Position numbers and translations under genes: made by a program. Below are positions 1-64,000 of a DNA stretch of 64,000 bases, one piece after another. This DNA is from Kaistella soli (GTDB taxonomy: Bacteria > Bacteroidota > Bacteroidia > Flavobacteriales > Weeksellaceae): contig NZ_JAHOPF010000005.1 of the NCBI RefSeq assembly GCF_019038595.1, positions 124,001-188,000 of the forward strand, given 5' to 3'. Every line of letters begins with the position of its first letter. The first letter of the stretch is position 1. The notes under the pieces are model-generated. The model searched no databases, was not told the DNA's origin, and saw only the letters and a list, made by a program, of their open reading frames with translations.

Positions 1-177
1 TGAAGTTGAACTCATGGTGTGACGCGTTCCGAAACTCACCAGTTTTTCAATATTAGCTTTAAGAGAATCTTTATTGACCTTTGTTACATAACCCGAAATT
101 TCGGGGTCTTTTTCAACTTTCTGTGCACTGATGAAAAGCGAGGTTAAAACACTAAGAAATAAAACCGTCTTTCTCAT
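1..177 (-). CDS. M28 family metallopeptidase, N-terminal part (cut by window edge)
   Basis: The first 59 codons of a secreted protein are visible; the rest lies beyond the left edge. The start reads as a Lys/Arg-initiated signal peptide (MRKTVLFLSVLTSLFISAQ), then a linker and the stretch LVSFGTRHT, which is typical of the region just before the catalytic domain of Flavobacteriia M28 (aminopeptidase Y-like, zinc-dependent) peptidases. The ATG overlaps the TGA stop of the threonine aldolase gene (ATGA), so the two are probably translationally coupled. The zinc ligands are not in view, so the family call rests on the N-terminal motif only. Confidence 0.6.
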   Translation of the reverse strand, partial: MRKTVLFLSVLTSLFISAQKVEKDPEISGYVTKVNKDSLKANIEKLVSFGTRHTMSSTS

Positions 178-1205
178 TTTAAATTTTTAATTTCATTAAT
201 AAAATCAGCTACAATAGAGTCTGTTGTCGCCCAGGAAGTAATTAAACGCACCGCGGATTTCTCCTCATCAATTTTTTTCCATACATAAAAATCGAAATTC
301 TGCGAAAGCTGACCGATTTGGTTTTGAGTTAAGATTGGAAAAATCTGGTTGGTAAATGTTTCGGACAGAAAACTGCAGCCTTTCTCTTCGAAAGCTTTTT
401 TAATTTCCATCGCCTTCTGATTGGCGCTTTTGGCTAATTCAAAATACAGATCATCCTTCAGCAATTCCTGAAACTGAATTCCCAAAAGCCTTCCTTTGGC
501 CAGCATTGCACCCTTTTGTTTAAGATGAAATCCAAATTCATCCTGCAGATTTTCATTACAGATTACGATCGCTTCACCTATTAAAGCGCCGTTTTTAGTT
601 CCTCCCAAATAAAAAGCATCGGTATATTTTGCAATATCCTCCAAAGTCAGATCGTTGGTTTCGGCAGTTAAAGCATGGCCAAGTCTTGCTCCGTCAAGAA
701 AAAGATAGAGATTTTTTTCCTGGCAGAATTCGTACAGATTCTGAAGTTCAACTTTCGAATAAATTGTCCCAACCTCTGTCGAATTGGAGATATACACCAT
801 TTTCTGTTTTACCTGATGCGGAATATTGGTATGAAGATTAAGGATTTTCTGAATATCGTCAGGTTTCAGTTTGCCGTCTGCGGTCTCTACGCCATGCACT
901 TTGTGCCCAGTTGCCTCAATAGCGCCGGTTTCATTGGTGAAAATATGGCCCGTTTCCGCAGCAACAACACTTTCGTGCGGTCTTAGAAATGCGGAAATTA
1001 CAATTAAATTGGCTTGGGTACCGCCAGATACAAAGTGTACTTTTGCCTTTGGATTATTTATTTTCTGCAGAATAAGTTTAGCGGCGTTTTGCGAGTAGTC
1101 ATCAAGGCCATAACCATTCTGCTGAACAAGATTATATTTTACCAAAGCTTCCAAAATTCTTGGGTGACAGCCTTCGGAATAATCATTTTTAAATGAGTAT
1201 TTCAT
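174..1205 (-). CDS. ltaE: Low-specificity L-threonine aldolase (PLP-dependent)
   Basis: Cleaves L-threonine/L-allo-threonine to glycine and acetaldehyde; cytoplasmic, fold type I PLP enzyme of the beta-eliminating lyase family. 343 residues, normal family length. Visible landmarks: the FVSGGTQANL cofactor-phosphate region (about 58-67), the LDGARLGHA segment with Asp171 that would contact the pyridine nitrogen, and the Schiff-base lysine Lys204 in YLGGTKNGA. It is the first gene of a two-gene unit with the M28 peptidase (ATGA overlap). No convincing TAnnTTTG promoter was found in the 340 bp upstream. The family call is safe; the exact stereospecificity cannot be read from the sequence. Confidence 0.9.
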   Translation of the reverse strand: MKYSFKNDYSEGCHPRILEALVKYNLVQQNGYGLDDYSQNAAKLILQKINNPKAKVHFVSGGTQANLIVISAFLRPHESVVAAETGHIFTNETGAIEATGHKVHGVETADGKLKPDDIQKILNLHTNIPHQVKQKMVYISNSTEVGTIYSKVELQNLYEFCQEKNLYLFLDGARLGHALTAETNDLTLEDIAKYTDAFYLGGTKNGALIGEAIVICNENLQDEFGFHLKQKGAMLAKGRLLGIQFQELLKDDLYFELAKSANQKAMEIKKAFEEKGCSFLSETFTNQIFPILTQNQIGQLSQNFDFYVWKKIDEEKSAVRLITSWATTDSIVADFINEIKNLK

Positions 1206-1469
1206 CAGTAAATATTTAAGTAATTAATTGAGCGTAAATTCATCTCATAAAAGTAGAAAAAAAAGGGTGATTTCACGATGAAAAAACGGGGAAAAGACCT
1301 ATGTTTTCCAATATTAATTATCACATCTTTGTAATGTAAAAAACAGCGAAAAACAAAAACTAATAACCTCTTTTTAATTAATATCAGAAAACCTGTACTA
1401 AACACTGTAAAAGTCTTTCAACCCATTTTTCATTCATATACAGTACAGTCTTTTTTGATCTTAAACTTG

Positions 1470-1495
1470 AAACGCACAATTCCTTTGTGCGTTTT
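1470..1495 (+). terminator. Intrinsic terminator-like hairpin with no upstream gene
   Basis: An AACGCACAA / TTGTGCGTT stem with a short loop is followed by a run of five T. No plus-strand gene ends upstream of it, and the metalloregulator promoter is downstream of it. Confidence 0.6.
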
Positions 1496-1513
1496 TAGTT
1501 GTTGATTATTATT

Positions 1514-1541
1514 GTTAGATTTGTACATACTACAATCTAAC
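1514..1541 (+). promoter_or_regulatory. Promoter -7 element inside an inverted repeat: likely metalloregulator operator
   Basis: GTTAGATT (1514-1521) and AATCTAAC (1534-1541) form an 8-bp inverted repeat with a 12-bp spacer. The left arm contains TAGATTTG (1516-1523), an exact match to the Bacteroidota -7 consensus TAnnTTTG. The site ends 4 bp before the regulator's ATG. DtxR/MntR proteins bind such dyads and often repress themselves, so an autoregulatory operator is inferred. Confidence 0.55.
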
Positions 1542-1545
1542 TTTT

Positions 1546-2196
1546 ATGATCTCCCTTACTGAAGAAAATTACCTGAAAGCAATTTTCCATTTAATAAACG
1601 ACGAAAATACGGTAACTGTCAACGAACTCAGCAAGTTTCTGAATGTAAAAATGCCCAGCGTAAATAACATGATGAAGAAATTTGCAGACAAAAACTGGGT
1701 ACATTATGAAAGCTACAAACCATTAAAGATTACCGACTCTGGGAAAAAGCAGGCAGCTCTGGTTGTCAGAAAGCATCGTCTGACTGAAATGTTCCTCGTG
1801 GAGAAGATGAATTTCGGATGGGAAAACGTCCATGAAATCGCTGAACAACTAGAGCATATCCATTCTGAAACTTTCTTCGATAAAATGGATGAAATTCTTA
1901 ATTATCCAAAATTTGATCCTCACGGCGAACCTATTCCGGATAAAGACGGAAACGTAATTGCGCAGGATTTAAAAAAACTAAGCAGCTGCGAAGTCGGGGA
2001 ACAGGTTATTTTCACCGCCGTTACGATCACCGATGATGATTTTCTTAGCTTCCTGAACGAAAAAAAATTGGTGCTGGGAAAAAAAATTGAAATTCTCAAT
2101 ATTGAAAAATTCGACAAAACAATGTCGGTGAAAATCCCGGGAAACAAGACGGTTTTAAGTAAAATGGTCTGCGAAAAGATCCTCGTTAAACATTAG
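1546..2196 (+). CDS. Metal-dependent transcriptional regulator, DtxR/MntR family
   Basis: A repressor that binds DNA when loaded with Mn(II) or Fe(II). 216 residues: N-terminal winged helix (about 1-65), helical metal-binding/dimerisation domain (about 66-140, with HRLTEMFL and VHEIAEQLEH), a linker containing DPHGEPIP, and a C-terminal FeoA/SH3-like domain. Likely metal ligands are His77, His96, Glu100, Glu103 and His104. The position equivalent to DtxR Cys102 is Glu100, as in Bacillus MntR (E99), which favours manganese; however, the MntR N-terminal ligands Asp8 and Glu11 are replaced by Asn8 and Lys11. No metal transporter lies next to it. The upstream dyad suggests self-regulation. Family certain, metal uncertain. 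Confidence 0.9.
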   Translation: MISLTEENYLKAIFHLINDENTVTVNELSKFLNVKMPSVNNMMKKFADKNWVHYESYKPLKITDSGKKQAALVVRKHRLTEMFLVEKMNFGWENVHEIAEQLEHIHSETFFDKMDEILNYPKFDPHGEPIPDKDGNVIAQDLKKLSSCEVGEQVIFTAVTITDDDFLSFLNEKKLVLGKKIEILNIEKFDKTMSVKIPGNKTVLSKMVCEKILVKH

Positions 2197-2215
2197 CCCG
2201 ACCGGAGTGCTGTTT

Positions 2216-2246
2216 TTGGAACATTGCTGCATTTCACTTAACTTTG
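2216..2246 (+). promoter_or_regulatory. Bacteroidota-type promoter of pruA
   Basis: TTG (2216-2218, within a TTTTTG) and TAACTTTG (2239-2246) are separated by 20 bp, the standard -33/-7 arrangement. Expected transcription start is near 2250, which excludes any pruA start upstream of that point. Confidence 0.7.
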
Positions 2247-2281
2247 TATCATTCACAATAAAATCAATAAAAATTAAAAAT

Positions 2282-3907
2282 ATGTCAAAAGCAATTTCGC
2301 AAGTTCCTTACGCAGTGAACGAACCGGTAAGAACTTATGAACCAGGGTCTTCCGAAGTGAAATCTCTTATATCCACTTACAAGAAGATGTGGAGCGAAAA
2401 GGTAGAAATCCCAATGATTATCAACGGAAAAGAAGTAAAATCTGATAATAAAATCGCAATAAGCTCACCACAGGATCACAAGCATGATCTAGGTTTCTAT
2501 TATAAAGGAACAATGCAGAATGTGGACGATGCCATTAACACTGCATTGGCTGCTAAAGAAAAATGGAATAATTTAGGCTGGGAGCAGCGTGCAGCTATTT
2601 TCTTAAAAGCAGCAGATTTGATCGCAGGCCCATACAGGGACACACTAAATGCGGCAACCATGATCGGGCAAAGTAAAAACGTTCATCAGGCTGAAATTGA
2701 CGCAGCATGTGAATTCATCGATTTTCTCCGATATAATGTCGAATTTATGACGGAAATCTACACTGATCAACCCGTTTCTGACGCCGGAGTATGGAACAGA
2801 TCTGAATACCGTCCTCTGGAAGGCTTCTGTTTTGCGGTAACGCCATTCAACTTTACGGCTATTTCCGGAAATCTACCAACTTGTATGGCAATGATGGGAA
2901 ATGTTGTGGTGTGGAAACCTTCAGACAAGCAGGTTCTTTCGGCTAAAATTATTATGGATATTCTAACCGAAGCCGGTTTGCCAGCTGGAGTTATCAATAT
3001 GATTTTTACAGACGGTAAAGAGACCGCCGAGAAAGTTCTTGCCCATCCGGATTTTGCAGGTCTGCATTTTACAGGTTCTACAAAAGTTTTCCAGGGAATG
3101 TGGAAAATGATCGGTGACAATATTCATCAGTATAAAACCTATCCAAGAATCGTTGGGGAAACCGGCGGAAAAGATTTTGTGATGGTGCATCCTTCCGCAA
3201 ATGTGGAAGCTGTAGCAACCGGTTTGGTACGCGGTGCATTCGAATATCAGGGTCAAAAGTGTTCAGCAGCGTCCAGAGCATATATTCCTCAGTCTCTTTG
3301 GAACGATGTGAAAAAAGTAATGGAAGCTCAGCTGAAAACCATAAAGATTGGAAGCCCGGAAGATCCTTCAAATTATGTGAACGCTGTTATTGATAAAAAT
3401 TCTTTCGAGAAATGTAAAGGTTATATTGAAAGAGCTGAAAAATCAGGAGAAGCAAACGTAATCTTCGGCGGTAAATGTGATGATTCGAAAGGCTGGTTTG
3501 TAGAACCTACCGTAATTGAAACAACCAATCCGAAATACGAATCGGTTTGTGAAGAAATCTTTGGACCTATCCTTTCTGTTTTTGTTTATGAAGATAAAGA
3601 CTGGAATGATACATTAAAACTGGTTGATGAAACTTCACCGTATTCATTAACAGGATCAATCTTTGCACAGGACCGTTATGCGATTGATGAAGCGTACAAA
3701 GCATTAGAAAATGCAGCAGGAAACTTCTACATCAACGATAAGCCTACCGGAGCGGTTGTAGGACAGCAGCCTTTTGGCGGTGCCAGAGCCTCGGGAACCA
3801 ATGACAAAGCAGGATCGAAAATGAATCTGATGAGATGGGTTTCTGTAAGAAGCATCAAGGAAACTTTCGTTTCTCCAACAGATTATAAATATCCGTATTT
3901 AGGATAA
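2282..3907 (+). CDS. pruA: L-glutamate gamma-semialdehyde dehydrogenase (1-pyrroline-5-carboxylate dehydrogenase)
   Basis: Second step of proline catabolism: oxidises glutamate gamma-semialdehyde to glutamate with NAD+. 541 residues, matching the monofunctional P5CDH family; aldehyde dehydrogenase superfamily. Visible motifs are VTPFNFTAISGN (substrate/cofactor cleft), the GSTKVF nucleotide-binding turn, the ETGGKDF general-base region and the catalytic cysteine in YQGQKCSAASR. The start is placed at the ATG at 2282 because the open frame upstream (from 2207) is overlapped by a good promoter and lacks family sequence. No putA-type proline dehydrogenase is adjacent. A strong terminator follows, so the gene is probably transcribed alone. 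Confidence 0.95.
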   Translation: MSKAISQVPYAVNEPVRTYEPGSSEVKSLISTYKKMWSEKVEIPMIINGKEVKSDNKIAISSPQDHKHDLGFYYKGTMQNVDDAINTALAAKEKWNNLGWEQRAAIFLKAADLIAGPYRDTLNAATMIGQSKNVHQAEIDAACEFIDFLRYNVEFMTEIYTDQPVSDAGVWNRSEYRPLEGFCFAVTPFNFTAISGNLPTCMAMMGNVVVWKPSDKQVLSAKIIMDILTEAGLPAGVINMIFTDGKETAEKVLAHPDFAGLHFTGSTKVFQGMWKMIGDNIHQYKTYPRIVGETGGKDFVMVHPSANVEAVATGLVRGAFEYQGQKCSAASRAYIPQSLWNDVKKVMEAQLKTIKIGSPEDPSNYVNAVIDKNSFEKCKGYIERAEKSGEANVIFGGKCDDSKGWFVEPTVIETTNPKYESVCEEIFGPILSVFVYEDKDWNDTLKLVDETSPYSLTGSIFAQDRYAIDEAYKALENAAGNFYINDKPTGAVVGQQPFGGARASGTNDKAGSKMNLMRWVSVRSIKETFVSPTDYKYPYLG

Positions 3908-3928
3908 AATATTTTCTCAAATAAATTG

Positions 3929-3957
3929 AAACTCTGTCTTTTAGACAGAGTTTTTTT
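3929..3957 (+). terminator. Intrinsic terminator after pruA
   Basis: AACTCTGTC / GACAGAGTT stem followed by seven T. Confidence 0.85.
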
Positions 3958-4121
3958 ATTGTACTCCTAATCTTCCTTTAAAGTATTGAATAATTTCAAA
4001 GCCAAAATATTCACAGCAATATTTAACAAAATTTTATGCTTTGATCCAAATATGTGGCACGCTTTTTACAATTAAACAGTTATCAAATAAATTTTCAGAA
4101 AACAACTTAAAACTTAAAATT

Positions 4122-4364
4122 ATGAGTACTAAAAGAAATGGCTTATTAGCTTTATTAGGACTTGGAGCAGTAGCTTGGTGGAAATACAAAAATTCAACTC
4201 CGGAAGAAAAACAGGCTGTTAAAGATACGTTCAACACAGCAAAAGATAACTTCAACAAATTCGGAAGTGATTTAAAATCAAAAGCAAGCGACGTTGCTTC
4301 ACAGGTTCAGAACAAAATGGATCAGGCAAAAACTTCAGCTGAAAGTTCTGTAAATCAGAACTAA
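4122..4364 (+). CDS. Small YtxH-like stress-associated protein
   Basis: 80 residues starting MSTKRNG. A short hydrophobic segment (about 7-20, LLALLGLGAVAWW) is followed by an amphipathic, Lys/Asp/Ala/Ser-rich helical tail with repeated K-x-x-F/A-x-x-x patterns (FNTAKDNFNKFGSDLKSKAS). This composition is characteristic of YtxH-domain general-stress proteins, thought to be membrane-tethered with a coiled-coil-like tail. The ATG at 4122 is chosen over an upstream in-frame ATG at 4041 because the extra 27 residues resemble no YtxH start. Molecular function is not known for the family. A strong terminator follows, so it is probably monocistronic. Confidence 0.75.
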   Translation: MSTKRNGLLALLGLGAVAWWKYKNSTPEEKQAVKDTFNTAKDNFNKFGSDLKSKASDVASQVQNKMDQAKTSAESSVNQN

Positions 4365-4387
4365 AAATATAGTTTTTATATTAGTAG

Positions 4388-4426
4388 AAACCGCGGTGTA
4401 ATTTTTTTATACCGCGGTTTCGTTTT
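4388..4426 (+). terminator. Intrinsic terminator after the YtxH-like gene
   Basis: AAACCGCGGT / ACCGCGGTTT, a perfect 10-bp stem with an AT-rich loop, then a T-rich tail. Confidence 0.85.
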
Positions 4427-4458
4427 TTCGAACTAAATTTTAAATGCTGTTACATAAA

Positions 4459-4482
4459 AAAATCCCGAACGAATCGGGATTT
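4459..4482 (-). terminator. Intrinsic terminator of the YpfJ-type protease gene
   Basis: AAATCCCGA / TCGGGATTT stem directly beyond the minus-strand stop at 4486, with A/T tracts on both sides, so it may act in both directions. Confidence 0.75.
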
Positions 4483-4485
4483 AAT

Positions 4486-5337
4486 TTATTTTAGCAAAGC
4501 GTTGAAAGTGTCACCCTGCCGGATATCACCGGTACTGTAACCTTTCATAAACCATTCTTTTCGCTGCGCTGAGCTGCCGTGCGTAAATCCTTCCTGATTG
4601 ACATAACCCTGCGAACGTTTCTGAATATTATCATCTCCTACTGCCTCCGCTGCAGAGATCGCGGACTCGATATCTCCGGGTTCCAAAATCTTTTCACGGT
4701 TATCAGTCTGTTTTGCCCAAACGCCGGCATAAAAGTCGGCCTGAAGCTCAGTTGCTACCGATACTCTGTTTAAATCTGCTTCGGAATATCTACCGCTCGA
4801 TCTCAGCTGATCTACTTTCTGAGTGGTTCCAAGAAGCGTCTGAACATGGTGCCCGATTTCGTGCGCCAATACATAAGCTATAGAAAACTCAGAAACCTGG
4901 GCACCAAACCTTTGCTGCAATTCCTGGAAAAAACTCATATCCATATAAACCGTCTGGTCTGCGGGGCAATAGAACGGTCCCATAGCAGCCTGTGCGGTTC
5001 CGCAGCCCGATTGTGTAACACTTTCGAACATTACTACTTTGGGTGCCTCATACTGCATTCCGTTTTCCTGAAATATTTTACCCCAGGTCTGCTCAGTTTG
5101 ACCTGTTACCATCTGAACAAACTCGCGGACTTTTAACTCGTCAGGTGTCAAATCTCTCTGTTCTGTCTGCTGAGAGCTTCCCGCTCCCGAGGAAAGGATA
5201 GCTGAAGGATCTCCTCCCAGGAAGAAAATTATTGCGGCGATAATCAGGGTTCCCAAACCTCCGCCTACAAGCATTCCGCCTCCTCCGGCTCCGCGTCTGT
5301 CATCTACATTCCCGCTTCTGTCATTTGTCCATCTCAT
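4486..5337 (-). CDS. ypfJ: YpfJ/KPN_02809-family neutral zinc metallopeptidase
   Basis: Predicted membrane-anchored metalloprotease of 283 residues. The N-terminus is Gly/Arg/Asp-rich (DRSGNVDDRRGAGGGG), then one membrane span (about 21-41), a short Ser/Gln linker, and the conserved YpfJ domain. The zinc-binding HEIGHH motif lies in VLAHEIGHHVQ, and AVATELQADFYAGVW would supply the third ligand. Cys pair CGTAQ and YCPADQ are also family features. Substrates are unknown. It is a single gene, bounded by a convergent terminator and by the LtaS-like gene, 47 bp upstream in the same orientation. Confidence 0.88.
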   Translation of the reverse strand: MRWTNDRSGNVDDRRGAGGGGMLVGGGLGTLIIAAIIFFLGGDPSAILSSGAGSSQQTEQRDLTPDELKVREFVQMVTGQTEQTWGKIFQENGMQYEAPKVVMFESVTQSGCGTAQAAMGPFYCPADQTVYMDMSFFQELQQRFGAQVSEFSIAYVLAHEIGHHVQTLLGTTQKVDQLRSSGRYSEADLNRVSVATELQADFYAGVWAKQTDNREKILEPGDIESAISAAEAVGDDNIQKRSQGYVNQEGFTHGSSAQRKEWFMKGYSTGDIRQGDTFNALLK

Positions 5338-5384
5338 AATGAATATTTTATTATTAAACTCGAAATTAAAATTACAAAAATTTC

Positions 5385-7463
5385 TTACCGATTCAGTTTA
5401 TTTTTTTCCAGCCAATAACTGGTTGACTGAAATATAGAAACGCAGTCATCAACCAAATTCTGTACCGTGTTTTTCACGGGAGTTTCATCATAATAAAGTT
5501 TGAAGTTTTCCGGAAGATCAGATTTCTGCAAAACCAGCGAATACTGTCTCACCTTTTTCGTTGGAGAAATCACCGTTAAATAATTATCTTTAATAAGACC
5601 TAAATCCTGATAAGTTGCAACGTAAGCTTTCGGTTGGAACGTATCTTTAAATACATCCTGTCCTAAAAACTTCGACTGGTAACTGAAATTCAGCAACCCG
5701 AACAAAGTAGGCATCACATCAATCTGTGACATTAACTGATTAAATTGCTGCGGGGCAATAAAACCTTCGGAAAAAATCATTCCGGGGATTCTGTATTTAT
5801 CCATTGGAAGTTCCGTTTTTCCGGCACTTGAGGCGCAGTGATCGGCGACAATTACGAAGACTGTATTTTTATACCAATCCTGTTTTTTTGCCATTTCAAA
5901 AAACTTACGGAGAGAATAATCCGTGTATTTCACTCCGCCGTCACGCGATTTTGCATTTCCGGGAATATCAATTCTACCTTCAGGATAGGTAAATGGCCGG
6001 TGGTTGGAGACCGTCATCCAGTGGTTAAAAAACGGTTTTCCCGACTTTGCTTCCTGATTCATTACCTCGATCGCCTTTTTCGCCATATCTTCGTCAGAAA
6101 CGCCCCAAACGTTACCAAACGTTATTTCTTCAGGCTTAAAGTTATTTCTGTCCACGATATCGTAGCCATTTCCTTTATAGAAATCTTCCATATTGTCGAA
6201 ATAGCTATAACCGCCATATAAGAATTTCACGTCATAGCCTTTCGATTTGAAAACACTTCCGGTCGTGAATTTGTTTTTGTTGTTTTCTCTTTTGATAATA
6301 CTTTCACCAGCCGTCGGAGGAATGCATAGCGTTAAAGCTTCCAGACCGCGGACTGTTCTGTTTCCGGTTGCGTAAAGATTGGTAAACAGCAGTGACTTGT
6401 CCGCTAAACTGTCAAGAAAAGGTGTTATTTTTTGGGTATTTCCGTAATGCTCAAGAAAATCAGCGGAAAGACTTTCAATGGAAATTAAAACTACATTTTT
6501 CTTTAATTCAGGATTTTCTGAAGTAATGTTTCTTGCCAAAGCTGGCGGCTGAAACTGTTTCAGGAAATTCTGCTCCGCCACCGTTTCATTCAATGTCGGA
6601 TAAAACTGAAAATAGTCGAGTTCTTTCTGGGTGAAAGCTTTGAAAAACTTAGGAAAACCGTTTGCCTGAATTTCCTGAGCAAAAGTATTTTCAGTTTTAA
6701 CAGAATCCAGTTTTGGAATAATGACCAAACTTAATCCGCACAAGACAAGGAATGATCCCAGCAAAATAAGTTTCTGTTTGAAATTCGGAAGATCTAAAAG
6801 CTCGTTTTTAGTTTTTTTGAAGATATACCATGTGACTGCTAACGTAAAAATTAAAATCACCGAAAACAGCGGAACAACAGGATAACTTTCCATGATATTC
6901 CCAATAACTTCATTGGTATAAATCAAATAATCTACCGCGATAAAGTTGTAACGTACGCCGAATTCATTCCAGAAAAAATATTCGCTTACAGCATTGAAAA
7001 TAATCAGTAATACATAGAGAAATAAGGTGATGAAATAGAGAATATTTCGGATTTTAACCCTTTGTGCCGGAAGAAAAAGCAGCAAACCGAAAAACATGGT
7101 TTTCATGCCTACAAAAGCAATCGCAACTTCCGGGAAAGAACCTCCGTACTGTTTGAAAATATTTCCGGGAACGAAAGCGGTATAAATAAGCGCCAACATC
7201 AATATCCCAAAAATAATGTATCCATAGGGCTTTCTGTATTTTGAGTCGGACAAAAACAGAAAATACAGAGCCAGTAAACTGCTGGAAAGTATGAAAACAA
7301 AAATGTCGCTGATTAAGCCGACAAAAAGAATCTTCAAGCTTTCGAAAACGCCGAAACTCGCATTGGTAATGGGATGAAAGATGAAAACAATCCGCAGGAT
7401 GAAGGAAACCAGGAGATAAAAACTCCCGAGTAAGAGAAACGGCTTTATTTTTTTAAGATCCAT
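5385..7463 (-). CDS. LTA synthase-family phosphoglycerol/phosphoethanolamine transferase
   Basis: 692-residue integral membrane enzyme with about five N-terminal spans (roughly residues 8-215) and a C-terminal sulfatase-fold domain outside the membrane (about 320-640). Metal and catalytic landmarks: LISIESLSADF with the first acidic ligand, the catalytic threonine in GNRTVRGLEAL, VSNHRPF and IVADHCASSAG near the second metal. Family members transfer glycerol-phosphate or ethanolamine-phosphate from phospholipids. Flavobacteriia lack lipoteichoic acid, so the acceptor is probably a periplasmic glycan, lipid A or capsule-like polymer; that is inference. No polymer-synthesis genes are nearby. 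Confidence 0.85.
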   Translation of the reverse strand: MDLKKIKPFLLLGSFYLLVSFILRIVFIFHPITNASFGVFESLKILFVGLISDIFVFILSSSLLALYFLFLSDSKYRKPYGYIIFGILMLALIYTAFVPGNIFKQYGGSFPEVAIAFVGMKTMFFGLLLFLPAQRVKIRNILYFITLFLYVLLIIFNAVSEYFFWNEFGVRYNFIAVDYLIYTNEVIGNIMESYPVVPLFSVILIFTLAVTWYIFKKTKNELLDLPNFKQKLILLGSFLVLCGLSLVIIPKLDSVKTENTFAQEIQANGFPKFFKAFTQKELDYFQFYPTLNETVAEQNFLKQFQPPALARNITSENPELKKNVVLISIESLSADFLEHYGNTQKITPFLDSLADKSLLFTNLYATGNRTVRGLEALTLCIPPTAGESIIKRENNKNKFTTGSVFKSKGYDVKFLYGGYSYFDNMEDFYKGNGYDIVDRNNFKPEEITFGNVWGVSDEDMAKKAIEVMNQEAKSGKPFFNHWMTVSNHRPFTYPEGRIDIPGNAKSRDGGVKYTDYSLRKFFEMAKKQDWYKNTVFVIVADHCASSAGKTELPMDKYRIPGMIFSEGFIAPQQFNQLMSQIDVMPTLFGLLNFSYQSKFLGQDVFKDTFQPKAYVATYQDLGLIKDNYLTVISPTKKVRQYSLVLQKSDLPENFKLYYDETPVKNTVQNLVDDCVSIFQSTSYWLEKNKLNR

Positions 7464-7478
7464 TTTAAAAATATTTAT

Positions 7479-7513
7479 GAAATCTCACAGCATTTAAAAA
7501 TATATGAGATTTC
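7479..7513 (-). terminator. Possible weak terminator downstream of ribH
   Basis: A 9-bp inverted repeat (GAAATCTCA / TGAGATTTC) with a 17-nt AT-rich loop lies between the ribH stop and the LtaS-like gene start. The tail is only partly T-rich, so readthrough into the LtaS-like gene is plausible. Confidence 0.35.
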
Positions 7514-7527
7514 AGTTTGTTGTAAAA

Positions 7528-8046
7528 CTACAAATTTCCGAAACCAATATTTCCTTTCTTTTCGGAAAGGTTTTTCTTGAAATCGATCATCTGCAATGCG
7601 GTTACCGCAGCTTCAATGCCTTTGTTACCAAGACTTCCGCCACTTCTCGCAATGGACTGTTCTTTGGTATCGTCAGTTAACAGACAGAAAATGGTGGGAA
7701 CATCGGTTAAAATATTACAGTCTTTAATTCCCTGTGCTACAGCAGAACAAACATAATCGAAATGCGGAGTTTCCCCGCGAATGACGCATCCAATCGCAAT
7801 TACCGCATCGAATTTTCTTTCTTTACAGAGCTGCATTGAAGCATAATTAAGTTCAAATGCTCCCGGAACTTTAAAGATATCGATATTCTCTTCTTTAACG
7901 CCTTCTTTTTTCAGTACTTCTACTGCTCCGTCGCGAAGGTTATCGGTTACAAAATCATTCCACTCAGAAACAACAATGCCAATTCTAAAAGAACCGGCAT
8001 CATTAATCTGTAATGGTTTGTAATCTGAAAGATTTACAGTTGCCAT
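7528..8046 (-). CDS. ribH: 6,7-dimethyl-8-ribityllumazine synthase
   Basis: Penultimate step of riboflavin synthesis: condenses 5-amino-6-ribitylamino-uracil with 3,4-dihydroxy-2-butanone 4-phosphate. 172 residues, normal length. Diagnostic segments are VSEWNDFVTDNL at the start, VPGAFELNYA, AIGCVIRGETPHFDYV (pyrimidine/phosphate site, with His as general acid) and RSGGSLGNKGIEAA. It follows the TPR gene by 15 bp on the same strand and probably shares its promoter. Other rib genes are not in the window. Confidence 0.96.
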   Translation of the reverse strand: MATVNLSDYKPLQINDAGSFRIGIVVSEWNDFVTDNLRDGAVEVLKKEGVKEENIDIFKVPGAFELNYASMQLCKERKFDAVIAIGCVIRGETPHFDYVCSAVAQGIKDCNILTDVPTIFCLLTDDTKEQSIARSGGSLGNKGIEAAVTALQMIDFKKNLSEKKGNIGFGNL

Positions 8047-8061
8047 TTTATTTTTTTTTAT

Positions 8062-8772
8062 TTAGTAATATTTTACCATTTCAATATAAGAATCAGACAT
8101 TCCGTTATCATAATCCTGGTACTTTTCGTCGATCGCTGAGAAATATTTTTTAGCCTCCGCATTCTTTTTCAATGCCAGTGCAACCAAACCTGCTTTTCTT
8201 GTAAAATAATAAGAAGTATAAGGATCATCTGAAGCAGAAGTAGCTTTATCTAAAAGTGACAGTGCATCGTCATTTTTGTTTAGATTTACCTGGCAGTCAG
8301 CCATCGCACCATATTTCAAAGCCATTAAGATTTTATTGTCGGAAGAAAATTTATCTAATAAATCATAAGCTTCCTGATATTTCCCCTCTTTGAATTTCAG
8401 AAGACCTGCATTATAAGCAGAAAGCTTTCCTACTTTAGTTCCTGAATATTCATTGTAAGTACCAAGATAACCAGGATTTGCAGCCGTTTTCCCTCCCAAA
8501 GCAAGATCTTCTTTTCCGTCCGCTAAATTTTTCTGTGCGGCAAGATAACTTAAAGTCGCCTCTTCATTTCGTGGCGCTACATAAAACTGCTGGAAAGCAA
8601 AATATGCCAAAACAGCTACTACCAAAGCACCGAAAACAGTGATTAAAGTTTTAGAATGTTTTTCAAGAAAGCGTTCAGTATCCAGAGCGCCTCTGTCTAA
8701 ATCTCTGAAAATCTCTACAGTTTCCTTACCTTCAAGTTCTTTTTTGTTGGTGTGCGTTTTATCTTTTGCCAT
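8062..8772 (-). CDS. Membrane-anchored tetratricopeptide-repeat protein (YfgM-like)
   Basis: 236 residues: charged cytoplasmic N-terminus (about 1-42), one membrane span (about 43-66, TLITVFGALVVAVLAYFAF), then a periplasmic helical TPR-type domain (KVGKLSAYNAGLLKFKEGKYQEAYDLLDKF and following). The architecture equals YfgM-type proteins that partner the SecYEG/PpiD chaperone network in proteobacteria; whether this homologue does so is inference. First gene of a unit with ribH, behind a good promoter at 8795-8825. The pairing with ribH is commonly seen in Flavobacteriia and is not evidence of a shared pathway. Confidence 0.8.
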   Translation of the reverse strand: MAKDKTHTNKKELEGKETVEIFRDLDRGALDTERFLEKHSKTLITVFGALVVAVLAYFAFQQFYVAPRNEEATLSYLAAQKNLADGKEDLALGGKTAANPGYLGTYNEYSGTKVGKLSAYNAGLLKFKEGKYQEAYDLLDKFSSDNKILMALKYGAMADCQVNLNKNDDALSLLDKATSASDDPYTSYYFTRKAGLVALALKKNAEAKKYFSAIDEKYQDYDNGMSDSYIEMVKYY

Positions 8773-8794
8773 AATAGTATTAAAAATTGAAGTG

Positions 8795-8825
8795 CAAATT
8801 TAACTGTTTTATAACGATTTACAAA
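8795..8825 (-). promoter_or_regulatory. Promoter of the TPR-ribH unit
   Basis: Read on the minus strand: TTTG (8825-8822), 19 bp, TAAATTTG (8802-8795). The start would be about 20 nt before the TPR gene's ATG. Confidence 0.7.
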
Positions 8826-8901
8826 ATTATGTCCAAAAAAACATTTTCTTTATCAATAACACCGTAAACAGCAGGGTTTTTATGGTAATGTACCAACAGT
8901 A

Positions 8902-9438
8902 TTAATATTCTAAAATAGTGTGTACATCAGCATTGAACTGTTTCAGCCGTTCTTCTCCGTGAAGATCTCTGAGCCCGATCAAAAAACTGAACTGAGCAAC
9001 TTCTGCGCCCTGTTTTTCAACGAGTTTCGCGGCAGCTTCTGTTGTTCCACCAGTCGCCAGCAGATCATCGTGAATAAGGATTCTCTGTCCGGGTTTTATC
9101 TGTCCGGTGCGCATTTCTATTTCAGCCGAGCCGTATTCCAGATCGTATTTTTCGCTGATGAAAGGCGGAGGAAGTTTTCCCGCTTTTCGGATTAAAATAA
9201 ATGGAACTTCCAGTGCAACAGCAACGGCGATTCCGAAGAGATATCCGCGGCTTTCAATGCCACAAACGGCATCCACTTTCCCACGGCTGAAACTTACAAG
9301 ATCCGCGATAACGTCTTCATAAAGTTTCGGATTGAGAAAAATAGGCGTAATATCTTTAAACTGAATGCCGGGTTTGGGAAAATCCGGGATATTTTCTATC
9401 GTATTTTCTAATTTCTGGATCAGTTCAGGATTTTTCAT
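8902..9438 (-). CDS. apt: Adenine phosphoribosyltransferase
   Basis: Purine salvage: adenine + PRPP to AMP. 178 residues from the ATG at 9438. Features: KDITPIFLNP near the N-terminus, ESRGYLFG adenine pocket, and the PRPP-binding loop ILIHDDLLATGGTTEAA. The longer frame from 9474 would add 12 residues overlapping the upstream lipoprotein gene and not found in APT, so the internal ATG is preferred. With this start the gap to the lipoprotein stop is 1 bp, so the two are cotranscribed. Confidence 0.95.
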   Translation of the reverse strand: MKNPELIQKLENTIENIPDFPKPGIQFKDITPIFLNPKLYEDVIADLVSFSRGKVDAVCGIESRGYLFGIAVAVALEVPFILIRKAGKLPPPFISEKYDLEYGSAEIEMRTGQIKPGQRILIHDDLLATGGTTEAAAKLVEKQGAEVAQFSFLIGLRDLHGEERLKQFNADVHTILEY

Positions 9439-9439
9439 T

Positions 9440-10582
9440 TTAATTGATTTTATAGCTTGAAATTTTCCACTCACCGTTTACATTTTTCAAACCAAAAGTA
9501 ACCAGAAGCGAAGTTGTTTTTCCGTCTTTATCGGTAACGTCGTATGTGGCATTTACGCTTGCATCATTAGCTCCGGCGTTGTTGGTTGTAATATTTTTAA
9601 CATTGATGCTCTTCACCCCGCCAAACCCTGAATTAGGATTTGAAAACGTTTCATAAGAACCCCAGTTCGGATTGTCTGAGGTTTCGTAAGCAGCTTTCAG
9701 GTTTTTCGTGCTGAGACTGTTCAGAAATTTGGAAACACTGGTTTTAGGATCAGCAGTTGGTGCAGTCGTCACCGTTGGTTCGTCAGTTATCACGGAAGGG
9801 ATTTCCGCTGACGGATTCGCCGGATTAAGAGCAGGATTTCCTGCAGGCATCAATAATGCTTTCGGATTCACAGCAACTCCGATTTTCGACATTTTATAGG
9901 TCTTCTTTGTAGTTTTTACAGAAACAGTAATATCGATTTGGTTATTTGAAATTTTATCGGCCGGCAGAGAGGCAAATCTTAAATTAAAACCTTTGAAGTT
10001 ATTATCCTGCATTAAATTTTTTGAAGTCAGAATTCTGTTTCCATTGCTGAACACCTCAAGTATTGCTTCCAGACCGGCGCCGGAGAAGGCAATCGCTTTT
10101 CCGGAAGCGTCTACCAAACGCGGAATAATCTGCAGCGATTTGGGACCCAAAACACTGTCAATAGCTATTGGTTTTGTAGTAACACTTAAAGAATTTGCTG
10201 AAATATCATTCGGATCAGATTCTTTCGCCATGTCATTTCCAAAAATATTCATTTCACCTAAAGACGGCGGCCCTGTGCTTGTCCAGTCTATTCCGTTCTG
10301 TTGGGCGACTTTGTCGGCAAGGGCGAATATCTCGGGAACTTTCTTTCCGTTGATTAGCTTTCCTAAGGCATTCAGCTCGTTCACGTCTCCTTCAGCTTCC
10401 ACTCCGAAAGTTTTCAGGATGTATAAAGCTTCACTGAATTTTACCTGTTGAAGGGTATTTAAACTCGATGCCATATCATTAATACTCGACTGAAATGTTT
10501 TGGTTGTCGTTGCATCTACCTTGTCTTTTTTACAGGCGATCAACAGCAAACAGAAGAAAAATAAAAACAGAACTTTTTTCAT
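9440..10582 (-). CDS. Lipoprotein of unknown function with NTF2-like C-terminus
   Basis: 380 residues. A signal peptide ends in a lipobox (LLLIAC, lipidated Cys about 17) followed by KKDK; the residues after Cys do not give a clear sorting signal. The middle part is a predicted beta-rich region containing SLQIIPRLVDASGKAIAFSG. A Pro/Thr-rich linker (about 255-280) leads to a C-terminal domain of about 105 residues (SVSKFLNSLSTKNLKAAYE to EWKISSYKIN) with the pattern of NTF2-like/DUF4878 folds. No specific function is recognised. It sits directly upstream of apt in the same unit. Confidence 0.75.
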   Translation of the reverse strand: MKKVLFLFFFCLLLIACKKDKVDATTTKTFQSSINDMASSLNTLQQVKFSEALYILKTFGVEAEGDVNELNALGKLINGKKVPEIFALADKVAQQNGIDWTSTGPPSLGEMNIFGNDMAKESDPNDISANSLSVTTKPIAIDSVLGPKSLQIIPRLVDASGKAIAFSGAGLEAILEVFSNGNRILTSKNLMQDNNFKGFNLRFASLPADKISNNQIDITVSVKTTKKTYKMSKIGVAVNPKALLMPAGNPALNPANPSAEIPSVITDEPTVTTAPTADPKTSVSKFLNSLSTKNLKAAYETSDNPNWGSYETFSNPNSGFGGVKSINVKNITTNNAGANDASVNATYDVTDKDGKTTSLLVTFGLKNVNGEWKISSYKIN

Positions 10583-10598
10583 AGTGCGTGGTTTATTA

Positions 10599-10606
10599 CA
10601 AATTTA
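10599..10606 (-). promoter_or_regulatory. -7 element for the lipoprotein-apt unit
   Basis: TAAATTTG on the minus strand, 17 bp before the lipoprotein ATG. The -33 region falls in the act operon terminator and has no clear TTG. Confidence 0.45.
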
Positions 10607-10611
10607 AAGAA

Positions 10612-10634
10612 AATCCCGACATAAAGCCGGGATT
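10612..10634 (-). terminator. Intrinsic terminator of the act operon
   Basis: AATCCCG / CGGGATT stem with a 9-nt loop and a T-rich minus-strand tail, 26 bp after the actF stop. Confidence 0.7.
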
Positions 10635-10659
10635 ATATTTTAAAAGATATTCAGTTCTA

Positions 10660-11991
10660 CTAGAACGGATATTCGTAAATTTTAGATTCTTTAAGGAATG
10701 GATTACCTTCAGGAATAAGTTTTAATTTAGAAAGTGCAGTCATTACTACAAAGATAAATAAACCAACTCCGAATAATACAGATCCTAAATTGAGTAATAA
10801 TACCTCAGGTGTTTTCCAATAAGGTCCTACGGTTCCCGGCATTACCATATTGAAATAATCTAACCAGTGACCACACAGTACTACAACTGCCATTACCGTC
10901 ACTACCATATAATTTCTTTTGATGCTTGAACTTACTAAAACCAAAAGCGGAATAAGGAAGTTAACGATCAGCATTGGTAAGAATGTCGGAGAATAGTACT
11001 TGAATCTCCCGAAGAAATAATTAACCTCTTCCGGAACGTTCGCATACCAGTACAGCATGAACTGTGCAAACCAGGTATACGTCCAAAGCATACTTGTAGC
11101 GAAAAGGAAAACTCCTAAATCATGCAGGTGATTATCATTGAACTGCGGAAGGAATCCGTTTTTCTTCAGATAAACACTTATAAGAATAATCGCAGCAATT
11201 GCTGAAGAAAGACAGCTAACCATTGCATACCAGATATACATTGTAGAATACCAGTGAGGGTCAATTGACATCAACCAATCCCAAGCCCAGGCTGCAGATG
11301 CAAAACCGAAGAATGCGATATATCCTACACTCCAGCTATAGTAGCTTGCATACACTTTTCTGCTTTTGGTATCGTCCACTTTTTTAGAAAGCGATTTCAG
11401 TTTCCATGCAAAGAAAGATGCCCCAATTACATAAATAAGCGTTCTAACCGCATAGAATGGAATGTTTAAGAATATTTTCTTTTCGAAAAGGATGGCGTCA
11501 AAATGAATATTTCCAGGTTCTGTTAATTCCGGATCCATCCAATGGAACAGGTGACCCTGATGAGTAATATTCAAAATCATAATGATGACAACGATCGCGC
11601 CTCCGTAAGGAATGTAAGAAGCAATTGCTTCCATCACTCTTAAGATAATAATAGACCAACCTGCATGAGCAGCATTCTGAATACAATAGAAAAACAGTGC
11701 ACAGCAGCTCAAAGCAAACAAAAATACAGCAACTGTATGAATGGCAGCTAACGGCTGATTGTGAACCTGCATTTTCGCATGCTCCAAATGCGCAGCATGA
11801 TCCTGAGGCCCTACCATTTCACTTGAATTGGTTGGTGCATGATTTCCTCCGGCGTGAACAGCCTCCATCATATGTTCAATTCTGGCATCATCCATTCCGT
11901 GATTCATAAAATAACCTGCTCCAAAAAGCACTAATCCCAGAACGATAAATATGATTGAATATAATCTTAATTTAGGTGAAAAACTATACAT
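10660..11991 (-). CDS. actF: Alternative complex III subunit ActF (quinol:cytochrome c oxidoreductase membrane subunit)
   Basis: 443-residue polytopic membrane protein, about ten spans, the last gene of the actABCDEF operon. Starts YSFSPKLRLYSIIFIVLGLVL, followed by a His/Met-rich periplasmic loop (about 35-75), then closely spaced helices with conserved polar residues such as WAWDWLMSIDPHWYSTMY and YTWFAQFMLYWYANVPEEV, both characteristic of ActF and its paralogue ActC. In the Flavobacterium johnsoniae complex the ActC/ActF pair forms the membrane core. A terminator follows it. No cytochrome oxidase genes follow, unlike several other Bacteroidota act loci. Confidence 0.93.
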   Translation of the reverse strand: MYSFSPKLRLYSIIFIVLGLVLFGAGYFMNHGMDDARIEHMMEAVHAGGNHAPTNSSEMVGPQDHAAHLEHAKMQVHNQPLAAIHTVAVFLFALSCCALFFYCIQNAAHAGWSIIILRVMEAIASYIPYGGAIVVIIMILNITHQGHLFHWMDPELTEPGNIHFDAILFEKKIFLNIPFYAVRTLIYVIGASFFAWKLKSLSKKVDDTKSRKVYASYYSWSVGYIAFFGFASAAWAWDWLMSIDPHWYSTMYIWYAMVSCLSSAIAAIILISVYLKKNGFLPQFNDNHLHDLGVFLFATSMLWTYTWFAQFMLYWYANVPEEVNYFFGRFKYYSPTFLPMLIVNFLIPLLVLVSSSIKRNYMVVTVMAVVVLCGHWLDYFNMVMPGTVGPYWKTPEVLLLNLGSVLFGVGLFIFVVMTALSKLKLIPEGNPFLKESKIYEYPF

Positions 11992-12004
11992 TTTTTAATA
12001 CTTT

Positions 12005-12712
12005 TTATTTTTGAGGACTAGTTGTTACACTTGTTGAAGCTGCCGGTGCAGATACTGCCGCTGCAGGAGCTGCTGTAGTGGCTGCAGGTCCAATTCCGCC
12101 TTTGAAAGCGCTCATTACATACATTGCAACTCTCCATCGGTCACCCGGGGTAAGTTGTCCTGCATAAGATCCCATTGCATTTCTACCGTTGGTTAAAACA
12201 TAATGAACTGATCCTACTGTGATTTGTCTGTCAGCATATTTAGGTACTCCCGCATAAGCTCCGCTAACCACAATCGGTCCCTGTCCGTCACCTCCGGTAC
12301 CGTGGCAAGCTGAACAGGTTTTATCATACAATCCTTTACCTCTTTCAATATCTTTTGCCTGGTTTGCAGGATTGAGAGGGGAAGCGTTAATTGCTTTAGA
12401 TTCCTCGTATCCGGCATTATACTGATCCGGTGTCATTCTTTCATTTGCAGCTACATCTGCTACTGCATCTTTATCATGTACAACTGTTCCGTTTACCGGA
12501 CCTAAACCTGTAGCACCGTTATTTTTTACAAATGCAGGAATTTCGTTTTCATGAGTAGAGTATGCATCCTCAGCTTTCATCAAAGGATCATAAGCTACAG
12601 GATAATACATATCAGGAAAATAGACCAAAGGTGGATTTTCCTTGCTGCAAGAACTTAATGAAATTGCTGCAAAACCTAAGATAGCTGTAATTTTAATAAT
12701 ATTCTTTGTCAT
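12005..12712 (-). CDS. actE: Alternative complex III subunit ActE (monoheme cytochrome c lipoprotein)
   Basis: 235 residues with a lipoprotein signal (AAISLSSCSKEN), then PPLVYFPDMYYPVAYDP typical of ActE. One heme c site, CSACH (about 135-139), is followed by GTGGDGQGP. The likely distal ligand is the Met in GRNAMGSYAGQL. The C-terminus is a long Ala/Pro/Thr-rich tail (about 205-235). In known complexes ActE is periplasmic, lipid-anchored and close to the electron exit to the oxidase. 13 bp separate it from actF and 1 bp from actD. Confidence 0.92.
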   Translation of the reverse strand: MTKNIIKITAILGFAAISLSSCSKENPPLVYFPDMYYPVAYDPLMKAEDAYSTHENEIPAFVKNNGATGLGPVNGTVVHDKDAVADVAANERMTPDQYNAGYEESKAINASPLNPANQAKDIERGKGLYDKTCSACHGTGGDGQGPIVVSGAYAGVPKYADRQITVGSVHYVLTNGRNAMGSYAGQLTPGDRWRVAMYVMSAFKGGIGPAATTAAPAAAVSAPAASTSVTTSPQK

Positions 12713-12713
12713 T

Positions 12714-13235
12714 TTAAGCTTCTTTTACAGTTATTTCTTCAACTCCGGTATCAATCAGGATTTGTTTTACTGCATCCACATCATCGGTTACAAATTCCAT
12801 CATAAATTTATCGTCGGTAGTTCTCGGATCAGGATTCTGTGGAGGACAACCAGGATACATTTTATTTCTTGCCAAAAAGGTAAGCGACATCATGTGTGCT
12901 GCACAGAAAACCATCAACTCAAACATCGGAACCACGAAAGCAGGCATGTTGTGCGCCCAGTCGAATGCCGGTTTACCACCGATATTCTGCGGCCAGTCAT
13001 GATTCATAGTGTACCATGTAACCAAACTTCCTATGGTAACCCCGTATACTGCATATAAAAATGCTGCATCGGAAATTCTTGTTTTCTTTAAGCCTAAAGC
13101 TTTATCGAGCCCGTGAACCGGAAACGGAGTGTATACTTCGTCAATTTTGATTCCTTTATCATTGAATGCATGAACGCCGTTCATTAAATCGTCGTCGTCA
13201 GCATAAATACCAAATATTCTTTTAGTGGTGCTCAT
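12714..13235 (-). CDS. actD: Alternative complex III subunit ActD (DUF3341)
   Basis: 173 residues from the ATG at 13235. The N-terminal cytoplasmic domain starts KRIFGIYADDDDLMNGVHAFNDKG, and KIDEVYTPFPVHGLDKALG is the signature of DUF3341; two membrane spans follow (about 60-80 and 95-120). The longer open frame (to 13265) only adds KLIKQKKKK-type residues encoded inside the actC tail, so the internal ATG is used; it overlaps actC by 14 bp. ActD carries no cofactor and is a structural membrane subunit. Confidence 0.92.
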   Translation of the reverse strand: MSTTKRIFGIYADDDDLMNGVHAFNDKGIKIDEVYTPFPVHGLDKALGLKKTRISDAAFLYAVYGVTIGSLVTWYTMNHDWPQNIGGKPAFDWAHNMPAFVVPMFELMVFCAAHMMSLTFLARNKMYPGCPPQNPDPRTTDDKFMMEFVTDDVDAVKQILIDTGVEEITVKEA

Positions 13236-14622
13236 CTTCTTCTTCTTTTGCTTTATAAGTTTCACCTGATATTTTCAAAATAGTCTTCAGCTCGGCCTGT
13301 GCAATAACAGGGAACGTTCTGGCGTATAATAAAAATAATACTCCGAAAAATCCTATTGTTCCAAGGAACACCCCTACGTCAATAATTGTAGGTTTAAACA
13401 TCGTCCATGAACTTGGTAAATAATCTCTTGAAATATTGATTACGATAATATCAAATCTCTCGAACCACATCCCGATATTAATGATCAGTGCAATAATAAA
13501 TGTTGCGATGATATTGGTTCTGATTCTTTTGAACCAGAATAATGCAGGGATTACAAGGTTACAGATAATCAATGCCCAGAAAGCCCACCAGTAAGGACCT
13601 GTTGCTGCTCCCGGAGAAAGATAAGTAAAGTCTTCATATCTTGATCCGGAATACCATCCGATAAAATACTCGGTTGCGTATGCTACCGTTACCATACCGC
13701 CGGTTACGATGATTACAATGTTCATAATTTCGATATGATACATGGTAATATAATCTTCTAAGTGACAAACTTTTCTTGCAACAAGCAATAGCGTCTGTAC
13801 CATTGCGAATCCGGAGAAAATCGCACCCGCAACGAAATATGGCGGATAAATGGTGGAGTGCCAACCTTTAATTACCGAAGTAGCAAAGTCAAAAGATACC
13901 GTGGTGTGTACCGAGAATACCAGTGGAGTTGCCAAACCTGCCAATACCAAAGATAGTTCTTCGAAACGCTGCCAGTGTTTTGCTTTACCACCCCATCCGA
14001 ATGAAAGGAAGGTGTAGATTCTTTTGGTCCAAGGTGTCTTTGCACGGTCTCTGATCATCGCAAAGTCAGGGATAAGTCCCATAAACCAGAACACGGTGGA
14101 TACAGAGAAGTAAGTGGAGATCGCAAATACGTCCCAAAGAAGCGGCGAGTTAAAGTTCCCCCAAAGAGAACCGAACTGGTTCGGCAAAGGGAATACCCAA
14201 TAACCTACCCATACTCTACCCATGTGAATTACCGGGAAGATCGCAGCCTGTACAACGGCGAAAATCGTCATCGCTTCAGCAGAACGGTTTACCGACATTC
14301 TCCATCTTTGTCTAAATAATAATAGTACCGCGGAGATCAGGGTTCCGGCGTGACCGATACCTACCCACCAAACGAAGTTGGTAATATCCCATCCCCAGTT
14401 ATTGGTTCTGTTGAGTCCCCATGCACCGATACCGGTACCAATGGTGTACGCTATACAGCCAAATCCGTAGATGAATAGTGTTAAAGCTATCCAAAATGAA
14501 ATCCACCAAAGTTTTCCGGCTCTTTCTTCGATAGGTCTTGCGATATCTTCTGAAATATCGTGATAAGTTTTGTGACCAATAATTAAAGGTTCCCTTATCG
14601 GAGCTTCGTAATGTCCTGACAT
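13222..14622 (-). CDS. actC: Alternative complex III subunit ActC (NrfD/PsrC-type membrane quinol-binding subunit)
   Basis: 466 residues, about ten membrane spans, NrfD family. The N-terminus REPLIIGHKTYHDISEDIARPIE and the segments NNWGWDITNFVWWVGIGHAGTLISA and PQ-like FPVIHMGRVWVGYW are diagnostic. In the resolved complexes the quinol site sits in ActC next to the ActB 3Fe-4S cluster. It is translationally close to actB (20 bp) and overlaps actD. The C-terminal tail is rich in Glu and His (EEEDEHH). Confidence 0.94.
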   Translation of the reverse strand: MSGHYEAPIREPLIIGHKTYHDISEDIARPIEERAGKLWWISFWIALTLFIYGFGCIAYTIGTGIGAWGLNRTNNWGWDITNFVWWVGIGHAGTLISAVLLLFRQRWRMSVNRSAEAMTIFAVVQAAIFPVIHMGRVWVGYWVFPLPNQFGSLWGNFNSPLLWDVFAISTYFSVSTVFWFMGLIPDFAMIRDRAKTPWTKRIYTFLSFGWGGKAKHWQRFEELSLVLAGLATPLVFSVHTTVSFDFATSVIKGWHSTIYPPYFVAGAIFSGFAMVQTLLLVARKVCHLEDYITMYHIEIMNIVIIVTGGMVTVAYATEYFIGWYSGSRYEDFTYLSPGAATGPYWWAFWALIICNLVIPALFWFKRIRTNIIATFIIALIINIGMWFERFDIIVINISRDYLPSSWTMFKPTIIDVGVFLGTIGFFGVLFLLYARTFPVIAQAELKTILKISGETYKAKEEEDEHH

Positions 14623-14642
14623 TTTTTACCTATTTATTATTT

Positions 14643-17600
14643 TTAAACATTGTTTTCTTTTCTGTTTCTCACTTTGGTATGATAGAAAACGTTTGGTTTT
14701 GTACCAATTTCCTCAAGCAAAGTATATCTTCTGTTGGTGTTGTATAGCGCTCTAACTTCTGAAGTTTTGTCGTTCATGTCACCGAATTTCATAGCACCTG
14801 TAGAACAAGCGTTCACACATGCTGTAGAGAATTCACCATCTTTTATTCTTCTTCCTTCTTTCTTCGCTTCAAGAATCGTGTTCTGTGTCATTTGGATACA
14901 CATTGAACATTTTTCCATTACCCCTCTTGTTCTTACAACCACATCCGGGTTCAGTACCATTCTTCCTAAATCGTTATTCTGATTGAAGTCGAATTTATCA
15001 TTCAGGTTATAAGTAAACCAGTTGAATCTTCTTACTTTGTAAGGACAGTTATTCGCACAGTATCTTGTTCCGATACATCTGTTATAAGCCATTTGGTTCT
15101 GTCCCTGTTTACCGTGAGAAGTTGCCGCTACCGGACAAACTGTTTCACAAGGTGCATGGTTACAGTGCTGACACATCACCGGCTGGAAGATCACATCAGG
15201 ATTGTCTGCAGGATGGTTTAAGATTCCGCTTTCTTTATCCATAAAATGACCATACATTCCAGGAACATTAAGATCAGCAGTGATGGCCTCTTCCTGAGAA
15301 AGTTTTCCGTCTTTATTCAAATCGATATCAGCAGGAATGTTGGTAGAATAGTAACGGTCGATTCTCAACCAGTACATATCTCTGGACATTCTCACCTCTT
15401 CTTTACCTACAACCGGAACGTTGTTTTCAGCCTGACATGCAATAATACATGCTCCACAACCCGTACATGAGTTCAAGTCAACAGATAAGTTAAAGTGTGG
15501 GCCGTCCGTATCATCGAAAGCATCCCAAAGGTCGATTTTACCAGCTGGTAAAGCTCCACCGATGGTGTGATATTCCAATGGTTTGTTCCATCCTAATTTC
15601 TCGTCATCGAATTTTACATTTAAGAAAGTATCCAAAGGAACCTCTCTTGCAATCTCGTAACGTCCCATCAAGGTATTCTGAAGCTGCATTCCTGCAAATT
15701 CATGAGCCTCTCCGGTTTTCTCAACAGTTACATTGGATAAAACTGAATTTGAACCGTCAAATAAAGGATATGCGTTAACACCGGTTTCAGCAACTTTCCC
15801 TGAATCTTTCTTTCCGTAACCAAGAGCCAGTCCCATAGAACCTTCTGCCTGACCCGGTTGGATATACACAGGAACATTGTTAATTTTCACGCCGTTAACG
15901 GTAAGGTTTACAACAGATCCACCTAACTGCATTCTTGCGTTCAGGTCGTTGTCAATACCTAATTTCTGAGCATCTCTTGGAGAAATCGTTAAATAGTTAT
16001 CCCACGAAAGTCTCGTAATTGGATCCGGTAATTCCTGCAGCCAAGGGTTGTTTGCCTGAGTTCCGTCTCCTATCGAAGTTTTGGTATAAAGCACCAATTC
16101 CAAATCGGATGCTTTAAAGTTATTTAATTCAGTGGCAGCCTGTGCAGCATTACCGCCTGTATAAGAAAGTGATCCTATAACGCTTCCACCTTCAATTACA
16201 CCATTGTAAAGTGCTTTATTGAAAGTAGTTCCACCGATGAGAGTGGCTGCATTCGCTTTTAAATAATCGTAATAATTATTGGCTGCATTGTTTTTACCGT
16301 TCATCCAAACCAATAGAGATTCTTCGATCTGTCTTGATTTGTAAATTTTCTGAATGGTTGGCTGCATTAAGGTATAGATACCTGTCTGAGGCGCCATATC
16401 ACCCCATGACTCCAGCCAGTTTGCTACTGGAATAACAGCTTTTGCCGCTTTGTACATTTCGTTTTTCTTATCAGCGACAGCAACTACACAAGTCACTTTT
16501 GCCAACAGTTTTTTGAAATCTTCACCTCTATTGCTGGAGTAAATCGGGTTTACATTGTTGGTAATCAATACCCCAACCTGACCTGAATTCATCCAACCTA
16601 AAAATTCCTGATATTTAGCAGCATCAAATTCCTTAAGGAAGTTTGCTTTACCTGTGAAAGCAGATGATGCTAATTTTTGATTGATTAAATGTGCTAAAAC
16701 GTGAGCCGCTTTAGAACCGTCAGCAAAAACAACAGCATTGCTGCCTTTTGCCTGTAATTCTTTAACGATTTCGGCAGCTTCCTTACTGGTTGTACCTCCG
16801 TTAAGACCGTTGTACACTTCAACAAGAACTTTGTTTACTGCACTTGGCTTCAATTTAATTCTGGTATCAGCGTTGGCACCTGTTAAAGACATGTTGGACT
16901 CAATCTGAATGTGTCTCAACATATCCGGACCTGGCTTTCTTGCTGCGGCATATGAAGTTTCTAATGAACCTCCGTTATAGTCGCCTAAGAAATCTGCCTG
17001 GAAAGAAACCACCAACTGTGTTTTCGATAAATCGTAAACCGGCAATGCTCTCTGTCCGAAAACTTCCTGCGCAGCATCTAAAGCTGCGGTGTGAGGAACT
17101 GCATCATAAGTAACCAGTTCCGCAGTAGGATATTTTGCTTTAAAATCTGCAAATAATTTTTTGAAAGTCGGAGAAGCATAAGAATGTGATAAAATCACAA
17201 TTTTCTTTCCTCCTGCCTGCGCATCTGATAAACCTTTAAGAACGAAATCATCTACTTTATCGAAGGTTTCATCTTTACCGTCAAGTTTTGGCTGTTTTAC
17301 TTTATCATTGTCATAAAGTGAAAGTACTGCTGCCTGTGCTCTTGCATTGGTTTTACCCAATTCTTTAGCCAACGGATTCGGTTCAATTTTGATTGGTCTT
17401 CCTTCTCTGGTTTTTACTAAAACACTTGCGAAATCGTACCCGTCAAAATAGGTTGATGCGTAATAATTTGGAACTCCCGGGATGATTTCGTGGGGTTTCA
17501 CCACGTAAGGGATGGTTTTGATCACCGGAGCTTCACAGGCAGCCAAAGTAACTGCAGCTGTGGAGAATCCTAAAAGCTTAAGAAAATCTCTTCTTGAAGT

Positions 17601-17741
17601 TCCTGACTCTTTCGACTGATCGTCTCCCAATAATTCATCCACCGGAATTTCGTTCTGAAACTCTTTCTGAGCCAGCTTACCGTTTAAGCTTGGATCTTTC
17701 AGTTCGTGAATACTTCTGAATTGTATTTTATTTGAAGCCAT
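14643..17741 (-). CDS. actB: Alternative complex III subunit ActB (molybdopterin oxidoreductase-like iron-sulfur protein)
   Basis: 1032 residues, a natural fusion of a molybdopterin-oxidoreductase-like domain (about 60-740, cofactor-free in studied ACIII) with an FeS subunit (about 750-1010). Near the N-terminus SRRDFLKLLGFS is a twin-arginine motif, followed by TLAAC, a plausible lipidation Cys. Cluster motifs: CTGCGACIIACQ, CQHCNHAPCETVCP, CIGTRYCANNCP and CSMC...CVNAC, consistent with three 4Fe-4S and one 3Fe-4S cluster. An insert resembling an EF-hand, DLNKDGKLSQEE, lies between cluster motifs. It follows actA by 21 bp. Confidence 0.95.
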   Translation of the reverse strand: MASNKIQFRSIHELKDPSLNGKLAQKEFQNEIPVDELLGDDQSKESGTSRRDFLKLLGFSTAAVTLAACEAPVIKTIPYVVKPHEIIPGVPNYYASTYFDGYDFASVLVKTREGRPIKIEPNPLAKELGKTNARAQAAVLSLYDNDKVKQPKLDGKDETFDKVDDFVLKGLSDAQAGGKKIVILSHSYASPTFKKLFADFKAKYPTAELVTYDAVPHTAALDAAQEVFGQRALPVYDLSKTQLVVSFQADFLGDYNGGSLETSYAAARKPGPDMLRHIQIESNMSLTGANADTRIKLKPSAVNKVLVEVYNGLNGGTTSKEAAEIVKELQAKGSNAVVFADGSKAAHVLAHLINQKLASSAFTGKANFLKEFDAAKYQEFLGWMNSGQVGVLITNNVNPIYSSNRGEDFKKLLAKVTCVVAVADKKNEMYKAAKAVIPVANWLESWGDMAPQTGIYTLMQPTIQKIYKSRQIEESLLVWMNGKNNAANNYYDYLKANAATLIGGTTFNKALYNGVIEGGSVIGSLSYTGGNAAQAATELNNFKASDLELVLYTKTSIGDGTQANNPWLQELPDPITRLSWDNYLTISPRDAQKLGIDNDLNARMQLGGSVVNLTVNGVKINNVPVYIQPGQAEGSMGLALGYGKKDSGKVAETGVNAYPLFDGSNSVLSNVTVEKTGEAHEFAGMQLQNTLMGRYEIAREVPLDTFLNVKFDDEKLGWNKPLEYHTIGGALPAGKIDLWDAFDDTDGPHFNLSVDLNSCTGCGACIIACQAENNVPVVGKEEVRMSRDMYWLRIDRYYSTNIPADIDLNKDGKLSQEEAITADLNVPGMYGHFMDKESGILNHPADNPDVIFQPVMCQHCNHAPCETVCPVAATSHGKQGQNQMAYNRCIGTRYCANNCPYKVRRFNWFTYNLNDKFDFNQNNDLGRMVLNPDVVVRTRGVMEKCSMCIQMTQNTILEAKKEGRRIKDGEFSTACVNACSTGAMKFGDMNDKTSEVRALYNTNRRYTLLEEIGTKPNVFYHTKVRNRKENNV

Positions 17742-17762
17742 TGATACTTCTAATTTTTGTTA

Positions 17763-19130
17763 TTAATAATGACATTTACCACACTCAAGCCCTCCAATAG
17801 CATCTACCGTAATCTTAGTACCTGAACCGTATTGTTTTTTCAGTTTTTCGTGTAGATTTTTGAAGTACTCTTTATTATAACCGTTGTTCATATCAACTTC
17901 TGTTGTTCTGTGACATTCGATACACCATCCCATGGTGAAGTCGTTTGCCATATGCACCACATTCATGGTATCCACCTGTCCGTGACAAGCTTTACAAACT
18001 ACATCAATCTTAGCCTCAGGGTTTTTCTTGTTGTATGAAGTGATAATTGCCTGCTCTCCTGCCACAACGTGTTGTGAGTGGTTGAAGTAAACAAAATCAG
18101 GCATATTGTGGATTCTTGTCCATTCAACAGGCTGAGTTTTGCCGGTGTACTGCTGTTTCGCAGGATCCCATCCGGTAGCAGCATATATCTTCTGGATTTC
18201 TCCGTCGTAGAAAGATTTATCTTTACCTGGCTCCATATATTTTCCGTTATATTCGGAAATCGTACGGTGACAGTTCATACAAACGTTCATCGAAGGAATT
18301 TCTGATACTTTACCGTATTTCGCGGAAGAGTGACAAAGCTGACAGTCGATTTTATTTTCACCTGCGTGAATCTTGTGAGAGAAGTGAATCGGCTGTTCAG
18401 GCTTATATCCTTTATATACCCCAATCCACATCATCCAGTTCCATATTCCGTAAGCAGCTAATACTCCTAATACAACCAGAATACCTTTTCCTACAAAGTG
18501 ATATCTCTTATAAAGATCTGCAAGAGAAGTAGTTCTTGTCGCGTTAAGCACTGATAATTCTTCACTTTCCTGAAGTTTTACCAACTGCCTCAGTTTTAAC
18601 AGCAACCAAAGCAAGAGACCGCCAATAGCAAGCAATGAAATCAGGATAATTTTTGAATTAACAGATTCTTTTTTTGCTGCTTCCAGAGCTGCCACTGAAT
18701 TGGTATCAGTTGCTGCCGCTGCGCCCGCTTCTGCAGCAGGTGCGGCCGCTGGAGGATTGGTGGTGTACTCTAAAATGTCGTTAATATCCTGATCTGTAAG
18801 ATTAGGAAACTGAAGCATTTCAGTTTTGTTGAACTTCTCAAAAACTTCATTGGCATACTTGTCACCAGAAGCTCTTAATGCCTTATTGTCTTTAATCCAT
18901 TTGTGAAGCCAGTCTGTATCCAGATTCTGCTCCTTTTTAAGCTTGTCTACTACGCCTCCTAATGCAGGACCAACAAGTTGCTTATCTAATGCGTGACACG
19001 CCGTACAGTTTGCTTTAAAAAGCTTTTCACCGTTCTTGGCATCTCCTTGAGCGTAAATAGAAGCACTGGTCGACAGCAATAATCCTATTGCGATAAGACT
19101 CCTTTTGTAATGCTTTCTCCAACTAATCAT
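17763..19130 (-). CDS. actA: Alternative complex III subunit ActA: N-terminal monoheme domain fused to pentaheme cytochrome c
   Basis: 455 residues. A signal peptide (about 1-27), then a class I cytochrome c domain with CTACH (about 41-45) and the possible Met ligand in KTEMLQF; an Ala-rich linker; two spans (about 162-182 and 213-233, the second followed by the ActA core); then five more CxxCH motifs: CQLCH, CMNCH, CKACH, CIECH, CGKCH, the last one next to the C-terminus. ActA collects electrons from ActB and passes them to periplasmic acceptors. It is the first gene of the operon. Confidence 0.93.
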   Translation of the reverse strand: MISWRKHYKRSLIAIGLLLSTSASIYAQGDAKNGEKLFKANCTACHALDKQLVGPALGGVVDKLKKEQNLDTDWLHKWIKDNKALRASGDKYANEVFEKFNKTEMLQFPNLTDQDINDILEYTTNPPAAAPAAEAGAAAATDTNSVAALEAAKKESVNSKIILISLLAIGGLLLWLLLKLRQLVKLQESEELSVLNATRTTSLADLYKRYHFVGKGILVVLGVLAAYGIWNWMMWIGVYKGYKPEQPIHFSHKIHAGENKIDCQLCHSSAKYGKVSEIPSMNVCMNCHRTISEYNGKYMEPGKDKSFYDGEIQKIYAATGWDPAKQQYTGKTQPVEWTRIHNMPDFVYFNHSQHVVAGEQAIITSYNKKNPEAKIDVVCKACHGQVDTMNVVHMANDFTMGWCIECHRTTEVDMNNGYNKEYFKNLHEKLKKQYGSGTKITVDAIGGLECGKCHY

Positions 19131-19180
19131 TTATAAAATCTTGGGTTAGTAAAATATTTTGAGTTTACTTTTCAATTGGG

Positions 19181-19188
19181 CAAAAATA
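19181..19188 (-). promoter_or_regulatory. -7 element of the act operon promoter
   Basis: TATTTTTG on the minus strand, about 50 bp before the actA ATG. No clear TTG is seen at -33, so the strength is uncertain. Confidence 0.45.
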
Positions 19189-19271
19189 AGACTTTTAACA
19201 GAAATTTAACGGCAGAAAAAATGAGCAATCCATCATTTGGGTTAATTTGTATCAATTCTAAATAACAAATG

Positions 19272-19301
19272 TTGGTATAATTTTTATTTGTTATAAATTT
19301 G
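19272..19301 (+). promoter_or_regulatory. Promoter of the SPOR-domain gene
   Basis: TTG (19272-19274), 19 bp, TAAATTTG (19294-19301); the ATG at 19318 follows after 16 bp. Confidence 0.7.
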
Positions 19302-19317
19302 CCCAAATTAATGTTTG

Positions 19318-19845
19318 ATGAAATATATTCTTAAAATATTCACCGCCCTTTCTTTCTTTGTAATTAATGTAATTGACGCACAGCAAGTTGTAAAAAACGA
19401 CACCATATCCGGAACTCCACTTACCATCAGCATGGATAAAAAAGTGAATGATCTGCTGGTAAATATCGAAGACAAATGTGCCACCACCAACATAGGTTAC
19501 GGTGAAGATAGAGCTCCGAAATCTACAGCTCCAAAGATTGTTGTACCCGAAAAAGAACTTTCCAGAGCGGAAATATGCAGAAGAAACCCAAGAATTATGG
19601 GATACAAGATTCAGCTCTCTGTTGTAAAAACCAATGAAGAAGCCCGGGAAGTCGGAATGTTCTTCCGCAGAAGGTTCCCCAATATGAAAGTAGAAATTGA
19701 CGCATCCTTAAGACCTAATTATAAAGTGCTTGCAGGAAGTTATCTGACGAAGCAAAGCGCTGCAGCTGATCTTGCGAAAATCAAGCAGCATTTTAACGGC
19801 GCAATTGCTATTCAATACCGTGTTTTCTGTGTAGAAGCAAAATAA
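19318..19845 (+). CDS. SPOR domain-containing secreted protein
   Basis: 175 residues from the ATG at 19318 (a TTG one codon earlier is less likely). Signal peptide about 1-22 (ends INVIDAQ), then a low-complexity region, and a C-terminal SPOR-type domain of about 80 residues: GYKIQLSVVKTNEEAREVGMFF, YKVLAGSYLTKQSAAADLAKIK. SPOR domains bind denuded peptidoglycan glycan at division sites, so a cell-wall-associated periplasmic role is inferred. Own promoter and terminator; convergent with the response-regulator gene. Confidence 0.85.
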   Translation: MKYILKIFTALSFFVINVIDAQQVVKNDTISGTPLTISMDKKVNDLLVNIEDKCATTNIGYGEDRAPKSTAPKIVVPEKELSRAEICRRNPRIMGYKIQLSVVKTNEEAREVGMFFRRRFPNMKVEIDASLRPNYKVLAGSYLTKQSAAADLAKIKQHFNGAIAIQYRVFCVEAK

Positions 19846-19866
19846 TAAACATCTGATCAACCAAAT

Positions 19867-19897
19867 AAAAAGCTCCGGAAGTTCCGGAGCTTTTTTT
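19867..19897. terminator. Bidirectional terminator between the SPOR gene and the response-regulator gene
   Basis: AAAAGCTCCGGAA / TTCCGGAGCTTTT, a perfect 13-bp stem with a 1-nt centre, T-tract on the plus strand and A-tract on the other side. Confidence 0.88.
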
Positions 19898-19917
19898 AGT
19901 TTTTGTCTTATCGGCAA

Positions 19918-20604
19918 TTAATTTTTCACCAACAGTCTGAAACCTTCACCATGAACGTTGATGATTTCCAGACCTTCATCGTCACGCAAAAGTTTTCTCA
20001 GTTTCGCGATATAAACATCCATACTTCTTGCGGTGAAATAATTCTCTTTCTTCCAGATCTTTCTCAAGGCCAGATCTCTCGGCATGAAATCGTTTCTGTG
20101 CATACAAAGCAATTTCAGCAATTCATTTTCCTTTGGTGAAAGCTTGTATTCATTATCGCCAACTCTCAGCTGACGCAGCATTGAATCAAAGAAAATATTG
20201 GATATTTTGAACTGCTCCTGCTCTTCATCTTCCAGAACTGCACTTCTCTGCAAAATCGCTTTAATCTTGTAAAGCAGAAGCTCCGTATCAAAAGGCTTGG
20301 TGATATAATCATCCGCGCCTAACTGGTAGCCCTTCAGAATATCCTCGCGCATATTTCTTGCCGTGAGGAAAATAATCGGGGTGTTTTTATCAATTCTTTT
20401 TACATCTTCCGCAAGACTGAAACCGTCTTTTTTCGGCATCATGACATCAAAAATACAAATATCGAATTCGTTTTCTGTAAATTCTTTCAATCCCTGTTCG
20501 CCATCGGTTGCAAGGGTGACTTCAAAATTATTTATGGTTAAATAATCCTTTAAAACAGCCCCAAAACTTTGGTCGTCTTCTACTAATAAGATTCTGTTGC
20601 TCAT
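19918..20604 (-). CDS. rprY: OmpR-family response regulator, RprY-like
   Basis: 228 residues: receiver domain (about 1-120) with acidic pair Asp10/Asp11, phospho-acceptor Asp53 in CIFDVMMPKKDG, switch Thr in FLTARN and Lys in YITKPFD; C-terminal winged-helix (about 135-228) with YKLSPKENELLKLLCMHRN and RSMDVYIAKLRKLLRDD. It resembles RprY, which in Bacteroides pairs with RprX. The sensor kinase gene is immediately upstream on the same strand with a 97-bp gap, so they probably form one operon. Regulon not predictable here. Confidence 0.9.
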   Translation of the reverse strand: MSNRILLVEDDQSFGAVLKDYLTINNFEVTLATDGEQGLKEFTENEFDICIFDVMMPKKDGFSLAEDVKRIDKNTPIIFLTARNMREDILKGYQLGADDYITKPFDTELLLYKIKAILQRSAVLEDEEQEQFKISNIFFDSMLRQLRVGDNEYKLSPKENELLKLLCMHRNDFMPRDLALRKIWKKENYFTARSMDVYIAKLRKLLRDDEGLEIINVHGEGFRLLVKN

Positions 20605-20701
20605 AATTTCATTTATTTAAATTTGGTTGATTAAGGTTAAAAGTCTCCTTCCTGCCTTAATTTTTGATGTTAAAATAGTATCACTTAATTACTCAATACA
20701 G

Positions 20702-22252
20702 TTAAAGATTCATCGGCAGCTTTATCGTAAAGGTACTTCCTTTTCCTTTTTGGGAATCTACGATAACCTGTCCTTTGTGCAGTTCGACAATCTTTTTCAC
20801 ATACGAAAGCCCAAGCCCCTGTCCTTTTACATTATGAATATTTCCGGTTTCTTCGCGGAAGAATTTTTCAAAAATCCGAGATCGGTTATCAGTTTCCATG
20901 CCCATTCCTTTATCTGAAATTTCCACGACATACCAGCTTCCTTCGTTTCTGGTTTTTACTTTAATTTCTGGCACTTCCGGCGAGTATTTATTGGCATTGT
21001 CGAGTAAATTCACCAAGGCATTCGAAATATGAAATTCATCAATTTTGAAATTATACTTTTCCGTATTAAATTCCTGGGTTAACGTTCCGTTCCTTTGAGC
21101 TACAATCAAACCGAAAGATTCTGTAATTCTTTTAATCAGGGATCTAACATCGGTTTCTCTAAGGAATAATTTCACTTCATTACGTTCAAGCTTGGACATG
21201 TTCAGCACGTTTTCCACCTGCTTTTTCATCCGGAGATTTTCCTGTTTTATCAGACCCGAATAATATTTCACTTTTTCCGGATTGGTTGCAATTTTATCAT
21301 TCGCCAAAGAATCGGTAGCTACAGAAATGGTTGCAAGCGGCGTTTTAAACTCGTGCGACATGTTGTTGATAAAGTCGGTTTTCACCTCCGCAATTTTTTT
21401 CTGACGCATCATATAATTAATGGAAATAATATAAATTCCTAAAATCGTCAATAACGACATGAAAGTTCCGAGAAGCATCGGCAGATTATTTTTCGCCAGT
21501 GAATAATCTTTGCGCGGAAAAACCAGGGAAATGGTATAAAGCGTACGGTCTTTGCTGTCAGTAAAAAGCGGATAAGTGTAATTTCCTTTGTCTTTTTGGT
21601 CAACATAAATACTGTTCACTACCTTGGTAATTCTGTTTTTACTGTCCATCACTGCAAAACCGAATTTGGTATTGAGTCCGTTCAGTTTTAATTCTTTTGA
21701 AAGCACAGAATCCAGCGTTTCCGCATCTACCCTTTTTTCAATAGGTAAATTTGAAGCACTCAGTTTGGCAAATTCCTTCAGCGCGTAAGTATTGTTATTG
21801 ATGTCTTTGCTTAGCTGCGCGGTTAGCGGTTGCGAAGAGTTCCGCTCTTTTTTGATTTTCAGAATACCTTCGTCTGTGTAAAGTTTGGTAAGTTTCAAAC
21901 TGTCGCCCTTCTGAGAGATTGGGAAATTTTGGTTTTCGACAATACTTTTCTGGAAAGTAATGGTAGATCTGTTTGCAGAATCCGAGTTCTGCTGAATATA
22001 TGTTTGCGTAGGCTGATTGCTGCTGTCTACAACATTTTTGGCGAAATTTTTATAATCCTTATTCAGATATTTTTCCACTTCCAGCTGCTGCGTTTTTAAT
22101 GAAGACGATTCTAATGCAGAATATACCTTATTCGAAAAATCCTGATTAAGGGCGGAGTAGAGTTCTTTAATCCAGTACAACTGTAACGTGACGAAAACAA
22201 TCATTGAAATCGTCATCAGTACAGAGATAAACGGAATAAACTTATTATTCAT
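20702..22252 (-). CDS. rprX: Sensor histidine kinase, RprX-like
   Basis: 516 residues: TM1 (about 7-29), a large periplasmic sensor region (about 30-255), TM2 (about 258-280), then directly the HisKA helix with phospho-acceptor His in NNMSHEFKTPLA, without an obvious HAMP domain. ATPase motifs: N-box NALVNLLDNANKYS, G1 ISDKGMGM, G2 GQGLGLSYVKKI. The kinase would phosphorylate the adjacent regulator. The periplasmic part has no recognised ligand-binding motif, so the stimulus is unknown. Confidence 0.9.
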   Translation of the reverse strand: MNNKFIPFISVLMTISMIVFVTLQLYWIKELYSALNQDFSNKVYSALESSSLKTQQLEVEKYLNKDYKNFAKNVVDSSNQPTQTYIQQNSDSANRSTITFQKSIVENQNFPISQKGDSLKLTKLYTDEGILKIKKERNSSQPLTAQLSKDINNNTYALKEFAKLSASNLPIEKRVDAETLDSVLSKELKLNGLNTKFGFAVMDSKNRITKVVNSIYVDQKDKGNYTYPLFTDSKDRTLYTISLVFPRKDYSLAKNNLPMLLGTFMSLLTILGIYIISINYMMRQKKIAEVKTDFINNMSHEFKTPLATISVATDSLANDKIATNPEKVKYYSGLIKQENLRMKKQVENVLNMSKLERNEVKLFLRETDVRSLIKRITESFGLIVAQRNGTLTQEFNTEKYNFKIDEFHISNALVNLLDNANKYSPEVPEIKVKTRNEGSWYVVEISDKGMGMETDNRSRIFEKFFREETGNIHNVKGQGLGLSYVKKIVELHKGQVIVDSQKGKGSTFTIKLPMNL

Positions 22253-22420
22253 TACAGAATTTTTAATTTTGAATTGTTAAAATTACTGATTTTATGATTA
22301 TTAAAACATAAAAAACGTACAAATATTGTGTTTAATTTCTTAAAATACTTTTTTTTAACATATTATTTCTAAAACCCTAATATATCTTATTTGAAATCAG
22401 TCACATAAAAAATAAAGGAT

Positions 22421-22428
22421 TAAATTTG
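22421..22428 (+). promoter_or_regulatory. -7 element upstream of the SRPBCC gene
   Basis: TAAATTTG, 15 bp before the ATG at 22444. The nearest TTG (22391-22393) is 27 bp away, longer than usual. Confidence 0.4.
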
Positions 22429-22443
22429 TTAAAATTTACCATT

Positions 22444-22938
22444 ATGGAATCTGAAATTGTATTTAATAAGGATTTTGATACGGCGAGCATTTACCTCATG
22501 AATGTTTATAACGAGGACGTCGCAATTGTTTGGGATTATTTTACCAAACCAGAACTGCTGGATCAATGGTGGGCACCAAAACCCTGGAAATGCGAAACCA
22601 GAAAATTAGATTTTCGTGAAGGCGGTACCTGGAATTACGCAATGGTGGGACCGGAAAACGAAACGCATTTTGCCGGCGTAAATTATCAGGAAATCACTTT
22701 CCACAGAAGCATTTCCTGCTCCGACTTTTTCACGGACGAAAACGGAAATCTCAACACTGAATTTCCTTCGGTGAACTGGCTGATCGGTTTTACCGGCGTT
22801 GAAGAAGGCACAAAACTGACCGTGAATATCCATTTCAATTCTGAAAATGACATGAAACAGATTCTAGAAATGGGTTTTGAAGAAGGTTTCAAAACAGGCT
22901 TGAATCAGCTTTCAGAACTTCTCATTAAAAAAGACTGA
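22444..22938 (+). CDS. SRPBCC / AHSA1-type domain protein
   Basis: 164 residues. The START-like helix-grip fold of the AHSA1/YndB group is indicated by VAIVWDYFTKPELLDQWWAPKPWKCE near the start, LDFREGGTWNYAMVGP, and a C-terminal helix MKQILEMGFEEGFKTGLNQLSELL. Proteins of this group bind hydrophobic ligands or act as co-chaperones; no specific ligand can be assigned. The ATG at 22444 is preferred over an upstream TTG at 22426, which falls in the promoter element. The stop codon lies inside the stem of the terminator it shares with the convergent neighbour. Confidence 0.85.
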   Translation: MESEIVFNKDFDTASIYLMNVYNEDVAIVWDYFTKPELLDQWWAPKPWKCETRKLDFREGGTWNYAMVGPENETHFAGVNYQEITFHRSISCSDFFTDENGNLNTEFPSVNWLIGFTGVEEGTKLTVNIHFNSENDMKQILEMGFEEGFKTGLNQLSELLIKKD

Positions 22939-22957
22939 TCTCACAATCAGTCTTTTT
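22928..22957. terminator. Bidirectional terminator between convergent genes
   Basis: AAAAAGACTGAT / ATCAGTCTTTTT, 12-bp stem with a 6-nt loop, overlapping the SRPBCC stop codon and ending just before the stop of the 117-residue protein. Confidence 0.85.
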
Positions 22958-22958
22958 G

Positions 22959-23312
22959 TTATTTGAAAAGCTCTTCATCCATAAAATATTGAATGATCGC
23001 TTTTTTCATCAGAATCTGCTGTTCATTCGGTTTCAGCTCCGGCAACTGTTCCACTTCATCAAAATGCGGATAACCGTCATCATCGTAATGCGAAAATTTA
23101 AAGTACCCGAAAGGTTCTAAAAGCCTGCAAACCGCAATATGCAGGATATTGAGCTTGTCGTCTTTCGTATATTTCTGCTGTCCGCTTCCCAGTTCCTGAA
23201 CACCGATTAAAAACAATATGGTGTCGATCTGCGGATGTTTATCGGTATCAAAATTTTCAACGAAAAACGCTTCCACTTCTTCCCAAAGCTGGCTGTCTGA
23301 TTTATTTTCCAT
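22959..23312 (-). CDS. Conserved hypothetical protein, 117 residues
   Basis: Acidic soluble protein with no signal peptide or membrane span. Begins with the helix SDSQLWEEVEAFFVENF and has a central CRLLEPFGYFKFSHYDDDGYPHFDEVEQLPEL segment (shown in part), then a C-terminal helix. I recognise it only as the kind of small protein conserved in Flavobacteriia. Its start overlaps the 3' end of the oligopeptidase B gene by 11 bp on the same strand, so the two are cotranscribed and coupled; a functional link is not established. Confidence 0.7.
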   Translation of the reverse strand: MENKSDSQLWEEVEAFFVENFDTDKHPQIDTILFLIGVQELGSGQQKYTKDDKLNILHIAVCRLLEPFGYFKFSHYDDDGYPHFDEVEQLPELKPNEQQILMKKAIIQYFMDEELFK

Positions 23313-25356
23313 CGATTTTATTTTCTAATTTAAGTAAAAAAGCATATTCTAAAGAATCCTCCTTCAAAGATTCGAATCTTCCTGAAGCACCGCCGTGACC
23401 AGCGCTCATATCGGTTTTGAAAAGCAGCATGTTTGAATCTGTTTTCAGCTCCCGGAGTTTTGCCGTCCATTTCGCGGGCTCCCAATACTGAACCTGAGAA
23501 TCGTGCAAACCTGCCGTGATGAGCATATTCGGATAATTTTTGGCCTCAATATTATCATAGGGCGAATACGATTTCATATAATCGTAATATTTTTTCTTTT
23601 TCGGATTTCCCCACTCGTCAAATTCGCCAGTCGTCAGAGGAATAGTCTCATCCAACATTGTCGTCACCACGTCCACAAAAGGCACCTGCGCTACAATTCC
23701 GTTAAAAAGATCCGGCTCGAAATTAATCACCGCACCCATCAGAAGTCCGCCCGCACTTCCGCCCATTGCGTAAAGATGTTTTTCTGAGGTATAATTTTGG
23801 GAAACCAAATACTTGGCTGCATCAATAAAATCGAAGAAAGTATTCTTTTTATAAAGCATTTTGCCGTCTTCATACCACTCTCTTCCTAAATATTCGCCTC
23901 CGCGGATGTGGGCAATTGCATAAATAAATCCTCTGTCAAGAATTGAAAGTCTCACATTTGAAAAACTTGCGTCCACAGTGTGACCGTAACTTCCATAACC
24001 GTACAAAAGCAACGGAGTATCTGCAGATTTTTTGGTGTCTTTGTGATAAACCAAAGAAATCGGAACCTGGTTTTTTCCGTCTCGGGAAGGCGCCCAGATT
24101 CTTTCGGAAATATAATTTTCAGTGGAGAATTTTCCGCCTAAAACTTCCTGCTCTTTAAGAATTTTGGTGGTTCTTTCCTTCATGTTGTATTCCAAAGTAG
24201 AACTTGGTTTCGTCAGCGAAGTATAGCCAAACCGCAGTTTTTCGGTATTGAATTCTAAATTCAACCCAATATAAGCAGTGTAAGTCGGATCTGAAAATTC
24301 CAGATAATGCGAGTTCCCGGTTTGGTTTTCTATAATCTTAATATAAAGAAGCCCTTCGGTTCTTTCTTCAATAACCAGGTAATCTTTGAAAATCTCAAAA
24401 CCTTCCAATAAAGTTTCTTTCCGGTGCGGAATTACTTCTACCCAGTTTTCCATTCCCGGATGTGCAACTTTCGTTTTTACAATCTTGAAATTAGTGGCCT
24501 CATCGGTATTGGTAATGATATAAAATTCATCTTCGTAATGTTCCACAGAATATTCCAGATCATCAATTCTTGGCTGAATAATAGTCCAGTCCGCCAAAAC
24601 ATTGTCCGCAGGAATGAAACGCATCTCATCAGAAATAGTGCTTGAACTTGAAATGAAAATATATTCTAAAGATTTGGTTTTAAAAACGTTCACATCAAAA
24701 GTTTCATCTTCTTCATGAAAAACCAAAACATCCTGTGAGGCGTCGGTTCCCAGCTTGTGCATAAAAACCTGAAAGGCACGCAGATTCTGATCTTTTCTGA
24801 TGTAGAAAACGTGTTCGTTGTCATTTGCCCAAACCGCTTTTCCTGTTGTATTTAAAATCTGATCCTGAAAAACTTCACCAGTCTCAAGATTTTTAAAACT
24901 GATGGTATAAATGCGTCTTCCCAAATTATCCGAGGAAAAAGACATGAGTTTATTGTTGGGAGAAACGGCGACGCTTCCTATTTCAAAGAATTTTTCCCCT
25001 TCCGCAAGGATATTTACATCAAGCAGAATTTCTTCTCCGTTTTCTAAAGTCTGATATTTTCTGCTGAATATCGGATATTCTTTTCCCTTTTCATATCTTA
25101 CAATATACCAGTATTCATTGAAAAAATAAGGCAGACTTTCGTCATCTTCTTTATATCTGGCTTTCATTTCATCAAAAAGAAACTTCTGAAATTCCTCAGT
25201 ATCTTTCATTACGAAATCGCAGTAAGCGTTTTCATCTTCCAGATATTTGATAACCTCCGGATTTTCTCTGTCATTCATCCAGAAATAATCATCAACTCTT
25301 CTGTCGCCATGAATTTCGAGAAATTTTTCTATCTTTTTTGCTTTTGGAGCATTCAT
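23302..25356 (-). CDS. ptrB: Oligopeptidase B-like S9 family serine peptidase
   Basis: 684 residues, cytoplasmic (no signal peptide). N-terminal seven-bladed propeller (about 60-400) and C-terminal alpha/beta hydrolase (about 410-684). Catalytic triad regions: Ser in AMGGSAGGLLMGAV, Asp in ITAGLHDSQVQYWEP, His in SAGHGGASGRFE. YGYGSYGHTVDASF and AHIRGGEYLGREWYE match oligopeptidase B, which cleaves short peptides after basic residues. Whether the Lys/Arg preference holds depends on acidic S1 residues not checked here. First gene of a two-gene unit. Confidence 0.92.
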   Translation of the reverse strand: MNAPKAKKIEKFLEIHGDRRVDDYFWMNDRENPEVIKYLEDENAYCDFVMKDTEEFQKFLFDEMKARYKEDDESLPYFFNEYWYIVRYEKGKEYPIFSRKYQTLENGEEILLDVNILAEGEKFFEIGSVAVSPNNKLMSFSSDNLGRRIYTISFKNLETGEVFQDQILNTTGKAVWANDNEHVFYIRKDQNLRAFQVFMHKLGTDASQDVLVFHEEDETFDVNVFKTKSLEYIFISSSSTISDEMRFIPADNVLADWTIIQPRIDDLEYSVEHYEDEFYIITNTDEATNFKIVKTKVAHPGMENWVEVIPHRKETLLEGFEIFKDYLVIEERTEGLLYIKIIENQTGNSHYLEFSDPTYTAYIGLNLEFNTEKLRFGYTSLTKPSSTLEYNMKERTTKILKEQEVLGGKFSTENYISERIWAPSRDGKNQVPISLVYHKDTKKSADTPLLLYGYGSYGHTVDASFSNVRLSILDRGFIYAIAHIRGGEYLGREWYEDGKMLYKKNTFFDFIDAAKYLVSQNYTSEKHLYAMGGSAGGLLMGAVINFEPDLFNGIVAQVPFVDVVTTMLDETIPLTTGEFDEWGNPKKKKYYDYMKSYSPYDNIEAKNYPNMLITAGLHDSQVQYWEPAKWTAKLRELKTDSNMLLFKTDMSAGHGGASGRFESLKEDSLEYAFLLKLENKIDGK

Positions 25357-25483
25357 AATGTAGCGTAATTGGATGGACGTTTTCTTTTGATTAAAAAGCC
25401 CATAAAGTTATGATTTATAAAAAATAAAAACCATCTTAATCAGAGAAAAAGACGGCCTTAAATATCAAAATCGGAATAAAATA

Positions 25484-26224
25484 TTATTTATTCATCGTTC
25501 TAATGTATTTTTCAATAGCCATCGTCATCGACGGAGTTTCTTTGCTTGGCGCCATTACATCAACTCTCAGCCCGGCTTCTGTAGCGGCTAATTCCGTAGT
25601 ATTACCGAAAACAGCAATTTTGGTGTCTTCCTGTTTGAAATCTTTAAAATTCATTCCTAAAGATCTGATTCCCTGAGGACTGAAAAATACCAGCATGTCG
25701 TAATCTTTAATACTGATGTCGCTCAGATCGCTGGATACCGTTCTGTACATTGTTGCTTTCGTCCAGTCAATAGGCGAAGCTTCTAAAACTTTCAGAATAT
25801 CCGGACTTAAAGTTTCTGCAGCTGGAAGCAAATACTTCTCCGACGGAAATTTCTTGAACAGCGGCATCAGATCAGCGAAAGTTTTCTCACCAAAAGAAAT
25901 TTTTCTTTTTCTGTATACAATATGCTTCTGGAGGTAGTTCGCAATAGCTTCCGACTGGCAGATATACCGCATTGAATCGGGAACCGCGAAACGCATTTCT
26001 TCCGCAAGACGGAAATAATTATCCACTGCATTTTTGCTGGTGAAAATTATACCTGTGTAATGGGTAAGGTCAATTTTTTGTGTTCTCAGTTCTTTAGCAT
26101 CTACGCCTTCAACATGAATAAAAGGTCTGAAATCAATTTTGATTTTTTCCTTTTTTGCCATCTCCAGATATGGTGAAGATTCGTTGGGCGCAGGTTGCGA
26201 AACTAATATAGATTTAATTTTCAT
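25484..26224 (-). CDS. hemD: Uroporphyrinogen-III synthase
   Basis: Cyclises hydroxymethylbilane to uroporphyrinogen III in heme synthesis. 246 residues from the ATG at 26224; an adjacent ATG at 26227 is equally possible. The long open frame running to 26332 is rejected because it overlaps the DUF4271 gene and adds unrelated sequence. Conserved features are weak in this family; ILVSQPAPNE at the start, HYTGIIFTSKNAVDNYF and DMLVFFSPQGIRSL, with AVFGNTTELAATEAGL near the end, fit the two-domain HemD fold. 10 bp after DUF4271 on the same strand, a pairing common in Flavobacteriia. Confidence 0.9.
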   Translation of the reverse strand: MKIKSILVSQPAPNESSPYLEMAKKEKIKIDFRPFIHVEGVDAKELRTQKIDLTHYTGIIFTSKNAVDNYFRLAEEMRFAVPDSMRYICQSEAIANYLQKHIVYRKRKISFGEKTFADLMPLFKKFPSEKYLLPAAETLSPDILKVLEASPIDWTKATMYRTVSSDLSDISIKDYDMLVFFSPQGIRSLGMNFKDFKQEDTKIAVFGNTTELAATEAGLRVDVMAPSKETPSMTMAIEKYIRTMNK

Positions 26225-26234
26225 CATCAAATAA

Positions 26235-26876
26235 TTAAAAAAATAATACTTTCCAAAGTACCAAAACCGGTATAATTTGGAGGGTGCAAATATACAAAAA
26301 TTTATAATACCATGCTTCGGGCAGGATGCCATTATTGTGGAAGAGGTAATAAAGGAGTTTAAACAAAAAGATCAGCGAAAACCCGATAAAACAGTAGCTC
26401 GACATCTGTAACTGATCTACCGTATAAAAGCTGTTCACTACACATAAGATCATCACCACCAACGAGAAACAGAAATAAAACTTGGAGGCTGTAAAATAAA
26501 AAAGCTGCCATTTTTTTATAGATCCAGTTCCGGCAAAGAAAATATAGGTTAAAATGTTTTTTACAAAATAAAATGATCCTACCGTCAGGAATGTAAATCC
26601 GAAATTATTCAGTTCATATCCTGAAAGTTTTATCTCGCTTACCTTTTGAGGAACTGTGGGCACATAAAATGAAAGAAATACGGCAAACACAATGGAAAAT
26701 ACAATGCTTATAATGATCCAGCTCAGATAATTATTGGTGGAATCAGCAAACTTCTGAGTCAGAAACTCTAACACAGTAGAATCCCGCCGCAAAGAAATAA
26801 GCATAAATATATAAAGGAAAATACAGCCGATCAGTATAAATACAACCCAATCGTTTTGCTGTGCAATTCTTATCAA
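26235..26876 (-). CDS. DUF4271 integral membrane protein
   Basis: About 213 residues with five or six membrane spans (first WVVFILIGCIFLYIFML, last close to the C-terminus). DUF4271 proteins are found next to hemD in Flavobacteriia; their role is unknown. The start is uncertain: the open frame reaches a TTG at 26894, but that codon overlaps a TATTTTTG -7-like element (26892-26899), so a transcript would begin after it. The TTG at 26876 (LIRIAQQNDW) is therefore proposed. No ATG exists before the first span. Probable operon with hemD. Confidence 0.75.
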   Translation of the reverse strand: MIRIAQQNDWVVFILIGCIFLYIFMLISLRRDSTVLEFLTQKFADSTNNYLSWIIISIVFSIVFAVFLSFYVPTVPQKVSEIKLSGYELNNFGFTFLTVGSFYFVKNILTYIFFAGTGSIKKWQLFYFTASKFYFCFSLVVMILCVVNSFYTVDQLQMSSYCFIGFSLIFLFKLLYYLFHNNGILPEAWYYKFLYICTLQIIPVLVLWKVLFF

Positions 26877-26968
26877 TTGATCAATTTTTTGCAAAAATAA
26901 GAATATAAAAGCAATAAATTCTGAGTTTTATTACCAATTAAAAGTATGGCTATTCCGGTGCACAGAAA

Positions 26969-27003
26969 TTGCAAAAAAAGAAAGCAGGAAAAGTTTATCT
27001 TTG
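26969..27003 (+). promoter_or_regulatory. Promoter of the glycosyltransferase-DUF4296-tgt-lptF/G run
   Basis: TTG (26969-26971), 24 bp, TATCTTTG (26996-27003); the ATG at 27020 follows after 16 bp. Spacing is slightly long. Confidence 0.55.
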
Positions 27004-27019
27004 CAAATTAATTACACGG

Positions 27020-27736
27020 ATGAAGAAACTCGTCATTATCCCGACGTACAACGAAAAGGAAAATATTGAAAGTATTATTTCAGCAGTTTTTACGCTGGAA
27101 GAGGATTTCCATATCCTTATCGTCGACGATTCATCACCCGACGGAACGGCTGAAATCGTAAAGAACTTACAGAAAAACCACCCGCACGTTCTGCATTTAA
27201 GCATCCGTAAAGTAAAGGACGGGCTAGGAAAAGCATATATCCACGGTTTTAAATGGGCGCTGCAAAACAGCTACGATTACATTTTTGAAATGGATGCCGA
27301 TTTTTCACACAACCCGAAAGATCTGAACAAATTATTTGAAGCCTGTAAAAAGGCCGACATGAGCATTGGTTCGCGTTATTCCAAAGGAGTAAATGTGGTA
27401 AACTGGCCGATGGGAAGAGTTTTACTTTCCTATTTCGCGTCCAAATATGTCCGCGCTGTTCTAGGAATCCCCATTCACGATACCACTGCAGGATTTGTCT
27501 GTTTTTCGAGAAAAGTGCTGCAAGAAATCGGCTTGGATGATATCAAGTTAAAAGGTTACGGATTTCAGATCGAGATGAAGTTCCGCGCATTTAAAAAAGG
27601 ATTTAAAATAGTTGAAGTTCCTATCATTTTTACCAACAGAGAATTGGGTGAAAGCAAAATGAATGGCGGCATTATTCACGAAGCCGTTTTTGGGGTTTTA
27701 AACCTGAAATGGAAATCAATCATCGGGAAATTATGA
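27020..27736 (+). CDS. Polyprenol monophosphomannose synthase (Dpm1-like GT2)
   Basis: 238 residues, a GT-A fold family 2 glycosyltransferase. VIIPTYNEKENIESI, IVDDSSPDGTAE, MDADFSHNP (the DxD metal site) and GSRYSKG, with a late GYGFQIEMKFRAFK segment, match dolichol/polyprenol-phosphate mannose synthases. It would transfer mannose (or another hexose) from GDP-sugar to a polyprenyl phosphate at the inner face of the membrane; no C-terminal spans are present. The internal ATG at 27020 is chosen because the upstream 17 codons overlap the promoter. Its TGA overlaps the next ATG (ATGA). Confidence 0.9.
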   Translation: MKKLVIIPTYNEKENIESIISAVFTLEEDFHILIVDDSSPDGTAEIVKNLQKNHPHVLHLSIRKVKDGLGKAYIHGFKWALQNSYDYIFEMDADFSHNPKDLNKLFEACKKADMSIGSRYSKGVNVVNWPMGRVLLSYFASKYVRAVLGIPIHDTTAGFVCFSRKVLQEIGLDDIKLKGYGFQIEMKFRAFKKGFKIVEVPIIFTNRELGESKMNGGIIHEAVFGVLNLKWKSIIGKL

Positions 27737-28101
27737 AAAATCTGTTTTTTGTTATTTTATCATTTCTGATGCTGAGCTGCTCCGAACTGATAGATCCACC
27801 CAAAAACCTTATTGAAAAAGATAAGATGTCCGAACTTATTGCAGAATTTGCGATGAATGATCAGCTCAACAATTTCATCCCTGATACCAATATTGAAAAC
27901 GCAACCCGATATGCACTGAAAAAGCAAAATATCAATGCTGCTGATTTCATTGAAAGTTACAAATTTTACACTGCAACCGGAGACATAGACAAAATCCTTA
28001 ACAATGCCCAGGAAATTGTCTTGACAAAAGACCCGGCTGCTAAAGAATATATTGAGAAAAAATTAAAAGAAAACAAAAACGTACCTGCGTTTGCAAGATA
28101 A
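27733..28101 (+). CDS. DUF4296 lipoprotein
   Basis: 122 residues starting MKNLFFVILSFLMLSC; the lipobox Cys is residue 16. Then IDPPKNLIEKDKMSELIAEF, the recognisable start of DUF4296, and an all-helical remainder with YALKKQNINAADFIESYKFY. Function unknown; restricted to Bacteroidota as far as I know. Coupled to the glycosyltransferase by ATGA and separated from tgt by 1 bp, an arrangement that is well conserved in related genomes (recalled, not checked). Confidence 0.85.
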   Translation: MKNLFFVILSFLMLSCSELIDPPKNLIEKDKMSELIAEFAMNDQLNNFIPDTNIENATRYALKKQNINAADFIESYKFYTATGDIDKILNNAQEIVLTKDPAAKEYIEKKLKENKNVPAFAR

Positions 28102-28102
28102 T

Positions 28103-29239
28103 ATGATGTCCCCATTTTTCGAAATCAACAAAACCACAACCGGAAAAGCGAGAGCCGGAACCATTTCTACAGATCACGGAACCATCCAAACCCCAATTTT
28201 TATGCCTGTGGGAACGGTGGCCTCAGTAAAAACAGTGCACCAGCGCGAACTTAAAGAAGACATAAAAGCACAGATTATTCTGGGAAATACTTATCATCTT
28301 AATCTGCGCCCTAAAATGGAGATCATGCAGGAAGCGGGCGGTTTACATAAATTCATGAACTGGGATTTGCCTATCCTTACAGATTCCGGCGGCTATCAGG
28401 TGTTTTCTTTGTCAAAATCAAGAAAGCTTACCGAAGAAGGCGTGAAATTTAAATCTCATATTGACGGAAGCCTTCATTTTATTTCTCCTGAAAAATCAAT
28501 GGAAATCCAGCGCCAGATCGGAGCAGATATTTTCATGGCTTTTGACGAATGTACGCCATATCCATGTGATTACAATCTGGCAAAAGACTCCATGGAAATG
28601 ACCCACCGGTGGCTGAAACGCTGCATCAACTGGACGAACGAAAACCCTGAAATTTACGGCCATAAACAGAGATTATTCCCAATCGTCCAGGGTTCTACCT
28701 ATTCTGATTTGAGAAAAATTTCTGCAGAATTTATTTCGGAACAAAATGCTGAAGGAAACGCGATTGGCGGACTTTCAGTAGGCGAGCCGGAAGAGGAAAT
28801 GTACCGAATTACCGATGAAGTAACCGATATTTTACCGAAAGACAAACCGAGATATCTAATGGGAGTAGGAACTCCGTGGAATATCCTCGAATCTATAGGA
28901 CTTGGCGTTGACATGATGGATTGCGTGATGCCGACAAGAAACGCAAGAAATGCAATGCTTTTCACCTGGAACGGCATCATGAACATGAAAAACAAAAAGT
29001 GGGAAAACGATTTTTCGAATTTGGATGAATTCGGTACGAGTTATGTAGATTCAGCATATTCGAAAGCGTATGTCCGTCATCTTTTTGTGGCGAAAGAGTA
29101 TTTAGCAAAACAGATCGCTTCGGTTCATAACCTTGCATTTTATCTGGAATTGGTAAAAGTGGCAAGAGAGCACATCGTAGCAGGCGATTTTTATGAATGG
29201 AAAGATTCTGTTATTCCTGTGCTCAAACAAAGACTTTAA
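28103..29239 (+). CDS. tgt: tRNA-guanine(34) transglycosylase, Bacteroidota type lacking zinc cysteines
   Basis: Exchanges G34 for preQ1 in GUN-anticodon tRNAs (queuosine pathway). 378 residues from the ATG at 28103 (the next ATG, 28106, is an alternative). Substrate and catalytic regions are intact: LTDSGGYQVFSL with the first catalytic Asp, FMAFDECTPYP, IGGLSVGEP and DCVMPTRNARNAM with the second. The usual C-terminal CxCxxC zinc ligands are absent: the aligned segment is GTSYVDSAYSKAY, although the following His in SVHNLAFY is kept. Part of the same run as the LptF/G permease, 19 bp downstream. Confidence 0.93.
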   Translation: MMSPFFEINKTTTGKARAGTISTDHGTIQTPIFMPVGTVASVKTVHQRELKEDIKAQIILGNTYHLNLRPKMEIMQEAGGLHKFMNWDLPILTDSGGYQVFSLSKSRKLTEEGVKFKSHIDGSLHFISPEKSMEIQRQIGADIFMAFDECTPYPCDYNLAKDSMEMTHRWLKRCINWTNENPEIYGHKQRLFPIVQGSTYSDLRKISAEFISEQNAEGNAIGGLSVGEPEEEMYRITDEVTDILPKDKPRYLMGVGTPWNILESIGLGVDMMDCVMPTRNARNAMLFTWNGIMNMKNKKWENDFSNLDEFGTSYVDSAYSKAYVRHLFVAKEYLAKQIASVHNLAFYLELVKVAREHIVAGDFYEWKDSVIPVLKQRL

Positions 29240-29258
29240 AAATTTGCTCTGAAATTCA

Positions 29259-30353
29259 ATGAAAATAATAGATCTATATATCATCAAAAAATACCTCGGG
29301 ACTTTTGGGTTCATGTTGGGTTTGCTGACGATTATTGTCTTGGTCATCGATGTGCAGGCGAAAGCGCCAAGGATTGAGTCCAACGGTTTTACCGTAACTG
29401 AATTCCTCGTTAACTTTTATCCTTACTGGATCATCAACCTGATCATTACTTTCATGTCGATTTTGGTTTTTATTTCGGTTATTTTCTTTACCTCAAAAAT
29501 TGCAAACAACACTGAAATTGTCGCTGTAATCAGCTCCGGAGCCAGCTTCCACCGTTTTGCAAGACCGTATTTGATGACTTCAAGCTTCATTGCGGTTATT
29601 GCACTCCTTATCAATCATTTTGTGCTGCCGCTCGCCAATATTAAGAAAAATGAACTCGAACCTTATACTTACAGCGCAGTAAACCGCGAACAGTTCACGG
29701 GCAGCGCCGAAGTATCCACACAACTATCGAAAACCGAATATATTTTCATTAAAAGTTACAACAAAAAAGAAAAACGCGGATCAGGATTTATTTATCAGAA
29801 GTTTGATAAAAACAGGAAATTAATTTATCAGCTCAATGCGAACGAATTTTCCTGGGAAAAGACAAAAAATCACTTTCTACTGAACAATTACCTGGAAAAA
29901 ACCATTAATAAGGACGAAACAGAAAAACTGTCCAACGGAAATTCAATGACCAAAAGTTTCGGACATCCGCCCGAAGAGCTTTTCCCTGATGTTTTGCTGG
30001 GCCAGAATAAAACCACGCCGGAACTTATTAAATTCATCAACCGCGAAAAAGAAAAAGGAAACGCCAACCTGAACAGTTACCTGAATGAGCTTTACCAGAG
30101 AACCTCAATGCCGATTTCGGTAATTATTCTCACCATTTTGGGACTGAGCTTATCATCGCAGAAAAAACGTGGCGGCCTTGGTCTTAACCTCGCCATCGGA
30201 ATTGCGCTGGCCTTTGTATTTGTCTTTTCTTTTGAAGTATTGAAAGTAGTTTCAGAAAACAAGACTTTAACACCACTGTTTGCTATGTGGCTGCCAAATC
30301 TTGTATTCGGTCCGGTTGCGCTCTTTCTTTATTTTAAGCGCGCCAATCAGTAA
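29259..30353 (+). CDS. LptF/LptG-family lipopolysaccharide export permease
   Basis: 364 residues of the YjgP/YjgQ family. N-terminal start IDLYIIKKYLGTFGFMLGLL, three spans by about residue 125, a periplasmic beta-jellyroll-like region (about 130-265), and three C-terminal spans beginning after YLNELYQRTSMPIS. It would pull LPS from the inner membrane toward the Lpt bridge with LptB ATPase. The sequence does not tell LptF from LptG here. The stop overlaps the convergent birA stop by 7 bp, so no separate terminator exists. Confidence 0.9.
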   Translation: MKIIDLYIIKKYLGTFGFMLGLLTIIVLVIDVQAKAPRIESNGFTVTEFLVNFYPYWIINLIITFMSILVFISVIFFTSKIANNTEIVAVISSGASFHRFARPYLMTSSFIAVIALLINHFVLPLANIKKNELEPYTYSAVNREQFTGSAEVSTQLSKTEYIFIKSYNKKEKRGSGFIYQKFDKNRKLIYQLNANEFSWEKTKNHFLLNNYLEKTINKDETEKLSNGNSMTKSFGHPPEELFPDVLLGQNKTTPELIKFINREKEKGNANLNSYLNELYQRTSMPISVIILTILGLSLSSQKKRGGLGLNLAIGIALAFVFVFSFEVLKVVSENKTLTPLFAMWLPNLVFGPVALFLYFKRANQ

Positions 30354-31063
30354 AGAAGTTCAATTTCTTTATGGTAGAATTTTTTCAGACCGTCATTTTC
30401 CAGCTCCACCCAAAGGAAACCGTTTTCATCAGCATTTTTAATAATGCCATTTTGTCTTAACCCATTTAGATTGAAAACCGAAACAACATTTTTTCTGAAT
30501 AATTTCTGATTGAGTTTTTCAAGAATTTCTTCTTCTGCAATTTCATGCGCTAAATGCTCCAGTAAAAAATTATAGAGCGAGTGAGCCACTTCGTCCGGAT
30601 TGAATGTCAAACCCGTTTGCGTCAATAGTGAACCCGCTTTCGGAAGATGAACAAAATCAGTCTGCAAAATATTGAGTCCGATTCCGATGATAAAATACGG
30701 AGTTCCGTGCATGTTTTTTTTCTCAATTAAAATCCCCGATACCTTTTTATTTTTAATAATTATATCATTCGGCCATTTTATTTCTACCGGAATTTTTGTC
30801 ATTATGGCAATAAAATCAGCCAACAGTACCGCGGTATGAAAATTGAATAAATTATTCGGTATTTTAATACGGTCAGAAGGAACCGCAAGCGTAAAAGCTA
30901 AATTTAAATTTTCTGAAGATTCCCAGGAATTACCATATTGCCCTTTGCCTTTCGTTTGACTGAAAGTGTAAACCGCATGAAAATCAATGTCATCAGGAGT
31001 GAGAAAATGAGAAATTTCTTCGTTTGTTGAAGCGCATTCTTTCAGGTAAATAATTGATGTCAT
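30347..31063 (-). CDS. birA: Biotin--[acetyl-CoA-carboxylase] ligase (monofunctional)
   Basis: 238 residues; activates biotin as biotinyl-AMP and attaches it to the carboxylase carrier lysine. Seen: LKECASTNEEIS, the adenylate loop TKGKGQYGNSWESS (a variant of GRGRxGR) and EIKWPNDIIIKNKKVSGILIE. There is no N-terminal helix-turn-helix, so this is a class I enzyme without repressor function. Single leftward gene between LptF/G and rsfS; divergent from rsfS over 87 bp. Confidence 0.93.
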   Translation of the reverse strand: MTSIIYLKECASTNEEISHFLTPDDIDFHAVYTFSQTKGKGQYGNSWESSENLNLAFTLAVPSDRIKIPNNLFNFHTAVLLADFIAIMTKIPVEIKWPNDIIIKNKKVSGILIEKKNMHGTPYFIIGIGLNILQTDFVHLPKAGSLLTQTGLTFNPDEVAHSLYNFLLEHLAHEIAEEEILEKLNQKLFRKNVVSVFNLNGLRQNGIIKNADENGFLWVELENDGLKKFYHKEIELLY

Positions 31064-31095
31064 TTATGAAAACTTTAAGAGTTAGAACGGGCAAA

Positions 31096-31130
31096 TTTGA
31101 CCTAAATTAAATAAAAAAACAATAAATTTG
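31096..31130 (+). promoter_or_regulatory. Promoter of rsfS-ftsH
   Basis: TTTG (31096-31099), 23 bp, TAAATTTG (31123-31130); rsfS begins 20 bp further on. Confidence 0.65.
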
Positions 31131-31150
31131 CAGATTATACAAAATTTTTA

Positions 31151-31513
31151 ATGAACAGAATTACAGAAAAACAGTTGCTTACAGAAAAAATCGTTGAGGC
31201 AATACAAGATACAAAGGGTGAGGACATCATGATTTTTGACTTATCGAACATCGAAAATTCGGTAGCACAGACCTTCATCATCTGCACAGGAAACTCTAAC
31301 ACACAGGTTTCAGCAATCTCCGGAAATATTGAGAAAAAAGTAAGAAACGAATTACAGGACCGTCCTTGGCATGTAGAAGGAACTGAAAACGCCATGTGGA
31401 TTTTATTGGATTACGTTTCTGTTGTCGTACACGTTTTCCAAAGAGAAACCAGGGAATATTATGATATTGAAGAACTTTGGGGAGATGCAAAAATCACCAA
31501 AATAGAAAATTAA
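31151..31513 (+). CDS. rsfS: Ribosome silencing factor RsfS
   Basis: 120 residues. Binds ribosomal protein uL14 and blocks 30S-50S joining in starvation. Family signature seen: IQDTKGEDIMIFDLSNIENSV (in part), TFIICTGNSNTQVSAI, RPWHVEGTENAMWILLDY and HVFQRETREYYDIEELWGD. Length is typical. ftsH begins 51 bp downstream on the same strand with no terminator between them, so they are probably cotranscribed. Confidence 0.95.
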   Translation: MNRITEKQLLTEKIVEAIQDTKGEDIMIFDLSNIENSVAQTFIICTGNSNTQVSAISGNIEKKVRNELQDRPWHVEGTENAMWILLDYVSVVVHVFQRETREYYDIEELWGDAKITKIEN

Positions 31514-31564
31514 TTTACAGATTTGACGGAATCCTTTTTCGTCAAAATTTTTTATAAAAAAGAT

Positions 31565-33559
31565 ATGAATAACAATAAAGGATTTAACTGGTTTTTCCCA
31601 ATACTGATCGCAGCGGTACTGCTTTTCTTCTTCTCGAATCTAAACGGAGACTCCGCTTCGAATACGATTGATGAAGAAGGCTTTTACCAATTACTGCAGC
31701 AGGGAAAGGTTCAGGATGTAATGATATACAAAGACACGGAAAAAGCTGATGTATTTCTTACAAAAGCGGCTAAAACAGAGCTTGCGAACAAACAGACAGC
31801 AAAAGAAAAAAGCCCTTTTTCCGCATTTGATTTTGCTCCAAAACCCGATTATACTTTAAGTTTTGGTGATCTGCAGCTTTTCCTTGAAAAATTTGATAAA
31901 ATCAAACAGGAAAACCCAACACTCATTGCGAAAAAAGACTACGGAATCGGCAAAAACCCGATGACCGAACTGCTTTTCACAGCTTTATTCTGGATCGCGA
32001 TTATGGCACTGTTCTACTTCGTTATTTTCAGAAAAATGATGGGCGGCGGAGGCGGCGGTCCCGGCGGACAGATCTTCTCCATCGGAAAATCGCGTGCGAA
32101 ACTGTTTGATGAAAAAGATAAAGTTCAGGTAACGTTTAAAGATGTTGCCGGTCTGGAAGGTGCAAAAGAAGAGGTTCAGGAGGTCGTAGATTTCCTTAAA
32201 AACTCAGAAAAATACACCAAATTAGGAGGTAAAATTCCGAAAGGAGTTCTTTTGGTTGGTCCTCCGGGAACAGGTAAAACCCTTTTGGCAAAAGCTGTGG
32301 CGGGTGAAGCTAAAGTTCCGTTTTTCTCCCTTTCAGGTTCTGATTTTGTAGAGATGTTTGTCGGAGTTGGAGCTTCAAGAGTTCGGGATTTATTTGCTCA
32401 GGCTAAAGTAAAATCTCCTGCGATTATCTTTATTGATGAAATAGATGCGATTGGTAGAGCAAGAGGAAAAGGAAATTTCACAGGCGGAAATGACGAAAGA
32501 GAAAACACCCTGAATCAGCTGCTTACAGAAATGGATGGTTTCGGAACAGATACCAACGTTATCGTAATGGCAGCAACCAACAGAGCGGATATTCTGGATA
32601 AAGCATTAATGAGAGCTGGCCGTTTTGACCGTTCTATTTATGTTGACCTTCCTGAACTTCATGAAAGAAAAGAAATTTTCAACGTTCATCTGGCTAAAAT
32701 AAAACTTGACGATAATATCGACAGAGAATTCCTCGCAAAACAAACCCCGGGATTCAGCGGTGCTGATATTGCTAACGTTTGTAACGAAGCTGCATTAATT
32801 GCTGCAAGAAATGGTCACGAATCAGTTACTAAGCAGGATTTCCTTGACGCAGTAGACAGAATCATCGGTGGACTTGAAAAGAAAAACAAAGCCATTAAGC
32901 CTTCAGAAAAAAGAAGAGTTGCCTATCATGAAGCGGGTCACGCTACTATTTCGTGGCTTGTTGAGCATGCTGCTCCGCTTCTGAAAGTAACCATTGTTCC
33001 GAGAGGACGTTCTCTGGGTGCAGCTTGGTACTTACCTGAAGAAAGACAGCTAACTACTACCGAACAGATGTACGATGAACTTTGTGCGACTTTAGGCGGA
33101 AGAGCAGCAGAACAGACGATTTTCGGAAATATTTCAACCGGAGCCCTTTCCGATTTGGAAAGAGTGACAAAACAGGCTCAGGCGATGGTGACGATCTACG
33201 GTCTGAATGACAAATTAGGCAATATTTCTTACTACGACAGTTCAGGTCAGTCAGAATACAGTTTTGGAAAACCTTATTCTGAACGCACTGCGAATATGAT
33301 CGATGAAGAAATCTCTAAAATCATTGAAACTCAATACCAGAGAGCTTTAGATATTTTAGCAGCCAATAAAGACAAACTGGATGCTCTTGCGTCAAAACTT
33401 CTGGAAAAAGAAGTCATTTTCAGAGAAGATCTGGAAGAGGTTTTCGGACAGAGAGCATGGGATCCGGAACTGACCGAACATCCGGTATCCAACACCCAGC
33501 ATACGGAAAGCGACTCCCCGGAAACAGTTCTGGGACCTGAATCAAATACGCAGATTTAA
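31565..33559 (+). CDS. ftsH: ATP-dependent zinc metalloprotease FtsH
   Basis: 664 residues from the ATG at 31565; the open frame upstream (from 31523) lacks family sequence. Membrane spans at about 7-25 and 138-160 flank a periplasmic domain. AAA module: Walker A GPPGTGKT, Walker [12 protein letters not shown], second region of homology [20 protein letters not shown]. Protease module: HEAGH zinc motif, third ligand in the segment after [15 protein letters not shown]. Degrades membrane and short-lived regulatory proteins as a hexamer. The C-terminal tail is acidic and Ser/Thr/Pro-rich. A terminator follows. Confidence 0.97.
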
Positions 33560-33566
33560 AAATATT

Positions 33567-33610
33567 ATCCTGATAATTACGTTAACATACAAATTATCAG
33601 GATTTTTTTT
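33567..33610 (+). terminator. Intrinsic terminator after ftsH
   Basis: ATCCTGATAATT / AATTATCAGGAT 12-bp stem, then eight T. Confidence 0.85.
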
Positions 33611-33639
33611 ATAAATTTAGTTCCTCAAATAATATTTTT

Positions 33640-33647
33640 TATTTTTG
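33640..33647 (+). promoter_or_regulatory. -7 element of the LUD-domain/cdsA/psd unit
   Basis: TATTTTTG, 28 bp before the TTG start at 33676; no convincing -33 TTG. Confidence 0.4.
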
Positions 33648-33675
33648 TAGTTACAATCGCATAATTCAATAGAAA

Positions 33676-34257
33676 TTGAGTCTTTTCAAAAAAATTGTCG
33701 GAAAAATATTAAACCAGCCTGATGAGGAAGATAATCAGGATTTGGTGAAACTTGGAGATCAGTTGAAAAACGCTGATCTTGATTATAAATTTGCGCAGCT
33801 TTTTACGCATTCCGGCGGATTTTTTAATTACTGTGCAGATGAAGCTGAAGCTTTGCAAACCCTTAATCACATTCTGAAAATTGAAGATGTGAAATCTGTT
33901 TTCTGTTGGGACCACGATTTGAAAAACTTTCTCGATGTGGTGAAAGTTCCCTACACAAAAGAACTTGAGCTCTTTAATGATGCTGCCTTCATCACCTGCG
34001 AATATTTAATTGCTTACGACGGCAGAATTATGCTTTCCCACAATAATATTCTCCACTATCATTCTTCAAGACTTCCAAGTAAAATTATTATCATGGCCAA
34101 TGTATCACAGATTGTCACCAATCTGAATGATGCGATGAGCAAGATAAAACGCAACGGAAATATCCGGAACCTTACCTCAATCAGCGGAAGCAATTCTAAA
34201 TTAGACACTCCGAACAAGGACAATACAAAACTTTTCTTACTTTTGCTCGAAGATTAA
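33676..34257 (+). CDS. LUD-domain protein (LutC/YkgG-like), TTG start
   Basis: 193 residues. The start must be TTG at 33676: an in-frame TAG lies two codons upstream and there is no ATG. Begins SLFKKIVGKILNQPDEEDNQDL. The middle and end, DAAFITCEYLIAYDGRIMLSHN and PSKIIIMANVSQIVTNLNDAMSKIK, match the LUD fold of LutC-type proteins. In other bacteria LutABC oxidises lactate, but lutA/lutB are not adjacent, so lactate use is not implied; in Flavobacteriia this gene is typically found alone after ftsH. Probably cotranscribed with cdsA (60-bp gap). Confidence 0.8.
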   Translation: MSLFKKIVGKILNQPDEEDNQDLVKLGDQLKNADLDYKFAQLFTHSGGFFNYCADEAEALQTLNHILKIEDVKSVFCWDHDLKNFLDVVKVPYTKELELFNDAAFITCEYLIAYDGRIMLSHNNILHYHSSRLPSKIIIMANVSQIVTNLNDAMSKIKRNGNIRNLTSISGSNSKLDTPNKDNTKLFLLLLED

Positions 34258-34317
34258 ATTCTCTGACTTTTTCAAAAATTTCAAAGAAATATTCCCCTAA
34301 CTTATAATCATTAAATC

Positions 34318-35193
34318 TTGGATAAAAATTTAGTTCAACGGATTTTCGGAGGCGCAATTTACGGTTTGCTCGTTGTTCTCTGTACTACGCCGCTTGGCGC
34401 ACAACTTATTAATAAAGTTTCTACAAACCTTGTTCAGCAGCAAAATCTCTTCTATGGCTTAATCACATTTTTCCTTTTCATCGGAGCATGGGAATGCATG
34501 AAGATGATGAAATTCAATCCCAAAAGCTGGGAGAAATGGCTGGTTTTCCCATTGATTCTTTTGATTTTTTACCGTTTTTCCAAGAGATTCTTCCTTCACG
34601 GCTTTTATTTCGATTTTAACTTATCGGAAATTTTAGCACTTTCACTTATTGTGATTGCCGTTATTACCCTCTTCAGATTCTCCAAGGAACTATATTACGA
34701 TAACGGAAAACTCATTTTTACTGTGATTTATTTGGCGCTTCCGTTTGGCTTTGCACTAGGACTTCCTAAATTTTCTTCCGTTGATGAAACTTTTACGTTA
34801 GAGGTTTTCTTCCTCTTCGTGCTGATCTGGAGCAGTGACTCTTTCGCTTTTTTCACCGGTAAATTTTTCGGAAAACATAAAATGGCTCCAAAAATTTCAC
34901 CGAAAAAAACCTGGGAAGGCTTTGCAGGCGGTGTTATACTGACATTAGTGGTCGCTTTTTTTATTGAAAAATTTAATCCGGATTTACGCGGAAACTGGAT
35001 GGTAGTAGGATTTTTAATTTCTATTTTTGCACCATTGGGAGATTTGGTTGAAAGCCAGCTCAAAAGAAGCTTCGGGGTAAAAGATTCCGGAAATATTATT
35101 CCGGGACACGGAGGAATTTTAGACAGACTCGACAGTTTTATTATCTGCGCTCCTGTCGTATATTTGTATTTTATTTTAGAAAAATTTATATAA
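34318..35193 (+). CDS. cdsA: Phosphatidate cytidylyltransferase (CDP-diglyceride synthase), TTG start
   Basis: Makes CDP-diacylglycerol from phosphatidate and CTP. 291 residues, about eight membrane spans. The signature lies in SPKKTWEGFAGG and PLGDLVESQLKRSFGVKDS followed by GHGGILDRLDS, with the metal-binding Asp residues present. The start is TTG at 34318 because no ATG precedes VQRIFGGAIYG in frame. It precedes psd by 6 bp, a logical pairing: CDP-DAG is converted through phosphatidylserine to phosphatidylethanolamine. pssA is not in the window. Confidence 0.95.
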   Translation: MDKNLVQRIFGGAIYGLLVVLCTTPLGAQLINKVSTNLVQQQNLFYGLITFFLFIGAWECMKMMKFNPKSWEKWLVFPLILLIFYRFSKRFFLHGFYFDFNLSEILALSLIVIAVITLFRFSKELYYDNGKLIFTVIYLALPFGFALGLPKFSSVDETFTLEVFFLFVLIWSSDSFAFFTGKFFGKHKMAPKISPKKTWEGFAGGVILTLVVAFFIEKFNPDLRGNWMVVGFLISIFAPLGDLVESQLKRSFGVKDSGNIIPGHGGILDRLDSFIICAPVVYLYFILEKFI

Positions 35194-35199
35194 AAACTC

Positions 35200-35853
35200 A
35201 TGAAATTACATAAAGAATCTACCGGAACCATTCTTGTTGCAAGCATCGCTTTTACAGTAGCAGCATTTCTTTCGGTTTATTTTCTGGAAGAATGGTCTCT
35301 TTTGATTATCCTTCCCCTATTGATTATTTACGGATTGATTTTCTGGTTTTTCCGCGTTCCGAACCGTGATATTCAGGATCATAAAGAAAATGTGATTGCG
35401 CCGGTTGACGGAAAGGTAGTAATGATCAAAGAAGTGGAAGAAGATGAATTCATAAAAGGAAAAGCGATTCAGATTTCTATTTTTATGTCTCCGCTGAACG
35501 TTCATATCTGCAGATATCCGGTTTCGGGAAAAGTGATTTACAAAAAATACCATCCCGGGAAATACCTCGTAGCGTGGCACGAGAAATCATCTACCGAAAA
35601 CGAAAGAACAACAGTCGCTGTTGAAAGTTTAACCAATCATAAAGTGGTTTTCCGCCAGATTGCAGGGTATGTTGCCCGGCGGATTGTTTTCTATTGTAAC
35701 GAAAATGATACGGCTAAAGCTGGCCATGAATTCGGTTTTATTAAATTCGGATCCAGAATGGATGTCTTTTTACCGTTAGATACGGAAATAACCTGTAAAA
35801 TAGGTGATAAAACTAAAGGTGGAATTGATGTCATTGCAAAAATGAAAGCTTAA
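35200..35853 (+). CDS. psd: Phosphatidylserine decarboxylase, short type
   Basis: 217 residues. Self-cleaving pyruvoyl enzyme converting phosphatidylserine to phosphatidylethanolamine. N-terminal spans (about 10-52), then APVDGKVVMIKEV, ISIFMSPLNVHICRYPVSGKV (in part) and GHEFGFIKFGSRMDVFLP; the Gly-Ser in KFGSRM is the expected cleavage site, giving a small alpha chain of about 33 residues. The short form (around 220 residues) is the common Bacteroidota/archaeal type. Directly follows cdsA; a terminator ends the unit. Confidence 0.94.
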   Translation: MKLHKESTGTILVASIAFTVAAFLSVYFLEEWSLLIILPLLIIYGLIFWFFRVPNRDIQDHKENVIAPVDGKVVMIKEVEEDEFIKGKAIQISIFMSPLNVHICRYPVSGKVIYKKYHPGKYLVAWHEKSSTENERTTVAVESLTNHKVVFRQIAGYVARRIVFYCNENDTAKAGHEFGFIKFGSRMDVFLPLDTEITCKIGDKTKGGIDVIAKMKA

Positions 35854-35878
35854 TACACGCTTTTATAAAAAATAGTAG

Positions 35879-35908
35879 AGTCATGATTTTCGGGTCATGG
35901 CTTTTTTT
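35879..35908 (+). terminator. Intrinsic terminator after psd
   Basis: AGTCATGA / TCATGGCT stem (one G-T pair), 8-nt loop, then seven T. Confidence 0.75.
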
Positions 35909-35938
35909 GTTATTTTTAAAAATATTAAATTCCTTTCA

Positions 35939-36493
35939 ATGAAACTTCCATCTATTATATGTATTGCTGCGCTTTTAGTATTCCATTCCTGCACAGAATC
36001 CCAGAAAGAAAATAATCTTAACACGAGGGAACAGGAATTAATAGTTAAAGAAAAAGAATTTGCAGCTAAAGAAGCCGAATTTCAGGAACTGATCGCGATG
36101 CGCGACAGCCTGAAAAATGCAAACGACTCTGCCATCGCAAATAATAGTTTACCCCTGAATATTTTAGGAAAATGGAATGGCAAAATGATCTGCACAGAAT
36201 CTACCTGCCCAGAACATGTAATCGGCGACCAGAGAAATGATGTATGGGAATTTATGCCCCAAGGACTAAAGATGACGAATAAGACGGGCGGCGAAAGATT
36301 GTTTACCGCAAAAATAAGTGGTGATGACCTTATATTTTCCTCAGAGCCGAGTGCAAATCTCAATAACAGTTCCCAGATTACTTTTAAGCTCAATAGCTTT
36401 CAGGACGGAAAAATAAAAGGAAGCCGCGATTTTACCGGTAAAGACGGCTGCGTAGCGAAATTCTCTGTTGAATTAGAAAAAAACCAAAAATAA
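35939..36493 (+). CDS. Lipoprotein with coiled-coil stalk and beta-rich domain
   Basis: 184 residues from the ATG at 35939; the upstream frame overlaps the psd terminator. Signal peptide with lipobox (LLVFHSC), then a charged helical segment of about 45 residues (QELIVKEKEFAAKEAEFQEL) likely to be coiled coil. The C-terminal 110 residues (LGKWNGKMICTESTCPEHVIG to VAKFSVELEKN) look like a small beta-sandwich or lipocalin-like domain with a Cys pair. Function not recognised. The antiporter gene begins 3 bp after the stop, so the two are cotranscribed. Confidence 0.7.
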   Translation: MKLPSIICIAALLVFHSCTESQKENNLNTREQELIVKEKEFAAKEAEFQELIAMRDSLKNANDSAIANNSLPLNILGKWNGKMICTESTCPEHVIGDQRNDVWEFMPQGLKMTNKTGGERLFTAKISGDDLIFSSEPSANLNNSSQITFKLNSFQDGKIKGSRDFTGKDGCVAKFSVELEKNQK

Positions 36494-36496
36494 ATC

Positions 36497-38614
36497 ATGG
36501 ATTTCTCACATCTCACATTCCCACTCGAGGATCCTGTCCTGAAGTTTTTAGTGGTGCTGATTATCATTCTTTTTGCACCTCTTTTGCTCAATAAGATAAA
36601 AGTCCCGCATTTACTCGGTCTAATTATCGCCGGTGCGGCCGTAGGACCGAACGGATTCAATATTCTCGCACGAGACAGCAGCATTGTGGTAACAGGAACA
36701 ACCGGACTTCTCTATATCATGTTTCTGGCTGGTCTGGAAATAGATCTGGCGGAATTTAAAAAGAACAAATGGAAAAGTTTAGGCTTCGGCGGTTATACCT
36801 TTGTCATTCCGTTTATACTGGGAATTCTTACAGCATACTATTTTTTAGACTTCAACCTACTTACTTCCTTTCTGTTTGCAAGTCTTTTTTCTTCTCACAC
36901 GCTGATATCATATCCGATGGTCAGTAAAATGGGAGTTGCTAAAAATGCTGCGGTAAACATAACCGTAGGAGGCACCATGATTACAGATATTCTGGCGTTA
37001 CTCGTATTGGCAGTGGTGGTAGGAATGACGACCGGTGAAGTGAACGCTTCTTTCTGGATCCAGCTTTCAGTGGGTATTATCCTATTTGGCGCAGTTGTTC
37101 TTTTTGGCTTTCCTATTATAGGCCGTTGGTTTTTCAAAAAGGTAGAAGATAAGATTTCCCAATATATTTTTTTACTGGTAATGATTTATCTCGCCGCTCT
37201 TCTTGCGGAGATGGCAGGTATTGAAGCTATTATAGGTGCGTTTCTCGCAGGTCTAGCAATGAACCGTCTGATCCCGCAAAATTCCGCACTGATGAACCGG
37301 GTAGATTTTGTAGGAAACGCTATTTTCATTCCCTTCTTTCTAATCAGTGTGGGAATGTTAATAGACGCTAAAGTGTTCTTTAAAGATTTTGAAACCATTA
37401 AAGTGGCATTGGTAATGATTTCCGTGTCTATAGGCGGGAAATACCTTGCATCCGTTGCTACTCAGCGAACTTTCTCTTTTACAAAACCTGAAGGCGGAAT
37501 TATTTTTGGATTGAGTTCTGCTTCAGCAGCAGCAACTTTGGCCGCGGTAATGGTAGGATATAACATTGTGATTGGTGAAACCGAAACCGGAGAGCCTATC
37601 AGACTTCTAAATGAGAGTGTGCTGAACGGAAGTATCCTTTTAATTTTAGTGTCCTGCACGATCTCTTCATTCATCACACAGACAAATGCTGAAAAAATTA
37701 TCGAGGCTGATAATGAAAATATGATATCGGAAACGGATCCCGATGATGAGAGAATTCTTCTGGCTCTGCATTATGAGAAAACAGTGGCTGCGATGACAAA
37801 TCTCGCACTTCTCTTAAAATCTAAAAAGAATACCGAAAACCTATTCGCAATTAATGTTATTAATAATGACAGTAATGAGTCTTCTGAAAAAAACGCCGGC
37901 AAAGTACTGGATAATTCTGTAAGAATTGGCGCCTCCGCCGATGTTAAAATCACCCCACTAAAGCGATTTGACAATGATGTCCAGGCGGGGATAAGCAACG
38001 AAATTAAGGAACATAAAATCACAGACCTTCTAATCGCCGTAGATCCGGATAAAGGTTTGTCCGCAAGTTTTGTTTTTAATCTGTACGGTGGTTACCTCAA
38101 TAATTTTTCTGTAAATACGCTGGTGTATCATGCCATTCAGCCCATTTCTACGGTTCAGAAATATTTTGTAGTTCTGCCGGAAAACGCACATTTGGAAGCC
38201 GGCTTTTTCCATTCATTGCTTAAAGTATGGAATATAGCCAGAAATTCAGGATCGAAGATAGAATTTTATGGGGGCGCAAAAACGATTAAAGTGATCGAAA
38301 ATATCCGTGCAAAAGTTAATATCGATGCATCTTTTATCATTTTCAATGACTGGACTGAAATGCAGAAAATCTTCGATAAAATGAAGGATGATGATGCGTT
38401 CATCTTATTTATGGCAAACCGTGAAATGGTCTCATTTCTGCCGCAGATGCAAAACGTTCCGGCTTACCTTAACGAATATTTCAAAAACAGAAACTATCTC
38501 CTGATTTTCCCGTACCGAAAAAATGAAACCGAATACCGTAAGCACACCCGCGATATCGGAAATGCGGATGACTTTGTGGAAATCGGGAACATTGTAGGGA
38601 AGATTTTCAAATAA
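36497..38614 (+). CDS. CPA2-family cation:proton antiporter with cytoplasmic UspA-like tail
   Basis: 705 residues. About 12 spans (roughly 15-395): FAPLLLNKIKVPHLLGLIIAGAAVGPNGF and GTTGLLYIMFLAGLEIDLAEF are the classical opening of Kef/NapA-type transporters, and AGIEAIIGAFLAGLAMNRLIP covers the core helix. The soluble C-terminus (about 415-705) resembles tandem UspA-like domains rather than a TrkA-N (RCK) domain. It would exchange Na+ or K+ for H+; ion choice is not decidable from sequence. Cotranscribed with the lipoprotein upstream. Confidence 0.88.
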   Translation: MDFSHLTFPLEDPVLKFLVVLIIILFAPLLLNKIKVPHLLGLIIAGAAVGPNGFNILARDSSIVVTGTTGLLYIMFLAGLEIDLAEFKKNKWKSLGFGGYTFVIPFILGILTAYYFLDFNLLTSFLFASLFSSHTLISYPMVSKMGVAKNAAVNITVGGTMITDILALLVLAVVVGMTTGEVNASFWIQLSVGIILFGAVVLFGFPIIGRWFFKKVEDKISQYIFLLVMIYLAALLAEMAGIEAIIGAFLAGLAMNRLIPQNSALMNRVDFVGNAIFIPFFLISVGMLIDAKVFFKDFETIKVALVMISVSIGGKYLASVATQRTFSFTKPEGGIIFGLSSASAAATLAAVMVGYNIVIGETETGEPIRLLNESVLNGSILLILVSCTISSFITQTNAEKIIEADNENMISETDPDDERILLALHYEKTVAAMTNLALLLKSKKNTENLFAINVINNDSNESSEKNAGKVLDNSVRIGASADVKITPLKRFDNDVQAGISNEIKEHKITDLLIAVDPDKGLSASFVFNLYGGYLNNFSVNTLVYHAIQPISTVQKYFVVLPENAHLEAGFFHSLLKVWNIARNSGSKIEFYGGAKTIKVIENIRAKVNIDASFIIFNDWTEMQKIFDKMKDDDAFILFMANREMVSFLPQMQNVPAYLNEYFKNRNYLLIFPYRKNETEYRKHTRDIGNADDFVEIGNIVGKIFK

Positions 38615-38636
38615 ATTTACCCTTTCTGTTAAGCAT

Positions 38637-38673
38637 AAAAAAAAGGAAGCAGTTTACGACTGCTTCCTTTTTT
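38637..38673. terminator. Bidirectional terminator between the antiporter and a small lipoprotein gene
   Basis: AAAAGGAAGCAGT / ACTGCTTCCTTTT stem with a 5-nt loop, A/T tracts both sides. Confidence 0.88.
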
Positions 38674-38691
38674 CTCATGTATGAAATATCC

Positions 38692-39015
38692 TTAAATAGG
38701 AACAAAAACTACAGCTGCGATCGCAGCAAGGCCTACTGCAATTGATGACAGCACGTCGACTTTTTTGGCTTCCCTTACATTGCTTTTGCTCAATACTACT
38801 TCTTCACCTGTTTTGGTTTTCCCGTAAATATTTTCCGCGTCCATTTTCAGAACCTCCATCTTTATGATCCTCGCATCATTCGTCTGGAAAGTATATTTTT
38901 GGTACAGTTCAAGAGAGTTGTTCTGCATCGGTCTGTTACTGCTCACAACCCGTGTATGGCAAGAGGCAATAGTGAAAAATATCAGTAAAGCTAATATGGG
39001 TGCTAATCTTCTCAT
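38692..39015 (-). CDS. Small lipoprotein with C-terminal hydrophobic helix
   Basis: 107 residues. Lipoprotein signal (LIFFTIASC), then RVVSSNRPMQNNSLELYQKYTFQ, a short beta-rich region (VLKMDAENIYGKTKTGEEVVLSKSNV) and a hydrophobic C-terminal segment (about 88-107, SSIAVGLAAIAAVVFVPI). Such 'Lys-Tyr-Thr' small lipoproteins occur in many Flavobacteriia; no function is known to me. Single gene with its own -7 element and shared terminator. Confidence 0.7.
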   Translation of the reverse strand: MRRLAPILALLIFFTIASCHTRVVSSNRPMQNNSLELYQKYTFQTNDARIIKMEVLKMDAENIYGKTKTGEEVVLSKSNVREAKKVDVLSSIAVGLAAIAAVVFVPI

Positions 39016-39033
39016 TATACTTATTTATTTTTT

Positions 39034-39041
39034 CAAATTTA
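39034..39041 (-). promoter_or_regulatory. -7 element of the small lipoprotein gene
   Basis: TAAATTTG on the minus strand, 18 bp before the ATG; no clear -33. Confidence 0.4.
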
Positions 39042-39082
39042 ATAAAAATAAATCTTTAAAAAATCATTGTGAGGCAATAATA

Positions 39083-40288
39083 TCAGAGTGTATTCAAATC
39101 CTGAGCCATTAGCCATGCCTCACTCCAGCAGGCCTGAAAATTGAACCCACCCGTAACAGCATCAATATTAAGAACTTCCCCTGCCAGATAGAAATTTTTC
39201 AAGATTTTCGACGACATATTTTTAAAATTTATTTCTTTTAAATCTACTCCGCCGGCTGTTACAAACTCGTCTTTGTAAGTAGATTTTCCTGAAACTGTCA
39301 TTAAATTTTTACACAGGTGCTGCAGAATAAGCTGAAGTTCCTTAGACGAAATACTCGAAATATTTTTGTCTAAATCCACCTTCGAAAGCCAAAGAATCCG
39401 GTGCCAGAATCTGGTGGTAATGTCGAAAATTTTGGAGGTGCCGATAGATTTTTTAGGATTTTCCTGCCGGTATTTTTTGAAAATCTGTTCCGCATCTTCA
39501 CTATCGATTCCCAGAAAATTGACAAGTATTTCAAAGCGGTATTTCAAGTCCGCAAGTTCTCTTGCCTTCCATGCAGAAATTTTCAGGACTGCAGGCCCCG
39601 AAAGGCCCCAGTGTGTAATCAGCATCGGTCCCGATTCGTCCATTTTTAATTTGGGAATCGAAACTTCTGCGTTAGAAAAACTGGTTCCCATTAAATCTTT
39701 CAGAACATCATTTTTAATATTAAATGTAAAAAGCGAAGGAACGGGCTCTACCATTTTGTGACCAAGATTTTCCAGCATTTTTAATGATTTCGGAGAACTT
39801 CCGGTGCAGTAAATTACATAATCCGCTAGATAGTCTGCATTATTCGTCTTAATAAGATACTGTGTTTCCGTGGCCTCAATTGATAATACTACAGACTGCG
39901 TTTTGACCGTGAATCTTTTCCCTGAAACTTCGTTCACCAATGCATTGATAATTGTCTGTGAGGAATTGCTTTCGGGGAAAATCCGGTTGTCGTTTTCAAT
40001 TTTCAGGGCAACATTCCGCTGTTCAAACCAGTCCATGGTATCTCCAGGCTGAAATTTATGAAAAATACTCAGTAACTCTTTATTTCCGCGCGGATAAAAA
40101 TTCACCAGTTCTCTGGGATCAAAACAGGCATGAGAAACATTGCATCTTCCGCCTCCGGAAATTTTTACTTTCTGTAGAACATCTGAATTTTGCTCCAGAA
40201 TTGTGACATGGAATTTATTCTCGTCCAAATTAGCCGCACAGAAAAAACCTGCAGCTCCTCCGCCAATAATGATGATTTGTTTCTTCAC
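39083..40288 (-). CDS. BaiN/RdsA-family NAD(P)/FAD-dependent oxidoreductase
   Basis: 401 residues of the HI0933/YhiN flavoprotein family. N-terminal FAD Rossmann motif IIIGGGAAGFFCAANL, then KVKISGGGRCNVSHACFDP, the family signature. FAD-closing motif near the C-terminus: NFYLAGEVLNIDAVTGGFNFQ (in part), then ACWSEAWLMAQDL. Substrate is unknown; homologues include BaiN, a bile-acid enzyme, which should not be transferred here. Stands alone on the minus strand. Confidence 0.88.
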   Translation of the reverse strand: MKKQIIIIGGGAAGFFCAANLDENKFHVTILEQNSDVLQKVKISGGGRCNVSHACFDPRELVNFYPRGNKELLSIFHKFQPGDTMDWFEQRNVALKIENDNRIFPESNSSQTIINALVNEVSGKRFTVKTQSVVLSIEATETQYLIKTNNADYLADYVIYCTGSSPKSLKMLENLGHKMVEPVPSLFTFNIKNDVLKDLMGTSFSNAEVSIPKLKMDESGPMLITHWGLSGPAVLKISAWKARELADLKYRFEILVNFLGIDSEDAEQIFKKYRQENPKKSIGTSKIFDITTRFWHRILWLSKVDLDKNISSISSKELQLILQHLCKNLMTVSGKSTYKDEFVTAGGVDLKEINFKNMSSKILKNFYLAGEVLNIDAVTGGFNFQACWSEAWLMAQDLNTL

Positions 40289-40390
40289 AAGATTTCGCTC
40301 TCCGCGGGCTTTTATTTTACGTTAGGGTCTTAATTTTGGTTCCCCGGGAATCATGCAAAAATACGATTTTTCTAACCCATGATTAATGCT

Positions 40391-40398
40391 TAATTTTG
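40391..40398 (+). promoter_or_regulatory. -7 element of the thioesterase gene
   Basis: TAATTTTG, 20 bp before the ATG at 40419. It supports that start over the ATG at 40386, which would precede the transcript start. Confidence 0.5.
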
Positions 40399-40418
40399 CT
40401 CCTTACAAAAAATATCAA

Positions 40419-40946
40419 ATGTCTCTTTATCATTATAAATTTGAAGTTCGCTGGAGCGATATCGACGCCAACAAGCACCTGGCAAATTCATCGTACGTCG
40501 AATACTGCGCGCAGACCAGAATGGCTTTTATGAACACCCATAAAATGGGCCTGAAGGAACTCAGCAGATGGGGAATCGGCCCTGTGATTCTGCACGAAAG
40601 ATATTCTTTTTTCAAAGAAATTTATGCCGACCAGACTGTTTACGTAAGCGCGGAAATATCAGGAATGTCTGAGGACGCGAGTATTTACCAGTTTGTTCAC
40701 AAATTCTATCTTCCGGACGGCACGCATTGCGCTACCTCTGAAGCCACAGGAGTATGGATTGACACCATGCTTAGAAAATCCACTTCGCCACCTGATGATA
40801 TTCTGGAGGTAATGAAGGAATTCAGCAGCGAAACCACAAAAGTTTTAACGCGTGATGACCTCAGAAACTTACCTTTCAAACCCGAAAATGTGGAGGCTTT
40901 TCATAAAAAAGATACCTTTACGTGGAGAAAAACGAAAGAAGATTAA
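40419..40946 (+). CDS. Acyl-CoA thioesterase, 4HBT hotdog fold
   Basis: 175 residues. KFEVRWSDIDANKHLANSSYVEYC carries the 4-hydroxybenzoyl-CoA thioesterase signature (shown in part), with the catalytic Asp of WSDIDANKH. The rest, including IGPVILHERYSFFKEIYADQTV, fits a YbgC/FadM-like enzyme. It hydrolyses acyl-CoA esters in the cytoplasm; substrate chain length unknown. thiL begins 51 bp downstream on the same strand; cotranscription is possible but the two pathways are unrelated. Confidence 0.88.
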   Translation: MSLYHYKFEVRWSDIDANKHLANSSYVEYCAQTRMAFMNTHKMGLKELSRWGIGPVILHERYSFFKEIYADQTVYVSAEISGMSEDASIYQFVHKFYLPDGTHCATSEATGVWIDTMLRKSTSPPDDILEVMKEFSSETTKVLTRDDLRNLPFKPENVEAFHKKDTFTWRKTKED

Positions 40947-40997
40947 CTTCTTATCCACATAATTTTCTCATTTTAAACGTTCTCAAATTTTACAAAT

Positions 40998-42050
40998 ATG
41001 CTCGAAGATAAAAGTCCGAAACTTACTCCAATTTCCGCGTACGGCGAATTTGGTTTAATCAAACATCTAACCGAAAGATTTAGTTTTGAAAACTCATCGA
41101 CTGAAGTTTCCATTGGTGATGACGCTGCGGTGATTGATCCGGCCAACCAAAAAATGGTGATTACCACTGATATGCTGGCGGAAGGTGTTCATTTTAATTT
41201 GGGATATGTTCCGTTGAAACATTTAGGTTATAAAGCTGTTGTAGTGAACCTTAGTGACATTGCAGCGATGAATGCAACGCCAACTCAAATCCTTATTTCT
41301 TTAGCCGTTTCCAACCGTTTTCCGGTGGAAGCACTGGAAGAAATTTATGAGGGAATTGCCCTCGCTTGCAAACACTATAAAGTGGATCTAGTCGGAGGCG
41401 ATACAACAAGCTCTACTTCAGGTTTGGTGATGAGCATCACGGCGATTGGTTTGGAAAATTCTGAAAACATAGTTAAAAGAAGCTCCGCAAAACCTAATGA
41501 TCTGCTGGTGGTAACGGGAGATTTAGGCGGCGCGTATCTTGGTTTGCAAATCCTGGAAAGAGAACATTCCGTCTATCTTGCCAATCCGAATATGCAGCCA
41601 GAAATGGAAGGTTATGATTATATCCTGGAAAGGCAGCTGAAACCGGAAGCAAGAACCGACATCAAAAAAACACTCAAAGAGCTGGGCATTCGGCCTACCT
41701 CGATGATTGATATTTCTGACGGTTTATCTTCGGAAATCCTGCATCTGTCGGATCAAAGCAAAGTCGGTTTCCGACTGTATGAAGAGAAAATCCCTATGGA
41801 TTCTTTAACGATTTCTACTGCGGACGAATTGAATCTGAATCCCGCAATGTGCGCGATGAACGGCGGCGAAGATTTCGAATTGCTGTTTACAATTTCACCT
41901 GATGATTTCGAGAAAATCAGGAATCATCCGGATTTCAGTATTATCGGTCATGCCGTAGAACTGGATCAGGGAAATTTCCTTGTAGCAAGAGGAAGCAATG
42001 AACTGATTGCTTTAAATGCGCAGGGCTGGGATGCGTTTTTGAATAAATAA
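40998..42050 (+). CDS. thiL: Thiamine-monophosphate kinase
   Basis: Phosphorylates TMP to thiamine pyrophosphate, the last step of the pathway. 350 residues of the AIR synthase/PurM-like superfamily. Seen: GEFGLIKHLTERF, VSIGDDAAVIDP (metal/nucleotide Asp pair), TTDMLAEGVHFNLG, GGDTTSSTSGLVMSI, PTSMIDISDGLSSEILHL and NGGEDFELLFTI. No other thi genes are adjacent. No obvious terminator separates it from the convergent LpxH-like gene 48 bp away. Confidence 0.95.
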   Translation: MLEDKSPKLTPISAYGEFGLIKHLTERFSFENSSTEVSIGDDAAVIDPANQKMVITTDMLAEGVHFNLGYVPLKHLGYKAVVVNLSDIAAMNATPTQILISLAVSNRFPVEALEEIYEGIALACKHYKVDLVGGDTTSSTSGLVMSITAIGLENSENIVKRSSAKPNDLLVVTGDLGGAYLGLQILEREHSVYLANPNMQPEMEGYDYILERQLKPEARTDIKKTLKELGIRPTSMIDISDGLSSEILHLSDQSKVGFRLYEEKIPMDSLTISTADELNLNPAMCAMNGGEDFELLFTISPDDFEKIRNHPDFSIIGHAVELDQGNFLVARGSNELIALNAQGWDAFLNK

Positions 42051-42098
42051 TTAAGTATCTGCCGCTTATTTTTCAATGTTTTCGCTGTCTCAAAAGGA

Positions 42099-42944
42099 TC
42101 AGACTTTGTTCCCCACAAAAGCAGCGAAAACATTCGGATGAATGAGTTCGTGCACATTTACAGAAATATCGTTGGTTTCAATTTCCGGCTTTTCAAATTG
42201 GGTTTCGTCGAAAAACAGCAGCTTCCATTCGCCGTTATTAAATTCCAGATAGGATAGGTTTTCAATCCAGTCACCGGAATTCAGGTAATGAACAGAACCG
42301 TTTTCTTTGGTTACCAAACGGTCTGCAGGCTGATGAATGTGTCCGCAAATCACATAGTCATATTTGTTTTCAATGGCAAGCTCAATGGCTTTCTCCTCAA
42401 AATCTCCAATAAATTTCACCGCATTTTTTACTGAATTTTTAATTTTTTTGGAGAGAGAAACTTTTTTCCGTCCCATGCTTTCCAGAAGGAAATTGATCGC
42501 GCGGTTGACAAGAATCAGCCAGTCATAACCGATTCCTCCGATTTTTGCAATAAATTTAGCGCCGCCTTTTGTGGTGTGATCGAAGATATCGCCGTGGAAA
42601 AACCAGTGTTTTTTTCCGTTGATTTCCAGAAGATATTTATCGGTAAGGAAGAGGTTTCCCATCGCTAAATCTGAATATTTCCTTAGGAATTCATCGTGGT
42701 TTCCGGTAATATAGATGATTTGAGTTTCGCTTTTCATCATCCGGAAAAACTCACTCAGCACCGCCATGTGGGAATTTGGGAAATATTTCTTTGAGAATGC
42801 CCATCCGTCGATAATATCGCCGTTCAGAATGAGAAGCCTCGGTTTGATACTTTTCAGATAAGCCACCAATTCGGTCGCGTGGCAGCCGTAAGTCGCCAAA
42901 TGTATGTCTGAAAGCACAACGATTTCTACCTCTCTTTTTTCCAT
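42099..42944 (-). CDS. UDP-2,3-diacylglucosamine diphosphatase-like metallophosphoesterase
   Basis: 281 residues from the ATG at 42944; the upstream 33 codons of open frame precede the promoter element. Calcineurin-like phosphoesterase motifs in order: LSDIHLATYGCHA, LNGDIIDGW, ITGNHDEFLRKY, FFHGDIFDHT and ICGHIHQPAD. This pattern (with GDIIDGW) is that of LpxH-type enzymes, which cleave UDP-diacylglucosamine to lipid X in lipid A synthesis; many Bacteroidota encode more than one such paralogue, so whether this is the lipid A enzyme is uncertain. Confidence 0.85.
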   Translation of the reverse strand: MEKREVEIVVLSDIHLATYGCHATELVAYLKSIKPRLLILNGDIIDGWAFSKKYFPNSHMAVLSEFFRMMKSETQIIYITGNHDEFLRKYSDLAMGNLFLTDKYLLEINGKKHWFFHGDIFDHTTKGGAKFIAKIGGIGYDWLILVNRAINFLLESMGRKKVSLSKKIKNSVKNAVKFIGDFEEKAIELAIENKYDYVICGHIHQPADRLVTKENGSVHYLNSGDWIENLSYLEFNNGEWKLLFFDETQFEKPEIETNDISVNVHELIHPNVFAAFVGNKV

Positions 42945-42955
42945 TTGAGTTTTTC

Positions 42956-42963
42956 CAAAGTTA
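42956..42963 (-). promoter_or_regulatory. -7 element of the LpxH-like gene
   Basis: TAACTTTG on the minus strand, 11 bp before the ATG at 42944, implying a very short leader. No clear -33. Confidence 0.4.
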
Positions 42964-43064
42964 ATATTTGAATGTGAAATAATAGTGAATGGAAGTTTAA
43001 GTTTTATGAACGGAAAATCCCAACCTTTCAGCTGGGAAAACATTTTGGTTTCTCACAGTTTTTA

Positions 43065-43997
43065 TCAGAAAACAAATGGCCCCGCCCATTCGCCGCCTGT
43101 ACCATTGGAGCAATTTGCTTTCACATAAAAAGCTTTCCAGTTGCAGTACATGTTGCTGATCGCGATGGATGTGTTCGAAGTGGTAAAGGTTTGCGCTCCC
43201 GGAGGATCGGTAACCCCCTGAACGATAGAGATTGTATAGCTTTGCGGAGAACCGTAGGAACTCCATGAAAAGCCTCTTGTGGCGCCCAAACCTACATTGC
43301 AACTTCCGGAAATAACGTAACTGTTTAAATTGAACGGTTTGGGACAGGTCGGAGTCGCGGTGTAAGTAAATTTCTTAAAAGTATTGGAATCCCCTATAAG
43401 GCAAGTCGTTTTTACATAGAAATCATACGTTTTATTAAGCTCTAAATTATTAAAATACAGACTGTTTTCGCCGTTACCTCCCTTGATTCTTGTTCCGGAG
43501 CCAATGTTGAAACCACTTGGTCCGAACTCAACTTCGTGATAAGAAAAACTTCCGCCGTTGTATGAAATCTGCATAATCGTTTGAATAGGATCATACTGAT
43601 AAAACTGAGCGGTTGTCGTCCCATTGCAATTGCTCTGCTGTGTGGTAACGCTGGATAATTTGTACGGAGCGCTAGTTTCCGAACTGCTGCAGATCCCGGT
43701 AATATAGAAATCGTAAGTGGTTGAAGAACTTAAATCTCCAACTTCCAAATTTGTATTTGAAGTGGTTACTGATTTTCCGCTGCCTTGCGAGAAACCTGTA
43801 GGCCCGTATTCAATCTTATATGAATTAGCACCGCTTCCTGCTGCAAAATTTAACACAACACTTTTCGGATAAGTTTGAAAGTTTACATTGGTCACTTTTC
43901 CGCAGCTGTTTGATGACGTTTGGCCTTCATCCCTGGAACATCCCATAAAAATAAGCAAAGAAAGCAGTAAAGCAAAAACGGTAGATTTCAAATTCAT
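43065..43997 (-). CDS. Lipoprotein with fibronectin type III-like repeats
   Basis: 310 residues. Lipoprotein signal with lipobox (LLIFMGC, Cys about 20) then SRDEG. Three FN3-like modules of about 90 residues: each of the first two contains EYGPTGF/EFGPSGF-GSG and ends in TTYDFYITGIC or KTYDFYVKTTC; the third contains YTISIVQGVTDPPG and ends near the C-terminus. The paired cysteines at module ends suggest disulfides. Probably surface-exposed or periplasmic; role unknown. No T9SS sorting tail is seen. A 21-bp gap separates it from the upstream end of the LpxH-like open frame. Confidence 0.8.
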   Translation of the reverse strand: MNLKSTVFALLLSLLIFMGCSRDEGQTSSNSCGKVTNVNFQTYPKSVVLNFAAGSGANSYKIEYGPTGFSQGSGKSVTTSNTNLEVGDLSSSTTYDFYITGICSSSETSAPYKLSSVTTQQSNCNGTTTAQFYQYDPIQTIMQISYNGGSFSYHEVEFGPSGFNIGSGTRIKGGNGENSLYFNNLELNKTYDFYVKTTCLIGDSNTFKKFTYTATPTCPKPFNLNSYVISGSCNVGLGATRGFSWSSYGSPQSYTISIVQGVTDPPGAQTFTTSNTSIAISNMYCNWKAFYVKANCSNGTGGEWAGPFVF

Positions 43998-44030
43998 AGA
44001 TTTTTTATTTTGGGCAGTAAAAATATAAAA

Positions 44031-44060
44031 AAAACCTGACCGCGAATGCAGTCAGGTTTA
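44031..44060 (-). terminator. Intrinsic terminator of rplU-rpmA
   Basis: AAACCTGAC / GTCAGGTTT stem with a 10-nt loop and an A-run on the plus strand (T-run in the transcript), 20 bp after the rpmA stop. Confidence 0.82.
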
Positions 44061-44079
44061 TTTTTTATAACGCTAATAA

Positions 44080-44337
44080 TTATGCGTTTGGTTCAATAGA
44101 TACGAAAGATCTGTTGTTTTGTTTCTTTCTGAAAACTACTTTTCCGTCAACTAGTGCGTGAAGAGTGTGGTCTTTACCCATTCCCACGTTATCACCTGGG
44201 TGGTGCTGTGTACCTCTCTGTCTCACGATGATGTTACCGGCAATAGCTTCCTGACCTCCGAAAATCTTCACACCTAATCTTTTGGAATGAGATTCTCTAC
44301 CGTTTTTGGAACTACCAACTCCTTTTTTGTGTGCCAT
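44080..44337 (-). CDS. rpmA: 50S ribosomal protein bL27
   Basis: 85 residues starting [20 protein letters not shown], the classic bL27 N-terminus that reaches toward the peptidyl transferase centre; [19 protein letters not shown] follows. It begins directly with MAHKKG, so there is no cleavable N-terminal extension of the Firmicutes type. 26 bp after rplU in the usual L21-L27 operon. Confidence 0.98.
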
Positions 44338-44363
44338 TTTATTTTAAGGTTTTTGGGTTAAAA

Positions 44364-44789
44364 TTATTCAGCAGTTTCGCTGTCTGCTTTTTTGGTTGTT
44401 TTTTTAGCAGGCTTCTCTTCAGTTGCTACCGCTTCTTTTTTTGCTTTTGGCTCAGCTTTTTTCTCTTTTTTACCGTTATCGAAACCAGTGATTCCTGTAA
44501 TAACGATTTGAGTTAAAGATTGTCTGTGACCGTTTTTCTTTTCGTAACCTTTTCTTCTTTTCTTTTTGAAGATGATTACTTTATCAGCTTTCACGTGATC
44601 TAAGATTTCAGCATCAACAGTGATACCGCTTACAGCCGGGGCGCCGATTGTTGTAGTACCGTTTACAGTAAGAAGAACTTTATCGAAAGAAACTTTTCCT
44701 CCTTTATCTCCTTTTAAACGGTTCACAAACAACTTCTGGTCTTGCTCAACTTTGTATTGAAGCCCTGCTATTTCTACAATTGCAAACAT
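44364..44789 (-). CDS. rplU: 50S ribosomal protein bL21 with charged C-terminal extension
   Basis: 141 residues; the standard bL21 core (about 1-103) starts MFAIVEIAGLQYKVEQDQKLFV and includes IIFKKKRRKGYEKKNGHRQ. About 38 further residues form a Lys/Ala/Glu-rich low-complexity tail (GKKEKKAEPKAKKEAVATEE and on), roughly a third longer than the usual protein. Such tails are seen in other Bacteroidota bL21 proteins. First gene of the operon, with a good promoter at 44822-44854. Confidence 0.97.
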   Translation of the reverse strand: MFAIVEIAGLQYKVEQDQKLFVNRLKGDKGGKVSFDKVLLTVNGTTTIGAPAVSGITVDAEILDHVKADKVIIFKKKRRKGYEKKNGHRQSLTQIVITGITGFDNGKKEKKAEPKAKKEAVATEEKPAKKTTKKADSETAE

Positions 44790-44821
44790 TGTTTATAAAT
44801 TTTGTTAGTTAATTCGAGGTG

Positions 44822-44854
44822 CAAAAGTAAGAAATATTTTCGGGTTATCCACAA
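44822..44854 (-). promoter_or_regulatory. Promoter of rplU-rpmA
   Basis: Minus strand: TTG (44854-44852), 22 bp, TACTTTTG (44829-44822); 32 bp to the rplU ATG. Confidence 0.7.
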
Positions 44855-44968
44855 TGACTATCATTTTTTTTGAGAATACTTGCTTAGAAAGCACTGAAAA
44901 TTAATTTTATAATGATTTAAAACCCATTAATATTTTCTGAGAAAAATAATTTCGAAACAATTTTTAAT

Positions 44969-44976
44969 TAAATTTG
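44969..44976 (+). promoter_or_regulatory. -7 element of the acyltransferase gene
   Basis: TAAATTTG, 14 bp before the ATG at 44991; no clear -33 TTG. Confidence 0.45.
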
Positions 44977-44990
44977 ATTTTCTTAGCACC

Positions 44991-46082
44991 ATGAAAAGAG
45001 ATTTATACATTGATTTTGCCAAAGGTTTTGCCACATTAGCCATTATTTTTATTCACACCGCATTCTGGTCCGGGCAGTTTTATATTCCGACAGAAGTCCG
45101 GGTTCTTTCCTTGCTGATTGATGTGCCGTTATTCTATGCGCTCAGCGGGCTTACTTCGGGCGGAAATGTAGAGAAAACCCTTTACAGGCTCCTGAAACTG
45201 CAGATCACCTTCATGATTTTTGTAACCTTTCTTTTCTTTCTCGATTACCTTTTCAAGGTCTTCGGCCTGAATGTTTTCGGGCTGCAATGGATGAGAGATT
45301 TTTATTCCACTTTCGGGGCGAAATATGTTCCGCAAAGTATTTCCGATGTTCCGCAATGGCAAAATCTGGGGAACTGGTATCTTCATCAATACACCAATGC
45401 AGACACTTTTCCCGTTGTGATGGGAAGTTTCTGGTACCTGAAAGTATATTTTATCCTGACGGTTTTCGGCGTTCTCATCTTAAGGTTCTTCCCGAAACAC
45501 ATCAACTGGCTTATCGGAATATGCTTCGGACTTACATTGATTTTCAATGTTTTGCCGCAGTTTTATCCCACAGGACAGGTTGGTTATGTCGCATTCTATC
45601 TCGGTTTATTTTTATCGGCTCATCAGTTAAAAGGAAAAAAAATTCCAGCCAAATGGATTCCTTTTTTATATGGAATTTTACTTTTGGTTTTCATCTTTCT
45701 TTTCTGGAATTCAGGAAAAGAACTTTTCATGAAAATGAATAAGGCAAAGTTTCCGCCGAAACTGCTTTATATTTTCTGGTCATGCTTTTCACTTCTGACG
45801 CTTTTTGTGCTTTACAACAGATTGAAAATCACCAAAGAAAGCTTCATTACTTATATCGGGAAAAATGCCATCTTTTTCTATTTTGCCCAAGGCATGAGTT
45901 CTTCACTGGTATATTTCATCGTGGTGGGTCTGAAAGATAAAATTCAGTGGTGGATGCTGATGATATTAATCTACCTCATCAATGTAGGGTTGGCGGTTCT
46001 GATTGCTGGAGGCCTGAAAAAACTTGATGTTTTCGGGTGGAAAATCTTGGAGATCCTGCGAAAAAAAACCGCTTCAGCATAA
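44991..46082 (+). CDS. Acyltransferase 3-family membrane protein
   Basis: 363 residues with about ten spans. The start RDLYIDFAKGFATLAIIFIHTAFW contains the family's conserved N-terminal His (in part). Family members O-acylate membrane or periplasmic glycans. GNWYLHQYTNADTFPVVMGSFWYLKVYF resembles the conserved central loop. No glycan-synthesis genes are adjacent, so the acceptor is unknown. The 3' end of the coding sequence forms part of a bidirectional terminator hairpin. Confidence 0.85.
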   Translation: MKRDLYIDFAKGFATLAIIFIHTAFWSGQFYIPTEVRVLSLLIDVPLFYALSGLTSGGNVEKTLYRLLKLQITFMIFVTFLFFLDYLFKVFGLNVFGLQWMRDFYSTFGAKYVPQSISDVPQWQNLGNWYLHQYTNADTFPVVMGSFWYLKVYFILTVFGVLILRFFPKHINWLIGICFGLTLIFNVLPQFYPTGQVGYVAFYLGLFLSAHQLKGKKIPAKWIPFLYGILLLVFIFLFWNSGKELFMKMNKAKFPPKLLYIFWSCFSLLTLFVLYNRLKITKESFITYIGKNAIFFYFAQGMSSSLVYFIVVGLKDKIQWWMLMILIYLINVGLAVLIAGGLKKLDVFGWKILEILRKKTASA

Positions 46083-46099
46083 ACTGAAACGGCCTTTTA
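46069..46099. terminator. Bidirectional terminator overlapping the acyltransferase stop
   Basis: CCGCTTCAG (46069-46077) pairs with CTGAAACGG (46084-46092, one wobble); A8 tract on the left gives a T-run for the minus-strand gene, TTTTATTAT on the right for the plus strand. Confidence 0.75.
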
Positions 46100-46118
46100 T
46101 TATACCTAAAATATAATA

Positions 46119-46370
46119 TTAGTCTCTGCTTGTATTGTTTCCTCTTGCTACGATAGCGATAATAACGATAAGCACTAGTGCACCGATAACCCAGAAAATA
46201 GGATTTGTAAACCACTGTTCTGTTGTTGTAGTACTTTTGGTTGTAGTAACGTCAACGTTAAGATCCGGAGATTTCGTTGCATCCTGTGCGAATGCCATAA
46301 CACTGAAGAAGAAAGTAAGAATTAAAATTCCGAATTTTTCGAGCTTGCCTGCTAATAATTGCGTGTTCAT
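46119..46370 (-). CDS. Small secreted or membrane protein, unknown function
   Basis: 83 residues: N-terminal signal peptide or first span (about 12-28, ends MAFAQ), then a short Thr/Ser-rich periplasmic stretch (NVDVTTTKSTTTTEQ), one strong membrane span (about 56-76, FWVIGALVLIVIIAIVA) and a short charged tail (RGNNTSRD). It is not a recognised family. Codon use looks native. A single gene with a shared terminator. Confidence 0.65.
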   Translation of the reverse strand: MNTQLLAGKLEKFGILILTFFFSVMAFAQDATKSPDLNVDVTTTKSTTTTEQWFTNPIFWVIGALVLIVIIAIVARGNNTSRD

Positions 46371-46479
46371 AATTTTATTTTTTAATGTTATAATTTTTAA
46401 TATTCAACATTTATGCCAGAAATTGGTTTTTAAATTCCATAATCATTAAATATCTTTCGTTTTGCTTGCCGAAATCATA

Positions 46480-46511
46480 TTGAAACCAAGAATAAATATT
46501 AATTAAATTTG
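46480..46511 (+). promoter_or_regulatory. Promoter of miaE
   Basis: TTG (46480-46482), 21 bp, TAAATTTG (46504-46511); 15 bp to the ATG at 46527. Confidence 0.72.
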
Positions 46512-46526
46512 CCATAAACTCTACCG

Positions 46527-47105
46527 ATGTTTAAACTGAAACTCTTAACCGATCCGCGCTGGGCCAATATTGCAGAAGGAAATCTTCAGGAAATCCTTAC
46601 CGATCATGCATGGTGCGAACAGAAAGCAACCACCAACGCCATTACGCTCATTACCATGATGCCGGAATATCCCGAAATCATCACCGAGCTTTTAAAAATT
46701 GCGCAGGAAGAACTCGAACATTTTCAGATGGTTCACGAGATCATTAAAAAACGCGGCTACGAATTCGGCAGGGAAAGAAAAGACGATTACGTCGGACAGC
46801 TCTACAAATTCCTCGTTCAGGGAACCCGGGAAGAATATATTATCGACAGACTTCTTTTTGCAGCGATGATCGAAGCCAGAAGCTGCGAACGCTTCAAAGT
46901 GCTTACAGAAAACATCCAGGATGAAGAACTGAAGGTTTTCTACAAAGAATTAATGATTTCCGAAGCCGGACATTACACCACCTTTATCGGATTTGCAAGA
47001 CAGCTCGGCGATCCGGAAACCGTGAATAAAAGATGGGAAGAATGGCTGGATTATGAAGCCGAAATCATCAAATCCTACGGTAAAAAAGAAACCATCCACG
47101 GGTAG
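46527..47105 (+). CDS. miaE: tRNA-(ms2io6A37) hydroxylase
   Basis: 192 residues; diiron ferritin-like enzyme that hydroxylates the isopentenyl group of ms2i6A37 in tRNA. Iron-ligand regions seen in order: a Glu in the DHAWCEQKA helix, EELEHFQMVHEI, MIEARSCERF, and MISEAGHYTTF. The N-terminus FKLKLLTDPRWANIAEG is typical. Own promoter; 70 bp to the DUF502 gene. miaA and miaB are not in the window. Confidence 0.93.
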   Translation: MFKLKLLTDPRWANIAEGNLQEILTDHAWCEQKATTNAITLITMMPEYPEIITELLKIAQEELEHFQMVHEIIKKRGYEFGRERKDDYVGQLYKFLVQGTREEYIIDRLLFAAMIEARSCERFKVLTENIQDEELKVFYKELMISEAGHYTTFIGFARQLGDPETVNKRWEEWLDYEAEIIKSYGKKETIHG

Positions 47106-47175
47106 AAGTTTTTAACGGATATTTTCGGAATTTTAGTATTTTTACCACCATAACAAAAAATGCTGAAAACTTAAA

Positions 47176-47796
47176 ATGGACCGCAACCGCTTCGAACAAC
47201 TCCTCAATACCCTGGCGAAATCTTTCTTTCAGGGATTATTAATTATCGGTCCGTTTGCTGTCACCATCTGGATTATCTGGTACATTGTTTCCAGTATCGA
47301 CAATATTATACCTGCCGTTTCCGAAAAATTATATCCGGGAATTACTTTCCTCATCGTTATTCTGGGAACAGCGCTGGTAGGATATTTAGGAAATAAATTC
47401 ATCATCGGCCGCATCGTGGTTGACAGTTTCGATTACATTCTGGAACACACACCCGGCATCAAATTCATCTACACCTCACTGAAAGACGTAATGACCTCCT
47501 TCGTTGGGGATAAAAAGAAATTCAACCAGCCGGTTCTTATTAAAACCGCTGATAACCCTGAAGTCTGGCGCATCGGTTTTCTTACCCAGAAAGATCTTTC
47601 GTCCGTAGGTTTTCCCGATTATGTTTCGGTATACCTTCCCCACTCTTACGCTGTTTCCGGTTGGGTGGTCTTCGTGCTTGCGGAGAATATCGTGCTGCTT
47701 GAAAACGTGAGTGCGGCGCAGGCGATGAAGTTTGCCGTAAGCGGCGGTGTAGCAGGTTTCCATTCGGATGATAATGTATTCAAAGCGCCGGAATGA
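47176..47796 (+). CDS. DUF502 membrane protein
   Basis: 206 residues, two N-terminal spans (about 18-40 and 52-75) followed by the conserved soluble part: HTPGIKFIYTSLKDVMTSFVG and VFVLAENIVLLENVSAAQAMKFAVSGG (in part). DUF502 proteins are widespread (also in plants as LAZ1-like/COV), function not known in bacteria. A terminator follows, so tnaA is separately transcribed. Confidence 0.88.
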   Translation: MDRNRFEQLLNTLAKSFFQGLLIIGPFAVTIWIIWYIVSSIDNIIPAVSEKLYPGITFLIVILGTALVGYLGNKFIIGRIVVDSFDYILEHTPGIKFIYTSLKDVMTSFVGDKKKFNQPVLIKTADNPEVWRIGFLTQKDLSSVGFPDYVSVYLPHSYAVSGWVVFVLAENIVLLENVSAAQAMKFAVSGGVAGFHSDDNVFKAPE

Positions 47797-47810
47797 GTTG
47801 AGGCTAAGTA

Positions 47811-47841
47811 TTGAGATTAATTGTTAATCTCAATTTTTTTT
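47811..47841 (+). terminator. Intrinsic terminator between DUF502 and tnaA
   Basis: TTGAGATTAA / TTAATCTCAA perfect 10-bp stem, 3-nt loop, eight T. It ends about 25 bp before the tnaA ATG. Confidence 0.8.
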
Positions 47842-47866
47842 CTTCAACCTTAAACTTATACCTCCA

Positions 47867-49243
47867 ATGAAATTACCTTACGCAGAACCTTACAGAATTA
47901 AAATGGTCGAAGAAATTCGCCAGTCTACCAGAGCAGAAAGAGAGCTCTGGCTGAAAAAAGCCGATTATAATTTATTCAACCTGAAATCGTCGCAGGTTTT
48001 TATCGATCTGTTGACCGATTCCGGAACCGGGGCGATGAGCGACCGTCAGTGGGGCGCACTGATGACCGGAGACGAAAGTTATGCCGGCTCCAGAAGTTTC
48101 GAAGAACTGCATCAAACCGTGCAGAATCTTACCGGATACAAATATTTATTGCCAACCCACCAGGGACGCGCCGCGGAGAATGTGCTGTTTTCCGTTTTGG
48201 TGAAAGAAGGCGATGTGGTTCCCGGTAACTCTCACTTCGATACCACCAAAGGACATATCGAAATCAGGAAAGCCCATGCCATCGACTGTACCGTGGATGA
48301 AGCATTCGACATTGAAAACCTCCACCCTTTCAAAGGAAATATCGACCTCGTAAAACTCGAGGAAGTTTATAAAAGCTATCCGAAAGAAAAAATTCCGTTC
48401 TGCATGATTACCATTACCTGTAACTCTTCCGGCGGACAGCCCGTTTCCCTGGAAAACATGAAAGCGGTAAAAGCACTTTCAGACCGTTACGGAATCCCCA
48501 TTTATTTCGATTCCGCGAGGTTTGCGGAGAACGCTTACTTCATCAAGAAAAGAGAAGCCGGACAGGAAAACCGCAGCATCAAAGACATTGCGAAAGAAGT
48601 ATTCTCTTACGGTGTTGGGATGACGATGAGTTCCAAGAAAGACGGCCTTGTCAACATCGGCGGGTTTATCGCTTTGAATGACGAAAACATTTTCAGAGCC
48701 GCTTCCAACATTACCATTATTTACGAAGGTTTCATCACCTACGGCGGAATGGCGGGCCGCGACATGGCTGCGCTGGCTGTTGGTTTGAATGAAGCTACAG
48801 AATTCGAATACCTCGAAAGCCGTATTTCCCAGGTGGAATATCTTGGGAACAGACTGATTGAGTTCGGAATCCCCGTGCAGAAGCCGATTGGCGGACATGC
48901 CGTGTTCGTAGATTCCCTGAAATTTTTGCCGAATATCCCAAGAGAAGAATATCCTGCACAGACTTTGGCAAACGAAATTTATAAGGAAGCCGGCATCCGC
49001 ACCGTAGAGATCGGGACGCTTTTGGCAGACCGTGATCCGCAGACAAGGGAAAACCGCTACCCGAAACTCGAACTCGTGAGGCTCGCCATCCCGAGAAGAA
49101 CCTACACGAACAATCACATGGATTATATCGCTGCCGCCATTAAAAACGTTTACGACAGACGCGACGAAATAGAGAAAGGCTACCATATCACCTGGGAATC
49201 CGAAATCCTGCGCCACTTCACGGTGAAACTGGAAGAAGCTTAA
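47867..49243 (+). CDS. tnaA: Tryptophanase
   Basis: 458 residues, PLP enzyme splitting L-tryptophan into indole, pyruvate and ammonia. Motifs: IDLLTDSGTGAMSD, THQGRAAEN, FDTTKGHIEI, DSARFAENAYF, and MSSKKDGLVNIGG with the PLP lysine. It is tryptophanase rather than tyrosine phenol-lyase: Asp in FDTTKGH (Thr in TPL) and Ile in TVEIGTLL where TPL has its phenol-binding Arg. The gene stands alone: no tnaC-like leader peptide is seen in the 25 bp after the upstream terminator and no tryptophan permease follows. Coding GC looks somewhat higher than in neighbours. Confidence 0.95.
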   Translation: MKLPYAEPYRIKMVEEIRQSTRAERELWLKKADYNLFNLKSSQVFIDLLTDSGTGAMSDRQWGALMTGDESYAGSRSFEELHQTVQNLTGYKYLLPTHQGRAAENVLFSVLVKEGDVVPGNSHFDTTKGHIEIRKAHAIDCTVDEAFDIENLHPFKGNIDLVKLEEVYKSYPKEKIPFCMITITCNSSGGQPVSLENMKAVKALSDRYGIPIYFDSARFAENAYFIKKREAGQENRSIKDIAKEVFSYGVGMTMSSKKDGLVNIGGFIALNDENIFRAASNITIIYEGFITYGGMAGRDMAALAVGLNEATEFEYLESRISQVEYLGNRLIEFGIPVQKPIGGHAVFVDSLKFLPNIPREEYPAQTLANEIYKEAGIRTVEIGTLLADRDPQTRENRYPKLELVRLAIPRRTYTNNHMDYIAAAIKNVYDRRDEIEKGYHITWESEILRHFTVKLEEA

Positions 49244-49250
49244 AACAACA

Positions 49251-49282
49251 AAATCCGTTCGGCATTGCCGGGCGGATTTTTT
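49251..49282 (+). terminator. Intrinsic terminator after tnaA
   Basis: AAATCCG / CGGATTT outer stem with an inner CGGC/GCCG, then a T-run. Confidence 0.75.
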
Positions 49283-49381
49283 GTGCTAATTCGCTAGTTT
49301 GTAAACAATTATTGTTTGGTGAATTGAGTTAATAGTTGGATATTTGAGATAACCTAAAGACAATTCATAAAATATTCATCA

Positions 49382-49531
49382 TTGGAAGCAATTATAAATT
49401 TTGTTTTGAGTTTTTTTAAAAGAAAGGATGGAAAAAACAGCTATTGGGGCTTAATATTTATTGTTGCAACATTACTATTTGTGAATTATCTATTTAGCTT
49501 TAGTGATCAATATAAATTTGAAAAAAAATAG
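49382..49531 (+). pseudogene. 5' fragment of a frame-broken membrane protein gene
   Basis: A frame opening at TTG 49382 or TTG 49406 encodes SFFKRKDGKNSYWGLIF and a membrane span (about YWGLIFIVATLLFVNYLF) and then stops at TAG 49529-49531, immediately after eight consecutive A (49521-49528). Stepping back one base at the A run opens the frame that continues without a stop to 50253. The fragment is therefore taken as the N-terminus of the same gene. Causes to separate: a real deletion, a homopolymer sequencing error, or slippage on A AAA AAA. Confidence 0.6.
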
Positions 49532-49707
49532 ATAACTTAAAAAGTATTGAATCTCTGCTAAAGGATAAAACCTTAGATAAAAATGTTGCAAATTATCTTA
49601 TAAAGAAAAAAGAAGATATAATTTCGGAGATTAAATTTGATCCCAATCATATATATAAAATTCCTCAAAAAGAAGTAACTAACTTTTTAGACTTCAGAAA
49701 ATTCCCA

Positions 49708-50253
49708 GTGATTCACTACATATCATCATCGTGGCTATTTATTTTTCTAACTATTTTGCTTCCTATCCGATTATTTGACAGAAGTAGTATTGTACGTGGA
49801 ACGTTATTTACAACGCGGCTCCTTATAATAATTGTTATGACTTTCACGGTATATTGTGCTTCAATTATTTATTCAAGTCTTCTTGAAAATATACCCATCA
49901 TATCTTACAAACACTTATGGATAAACTATTTACTTAATTTTTTTTCAATTTTCTTCACGATACTATTTTTTTACTTTCTTTATTCGCTTTTTAATGTGCA
50001 TAAAAATTATTCACAATTCATGACTGAAAACGACATGCCATATGATCCGAATGACTTCTCGCCACTAGCAGAGAAAATCGGAGAAGATAATCCCTTACTT
50101 TGGGCTCATGAAATTATTAAATATAATTACTCAAATAATGATAAAAGAACCACAATTATATTTACAATTTTAACAATTACCTTATTTTTCTTTGCATTTG
50201 GAAGTATTATTTACACGTTATATTCAATCGTAAGATATTTTATAGAGATTTAA
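49708..50253 (+). CDS. Hypothetical multi-span membrane protein, C-terminal part of a split gene
   Basis: The longest start-to-stop frame begins at GTG 49708 and gives 181 residues, but the same frame is open for 60 codons before it, back to the A8 run, with no usable ATG, GTG or TTG. The reconstructed protein would have about 282 residues and five spans; in this part: SSSWLFIFLTILLPIRLF, TRLLIIIVMTFTVYCASIIY, NYLLNFFSIFFTILFFYFLY and TTIIFTILTITLFFFAFG. A hydrophilic loop (FMTENDMPYDPNDFSPLAEK) lies before the last span. No family is recognised. Base composition is more AT-rich than tnaA. Confidence 0.6.
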   Translation: MIHYISSSWLFIFLTILLPIRLFDRSSIVRGTLFTTRLLIIIVMTFTVYCASIIYSSLLENIPIISYKHLWINYLLNFFSIFFTILFFYFLYSLFNVHKNYSQFMTENDMPYDPNDFSPLAEKIGEDNPLLWAHEIIKYNYSNNDKRTTIIFTILTITLFFFAFGSIIYTLYSIVRYFIEI

Positions 50254-50295
50254 CCGTAATCTATATTAAAATATTATGGTCCAATACGCCCCGCT

Positions 50296-50319
50296 GCGCG
50301 AAGTCTCCTGACTTCGTGC
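50296..50319 (+). repeat. Palindromic (REP-like) hairpin element
   Basis: GCGCGAAGTC (50296-50305), TCCT loop, GACTTCGTGC (50310-50319): ten paired bases including one G-T. No T-run follows, so it is not a standard terminator. Only one copy was noticed in this window. Confidence 0.6.
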
Positions 50320-50360
50320 CTCTATAATCCAAACGTTACATCATCCATTACCTCATTTTA

Positions 50361-50520
50361 CCAAATCTTTAGGTCATTTACCCAAACCATTAGCTCCCGA
50401 AGCCAAATGTTTAGCTCAGCAACGCAAAACTTTAGGTCCGGAACCTAATCGTTTAGCCTTGGAACCTAAAATTTTAGCCTTTTGACCTAAACGGTTCTCA
50501 AAACAACCTAAACACTGCCG
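50361..50520 (+). repeat. Degenerate tandem array, period exactly 21 bp, palindromic core CTAAAnnTTTAG
   Basis: Seven units (starts 50361, 50382, 50403, 50424, 50445, 50466, 50487) plus a partial eighth at 50508. Each has a core related to CTAAAnnTTTAG followed by about nine variable bases ending in AAC, often GGAAC. The core of unit six, CTAAAATTTTAG, is a perfect palindrome; others differ by one to four bases. A weaker unit may precede at 50340. The constant 21-bp step equals two helical turns. Confidence 0.8.
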
Positions 50521-50535
50521 TAAAATAAAAGAAAA

Positions 50536-50560
50536 ACAGCCCACGGAAACCGCGGGCTGT
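50536..50560 (-). terminator. Intrinsic terminator of the 161-residue protein gene
   Basis: ACAGCCC(A)CGG / CCG(C)GGGCTGT stem, 3-nt loop; the minus-strand tail is T-rich. Confidence 0.78.
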
Positions 50561-50581
50561 CTTTGATGAAGTATATCATTG

Positions 50582-51067
50582 CTATTCCCCTTCAACAGGA
50601 GGACCTGAGCGTTTGCTGCTGCGCGGAAAAAACTGCTTCAGCTCGTTTTTCTTGGTTTCGTAACCTGCGGCATTGGAGCCTGCCTTGTAATTGGTGTAGG
50701 CATAATCATCAAGGGCCGCCTGGTAGTTATCGTAATCGTGCAGAATCTTCGAGTTTTTCAGCCTTTCGTCCATGGCCTTTACGCGGTGGGCAATGTTTTC
50801 GATAAACTGACGGCTTTTCAGGTCGTTCTCGAATTCATTCCAGTCGAGGTCAGGCTGCGAAAGGTGGGCGCTGTTCTGGCGGTAATCCCACACTTTGTTG
50901 ATGAGGAGCTTATTCTGCTCGTTCACACTGCCATAGTTTTTGCGCTCGTCGGGGGTAAGGGTTACGGTAAGCACGGCCAGTGCGTCTTCCAGCGCGGCAA
51001 CGGCAGTTTGGATGTTGTTCATCTGCGCTTCTGTAAGGTGCGCATTGTTGAGATTTGGTAAAGGCAT
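50582..51067 (-). CDS. Conserved hypothetical protein, 161 residues
   Basis: Soluble, helical, no signal peptide or span. Starts PLPNLNNAHLTEAQMNNIQTA; then VTLTPDERKNYGSVNEQNKLLINKVWDY (in part) and PDLDWNEFENDLKSRQFIEN. C-terminal part is basic (KKNELKQFFPRSSKRSG). I have a vague memory of similar 150-170-residue hypothetical proteins in diverse bacteria but cannot name a family. Its coding sequence is visibly richer in G/C than the genes around it, which may mean recent acquisition. Single gene with a terminator. Confidence 0.7.
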   Translation of the reverse strand: MPLPNLNNAHLTEAQMNNIQTAVAALEDALAVLTVTLTPDERKNYGSVNEQNKLLINKVWDYRQNSAHLSQPDLDWNEFENDLKSRQFIENIAHRVKAMDERLKNSKILHDYDNYQAALDDYAYTNYKAGSNAAGYETKKNELKQFFPRSSKRSGPPVEGE

Positions 51068-51152
51068 AACATTTAAGTTTTTATGGTTAGTATTTCGAAA
51101 GTACTATAAACCAATCAATTAAATGCCCGTTAAAACACCCTTATTTAATTTT

Positions 51153-51923
51153 TTACCTGTGATGTCTTTTGAAAAACGCCACCATTTCGGGGATGGATTC
51201 ATGTGGGAATTCGTGGCCGGCACTGCGCTCTTCCACGACAAGTTCTGTATGATCAGTGCCGGTATAAAAAGTTTTGTCGCCTTTTACCACTGCGGTCTTA
51301 GGATCTGCTTTCAGATTATCTTCCACCATCGCAACCGACTGTTTCTGCATCCCGTACGGAACCAGAGGATCATTTTTTCCCATGCTCATCCACACCGAAA
51401 GCGGTTTCGCACCTTTGATCATCCTGCCGCCCTGCGCCGCGACCGAACAGATGGCCGCAATTTTATCCGCTCTCTCTACCCACAGCACATTCACGAATCT
51501 TGCACCGTTGGAATGTCCTACGGCATAAATCCTTGAAGCATCAACGTTATAATTTTTAGTCAGATCTTTTAAAACCTCATCGAAGAACAGCACATCGCGG
51601 TTGCCGTGATCGTTGGGAAACATTTGCCAGCCGTTCAGCAGGCCTTTTTTATCCACCACGTAGCCGGAGGTTCCTGGGATGCCTTCCATGAAAACCACCA
51701 GTGTTTCCTTATCGTAATTCTGGAAATCGATTTTCTTTGAAGCAAACTGCGCATTGCCGCCATGTCCGTGAAAAACAAAGATCACCGGTGTTTTTTCAGA
51801 TTTCAGCTGAGGTTGGAAGACCAGTGCTTTCCTTGCGGTACCGTTGATATCAAATGTCTTGGTAATCTGGGAAAAGAAAAAGCTGAATGCAAAAACAGAC
51901 AGCAGCAAAAGGATTTTTTTCAT
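51153..51923 (-). CDS. Secreted alpha/beta hydrolase (PHB depolymerase/feruloyl esterase-like, LpqC family)
   Basis: 256 residues with signal peptide (about 1-19, ends FFFSQ). Oxyanion region VIFVFHGHGGNAQF, nucleophile Ser in AVGHSNGARFV, Asp in SMGKNDPLVPY, and catalytic His in RSAGHEFPHES. The fold resembles CE1/LpqC-type polyhydroxybutyrate depolymerase and feruloyl esterase families; the actual ester substrate is unknown. Exported to the periplasm or beyond; no T9SS C-terminal domain. It has 85 bp on the upstream side of the 161-residue gene start and no partner genes. Confidence 0.85.
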   Translation of the reverse strand: MKKILLLLSVFAFSFFFSQITKTFDINGTARKALVFQPQLKSEKTPVIFVFHGHGGNAQFASKKIDFQNYDKETLVVFMEGIPGTSGYVVDKKGLLNGWQMFPNDHGNRDVLFFDEVLKDLTKNYNVDASRIYAVGHSNGARFVNVLWVERADKIAAICSVAAQGGRMIKGAKPLSVWMSMGKNDPLVPYGMQKQSVAMVEDNLKADPKTAVVKGDKTFYTGTDHTELVVEERSAGHEFPHESIPEMVAFFKRHHR

Positions 51924-51968
51924 GGTAGATTTTTAGCTTTGATGCAAATGCAGAATGGGGGTTAAAAG

Positions 51969-51998
51969 AGAAAACCTCAACTTGCGGTGAGGTTTTCT
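51969..51998 (-). terminator. Intrinsic terminator of the EF-G paralogue gene
   Basis: AGAAAACCTCA / TGAGGTTTTCT, 11-bp stem, 8-nt loop, 15 bp after the stop. Confidence 0.75.
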
Positions 51999-52013
51999 GT
52001 AAAGTTATACAAT

Positions 52014-54137
52014 TTATGCTTCCTGCAGAACAGAGTGCGATTTCACAAGCTCCTGCTGCACATTTGGCGGCACAAGCTGGTACTCGGAGAACTTCATGGT
52101 GAATTTAGCTCTTCCCCCTGTGATGGAACGCAGCGTGGAACCGTAATCGTGCATCTCAGCCAGCGGAACATCGGCAAGGATCTTCTGGTAATGTCCTTCA
52201 GAATCCATTCCGGAAATCATGGCGCGGCGCGTCTGCAGATCGCCCATTACATCGCCGGTATCTTCGTCCGGACAAAGGATCTCCACGGAATAAACCGGTT
52301 CGAGCAGCTGAGGCTTCGCATTCTGGAAACCTTCTCTGAAAGCGCCAGAAGCCGCCAGCTGGAAGGAAATATCATTGGAATCTACACTGTGCATCTTTCC
52401 GTCGTAAACAGTGACTCTCACATTCTGGCAATGTGAACCGGTAAGCGGGCCTTCTTTCATCTGCTGCATGATTCCTTTTTTAATGGCACCGATGTAGCGG
52501 TTATCAATAGCTCCGCCAACGATGCACCAGTAAAATGCGAGCTTGCCGCCCCAAGGCAGATCTTCGACTTCTTTCTGGCGGATATTAAAACCGGTAGGTT
52601 CCGGCATATCATCGTAGAAATTTTCAACTCTCATGTGGATTTCCCCAAACTGACCGGATCCTCCGGATTGTTTTTTGTGGCGGTAATCTGCATCAGCATT
52701 CCCTGTGATGGTTTCGCGGTAAGGGATCTTAGGATTTCCAAAATTCATGTTTACGCCGAATTCTTTCTGAAGTCTCTGTTTCACCAAATCGAGATGCAGC
52801 TGACCCTGCCCGTGAAGGATCGTCTGTTTCAGTTCTGCGGACTGCTCCACTTTCAGCGTTGGATCTTCTTCTTCAATTTTGTGCAGAGCGGTCACGAGTT
52901 TTTCCATATCCGCGGTAGAATCTGTAGAGACAGCTTTTCTGATGCGGCTTTCAGGGAATGCCATAGGACGCACTTTTCTTTCGATGCCTTTGGAATTTAA
53001 GGTATTGTTGGAATGGCCGTATTTCAGTTTCACGGTAACGCCCAAATCTCCTGCCACAAGTTCGGTCACCGGAATTCTTTCTTTACCTTCCGCTACAAAA
53101 AGCTGTGAAATTCTTTCTGTTTCGCCATTATTGGCATTCACCAGTTCATCGCCGGGTTTGATTTTCCCGCTCAGGACTTTAAAGTAAGAAACCATTCCGA
53201 CCTGAGGTTCAGAAAGGGTTTTATAAATGAAGATGGTGGTTTTGTCGTTCGGGTCGTAAGAAATTTCGTCCCCGTTTTCCATTTTTCTTGCAGGTCTTTC
53301 GGCAGGTGACGGCGCGATGTCATCAATGAAGCCCATAAGTCTTCCGCTTCCCATATCTTTTAATCCGCTGGTGACGAATACCGGGAAAAACTGCTGTTTT
53401 GCAAGAGCGATGGTGATTCCTTTGGCGAGTTCGTCTTCGGAAAGATTGCCTTCTTCAAAGTATTTCTCCATTAAACCTTCTTCATTTTCAGCAGCGATTT
53501 CTACCAAAGCATTATGCATTTCGTTGGCTCTTGCCATTTCGCTTTCAGGAATTGGTTTTTTCTCAGGTTTTCCTCCGTTCGCAGGGAATTCGTACATCAC
53601 CATTCTTAAAGCATCGATGATCGCATTAAAGTTCGCTCCGGAATTATAAGGATACTGAACAGGAATGAGTTTGGTACCAAACCTTTCTTTAGCCTGCTCC
53701 AGCGTTTTCTCGAAATCGGCTTTCGGATGATCCATCTGGTTGATGACGAAGATGGCGGGCGTCTGGTATTTGTCTACATACTCCCAAACGAGTTCGGTTC
53801 CCACTTCGACACCGTTCGCAGCGTTCAGCACGATGACTGCAGTATCGGCCACCTTTAACGAAGAAACGACTTCGCCAACGAAATCGTCAAATCCGGGGGT
53901 ATCGATAATGTTTATTTTATTGTTTTTCCAGTTTACGAACATCTGGTGGGAGAAAATTGTTTTTCCTTTTTCGTGTTCTAAATCTGTATGGTCGCTCACC
54001 GTGTTCTGTCCTTCGACGGATCCGCGGCGTTTGATCGCCCCTCCCTCGTAAAGCATGGTTTCAATCAGCGTAGTTTTGCCGCTGTCGGAATGACCGAGCA
54101 AGACTACATTTCTTAGATCTTGGGTATTAGCACTCAT
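52014..54137 (-). CDS. EF-G paralogue (EF-G2-like translational GTPase) with altered switch II
   Basis: 707 residues with the five-domain EF-G layout: G domain (about 8-280, P-loop GHSDSGKTT at 15-23), domain II (about 300-390), III-V to the end (GGSGQFGEIHMRVE in IV, domain V ending in GRAKFTMKFSEYQLVP). Differences from housekeeping EF-G: switch II reads DTPGFDDF, with Phe83 where DTPGHVDF carries the histidine needed for GTP hydrolysis, and G4 is NQMD (133-136) rather than NKMD. Bacteroides encodes an EF-G2 that supports translation without GTPase activity; this could be its counterpart. It is not next to rpsL/rpsG/tuf. Confidence 0.88.
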   Translation of the reverse strand: MSANTQDLRNVVLLGHSDSGKTTLIETMLYEGGAIKRRGSVEGQNTVSDHTDLEHEKGKTIFSHQMFVNWKNNKINIIDTPGFDDFVGEVVSSLKVADTAVIVLNAANGVEVGTELVWEYVDKYQTPAIFVINQMDHPKADFEKTLEQAKERFGTKLIPVQYPYNSGANFNAIIDALRMVMYEFPANGGKPEKKPIPESEMARANEMHNALVEIAAENEEGLMEKYFEEGNLSEDELAKGITIALAKQQFFPVFVTSGLKDMGSGRLMGFIDDIAPSPAERPARKMENGDEISYDPNDKTTIFIYKTLSEPQVGMVSYFKVLSGKIKPGDELVNANNGETERISQLFVAEGKERIPVTELVAGDLGVTVKLKYGHSNNTLNSKGIERKVRPMAFPESRIRKAVSTDSTADMEKLVTALHKIEEEDPTLKVEQSAELKQTILHGQGQLHLDLVKQRLQKEFGVNMNFGNPKIPYRETITGNADADYRHKKQSGGSGQFGEIHMRVENFYDDMPEPTGFNIRQKEVEDLPWGGKLAFYWCIVGGAIDNRYIGAIKKGIMQQMKEGPLTGSHCQNVRVTVYDGKMHSVDSNDISFQLAASGAFREGFQNAKPQLLEPVYSVEILCPDEDTGDVMGDLQTRRAMISGMDSEGHYQKILADVPLAEMHDYGSTLRSITGGRAKFTMKFSEYQLVPPNVQQELVKSHSVLQEA

Positions 54138-54443
54138 AATATATAGTTTTAATTATTCTATGGGAATGCTAAAAAGGAAATGACCTGCATTTGATTTTTA
54201 GGTAGTTAAAGTTACGAAAGATTTGAACTGGTTTTGATATTTTTAAAAATGAAATTCATGATATTTGGCATTTAAGTGTATCCTGCCTTCATTCATGCTT
54301 AAGTGTAAAAAATTGAATTACCGGAACCAAATATTGATAGGGTTCAATTTAATAATTAACGACAGTTAACCGTGTTGAAATCTCTTTTAATAAAGGTTTT
54401 GTGAGAATTAAAAAGAAGAAAAGTGAGTTATGTGCAAAAAAGA
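54138..54443. other. 306-bp intergenic region before the EF-G paralogue
   Basis: Both flanking genes point left. No open frame is credible. It holds a direct repeat TTAAGTGTA at 54272-54280 and 54299-54307 (27-bp step), a TTAAC/GTTAA dyad near 54357-54370 inside a TTCAA...TTGAA pair, and TAACTTTA (about 54197), a near -7 element. Long for a Flavobacteriia leader; regulation is possible. Confidence 0.4.
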
Positions 54444-55406
54444 TTATTTCTTATTTAAAATGTTCTTTACAATCATTTCCGCGTGAATTCTGGAGTTTTC
54501 AATGAACCAATGATGCGTGTCTTTTCCGCCGCAAACTACGCCTGCCAGGTAAAGGTTTTCTACATTCGTCTCCATGGTTTCCGGATTATACACCGGACGG
54601 AGATTATCACCTTTTAAATCAATTCCTGAGTTTTTGAGGAATTCAAAATCCGGAAGATAGCCGGTCATTGCGAGGACAAAATCGTTTTCAATCTCGTGAA
54701 TATTTCCCGTCTCATCCTTGAAAATAGCGGTGGCTTCTTTGATCTCCATGATCTCAGCATTGAAAAAGGCTTTGATACTTCCCTCAGCGATGCGGTTTTC
54801 AATATCCGGCTTCACCCAATACTTCACCGATTTCGAAATCTCAGAATTTTTAATGATCATCGTAACTTCTGCTCCTTTTCTGTAAGTTTCCAAAGCGGCA
54901 TCCACGGCAGAATTGCTGGCACCGATTACCACAACTTTCTGGTTGGCGTAAGGATAAGGTTCCGTATAATAATGTTTTACTTTCGGCAGGTTTTCACCGG
55001 GAATATTCAGCAGATTCGGAATGTCATAAAATCCTGTTGCGATGATGACGTTTTTCGCGAGGTATTTTCTTTTGGAAGATTCGATCTCAAATATTTCATT
55101 TTTAGAAATTTTCAGAACTCTTTCATAAAGGTTGATTCTCAGACCACGCCGGCGCGTAATTCCCTGATAATATTCCAAAGCATCCTGTCTTCCAGGTTTT
55201 GGAGATGACGTTATAAAGGGAGTTTCTGCGATTTCCAGTTTTTCGGCAGTCGAGAAAAACCGCATGTACAACGGATAATGATAGAGTGAGTTGACGATAG
55301 TACCTTTTTCAATAATTACATAATTTAAACCGTTCTTTTCGGCTTCCAAAGCACAGTTCAAACCAATAGGTCCGGCGCCGATAATCAGTACATCCAATAT
55401 TTCCAT
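54444..55406 (-). CDS. ypdA: YpdA-family putative bacillithiol disulfide reductase
   Basis: 320 residues. FAD motif LIIGAGPIGLNCALEAEK, NADPH motif VVVIGASNSAVDAALE, and the late FAD-closing segment NLYLAGVVCGGKDT. YpdA (Bdr) reduces bacillithiol disulfide using NADPH; the Cys in AGVVCGG is the family's conserved cysteine. HYPLYMRFFSTAEKLEI is also typical. bsh genes for bacillithiol synthesis are not in the window. Single gene. A TAnnTTTG element sits 4 bp before the ATG, suggesting an almost leaderless mRNA. Confidence 0.92.
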   Translation of the reverse strand: MEILDVLIIGAGPIGLNCALEAEKNGLNYVIIEKGTIVNSLYHYPLYMRFFSTAEKLEIAETPFITSSPKPGRQDALEYYQGITRRRGLRINLYERVLKISKNEIFEIESSKRKYLAKNVIIATGFYDIPNLLNIPGENLPKVKHYYTEPYPYANQKVVVIGASNSAVDAALETYRKGAEVTMIIKNSEISKSVKYWVKPDIENRIAEGSIKAFFNAEIMEIKEATAIFKDETGNIHEIENDFVLAMTGYLPDFEFLKNSGIDLKGDNLRPVYNPETMETNVENLYLAGVVCGGKDTHHWFIENSRIHAEMIVKNILNKK

Positions 55407-55410
55407 GTTA

Positions 55411-55418
55411 CAAAATTA
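55411..55418 (-). promoter_or_regulatory. -7 element immediately before ypdA
   Basis: TAATTTTG on the minus strand with its last G 4 bp before the ATG. No clear -33 TTG. Confidence 0.4.
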
Positions 55419-55471
55419 CGAATCAAATATATTATAGAAACATTTGACTCCTGCGGATTTAAACAAAAAAA

Positions 55472-55496
55472 AACGGACAGAAAAAATCTGTCCGTT
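55472..55496 (-). terminator. Intrinsic terminator of the dioxygenase gene
   Basis: AACGGACAGA / TCTGTCCGTT 10-bp stem, 5-nt loop, then a long T-run on the minus strand. Confidence 0.88.
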
Positions 55497-55515
55497 CTAT
55501 ACCAAAATCTTGGGA

Positions 55516-56463
55516 TTACTTAATTAAGCCTAATTCCACGAGTCTTTCGTGGAGAAATTCACCTGCTGTTGTATCAGGATATAATTTCGGATTGTTTTCG
55601 TCATAAGTTCCTTCCAAAGCGTTCAGCGGCATATCTCCTACCGGATGCATGAAGAAAGGAATCGAATATCTTGAGGTTCCCCACAATTCACGCGGCGGAT
55701 TTACCACCTGGTGAATGGTAGACTTCAGTTTGTTGTTGGTGTGGCGTGAGAGCATATCACCAACATTGATCATCAGCTCGTCAGGTTCAGCAATTGCATC
55801 CACCCATTCGCCGTCGTGGTTCATGACCTGAAGACCTTTACCCTGAGCGCCCATTAAAAGCGTAATCAGGTTAATATCTCCATGAGCCGCCGCACGCACT
55901 GCATTATCAGGTTCTTCCGTGATCGGCGGATAATGGATTGGTCTCAAGATCGAGTTGCCTTCACCCACGAATTTGTCGAAATAAAATTCGTCCAAACCAA
56001 GGTGCAAAGCCAGAGCTCTCAATACATAAACACCGGTTTTTTCCAACATTTTATAGGCTTCTTTACCTACTTCGTTAAATTTTGGAGTTTCCGCCACTTC
56101 CACATTGTCGGGATACACTTCGGCATATTTCGAACCCGGTTCCAAATACTGACCGAAATGCCAGAACTCTTTCAAATCCCCTTTTTTAAACCCTTTGGCA
56201 GTTTCTTTCCCGAAACCAACATAACCACGCTGTCCACCAATTCCGGGGATTTCGTATTTCTGCTTGGTTTCTACCGGCAAATCGAAGAAATTCTTCACTT
56301 CGCCGTAAAGGTTTTTTACCAGACTGTCATCCAGAAAGTGCCCCTTCAGAGCAACAAACCCTATTTCTTCGTATGCTTTTCCGATTTCATTTACAAATTT
56401 TTGTTTGCGTTCCGGGTCACCCGAAAGGAAATCACGCAAATCCACACTTGGGATCTGTTTCAT
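55516..56463 (-). CDS. Isopenicillin N synthase-family 2-oxoglutarate/Fe(II) dioxygenase
   Basis: 315 residues. N-terminal DIOX_N part (about 5-110: IPSVDLRDFL, EIGFVALKGH, GQRGYVGFGKE), then the jelly-roll with facial triad His-x-Asp in AAHGDINLITLL and distal His in LKSTIHQVVNPP; RYSIPFFMHP supplies the Arg-x-Ser that binds the co-substrate carboxylate. Bacterial members of this group oxidise small molecules; the substrate is unknown and no biosynthetic cluster is nearby. Single gene with promoter element and terminator. Confidence 0.9.
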   Translation of the reverse strand: MKQIPSVDLRDFLSGDPERKQKFVNEIGKAYEEIGFVALKGHFLDDSLVKNLYGEVKNFFDLPVETKQKYEIPGIGGQRGYVGFGKETAKGFKKGDLKEFWHFGQYLEPGSKYAEVYPDNVEVAETPKFNEVGKEAYKMLEKTGVYVLRALALHLGLDEFYFDKFVGEGNSILRPIHYPPITEEPDNAVRAAAHGDINLITLLMGAQGKGLQVMNHDGEWVDAIAEPDELMINVGDMLSRHTNNKLKSTIHQVVNPPRELWGTSRYSIPFFMHPVGDMPLNALEGTYDENNPKLYPDTTAGEFLHERLVELGLIK

Positions 56464-56488
56464 ATTTTTGAGATTAAATATTTCGTTG

Positions 56489-56496
56489 CAAAATTA
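56489..56496 (-). promoter_or_regulatory. -7 element of the dioxygenase gene
   Basis: TAATTTTG on the minus strand, 25 bp before the ATG. No clear -33. Confidence 0.4.
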
Positions 56497-56507
56497 AGTT
56501 TTTTAGA

Positions 56508-56783
56508 TTAAAAATTTCTTTTTGTGTGAAGGATTCTGAAAACCTCAATTTCTTTCCCATTTAAAAAGTAATGGACTCCAAATGGAAAAGCTTCGAGAAA
56601 AACTATTCGGTTCCCTTGGTATCTTTCCTGAAACTGCAGCGGGTTCTCCTCTAATCTTGTGAGCGTACGTTTCAAGTCATCCCAAAACCGGTCAAGCAAA
56701 TCGGGGCTGATTTTTAAATAAAATTCGTCAGCTTCTGCCAGATCTGTTTCAGCCTGATCAGATAGCGTCACGAAATAATTCAT
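56508..56783 (-). CDS. ParE/RelE-superfamily toxin
   Basis: 91 residues. Typical ParE layout: DQAETDLAEADEFYLKISPDLLDRF helices (in part), ENPLQFQERYQGNRIVFLEAFPFGVHYF strand region (in part), and FRILHTKRNF at the C-terminus. It lacks the catalytic residues of RelE mRNases in an obvious form, so gyrase inhibition (ParE) is more likely than RNA cleavage, but this is inference. Overlaps its antitoxin by 4 bp (ATGA). Confidence 0.85.
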   Translation of the reverse strand: MNYFVTLSDQAETDLAEADEFYLKISPDLLDRFWDDLKRTLTRLEENPLQFQERYQGNRIVFLEAFPFGVHYFLNGKEIEVFRILHTKRNF

Positions 56784-57031
56784 CGGTTAAATTTCTTTTT
56801 AACATCTTCCCAATTCGTAAATTTCAGTTCGCCTTTCGCCTTCTTTTCCAGCATCTCATCTATCATTTTCATATATCCTTCAGTGATTTCGAAATCATCA
56901 TTGGCCTTTTCAGTAAGAATTTTTTCGAGATAATTTTTGAGATTTCTTCCGTCTTCCTGGGCTTTAATTTTAAGTTTTTCTAAAGTAATTTTATCTAAGG
57001 ACACTTCTTTTCTGATTTTTTCACGTATCAT
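56780..57031 (-). CDS. Antitoxin of the ParE-type pair (ribbon-helix-helix-like)
   Basis: 83 residues. The N-terminal part (REKIRKEVSLDKITLEKLKIKA) fits a ribbon-helix-helix strand and helix; the middle helix is charged, and the C-terminal part (EMLEKKAKGELKFTNWEDVKKKF) would wrap the toxin. The antitoxin-first order and 4-bp overlap are standard for type II pairs. No good -7 element is seen; dyads just upstream could be the self-operator. Confidence 0.8.
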   Translation of the reverse strand: MIREKIRKEVSLDKITLEKLKIKAQEDGRNLKNYLEKILTEKANDDFEITEGYMKMIDEMLEKKAKGELKFTNWEDVKKKFNR

Positions 57032-57041
57032 TTCCGGTAAT

Positions 57042-57061
57042 TTTACGGTAAATATACGTAT
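57042..57061 (-). promoter_or_regulatory. Candidate operator of the toxin-antitoxin pair
   Basis: Two adjacent dyads: TTTAC-G-GTAAA (57042-57052) and the palindrome ATACGTAT (57054-57061), 11 to 30 bp before the antitoxin ATG. RHH antitoxins usually bind such tandem short palindromes. Confidence 0.4.
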
Positions 57062-57104
57062 AAACTCCCCATCAAATATTTCTGTTTAAAATTTTAATTA
57101 TCAG

Positions 57105-57112
57105 TAAATTTG
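57105..57112 (+). promoter_or_regulatory. -7 element of menD
   Basis: TAAATTTG, 20 bp before the ATG; no clear -33. Confidence 0.45.
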
Positions 57113-57132
57113 CGGTTAGTCAAAATTTTCAA

Positions 57133-58797
57133 ATGAAACAGTTCTCTTCCAAAAGAAGCATCCAAATATTAGCATATCTCTTAAAAGAATACGGAATTTT
57201 CAATATCGTTATCTCACCAGGATCGCGTAATGCGCCGCTGGCAATACATTTTTCCGAAACTGATGAATTCAACTGTTACAGCATTGTGGATGAAAGAAGT
57301 GCCGCATTTGTTGGTTTGGGAATGGCAAAAAGCGAAAAGAAACCTGTGGCAATAACCTGTACCAGCGGTTCTGCTTCTGCAAATTATTATCCTGCCATTA
57401 CTGAAGCATTTTATCAGAATGTCCCGCTCCTGGTTCTTACTGCTGACCGGCCGACCGATTATGTGGATATTTTTGACGGACAAACCATCCGCCAGAAGGA
57501 GATTTTTGAGCAGCATTCTTACGGCGATTTCCAGCTTCTGGAAGACGGAAAAGAAAATGCCGATGATGAAAATTTTGCTTTAATTAAAAAAGCAATCGAA
57601 CTATGTTTTGAAAAACAGGGACCGGTGCACATTAATATTCCTTTGGAAGAACCTCTTTATCAATTGGTTTCGGAGCTTCCCAATTTTCCTCCAGTAGAAA
57701 AAACACTTCAGAAAAAGCAATATGAACTGCCTTCACATCTCGCAGCAGAATGGAATCTTTCGAAAAGAATTCTGATTTTGGTCGGAACCCGGGATTACAG
57801 CGAAGAACTGCAAATGCAGCTGACTCAATTGGTTAAAAATCACAGTGTTGTGGTTTTAACGGAAGCGACTTCCAATCTCAACCACCCGAAATTTTTCAGT
57901 CATATCGACCGTTACATTTTTAATTTTTCTGAGGAGGATTTCAAGACCTACGCACCCGATCTTTTAGTAACCATCGGACAGAACGTTGTTTCCAAGAAAG
58001 TGAAACAGTTTCTGAGAAAAGCGAAACCGAAAAACCACTGGCACATCCACGAAGTTTGGCAGCCTGACACTTTCTTTTCGCTCACGGAAAAAATTGAAAC
58101 CAAACCCGAGGTTTTCTTTAAGAAATTACTGAATTTTATTAACCTGGAACCTCAACCCTATTTTAATTTATGGGATGTTCTTCGGGATAAAAGAGATTTA
58201 AAACATGTGGATTATTGTGTAAAAGCACCTTTTTCTGATTTTAAATTCTTTGAGATTTTATCGGAAAAGCTGCCGGAAAACATCAATCTTCATTTCAGCA
58301 ATTCTTCTGCAATCCGATATGCGCAGCTTTTTGATTTCCAAAAAAACCACATCTACTGTAACCGCGGAACAAGCGGAATCGACGGCTCTACTTCGACGGC
58401 GATGGGTTTTGCAATGAAAAATGCAAACCAGACGGTGTTGGTAACGGGTGATCTCAGTTTCTTTTACGACATCAACGGGCTTTGGAATAATTATATTCCG
58501 CCTTACACAAGGATTATTATTTTTAATAATGGCGGTGGCGATATTTTTAAGATTATTCCGGGACCGGGGACTGCGAACGCACTCGATGAATTTATCCTTA
58601 CGAAGCATCACAAAAACGCTGAGTATTTAGCAAAACATTTCGGGTTTTCTTACACGAAAATTGATGATGAAGATACACTCTCACGTGTATTGGACAACTT
58701 CTTCAAACATGATGTAAAAGCAAAAATTCTTGAAGTTGATACTTCTGGGATTGAAAATTCGGAGATTCTGAAAGGATATTTTGAGTCGATCAAATAA
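57133..58797 (+). CDS. menD: 2-succinyl-5-enolpyruvyl-6-hydroxy-3-cyclohexene-1-carboxylate synthase (SEPHCHC synthase)
   Basis: First committed carboxylation-type step of menaquinone synthesis: isochorismate + 2-oxoglutarate, ThDP-dependent. 554 residues. VISPGSRNAPLAIHF and the catalytic Glu in IVDERSAAFVGLGMAK at the start; LTADRPTDYVD; ThDP-binding domain near the end: GTSGIDGSTSTAMGFA, VTGDLSFFYDINGLWNN and IFNNGGGDIFKIIPG. Supplies the quinone pool used by ActA-F in this organism. The stop abuts the convergent DUF5686 stop with no spacer. Other men genes are not in view. Confidence 0.96.
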   Translation: MKQFSSKRSIQILAYLLKEYGIFNIVISPGSRNAPLAIHFSETDEFNCYSIVDERSAAFVGLGMAKSEKKPVAITCTSGSASANYYPAITEAFYQNVPLLVLTADRPTDYVDIFDGQTIRQKEIFEQHSYGDFQLLEDGKENADDENFALIKKAIELCFEKQGPVHINIPLEEPLYQLVSELPNFPPVEKTLQKKQYELPSHLAAEWNLSKRILILVGTRDYSEELQMQLTQLVKNHSVVVLTEATSNLNHPKFFSHIDRYIFNFSEEDFKTYAPDLLVTIGQNVVSKKVKQFLRKAKPKNHWHIHEVWQPDTFFSLTEKIETKPEVFFKKLLNFINLEPQPYFNLWDVLRDKRDLKHVDYCVKAPFSDFKFFEILSEKLPENINLHFSNSSAIRYAQLFDFQKNHIYCNRGTSGIDGSTSTAMGFAMKNANQTVLVTGDLSFFYDINGLWNNYIPPYTRIIIFNNGGGDIFKIIPGPGTANALDEFILTKHHKNAEYLAKHFGFSYTKIDDEDTLSRVLDNFFKHDVKAKILEVDTSGIENSEILKGYFESIK

Positions 58798-61347
58798 TTA
58801 AAAATTCATCTGCAGCCCGAATTTAATTCCGAATTTTGAAACATCCGGCCGGTCGAGATAATTCCCCCGCCAGTTGAAATCTACCCTTAAAATTCTGAGA
58901 TTCCCGAAACCTATATTTTCGAGACCAAAACCATATTCATAATAGATCTGCTGATCCGGAGCTGAATAAAGAGTGTTTTCGAAATTGATGTTTTTCGACG
59001 CATCGCTTAAGGTTCCGTATGCGCCGCGGATAAACACGAGTTCTCTGAACTTCAGCTTTTTAATCAGCGGAATATAGGAAATAAGCTTGCCCTGGAAATG
59101 ATGTTCATAATTCAAAGTTGTGTACGCATCAGCAACGAACTCGTAATATTTTAAGAGCGCAAAAGTGTTGGGAATTAAGCTGTAGGACTGATTTCCGGGA
59201 ATCACATTCTGTAAGGCCAGCGGAACGGTGCTGAAATTTTTCCCGGCTTCAAAGTTGATAATCGATTTTCCGATGTTTCCAAGCAACACAGGCTGAGAAT
59301 AAAGAAACTGTAGCTTATTATAGTCAAAATCACCATTCAGAACGTTCTCAAAACCATGCGTGAATTTCAAAACGAAAGTTGGTGATAGCGTCGTAAAAGA
59401 ATAACGGTCAACGCCATACTGCGAATATTTTGCACCGGGTTTCGCGATCAGGCTGAATGTTGTATGAAAATCATTCAGCTCAGATTTCAGTTCATTATTT
59501 TTATAGAAATCAAGATTAAAATTCTGGGGATTCGCGGATTTTATATTCTGTAAGGAAGCGTCCATCCGCACTTCAAAATTCTTTACAGGTTCCAGAGAAA
59601 AAAAGAAATTATTCTGTTTCACCAAACTCAACGAAGCATTTGTTCCTGATGAAAATACAGATGAAGACGCGAAAGAGCGCGTCATAATTCCGTCGTCATT
59701 TGTGAGCTGAGCCCCGAGCTGAATGACGTCATTCCGGCTTCCAAAACCAATTGTCGCCCTGTTTTCCCGGCTGAACATATATTTCCCTTCAATTCCGTAT
59801 TTGAATTTTCTGTCCTTAAATCCGTATGCGGTGTAACCGGCGATCCGCCACATATCATTAGGCGAAAAATAGGTTCTTGCGCCGACGCGGATGCGGTCTC
59901 CTTCCACTTCATTTTTTCCGTAAACAGAATAAATATCACCAAAATCAATAGCTTTCCAGGCATTCACATATCCTGACTGCAGGATTTCCACCAGTTTTAC
60001 GATTCTCTTAAATTTCGGAACTTTTTCAAGACCGGAAACCATGGTATATACATTCTTCTCAGAATCAGCCAAAGGCTCATCTCTCTCTCTTTCCCAGAAT
60101 TCATCGGGTTTGGTGAGATTTCCGTCGCTTAAAGTCTGTTCTTTATCCACTAAAAGCCGGTCGTCAAAATTCTGATTGAAAAGGTAATCGCTGAAAATAT
60201 CGGTCCTCTTAAAAAGAATACTTTTCGCATCTTTTTTCTTTTTGAAAACCGACATTTCAAGTTCTGTATAAGTTCTTTTAGGAATGAAAACAGAATCATT
60301 CGGCGAGTCGTATTCGGTTTCCAAATAAATTCCGTTGACAAAATTAACGTTGATTTTATTGGTTGATTTCAACGTGGCTTTTACAATATTATAAGTGCCT
60401 TTGGAAATGTAGAGATTCCCCTGAAAAGCAAGAACTTCCTTTCTTTTGGGGAAATAATTAATCACAAAACAGTCGGTTCCGTTTACAGCAAGAGAATCGG
60501 TAATTTCATACTCATAAGTACTGAAACCGTCTTTTGCGACGGGGCTCGGAAATCCGATATTGAAAAAATTCAGCGTATTGTCATAAAGATTTACGTCTTT
60601 AAACTGATTTTTTGCCGTAGAAGCAATGAGCTCGTTATCGCTGAATCCTGAAAATTTATTGGCAACAATCGTTTTGTTTTCCTTTTTTTCAGGTTTGTTT
60701 TTACCGTAAGTTTTATAAATAGTTTCATTAAAAAATACAGGAAGAGAAAGCTTTTTATCGAAGTTCGCCGAATCAGCATACTTAAAAATAAACTCCATAT
60801 CATTGAAGATTTTTTTCTTCATAAAAGCACTGTCGATATTATTGAGTCCTATTTCAATTTTCTCATATTCCTTGAACTGATAATCGCTGTAATTCGCAAG
60901 TCCATTGGTTTTCTTTCGCTTCCACACTTCCTGCATAATGGCATACGCGGGATTTTCCTTTTTGTTTTTGTATTTCTTTTTGCTTTTTCCTGCGAGAACA
61001 ACTTCCTTGATATCTTCCACATTTTCGGGCTGAAGTTTCACCACCAGGTTTTCAAAGCGGTGATCGCTGAAAGTGTGTACTTCGGTTTTAAAATTCTTTT
61101 TGATAAAAGTCGCAGTGGCAATTCCGGAATCGGAAACAATGAGAAAATCCGAACCGGAAGTAGTGAGCTCAGCCTTTTGTTTTTGATTAATGAAAATTTC
61201 AACGCCTGAAACCGGCTTTCCGGTGTTGGCATCCACGATTGATCCTGAAATTTTCGTTTGTGATAATACGGTAACTCCAAAAAACAAGAAAAGTAAAATT
61301 CTCAATTTTTGGGTAAAATGAAACAGGAACTGGTATTTTTTCTTCAT
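58798..61347 (-). CDS. DUF5686 family outer-membrane-associated protein with CarboxypepD_reg-like domain
   Basis: 849 residues from the ATG at 61347 (an upstream TTG at 61362 is less likely). Signal peptide (about 1-34), a carboxypeptidase-regulatory-like beta-sandwich (about 35-120: ISGSIVDANTGKPVSGVEIF), then a long DUF5686 region whose C-terminal half is rich in alternating Tyr/Phe/Asn strands and ends in Phe (GIKFGLQMNF), as in outer-membrane beta-barrels. Probably a barrel protein; ligand or cargo unknown. No SusD partner is adjacent, so not a classic SusC. Confidence 0.85.
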   Translation of the reverse strand: MKKKYQFLFHFTQKLRILLFLFFGVTVLSQTKISGSIVDANTGKPVSGVEIFINQKQKAELTTSGSDFLIVSDSGIATATFIKKNFKTEVHTFSDHRFENLVVKLQPENVEDIKEVVLAGKSKKKYKNKKENPAYAIMQEVWKRKKTNGLANYSDYQFKEYEKIEIGLNNIDSAFMKKKIFNDMEFIFKYADSANFDKKLSLPVFFNETIYKTYGKNKPEKKENKTIVANKFSGFSDNELIASTAKNQFKDVNLYDNTLNFFNIGFPSPVAKDGFSTYEYEITDSLAVNGTDCFVINYFPKRKEVLAFQGNLYISKGTYNIVKATLKSTNKINVNFVNGIYLETEYDSPNDSVFIPKRTYTELEMSVFKKKKDAKSILFKRTDIFSDYLFNQNFDDRLLVDKEQTLSDGNLTKPDEFWERERDEPLADSEKNVYTMVSGLEKVPKFKRIVKLVEILQSGYVNAWKAIDFGDIYSVYGKNEVEGDRIRVGARTYFSPNDMWRIAGYTAYGFKDRKFKYGIEGKYMFSRENRATIGFGSRNDVIQLGAQLTNDDGIMTRSFASSSVFSSGTNASLSLVKQNNFFFSLEPVKNFEVRMDASLQNIKSANPQNFNLDFYKNNELKSELNDFHTTFSLIAKPGAKYSQYGVDRYSFTTLSPTFVLKFTHGFENVLNGDFDYNKLQFLYSQPVLLGNIGKSIINFEAGKNFSTVPLALQNVIPGNQSYSLIPNTFALLKYYEFVADAYTTLNYEHHFQGKLISYIPLIKKLKFRELVFIRGAYGTLSDASKNINFENTLYSAPDQQIYYEYGFGLENIGFGNLRILRVDFNWRGNYLDRPDVSKFGIKFGLQMNF

Positions 61348-61431
61348 GAAAGTCTTCTGCAAAATTTCCGAATGTGGAAATTACTCTAGCGAAAAACAGA
61401 CCAATTACTAACGAATTGGAACCGCTGTTGG

Positions 61432-62058
61432 CTAAATTTCTAAATATCCTGATGTATCAGGAAGATTGGTGATTTTTGATATTGGATAAATAAACATATC
61501 ATCGAAATCGTTCATCGCATTAATCAGCTGAAAATGAGAATATTCCTTTATATTCTGTAAAGTAATTTCTGCTTCTTTAATCTTTTTACTCTTCAGCAAA
61601 TGAGTTCTCTGAACGCCGTTCAAAAGATATGTTGTCGGCGTGAACCAGTCTTTCCCTTTCTTAAAAAGAATGTTCGAAAACGAGGTATCCGTAATATGGT
61701 TGTTTTTTACAATAATTATTTCGTCAGCTTTTGCTTTAGCAATCATCTTTTCCAGCTCTTTCCGGTCTTCAAATTTGAAGGAATAATCATAGGCATTATT
61801 TTCCACCAGCTGAAAATCGTCTATTTCCGAAATGGCGTACGGAATAAGCTGTGTTCTATAATTTTTGTTCAGATCGTAAGTAATTTTCAGCTTGAACAGA
61901 CCGTCTTCATCGAGCGCCAATTCTTTAAAAATCTTAGCCAGATCGATGGAAGTTTCTTTTCCGAAATGGGCTAACGTCTCGTTAACCCTTTTTTGATGAA
62001 GATCTAAGAGGAAAATTTCCTGATCTTCAATTTTGATGCTTTCAATGAATTGGGACAT
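61432..62058 (-). CDS. pabC: Aminotransferase class IV protein, probable aminodeoxychorismate lyase
   Basis: 208 residues, PLP fold type IV. HQKRVNETLAHFGK near the start and NNHITDTSFSNILFKKGKDWFTP in the centre (in part) correspond to the cofactor-binding region of PabC/branched-chain aminotransferases; the enzyme is shorter than IlvE. It overlaps the pabB gene by 17 bp on the same strand, which argues for release of p-aminobenzoate from aminodeoxychorismate for folate. Final length is slightly below E. coli PabC (269), a feature of this lineage. Confidence 0.85.
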   Translation of the reverse strand: MSQFIESIKIEDQEIFLLDLHQKRVNETLAHFGKETSIDLAKIFKELALDEDGLFKLKITYDLNKNYRTQLIPYAISEIDDFQLVENNAYDYSFKFEDRKELEKMIAKAKADEIIIVKNNHITDTSFSNILFKKGKDWFTPTTYLLNGVQRTHLLKSKKIKEAEITLQNIKEYSHFQLINAMNDFDDMFIYPISKITNLPDTSGYLEI

Positions 62059-63019
62059 AAATTTTATTTTTCATTTCTTTGTATTCGTCAGCTAAATTAC
62101 TCAAATGAGTGATTCCGCCACCACTTTTGAAGTATAATTTGTTGTTTTCTTTTTCAATAAATCTAATCATCACGCAGGAATCGAGATTTTTGCCGTCGAA
62201 CCAGCCGCAAACTCCGGTATAATATCCCCGGGAATAATTTTCCGCTTCCAGTATAATTTCGAGGGTTTTGGGTTTCGGCGCCCCTAATATGGATCCTGCC
62301 GGGAGTAATTTTTTCAGAATACTTCCTATTTTGCCCCGGAATTTCGGTTTCAGTTTCCCCGAAATTTCAGAACTCATCGCGTACAGGTTTTTCTGTTTTG
62401 TCTTAAGAAAGTCAATCCGCTGAAATTCATTCAGTTTTACCTCATCGGCGATCATACTCAGATCGTTGCGCAGCAAATCCACCACCGTATAATGTTCTGC
62501 TTTTTCTTTAATGTTGCTTTTCAGCATTTCCACTGCATTTTCTTCTGAGGCATCAATGGTTCCTTTCATAGGATGGGTAAGAACCTCATTATCAGTTATT
62601 TCAATAAAGGTTTCAGGAGAAAAAAACACAAACCTGTCTTTATACAAAACCTTATATTTCGATTCTGAAAGATAGAAAATTTCTTCCAGCGTAAGATTTG
62701 TTTTTATCTCGGTTTTGCAGGTATAGTTTGCAAGATAAGAATTCCCCAATCTCAGATTTTTCTGCACGAATTCGAAACCTTCCTGGTATTGTTCTTTCGT
62801 CTGGGGAAAAGATTCGAATTCAATTCTCTCAGGAATTGTGTACGGTTTAATCTCCGTTTTAAAGCCTTGAAAATCAACCAATAAACCTGATTTATCAATT
62901 TCATTTTCAGTGAAAACATCCACATTCTCCATTAAGAAATCGATCATAAAAAAGAACGGAACTTTCTGCTGAGAAAGTTCATCCATCTTATCAAAATTCG
63001 GGTGAAATTTGGAATTCAT
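62042..63019 (-). CDS. pabB: Aminodeoxychorismate synthase component I
   Basis: 325 residues, chorismate-binding fold. LKPKFRGKIGSILKKLLPAGSILGAPKPKTLE and YYTGVCGWFDGKNLDSCVMIRF (both in part) carry the active-site PAGS-GAPK and C-terminal GxG-type motifs; THPMKGTI and VVDLLRNDLSMI match the other conserved blocks. Forms 4-amino-4-deoxychorismate from chorismate and ammonia with a PabA amidotransferase not in the window. It lacks the N-terminal part of TrpE/PabB proteins, common in Bacteroidota. Alternative start at the next Met (residue 12). Confidence 0.9.
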   Translation of the reverse strand: MNSKFHPNFDKMDELSQQKVPFFFMIDFLMENVDVFTENEIDKSGLLVDFQGFKTEIKPYTIPERIEFESFPQTKEQYQEGFEFVQKNLRLGNSYLANYTCKTEIKTNLTLEEIFYLSESKYKVLYKDRFVFFSPETFIEITDNEVLTHPMKGTIDASEENAVEMLKSNIKEKAEHYTVVDLLRNDLSMIADEVKLNEFQRIDFLKTKQKNLYAMSSEISGKLKPKFRGKIGSILKKLLPAGSILGAPKPKTLEIILEAENYSRGYYTGVCGWFDGKNLDSCVMIRFIEKENNKLYFKSGGGITHLSNLADEYKEMKNKIYVPIH

Positions 63020-63024
63020 CTCCG

Positions 63025-63032
63025 CAAAAATA
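63025..63032 (-). promoter_or_regulatory. -7 element immediately before pabB
   Basis: TATTTTTG on the minus strand, last G 5 bp before the ATG, implying a leader of only a few nucleotides. No clear -33. Confidence 0.4.
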
Positions 63033-63084
63033 ACGAAAAGAGTGAAGTTAGCTGTAAAAATACGCTGTTTAAATCCTAAAACAT

Positions 63085-63092
63085 TAATTTTG
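63085..63092 (+). promoter_or_regulatory. -7 element immediately before a membrane-protein gene
   Basis: TAATTTTG with its last G 4 bp before the ATG at 63097; near-leaderless geometry. Confidence 0.4.
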
Positions 63093-63096
63093 CGCC

Positions 63097-63819
63097 ATGA
63101 ATAATAACGACCTCCAGAAACTTTCCATAGAACAGATTCTCCGCACCGCTTTTTCCTACTGGAACCGGACTTTACTCTATCAGTTTGCGTACAGTTTTTT
63201 ATATATTTCCCTTTTTTTTATCGGCTATTTTGCTCTTTTCAAATATTTCGGTCTTTGGGACGAAATTGTAAAATACAGCGATTTGGTGAGAACAGATATT
63301 CCGGCTTTCAATAAAAAGGTGGAAGAAATCTCCAAATTACCGCAGGCGAGAAATTTTGGCCTCGCATTTTTTTTCCTTCTTGCATTAATCAATCCTTTAA
63401 ATGTTGGTTTATTTAAAATTTTCCGCAAAATGGATTTGAATGAACCCGTTGTTTTTAAAGACCTTCTTGCAGGTTATCAGGGTGCAGATTTTTTTAAATT
63501 TTTCGGCTTCTACCTCTTCTGGATGATTATTTTCACTTATGCAAATGCACTTTTCCTGCTGGGAATTTTCTGGATTTTCATTACGCTGTTTTCAATCCCG
63601 CTGATGTTTTTCATGAATGTGAAAACCTTTGAAGGCATTACTCTTACAATCAAAAGCTTGCGCAATAATTTCCTTACAGTATTGGTTTGCGTAATGATTG
63701 CCGCGGTTTTCAGCGTATCGGGTATTTTGCTTTGCGGTATTGGTTTTCTCCTTACTTTCCCGTTCTGGAACGCGATGATCTACACCCTTTATCAAAACCT
63801 GTTTAAAGAAATCAATTAA
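63097..63819 (+). CDS. Polytopic membrane protein, unknown function
   Basis: 240 residues, about five spans: YSFLYISLFFIGYFALF (about 28-45), a loop with DLVRTDIPAFNKKVEEISKL, then FGLAFFFLLALINPLNVGLF, FFKFFGFYLFWMIIFTY, LLGIFWIFITLFSIPLMFF and VLVCVMIAAVFSVSGILL. The layout resembles DUF975/GlpM-like integral membrane regions that Bacteroidota genomes often carry in pairs. The next gene begins 70 bp downstream and its N-terminus shows a similar AF-x-Y pattern. Function unknown. Confidence 0.7.
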   Translation: MNNNDLQKLSIEQILRTAFSYWNRTLLYQFAYSFLYISLFFIGYFALFKYFGLWDEIVKYSDLVRTDIPAFNKKVEEISKLPQARNFGLAFFFLLALINPLNVGLFKIFRKMDLNEPVVFKDLLAGYQGADFFKFFGFYLFWMIIFTYANALFLLGIFWIFITLFSIPLMFFMNVKTFEGITLTIKSLRNNFLTVLVCVMIAAVFSVSGILLCGIGFLLTFPFWNAMIYTLYQNLFKEIN

Positions 63820-63858
63820 AATTTAATTTTAAAAAATGTGTTTTTCAATATTAAATTT

Positions 63859-63866
63859 TAAATTTG
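63859..63866 (+). promoter_or_regulatory. -7 element before the last, partial gene
   Basis: TAAATTTG, 23 bp before the ATG at 63890; no clear -33. Confidence 0.4.
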
Positions 63867-63889
63867 AGAAACATTAAAAAAATTAAACT

Positions 63890-64000
63890 ATGGATTCTTT
63901 TCAGGATTTTGACCAACACAATGCGCCTCAAAAGGCCTCAGGAGATATTATTTCCCACGCTTTCGAGATTTACAAAGGCGTTTTTCTTTATGCGCTTTTG
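63890..64000 (+). CDS. Membrane protein, N-terminal part (cut by window edge)
   Basis: 37 codons visible: DSFQDFDQHNAPQKASGD, then ISHAFEIYKGVFLYALL, which starts a probable first span. This opening (a polar lead followed by AF-x-Y) parallels that of the preceding 240-residue protein, so they may be paralogues. Not enough sequence to name a family. Confidence 0.6.
   Translation, partial: MDSFQDFDQHNAPQKASGDIISHAFEIYKGVFLYALL

Follow-up and report, generated by a model that had tools for sequence, protein, structure and literature searches.

A phased 21-bp repeat array beside the gene of an undescribed helical protein family in Bacteroidota

Described repeat systems and their relation to the locus

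Plasmid iterons and partition-site arrays are helically spaced direct repeats, near 21–22 bp in period, that are bound by the protein of an adjacent gene and occur on replicons whose Rep or Par proteins have known folds. Their geometry is like that of an array found in a 64,000-nt stretch of Kaistella soli (GCF_019038595.1, NZ_JAHOPF010000005.1, 124,001-188,000 of the forward strand; hereafter "the window", meaning this whole stretch), beside a gene for a protein of 161 aa (Table 1). The present array, however, is chromosomal, has not been found on plasmids, is accompanied by a protein without a fold match and has a unit sequence that varies between homologues. An iteron origin or partition site was not supported as its identity, since homologues of the protein were absent from plasmid, phage and viral collections and no Rep or Par match was obtained in Pfam, NCBIfam or PHROGs; a viral or plasmid origin was rejected on the same absence of relatives.

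RAYTs are HUH/Y1 transposases with a pair of inverted REPs around the gene, and a genome often contains more than 100 REPs (PMC2817692). In common with REP/BIME-RAYT systems, the locus has extragenic palindromic repeats beside a dedicated gene, gene-free repeats elsewhere and sequences that differ between species (PMC2817692). Here, in contrast, the array is one-sided (usually 3′), stands behind a terminator, has a fixed helical spacing and occurs in low copy number. This candidate was rejected because searches of Pfam, NCBIfam and PHROGs returned no HUH/Y1 (IS200/IS605-like) transposase or other mobility family above cut-off, no inverted pair flanks the gene, and the 5′ flanks lack the repeat.

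In TIGR arrays, each unit specifies a guide of 36 nt with 9-nt spacers, and a Nop-domain protein accompanies the array (PMC12045711). TIGR-Tas loci also combine a tandem, dyad-like dual-repeat array with a small gene, and their repeats are alike within a locus and distinct between loci (PMC12045711), but the units described here are 21 bp, have no spacers and follow a period tied to the DNA helix. TIGR-Tas was rejected on the lack of a Nop-domain match (Pfam to E 5, PDB fold) and on 21-bp units whose words recur rather than being unique. Lastly, the E. coli gyrase motif consists of a wave of GC content around a single cleavage site, and its flanks show a GC change with a period of 10.75 bp (PMC6379681). 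Strong gyrase sites and BIME-2 elements resemble the array in their extended, near-helically periodic pattern and intergenic position (PMC6379681); however, the E. coli motif has no linked small gene, whereas the present arrays have explicit dyads and a fixed GT..AC core.

No description of such arrays or of the protein family was found in the literature covered, which consisted mainly of open-access journal papers. Given that neither the known systems nor this literature provided a match, we take the array-gene system to be categorically new, although literature beyond that scope may hold it.

The array, its neighbourhood and the adjacent protein

The array stood out clearly from the rest of the window. 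The sum of scores for the CTAAAnnTTTAG core over seven units reached 60/70 at 50361 with a period of 21, compared with 40 for the runner-up in the window at any period between 12 and 40, and 44 for the top sum in 200 Markov-matched 64-kb controls. A separate scan identified 21 bp at 50345 as the sole strong short period of the window (0.635), with other periods from 15 to 29 reaching at most 0.433. These scores bear out the observation of an earlier, sequence-only reading that units begin every 21 bp without a slip; its array also stands, but its count of seven does not, as nine units are recognizable, and the seventh of its proposed cores (50487, CTAAACGGTTCT) is weak. Two dyads, CCTAAAnnTTTAGG and GGTTCnGAACC, alternate in each unit, their centres separated by about 10.5 bp. 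An Rfam search of the window gave no match to a curated RNA family.

Table 1. Coordinates of the array and of neighbouring features in the window.
Feature	Position	Strand	Remark or basis
Helically phased array, nine 21-bp units	50329..50517	-	Per-unit gene-strand sequence like TAAAnnTTTGGGTTCnGGACC
161-aa all-helical protein gene, candidate array partner	50582..51067	-	Undescribed Bacteroidota family
Intrinsic-terminator-like hairpin, ACAGCCCGCGG...CCGTGGGCTGT then T run, between gene and array	50533..50562	-	Sequence
Hydrolase	51153-51923	-	
181-aa ORF beyond the array	49708-50253	+	
Beta-eliminating lyase, tryptophanase-like, beyond the array	47867-49243		

On the minus strand the hydrolase comes first, followed by the 161-aa gene, its terminator and then the array, which lies just beyond the terminator. 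Terminator-like structures were likewise detected within 130 nt past the stop codon in 57 of 80 homologous loci, as compared with 7 of 79 control stretches, and, apart from the array, no conserved neighbour was found around the family gene. The array had been placed in an accessory-looking gap between two unrecognized genes; this description was not supported as stated, because throughout the phylum homologues of the 161-aa gene are followed by arrays, and the array therefore goes with one of the two.

The 181-aa ORF looks like the 3′ portion of a longer gene for a membrane protein (49404-50253, plus strand): a frame from about 49404 meets a stop immediately past eight consecutive A residues, and the reading resumes in a different frame that leads into the ORF. 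The break (49521-49528) may be a phase-variable tract, a pseudogene or a sequencing error. Accessory genes in the lyase-to-array stretch (49250-50320) vary among related species, with a toxin-antitoxin-like pair in K. haifensis and other ORFs at loci L031 and L026, so that the borders of arrays may be hot spots for insertion.

Modelling of the 161-aa protein with AlphaFold2 (66 homologues) resulted in a confident all-helical prediction (pLDDT 89, pTM 0.69) that includes a 55-residue helix. The protein had no Pfam match even at E 5, and none with family-wide support; no NCBIfam or PHROGs family scored above cut-off, a sequence search of the PDB and fold searches of the PDB and BFVD returned nothing significant, and the PADLOC search for defence genes gave marginal matches only. 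The family is acidic (median pI 5.5), and no recognizable DNA-binding domain was found in it by the Pfam and PDB searches. Homologues were present in Kaistella, Chryseobacterium, Flavobacterium, Riemerella, Capnocytophaga, Pedobacter, Niabella, Marinifilum, Labilibaculum and Tannerella. The distribution was patchy, with the family in 21 of 297 genomes drawn over Bacteroidota and up to six copies per genome, including three genes in the window's own genome. In one case (L158/L177, G183:C45) two gene copies lie in tandem, with a 42-bp double-unit array behind the second and none between them.

Linkage, spacing and conservation across Bacteroidota

Arrays were surveyed on one contig, at the loci around homologues and through pattern searches. 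For 80 homologues from named Bacteroidota genomes, the 3′ and 5′ flanks were scored for the best-repeating period between 12 and 60 bp. The best 3′ period was 21 bp at 56 loci, 42 bp at 14 and 43 bp at 10, with no other period among the 80, and the signal was near noise at two (L080 and L131); the 5′ flanks had no period preference. Strong 21-bp scoring windows were located within 600 bp 3′ of the gene at 54 loci and in each of the other position classes at one or two, while neighbouring periods (e.g. 20, 22, 24 and 30 bp) produced almost none in the same position test. A clear array lies 5′ of the gene in Tannerella (L131), and the distant homologues L159 and L160 also have theirs on that side.

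The linkage extended to divergent members of the family, being kept in 11 of 12 representatives below 60% identity. Most homologues at ∼20–50% identity have an array of unrelated sequence with a period of 21, 42, 43 or 44 bp (unit examples are GGTACCCGGGTAGGTTCGGAA at L169 and AACCAGTTTATGTTTTACTTG at L165; units are 43 bp at L172, L187 and L212, and 44 bp at L183 and L188), and a minority, e.g. L161, L162, L163 and L191, have none. The 43-bp units are 100% identical in L187 (G036) and 93% identical in L212, a homogeneity that suggests recent homogenization of a double unit of 21 + 22 bp. Within the 368-kb contig that contains the window, arrays were detected solely beside its two family genes.

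Arrays of the same type were also found at sites that lack a family gene and have ordinary genes on both sides (L240-L253), together with further stand-alone 21-bp arrays (L010, L020, L024 and L026-L029), often at gene 3′ ends or between convergent genes, e.g. pyk/groEL. Some of these belong to genomes in which no family gene was detected (G022, G027 and G032). The family gene is thus nearly always accompanied by an array, but an array does not imply the gene. As arrays exist without it, the 161-aa protein may not be the reader of the array; the reader may be a host factor, or the stand-alone arrays may be relics or may be served in trans.

Autocorrelation of the flanks of the 80 loci showed peaks at multiples of 21, up to 147/148 at the seventh. 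Segmentation yielded 625 steps of 21 bp, 102 of 22 bp and 12 of 20 bp, for a mean spacing of 21.1 bp or 10.56 bp per turn, in agreement with the proposal that the period fits the helical repeat, and dyad centres over the related loci recurred every 10.5 bp. The expectation that spacing is kept while bases vary likewise held in related loci, on a far larger scale than in the window. The most constant part over the 80 loci was GT(T)nnn(A)AC, which occurs a single time in each unit, and it is this second dyad, rather than the AT-rich core emphasized previously, that is invariant. No covariation was observed between the halves of a unit beyond the consensus, so the palindrome noted in the window belongs to the shared consensus and is not maintained unit by unit; tight dimer sites would be expected to give a stronger signal. 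The same result led to the rejection of local hairpins, in RNA or as cruciforms, that are maintained by compensatory changes. In a wedge model, predicted bending at 10.5 bp was 1.24 for the arrays and 0.89 for dinucleotide-shuffled units, with other harmonics rising too; A-tract curvature alone was rejected as an explanation because this excess is modest and shared by other harmonics. A 7-bp purine/pyrimidine sub-period was weak.

Conservation was assessed at the tryptophanase locus, where the arrays of seven species aligned within 198 gap-free columns at 80% identity, compared with 48% beyond. Across the array, pairs of gene-bearing species were 79–89% identical; at third codon positions of the neighbouring gene, most pairs reached only 46–66%. 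No family gene was detected in G032, where the array at this locus was 69–73% identical to the others, with normal coding divergence. Relative-rate tests assigned 25–32 array changes to the G032 lineage versus 9–13 (p 0.006–0.047, for one lineage and with tests that are not independent), i.e. the array there evolves two to three times faster. This single lineage suggests that constraint on the array relaxes where the family gene is absent. Fifteen relatives had neither the family gene nor an array at the tryptophanase site.

A proposed phased DNA platform and competing explanations

The fixed phase, the largely free bases, the alternating half-sites and the maintenance of both length and sequence make a phased DNA platform the simplest reading of these data. 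The array would be a non-coding element with a half-site at every helical turn and the orientation alternating from site to site, which would place all sites on the same side of B-DNA, and cooperative binding or wrapping would extend over some 200 bp of this platform. The adjacent 161-aa protein is likely the natural candidate partner; encoded just upstream, it would probably assemble on the array or on a host protein held there, and being acidic and without a known DNA-binding domain it could work via assembly or through another protein. Gene, terminator and array would then form a two-part chromosomal module of Bacteroidota. We give this platform, with the 161-aa protein as its functional partner, about an even chance of being correct. 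That the 161-aa protein physically contacts the array, that a dimeric protein binds there and that the chromosome is affected in any way are inferences only. A more specific version, in which small helical proteins, each with its own phased array of individual sequence, assemble at gene 3′ ends into an ordered filament or a wrapped complex, the stand-alone arrays being served in trans, is tentative and in our judgement somewhat less probable than even. The tie between a phylum-wide gene family and an element with largely free letters and a fixed helical phase is a rare case in which selection on the three-dimensional register of DNA can be tested directly. Both an anonymous protein family and a class of intergenic repeats gain context from it, and many natural variants are at hand for the study of phased nucleoprotein assembly. 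If true, the more specific version would represent a simple bacterial counterpart of sequence-encoded chromatin and an unrecognized nucleoprotein system in Bacteroidota.

The main rival of the platform is a gyrase or nucleoid-protein reading, according to which the arrays are general host-factor sites (DNA gyrase wrapping, HU/IHF-like) for supercoil management at gene 3′ ends, in the manner of BIME-2, with the 161-aa gene as a modulator or passenger. Arrays that stand alone between ordinary genes, some of them where the genome has no detected family gene, argue for such a factor, as do the bending predicted at 10.5 bp and, in E. coli, the 10.75-bp GC periodicity in the flanks of the gyrase motif and the role of BIME-2 as a gyrase target (PMC6379681). 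Yet the presence of an array beside nearly every family gene and the faster change of the G032 array would be left unexplained, GC periodicity at 10–11 bp is weak next to that at 21 bp, and the fixed GT..AC core is unlike a loose GC wave; we consider this reading unlikely. Selfish or neutral tandem repeats, prone to slippage or recombination, perhaps amplified by the protein as in REP/RAYT and with a period set by the copying mechanism, would account for the fresh homogenization (identical 43-bp units in L187, 42-bp units at 96% in L242), for two pyk-linked arrays (G027 versus G035) that differ by exactly 63 bp or three units, and for the patchy, multi-copy distribution. However, the tryptophanase array has kept its length in seven species with conservation above that of third codon positions, independent arrays are all near-helical whereas slippage could lead to any period, and a mobility family was not among the matches of the protein, so that this origin appears decidedly improbable.

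Slightly less credible still is an array whose transcript is processed into small guide or decoy RNAs bound by the protein, similar to TIGR or CRISPR systems. Its position directly beside the gene of a small helical protein, the dual-repeat look of the 42-bp arrays and the palindromes of stem-loop TIGR arrays (PMC12045711) are consistent with such RNAs; on the other hand, in most loci the gene is set apart from the array by a terminator, the same unit words return within as well as between arrays with no spacer-like unique segments, the within-unit covariation expected of RNA stems is missing, the Nop domain was matched neither in Pfam nor by fold, and a period close to the B-DNA helix would have no reason in RNA. 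The last alternative, a decayed coding repeat of heptapeptides (LGSKAKx), had been raised by the sequence-only reading. In its favour, 21 is divisible by 3, and a minus-strand frame with few stops can be read as heptapeptides. Against it, none of the six frames of the window array is free of stops, single-bp steps of 20 or 22 bp occur in 53 of the 80 arrays, open frames numbered 23 versus 23.3 expected from column-permuted arrays, and an intact heptapeptide gene was not found at orthologous sites. The slips together with the lack of an open-frame excess rule out a coding repeat, to which we attach next to no credence.

At four loci (L038, L042, L044 and L049) the end of the array is directly followed by a promoter-like TAnnTTTG motif and by the beginning of another gene, and at two of these (L042 and L044) the gene after the array starts with a similar MAKSLN... 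sequence.
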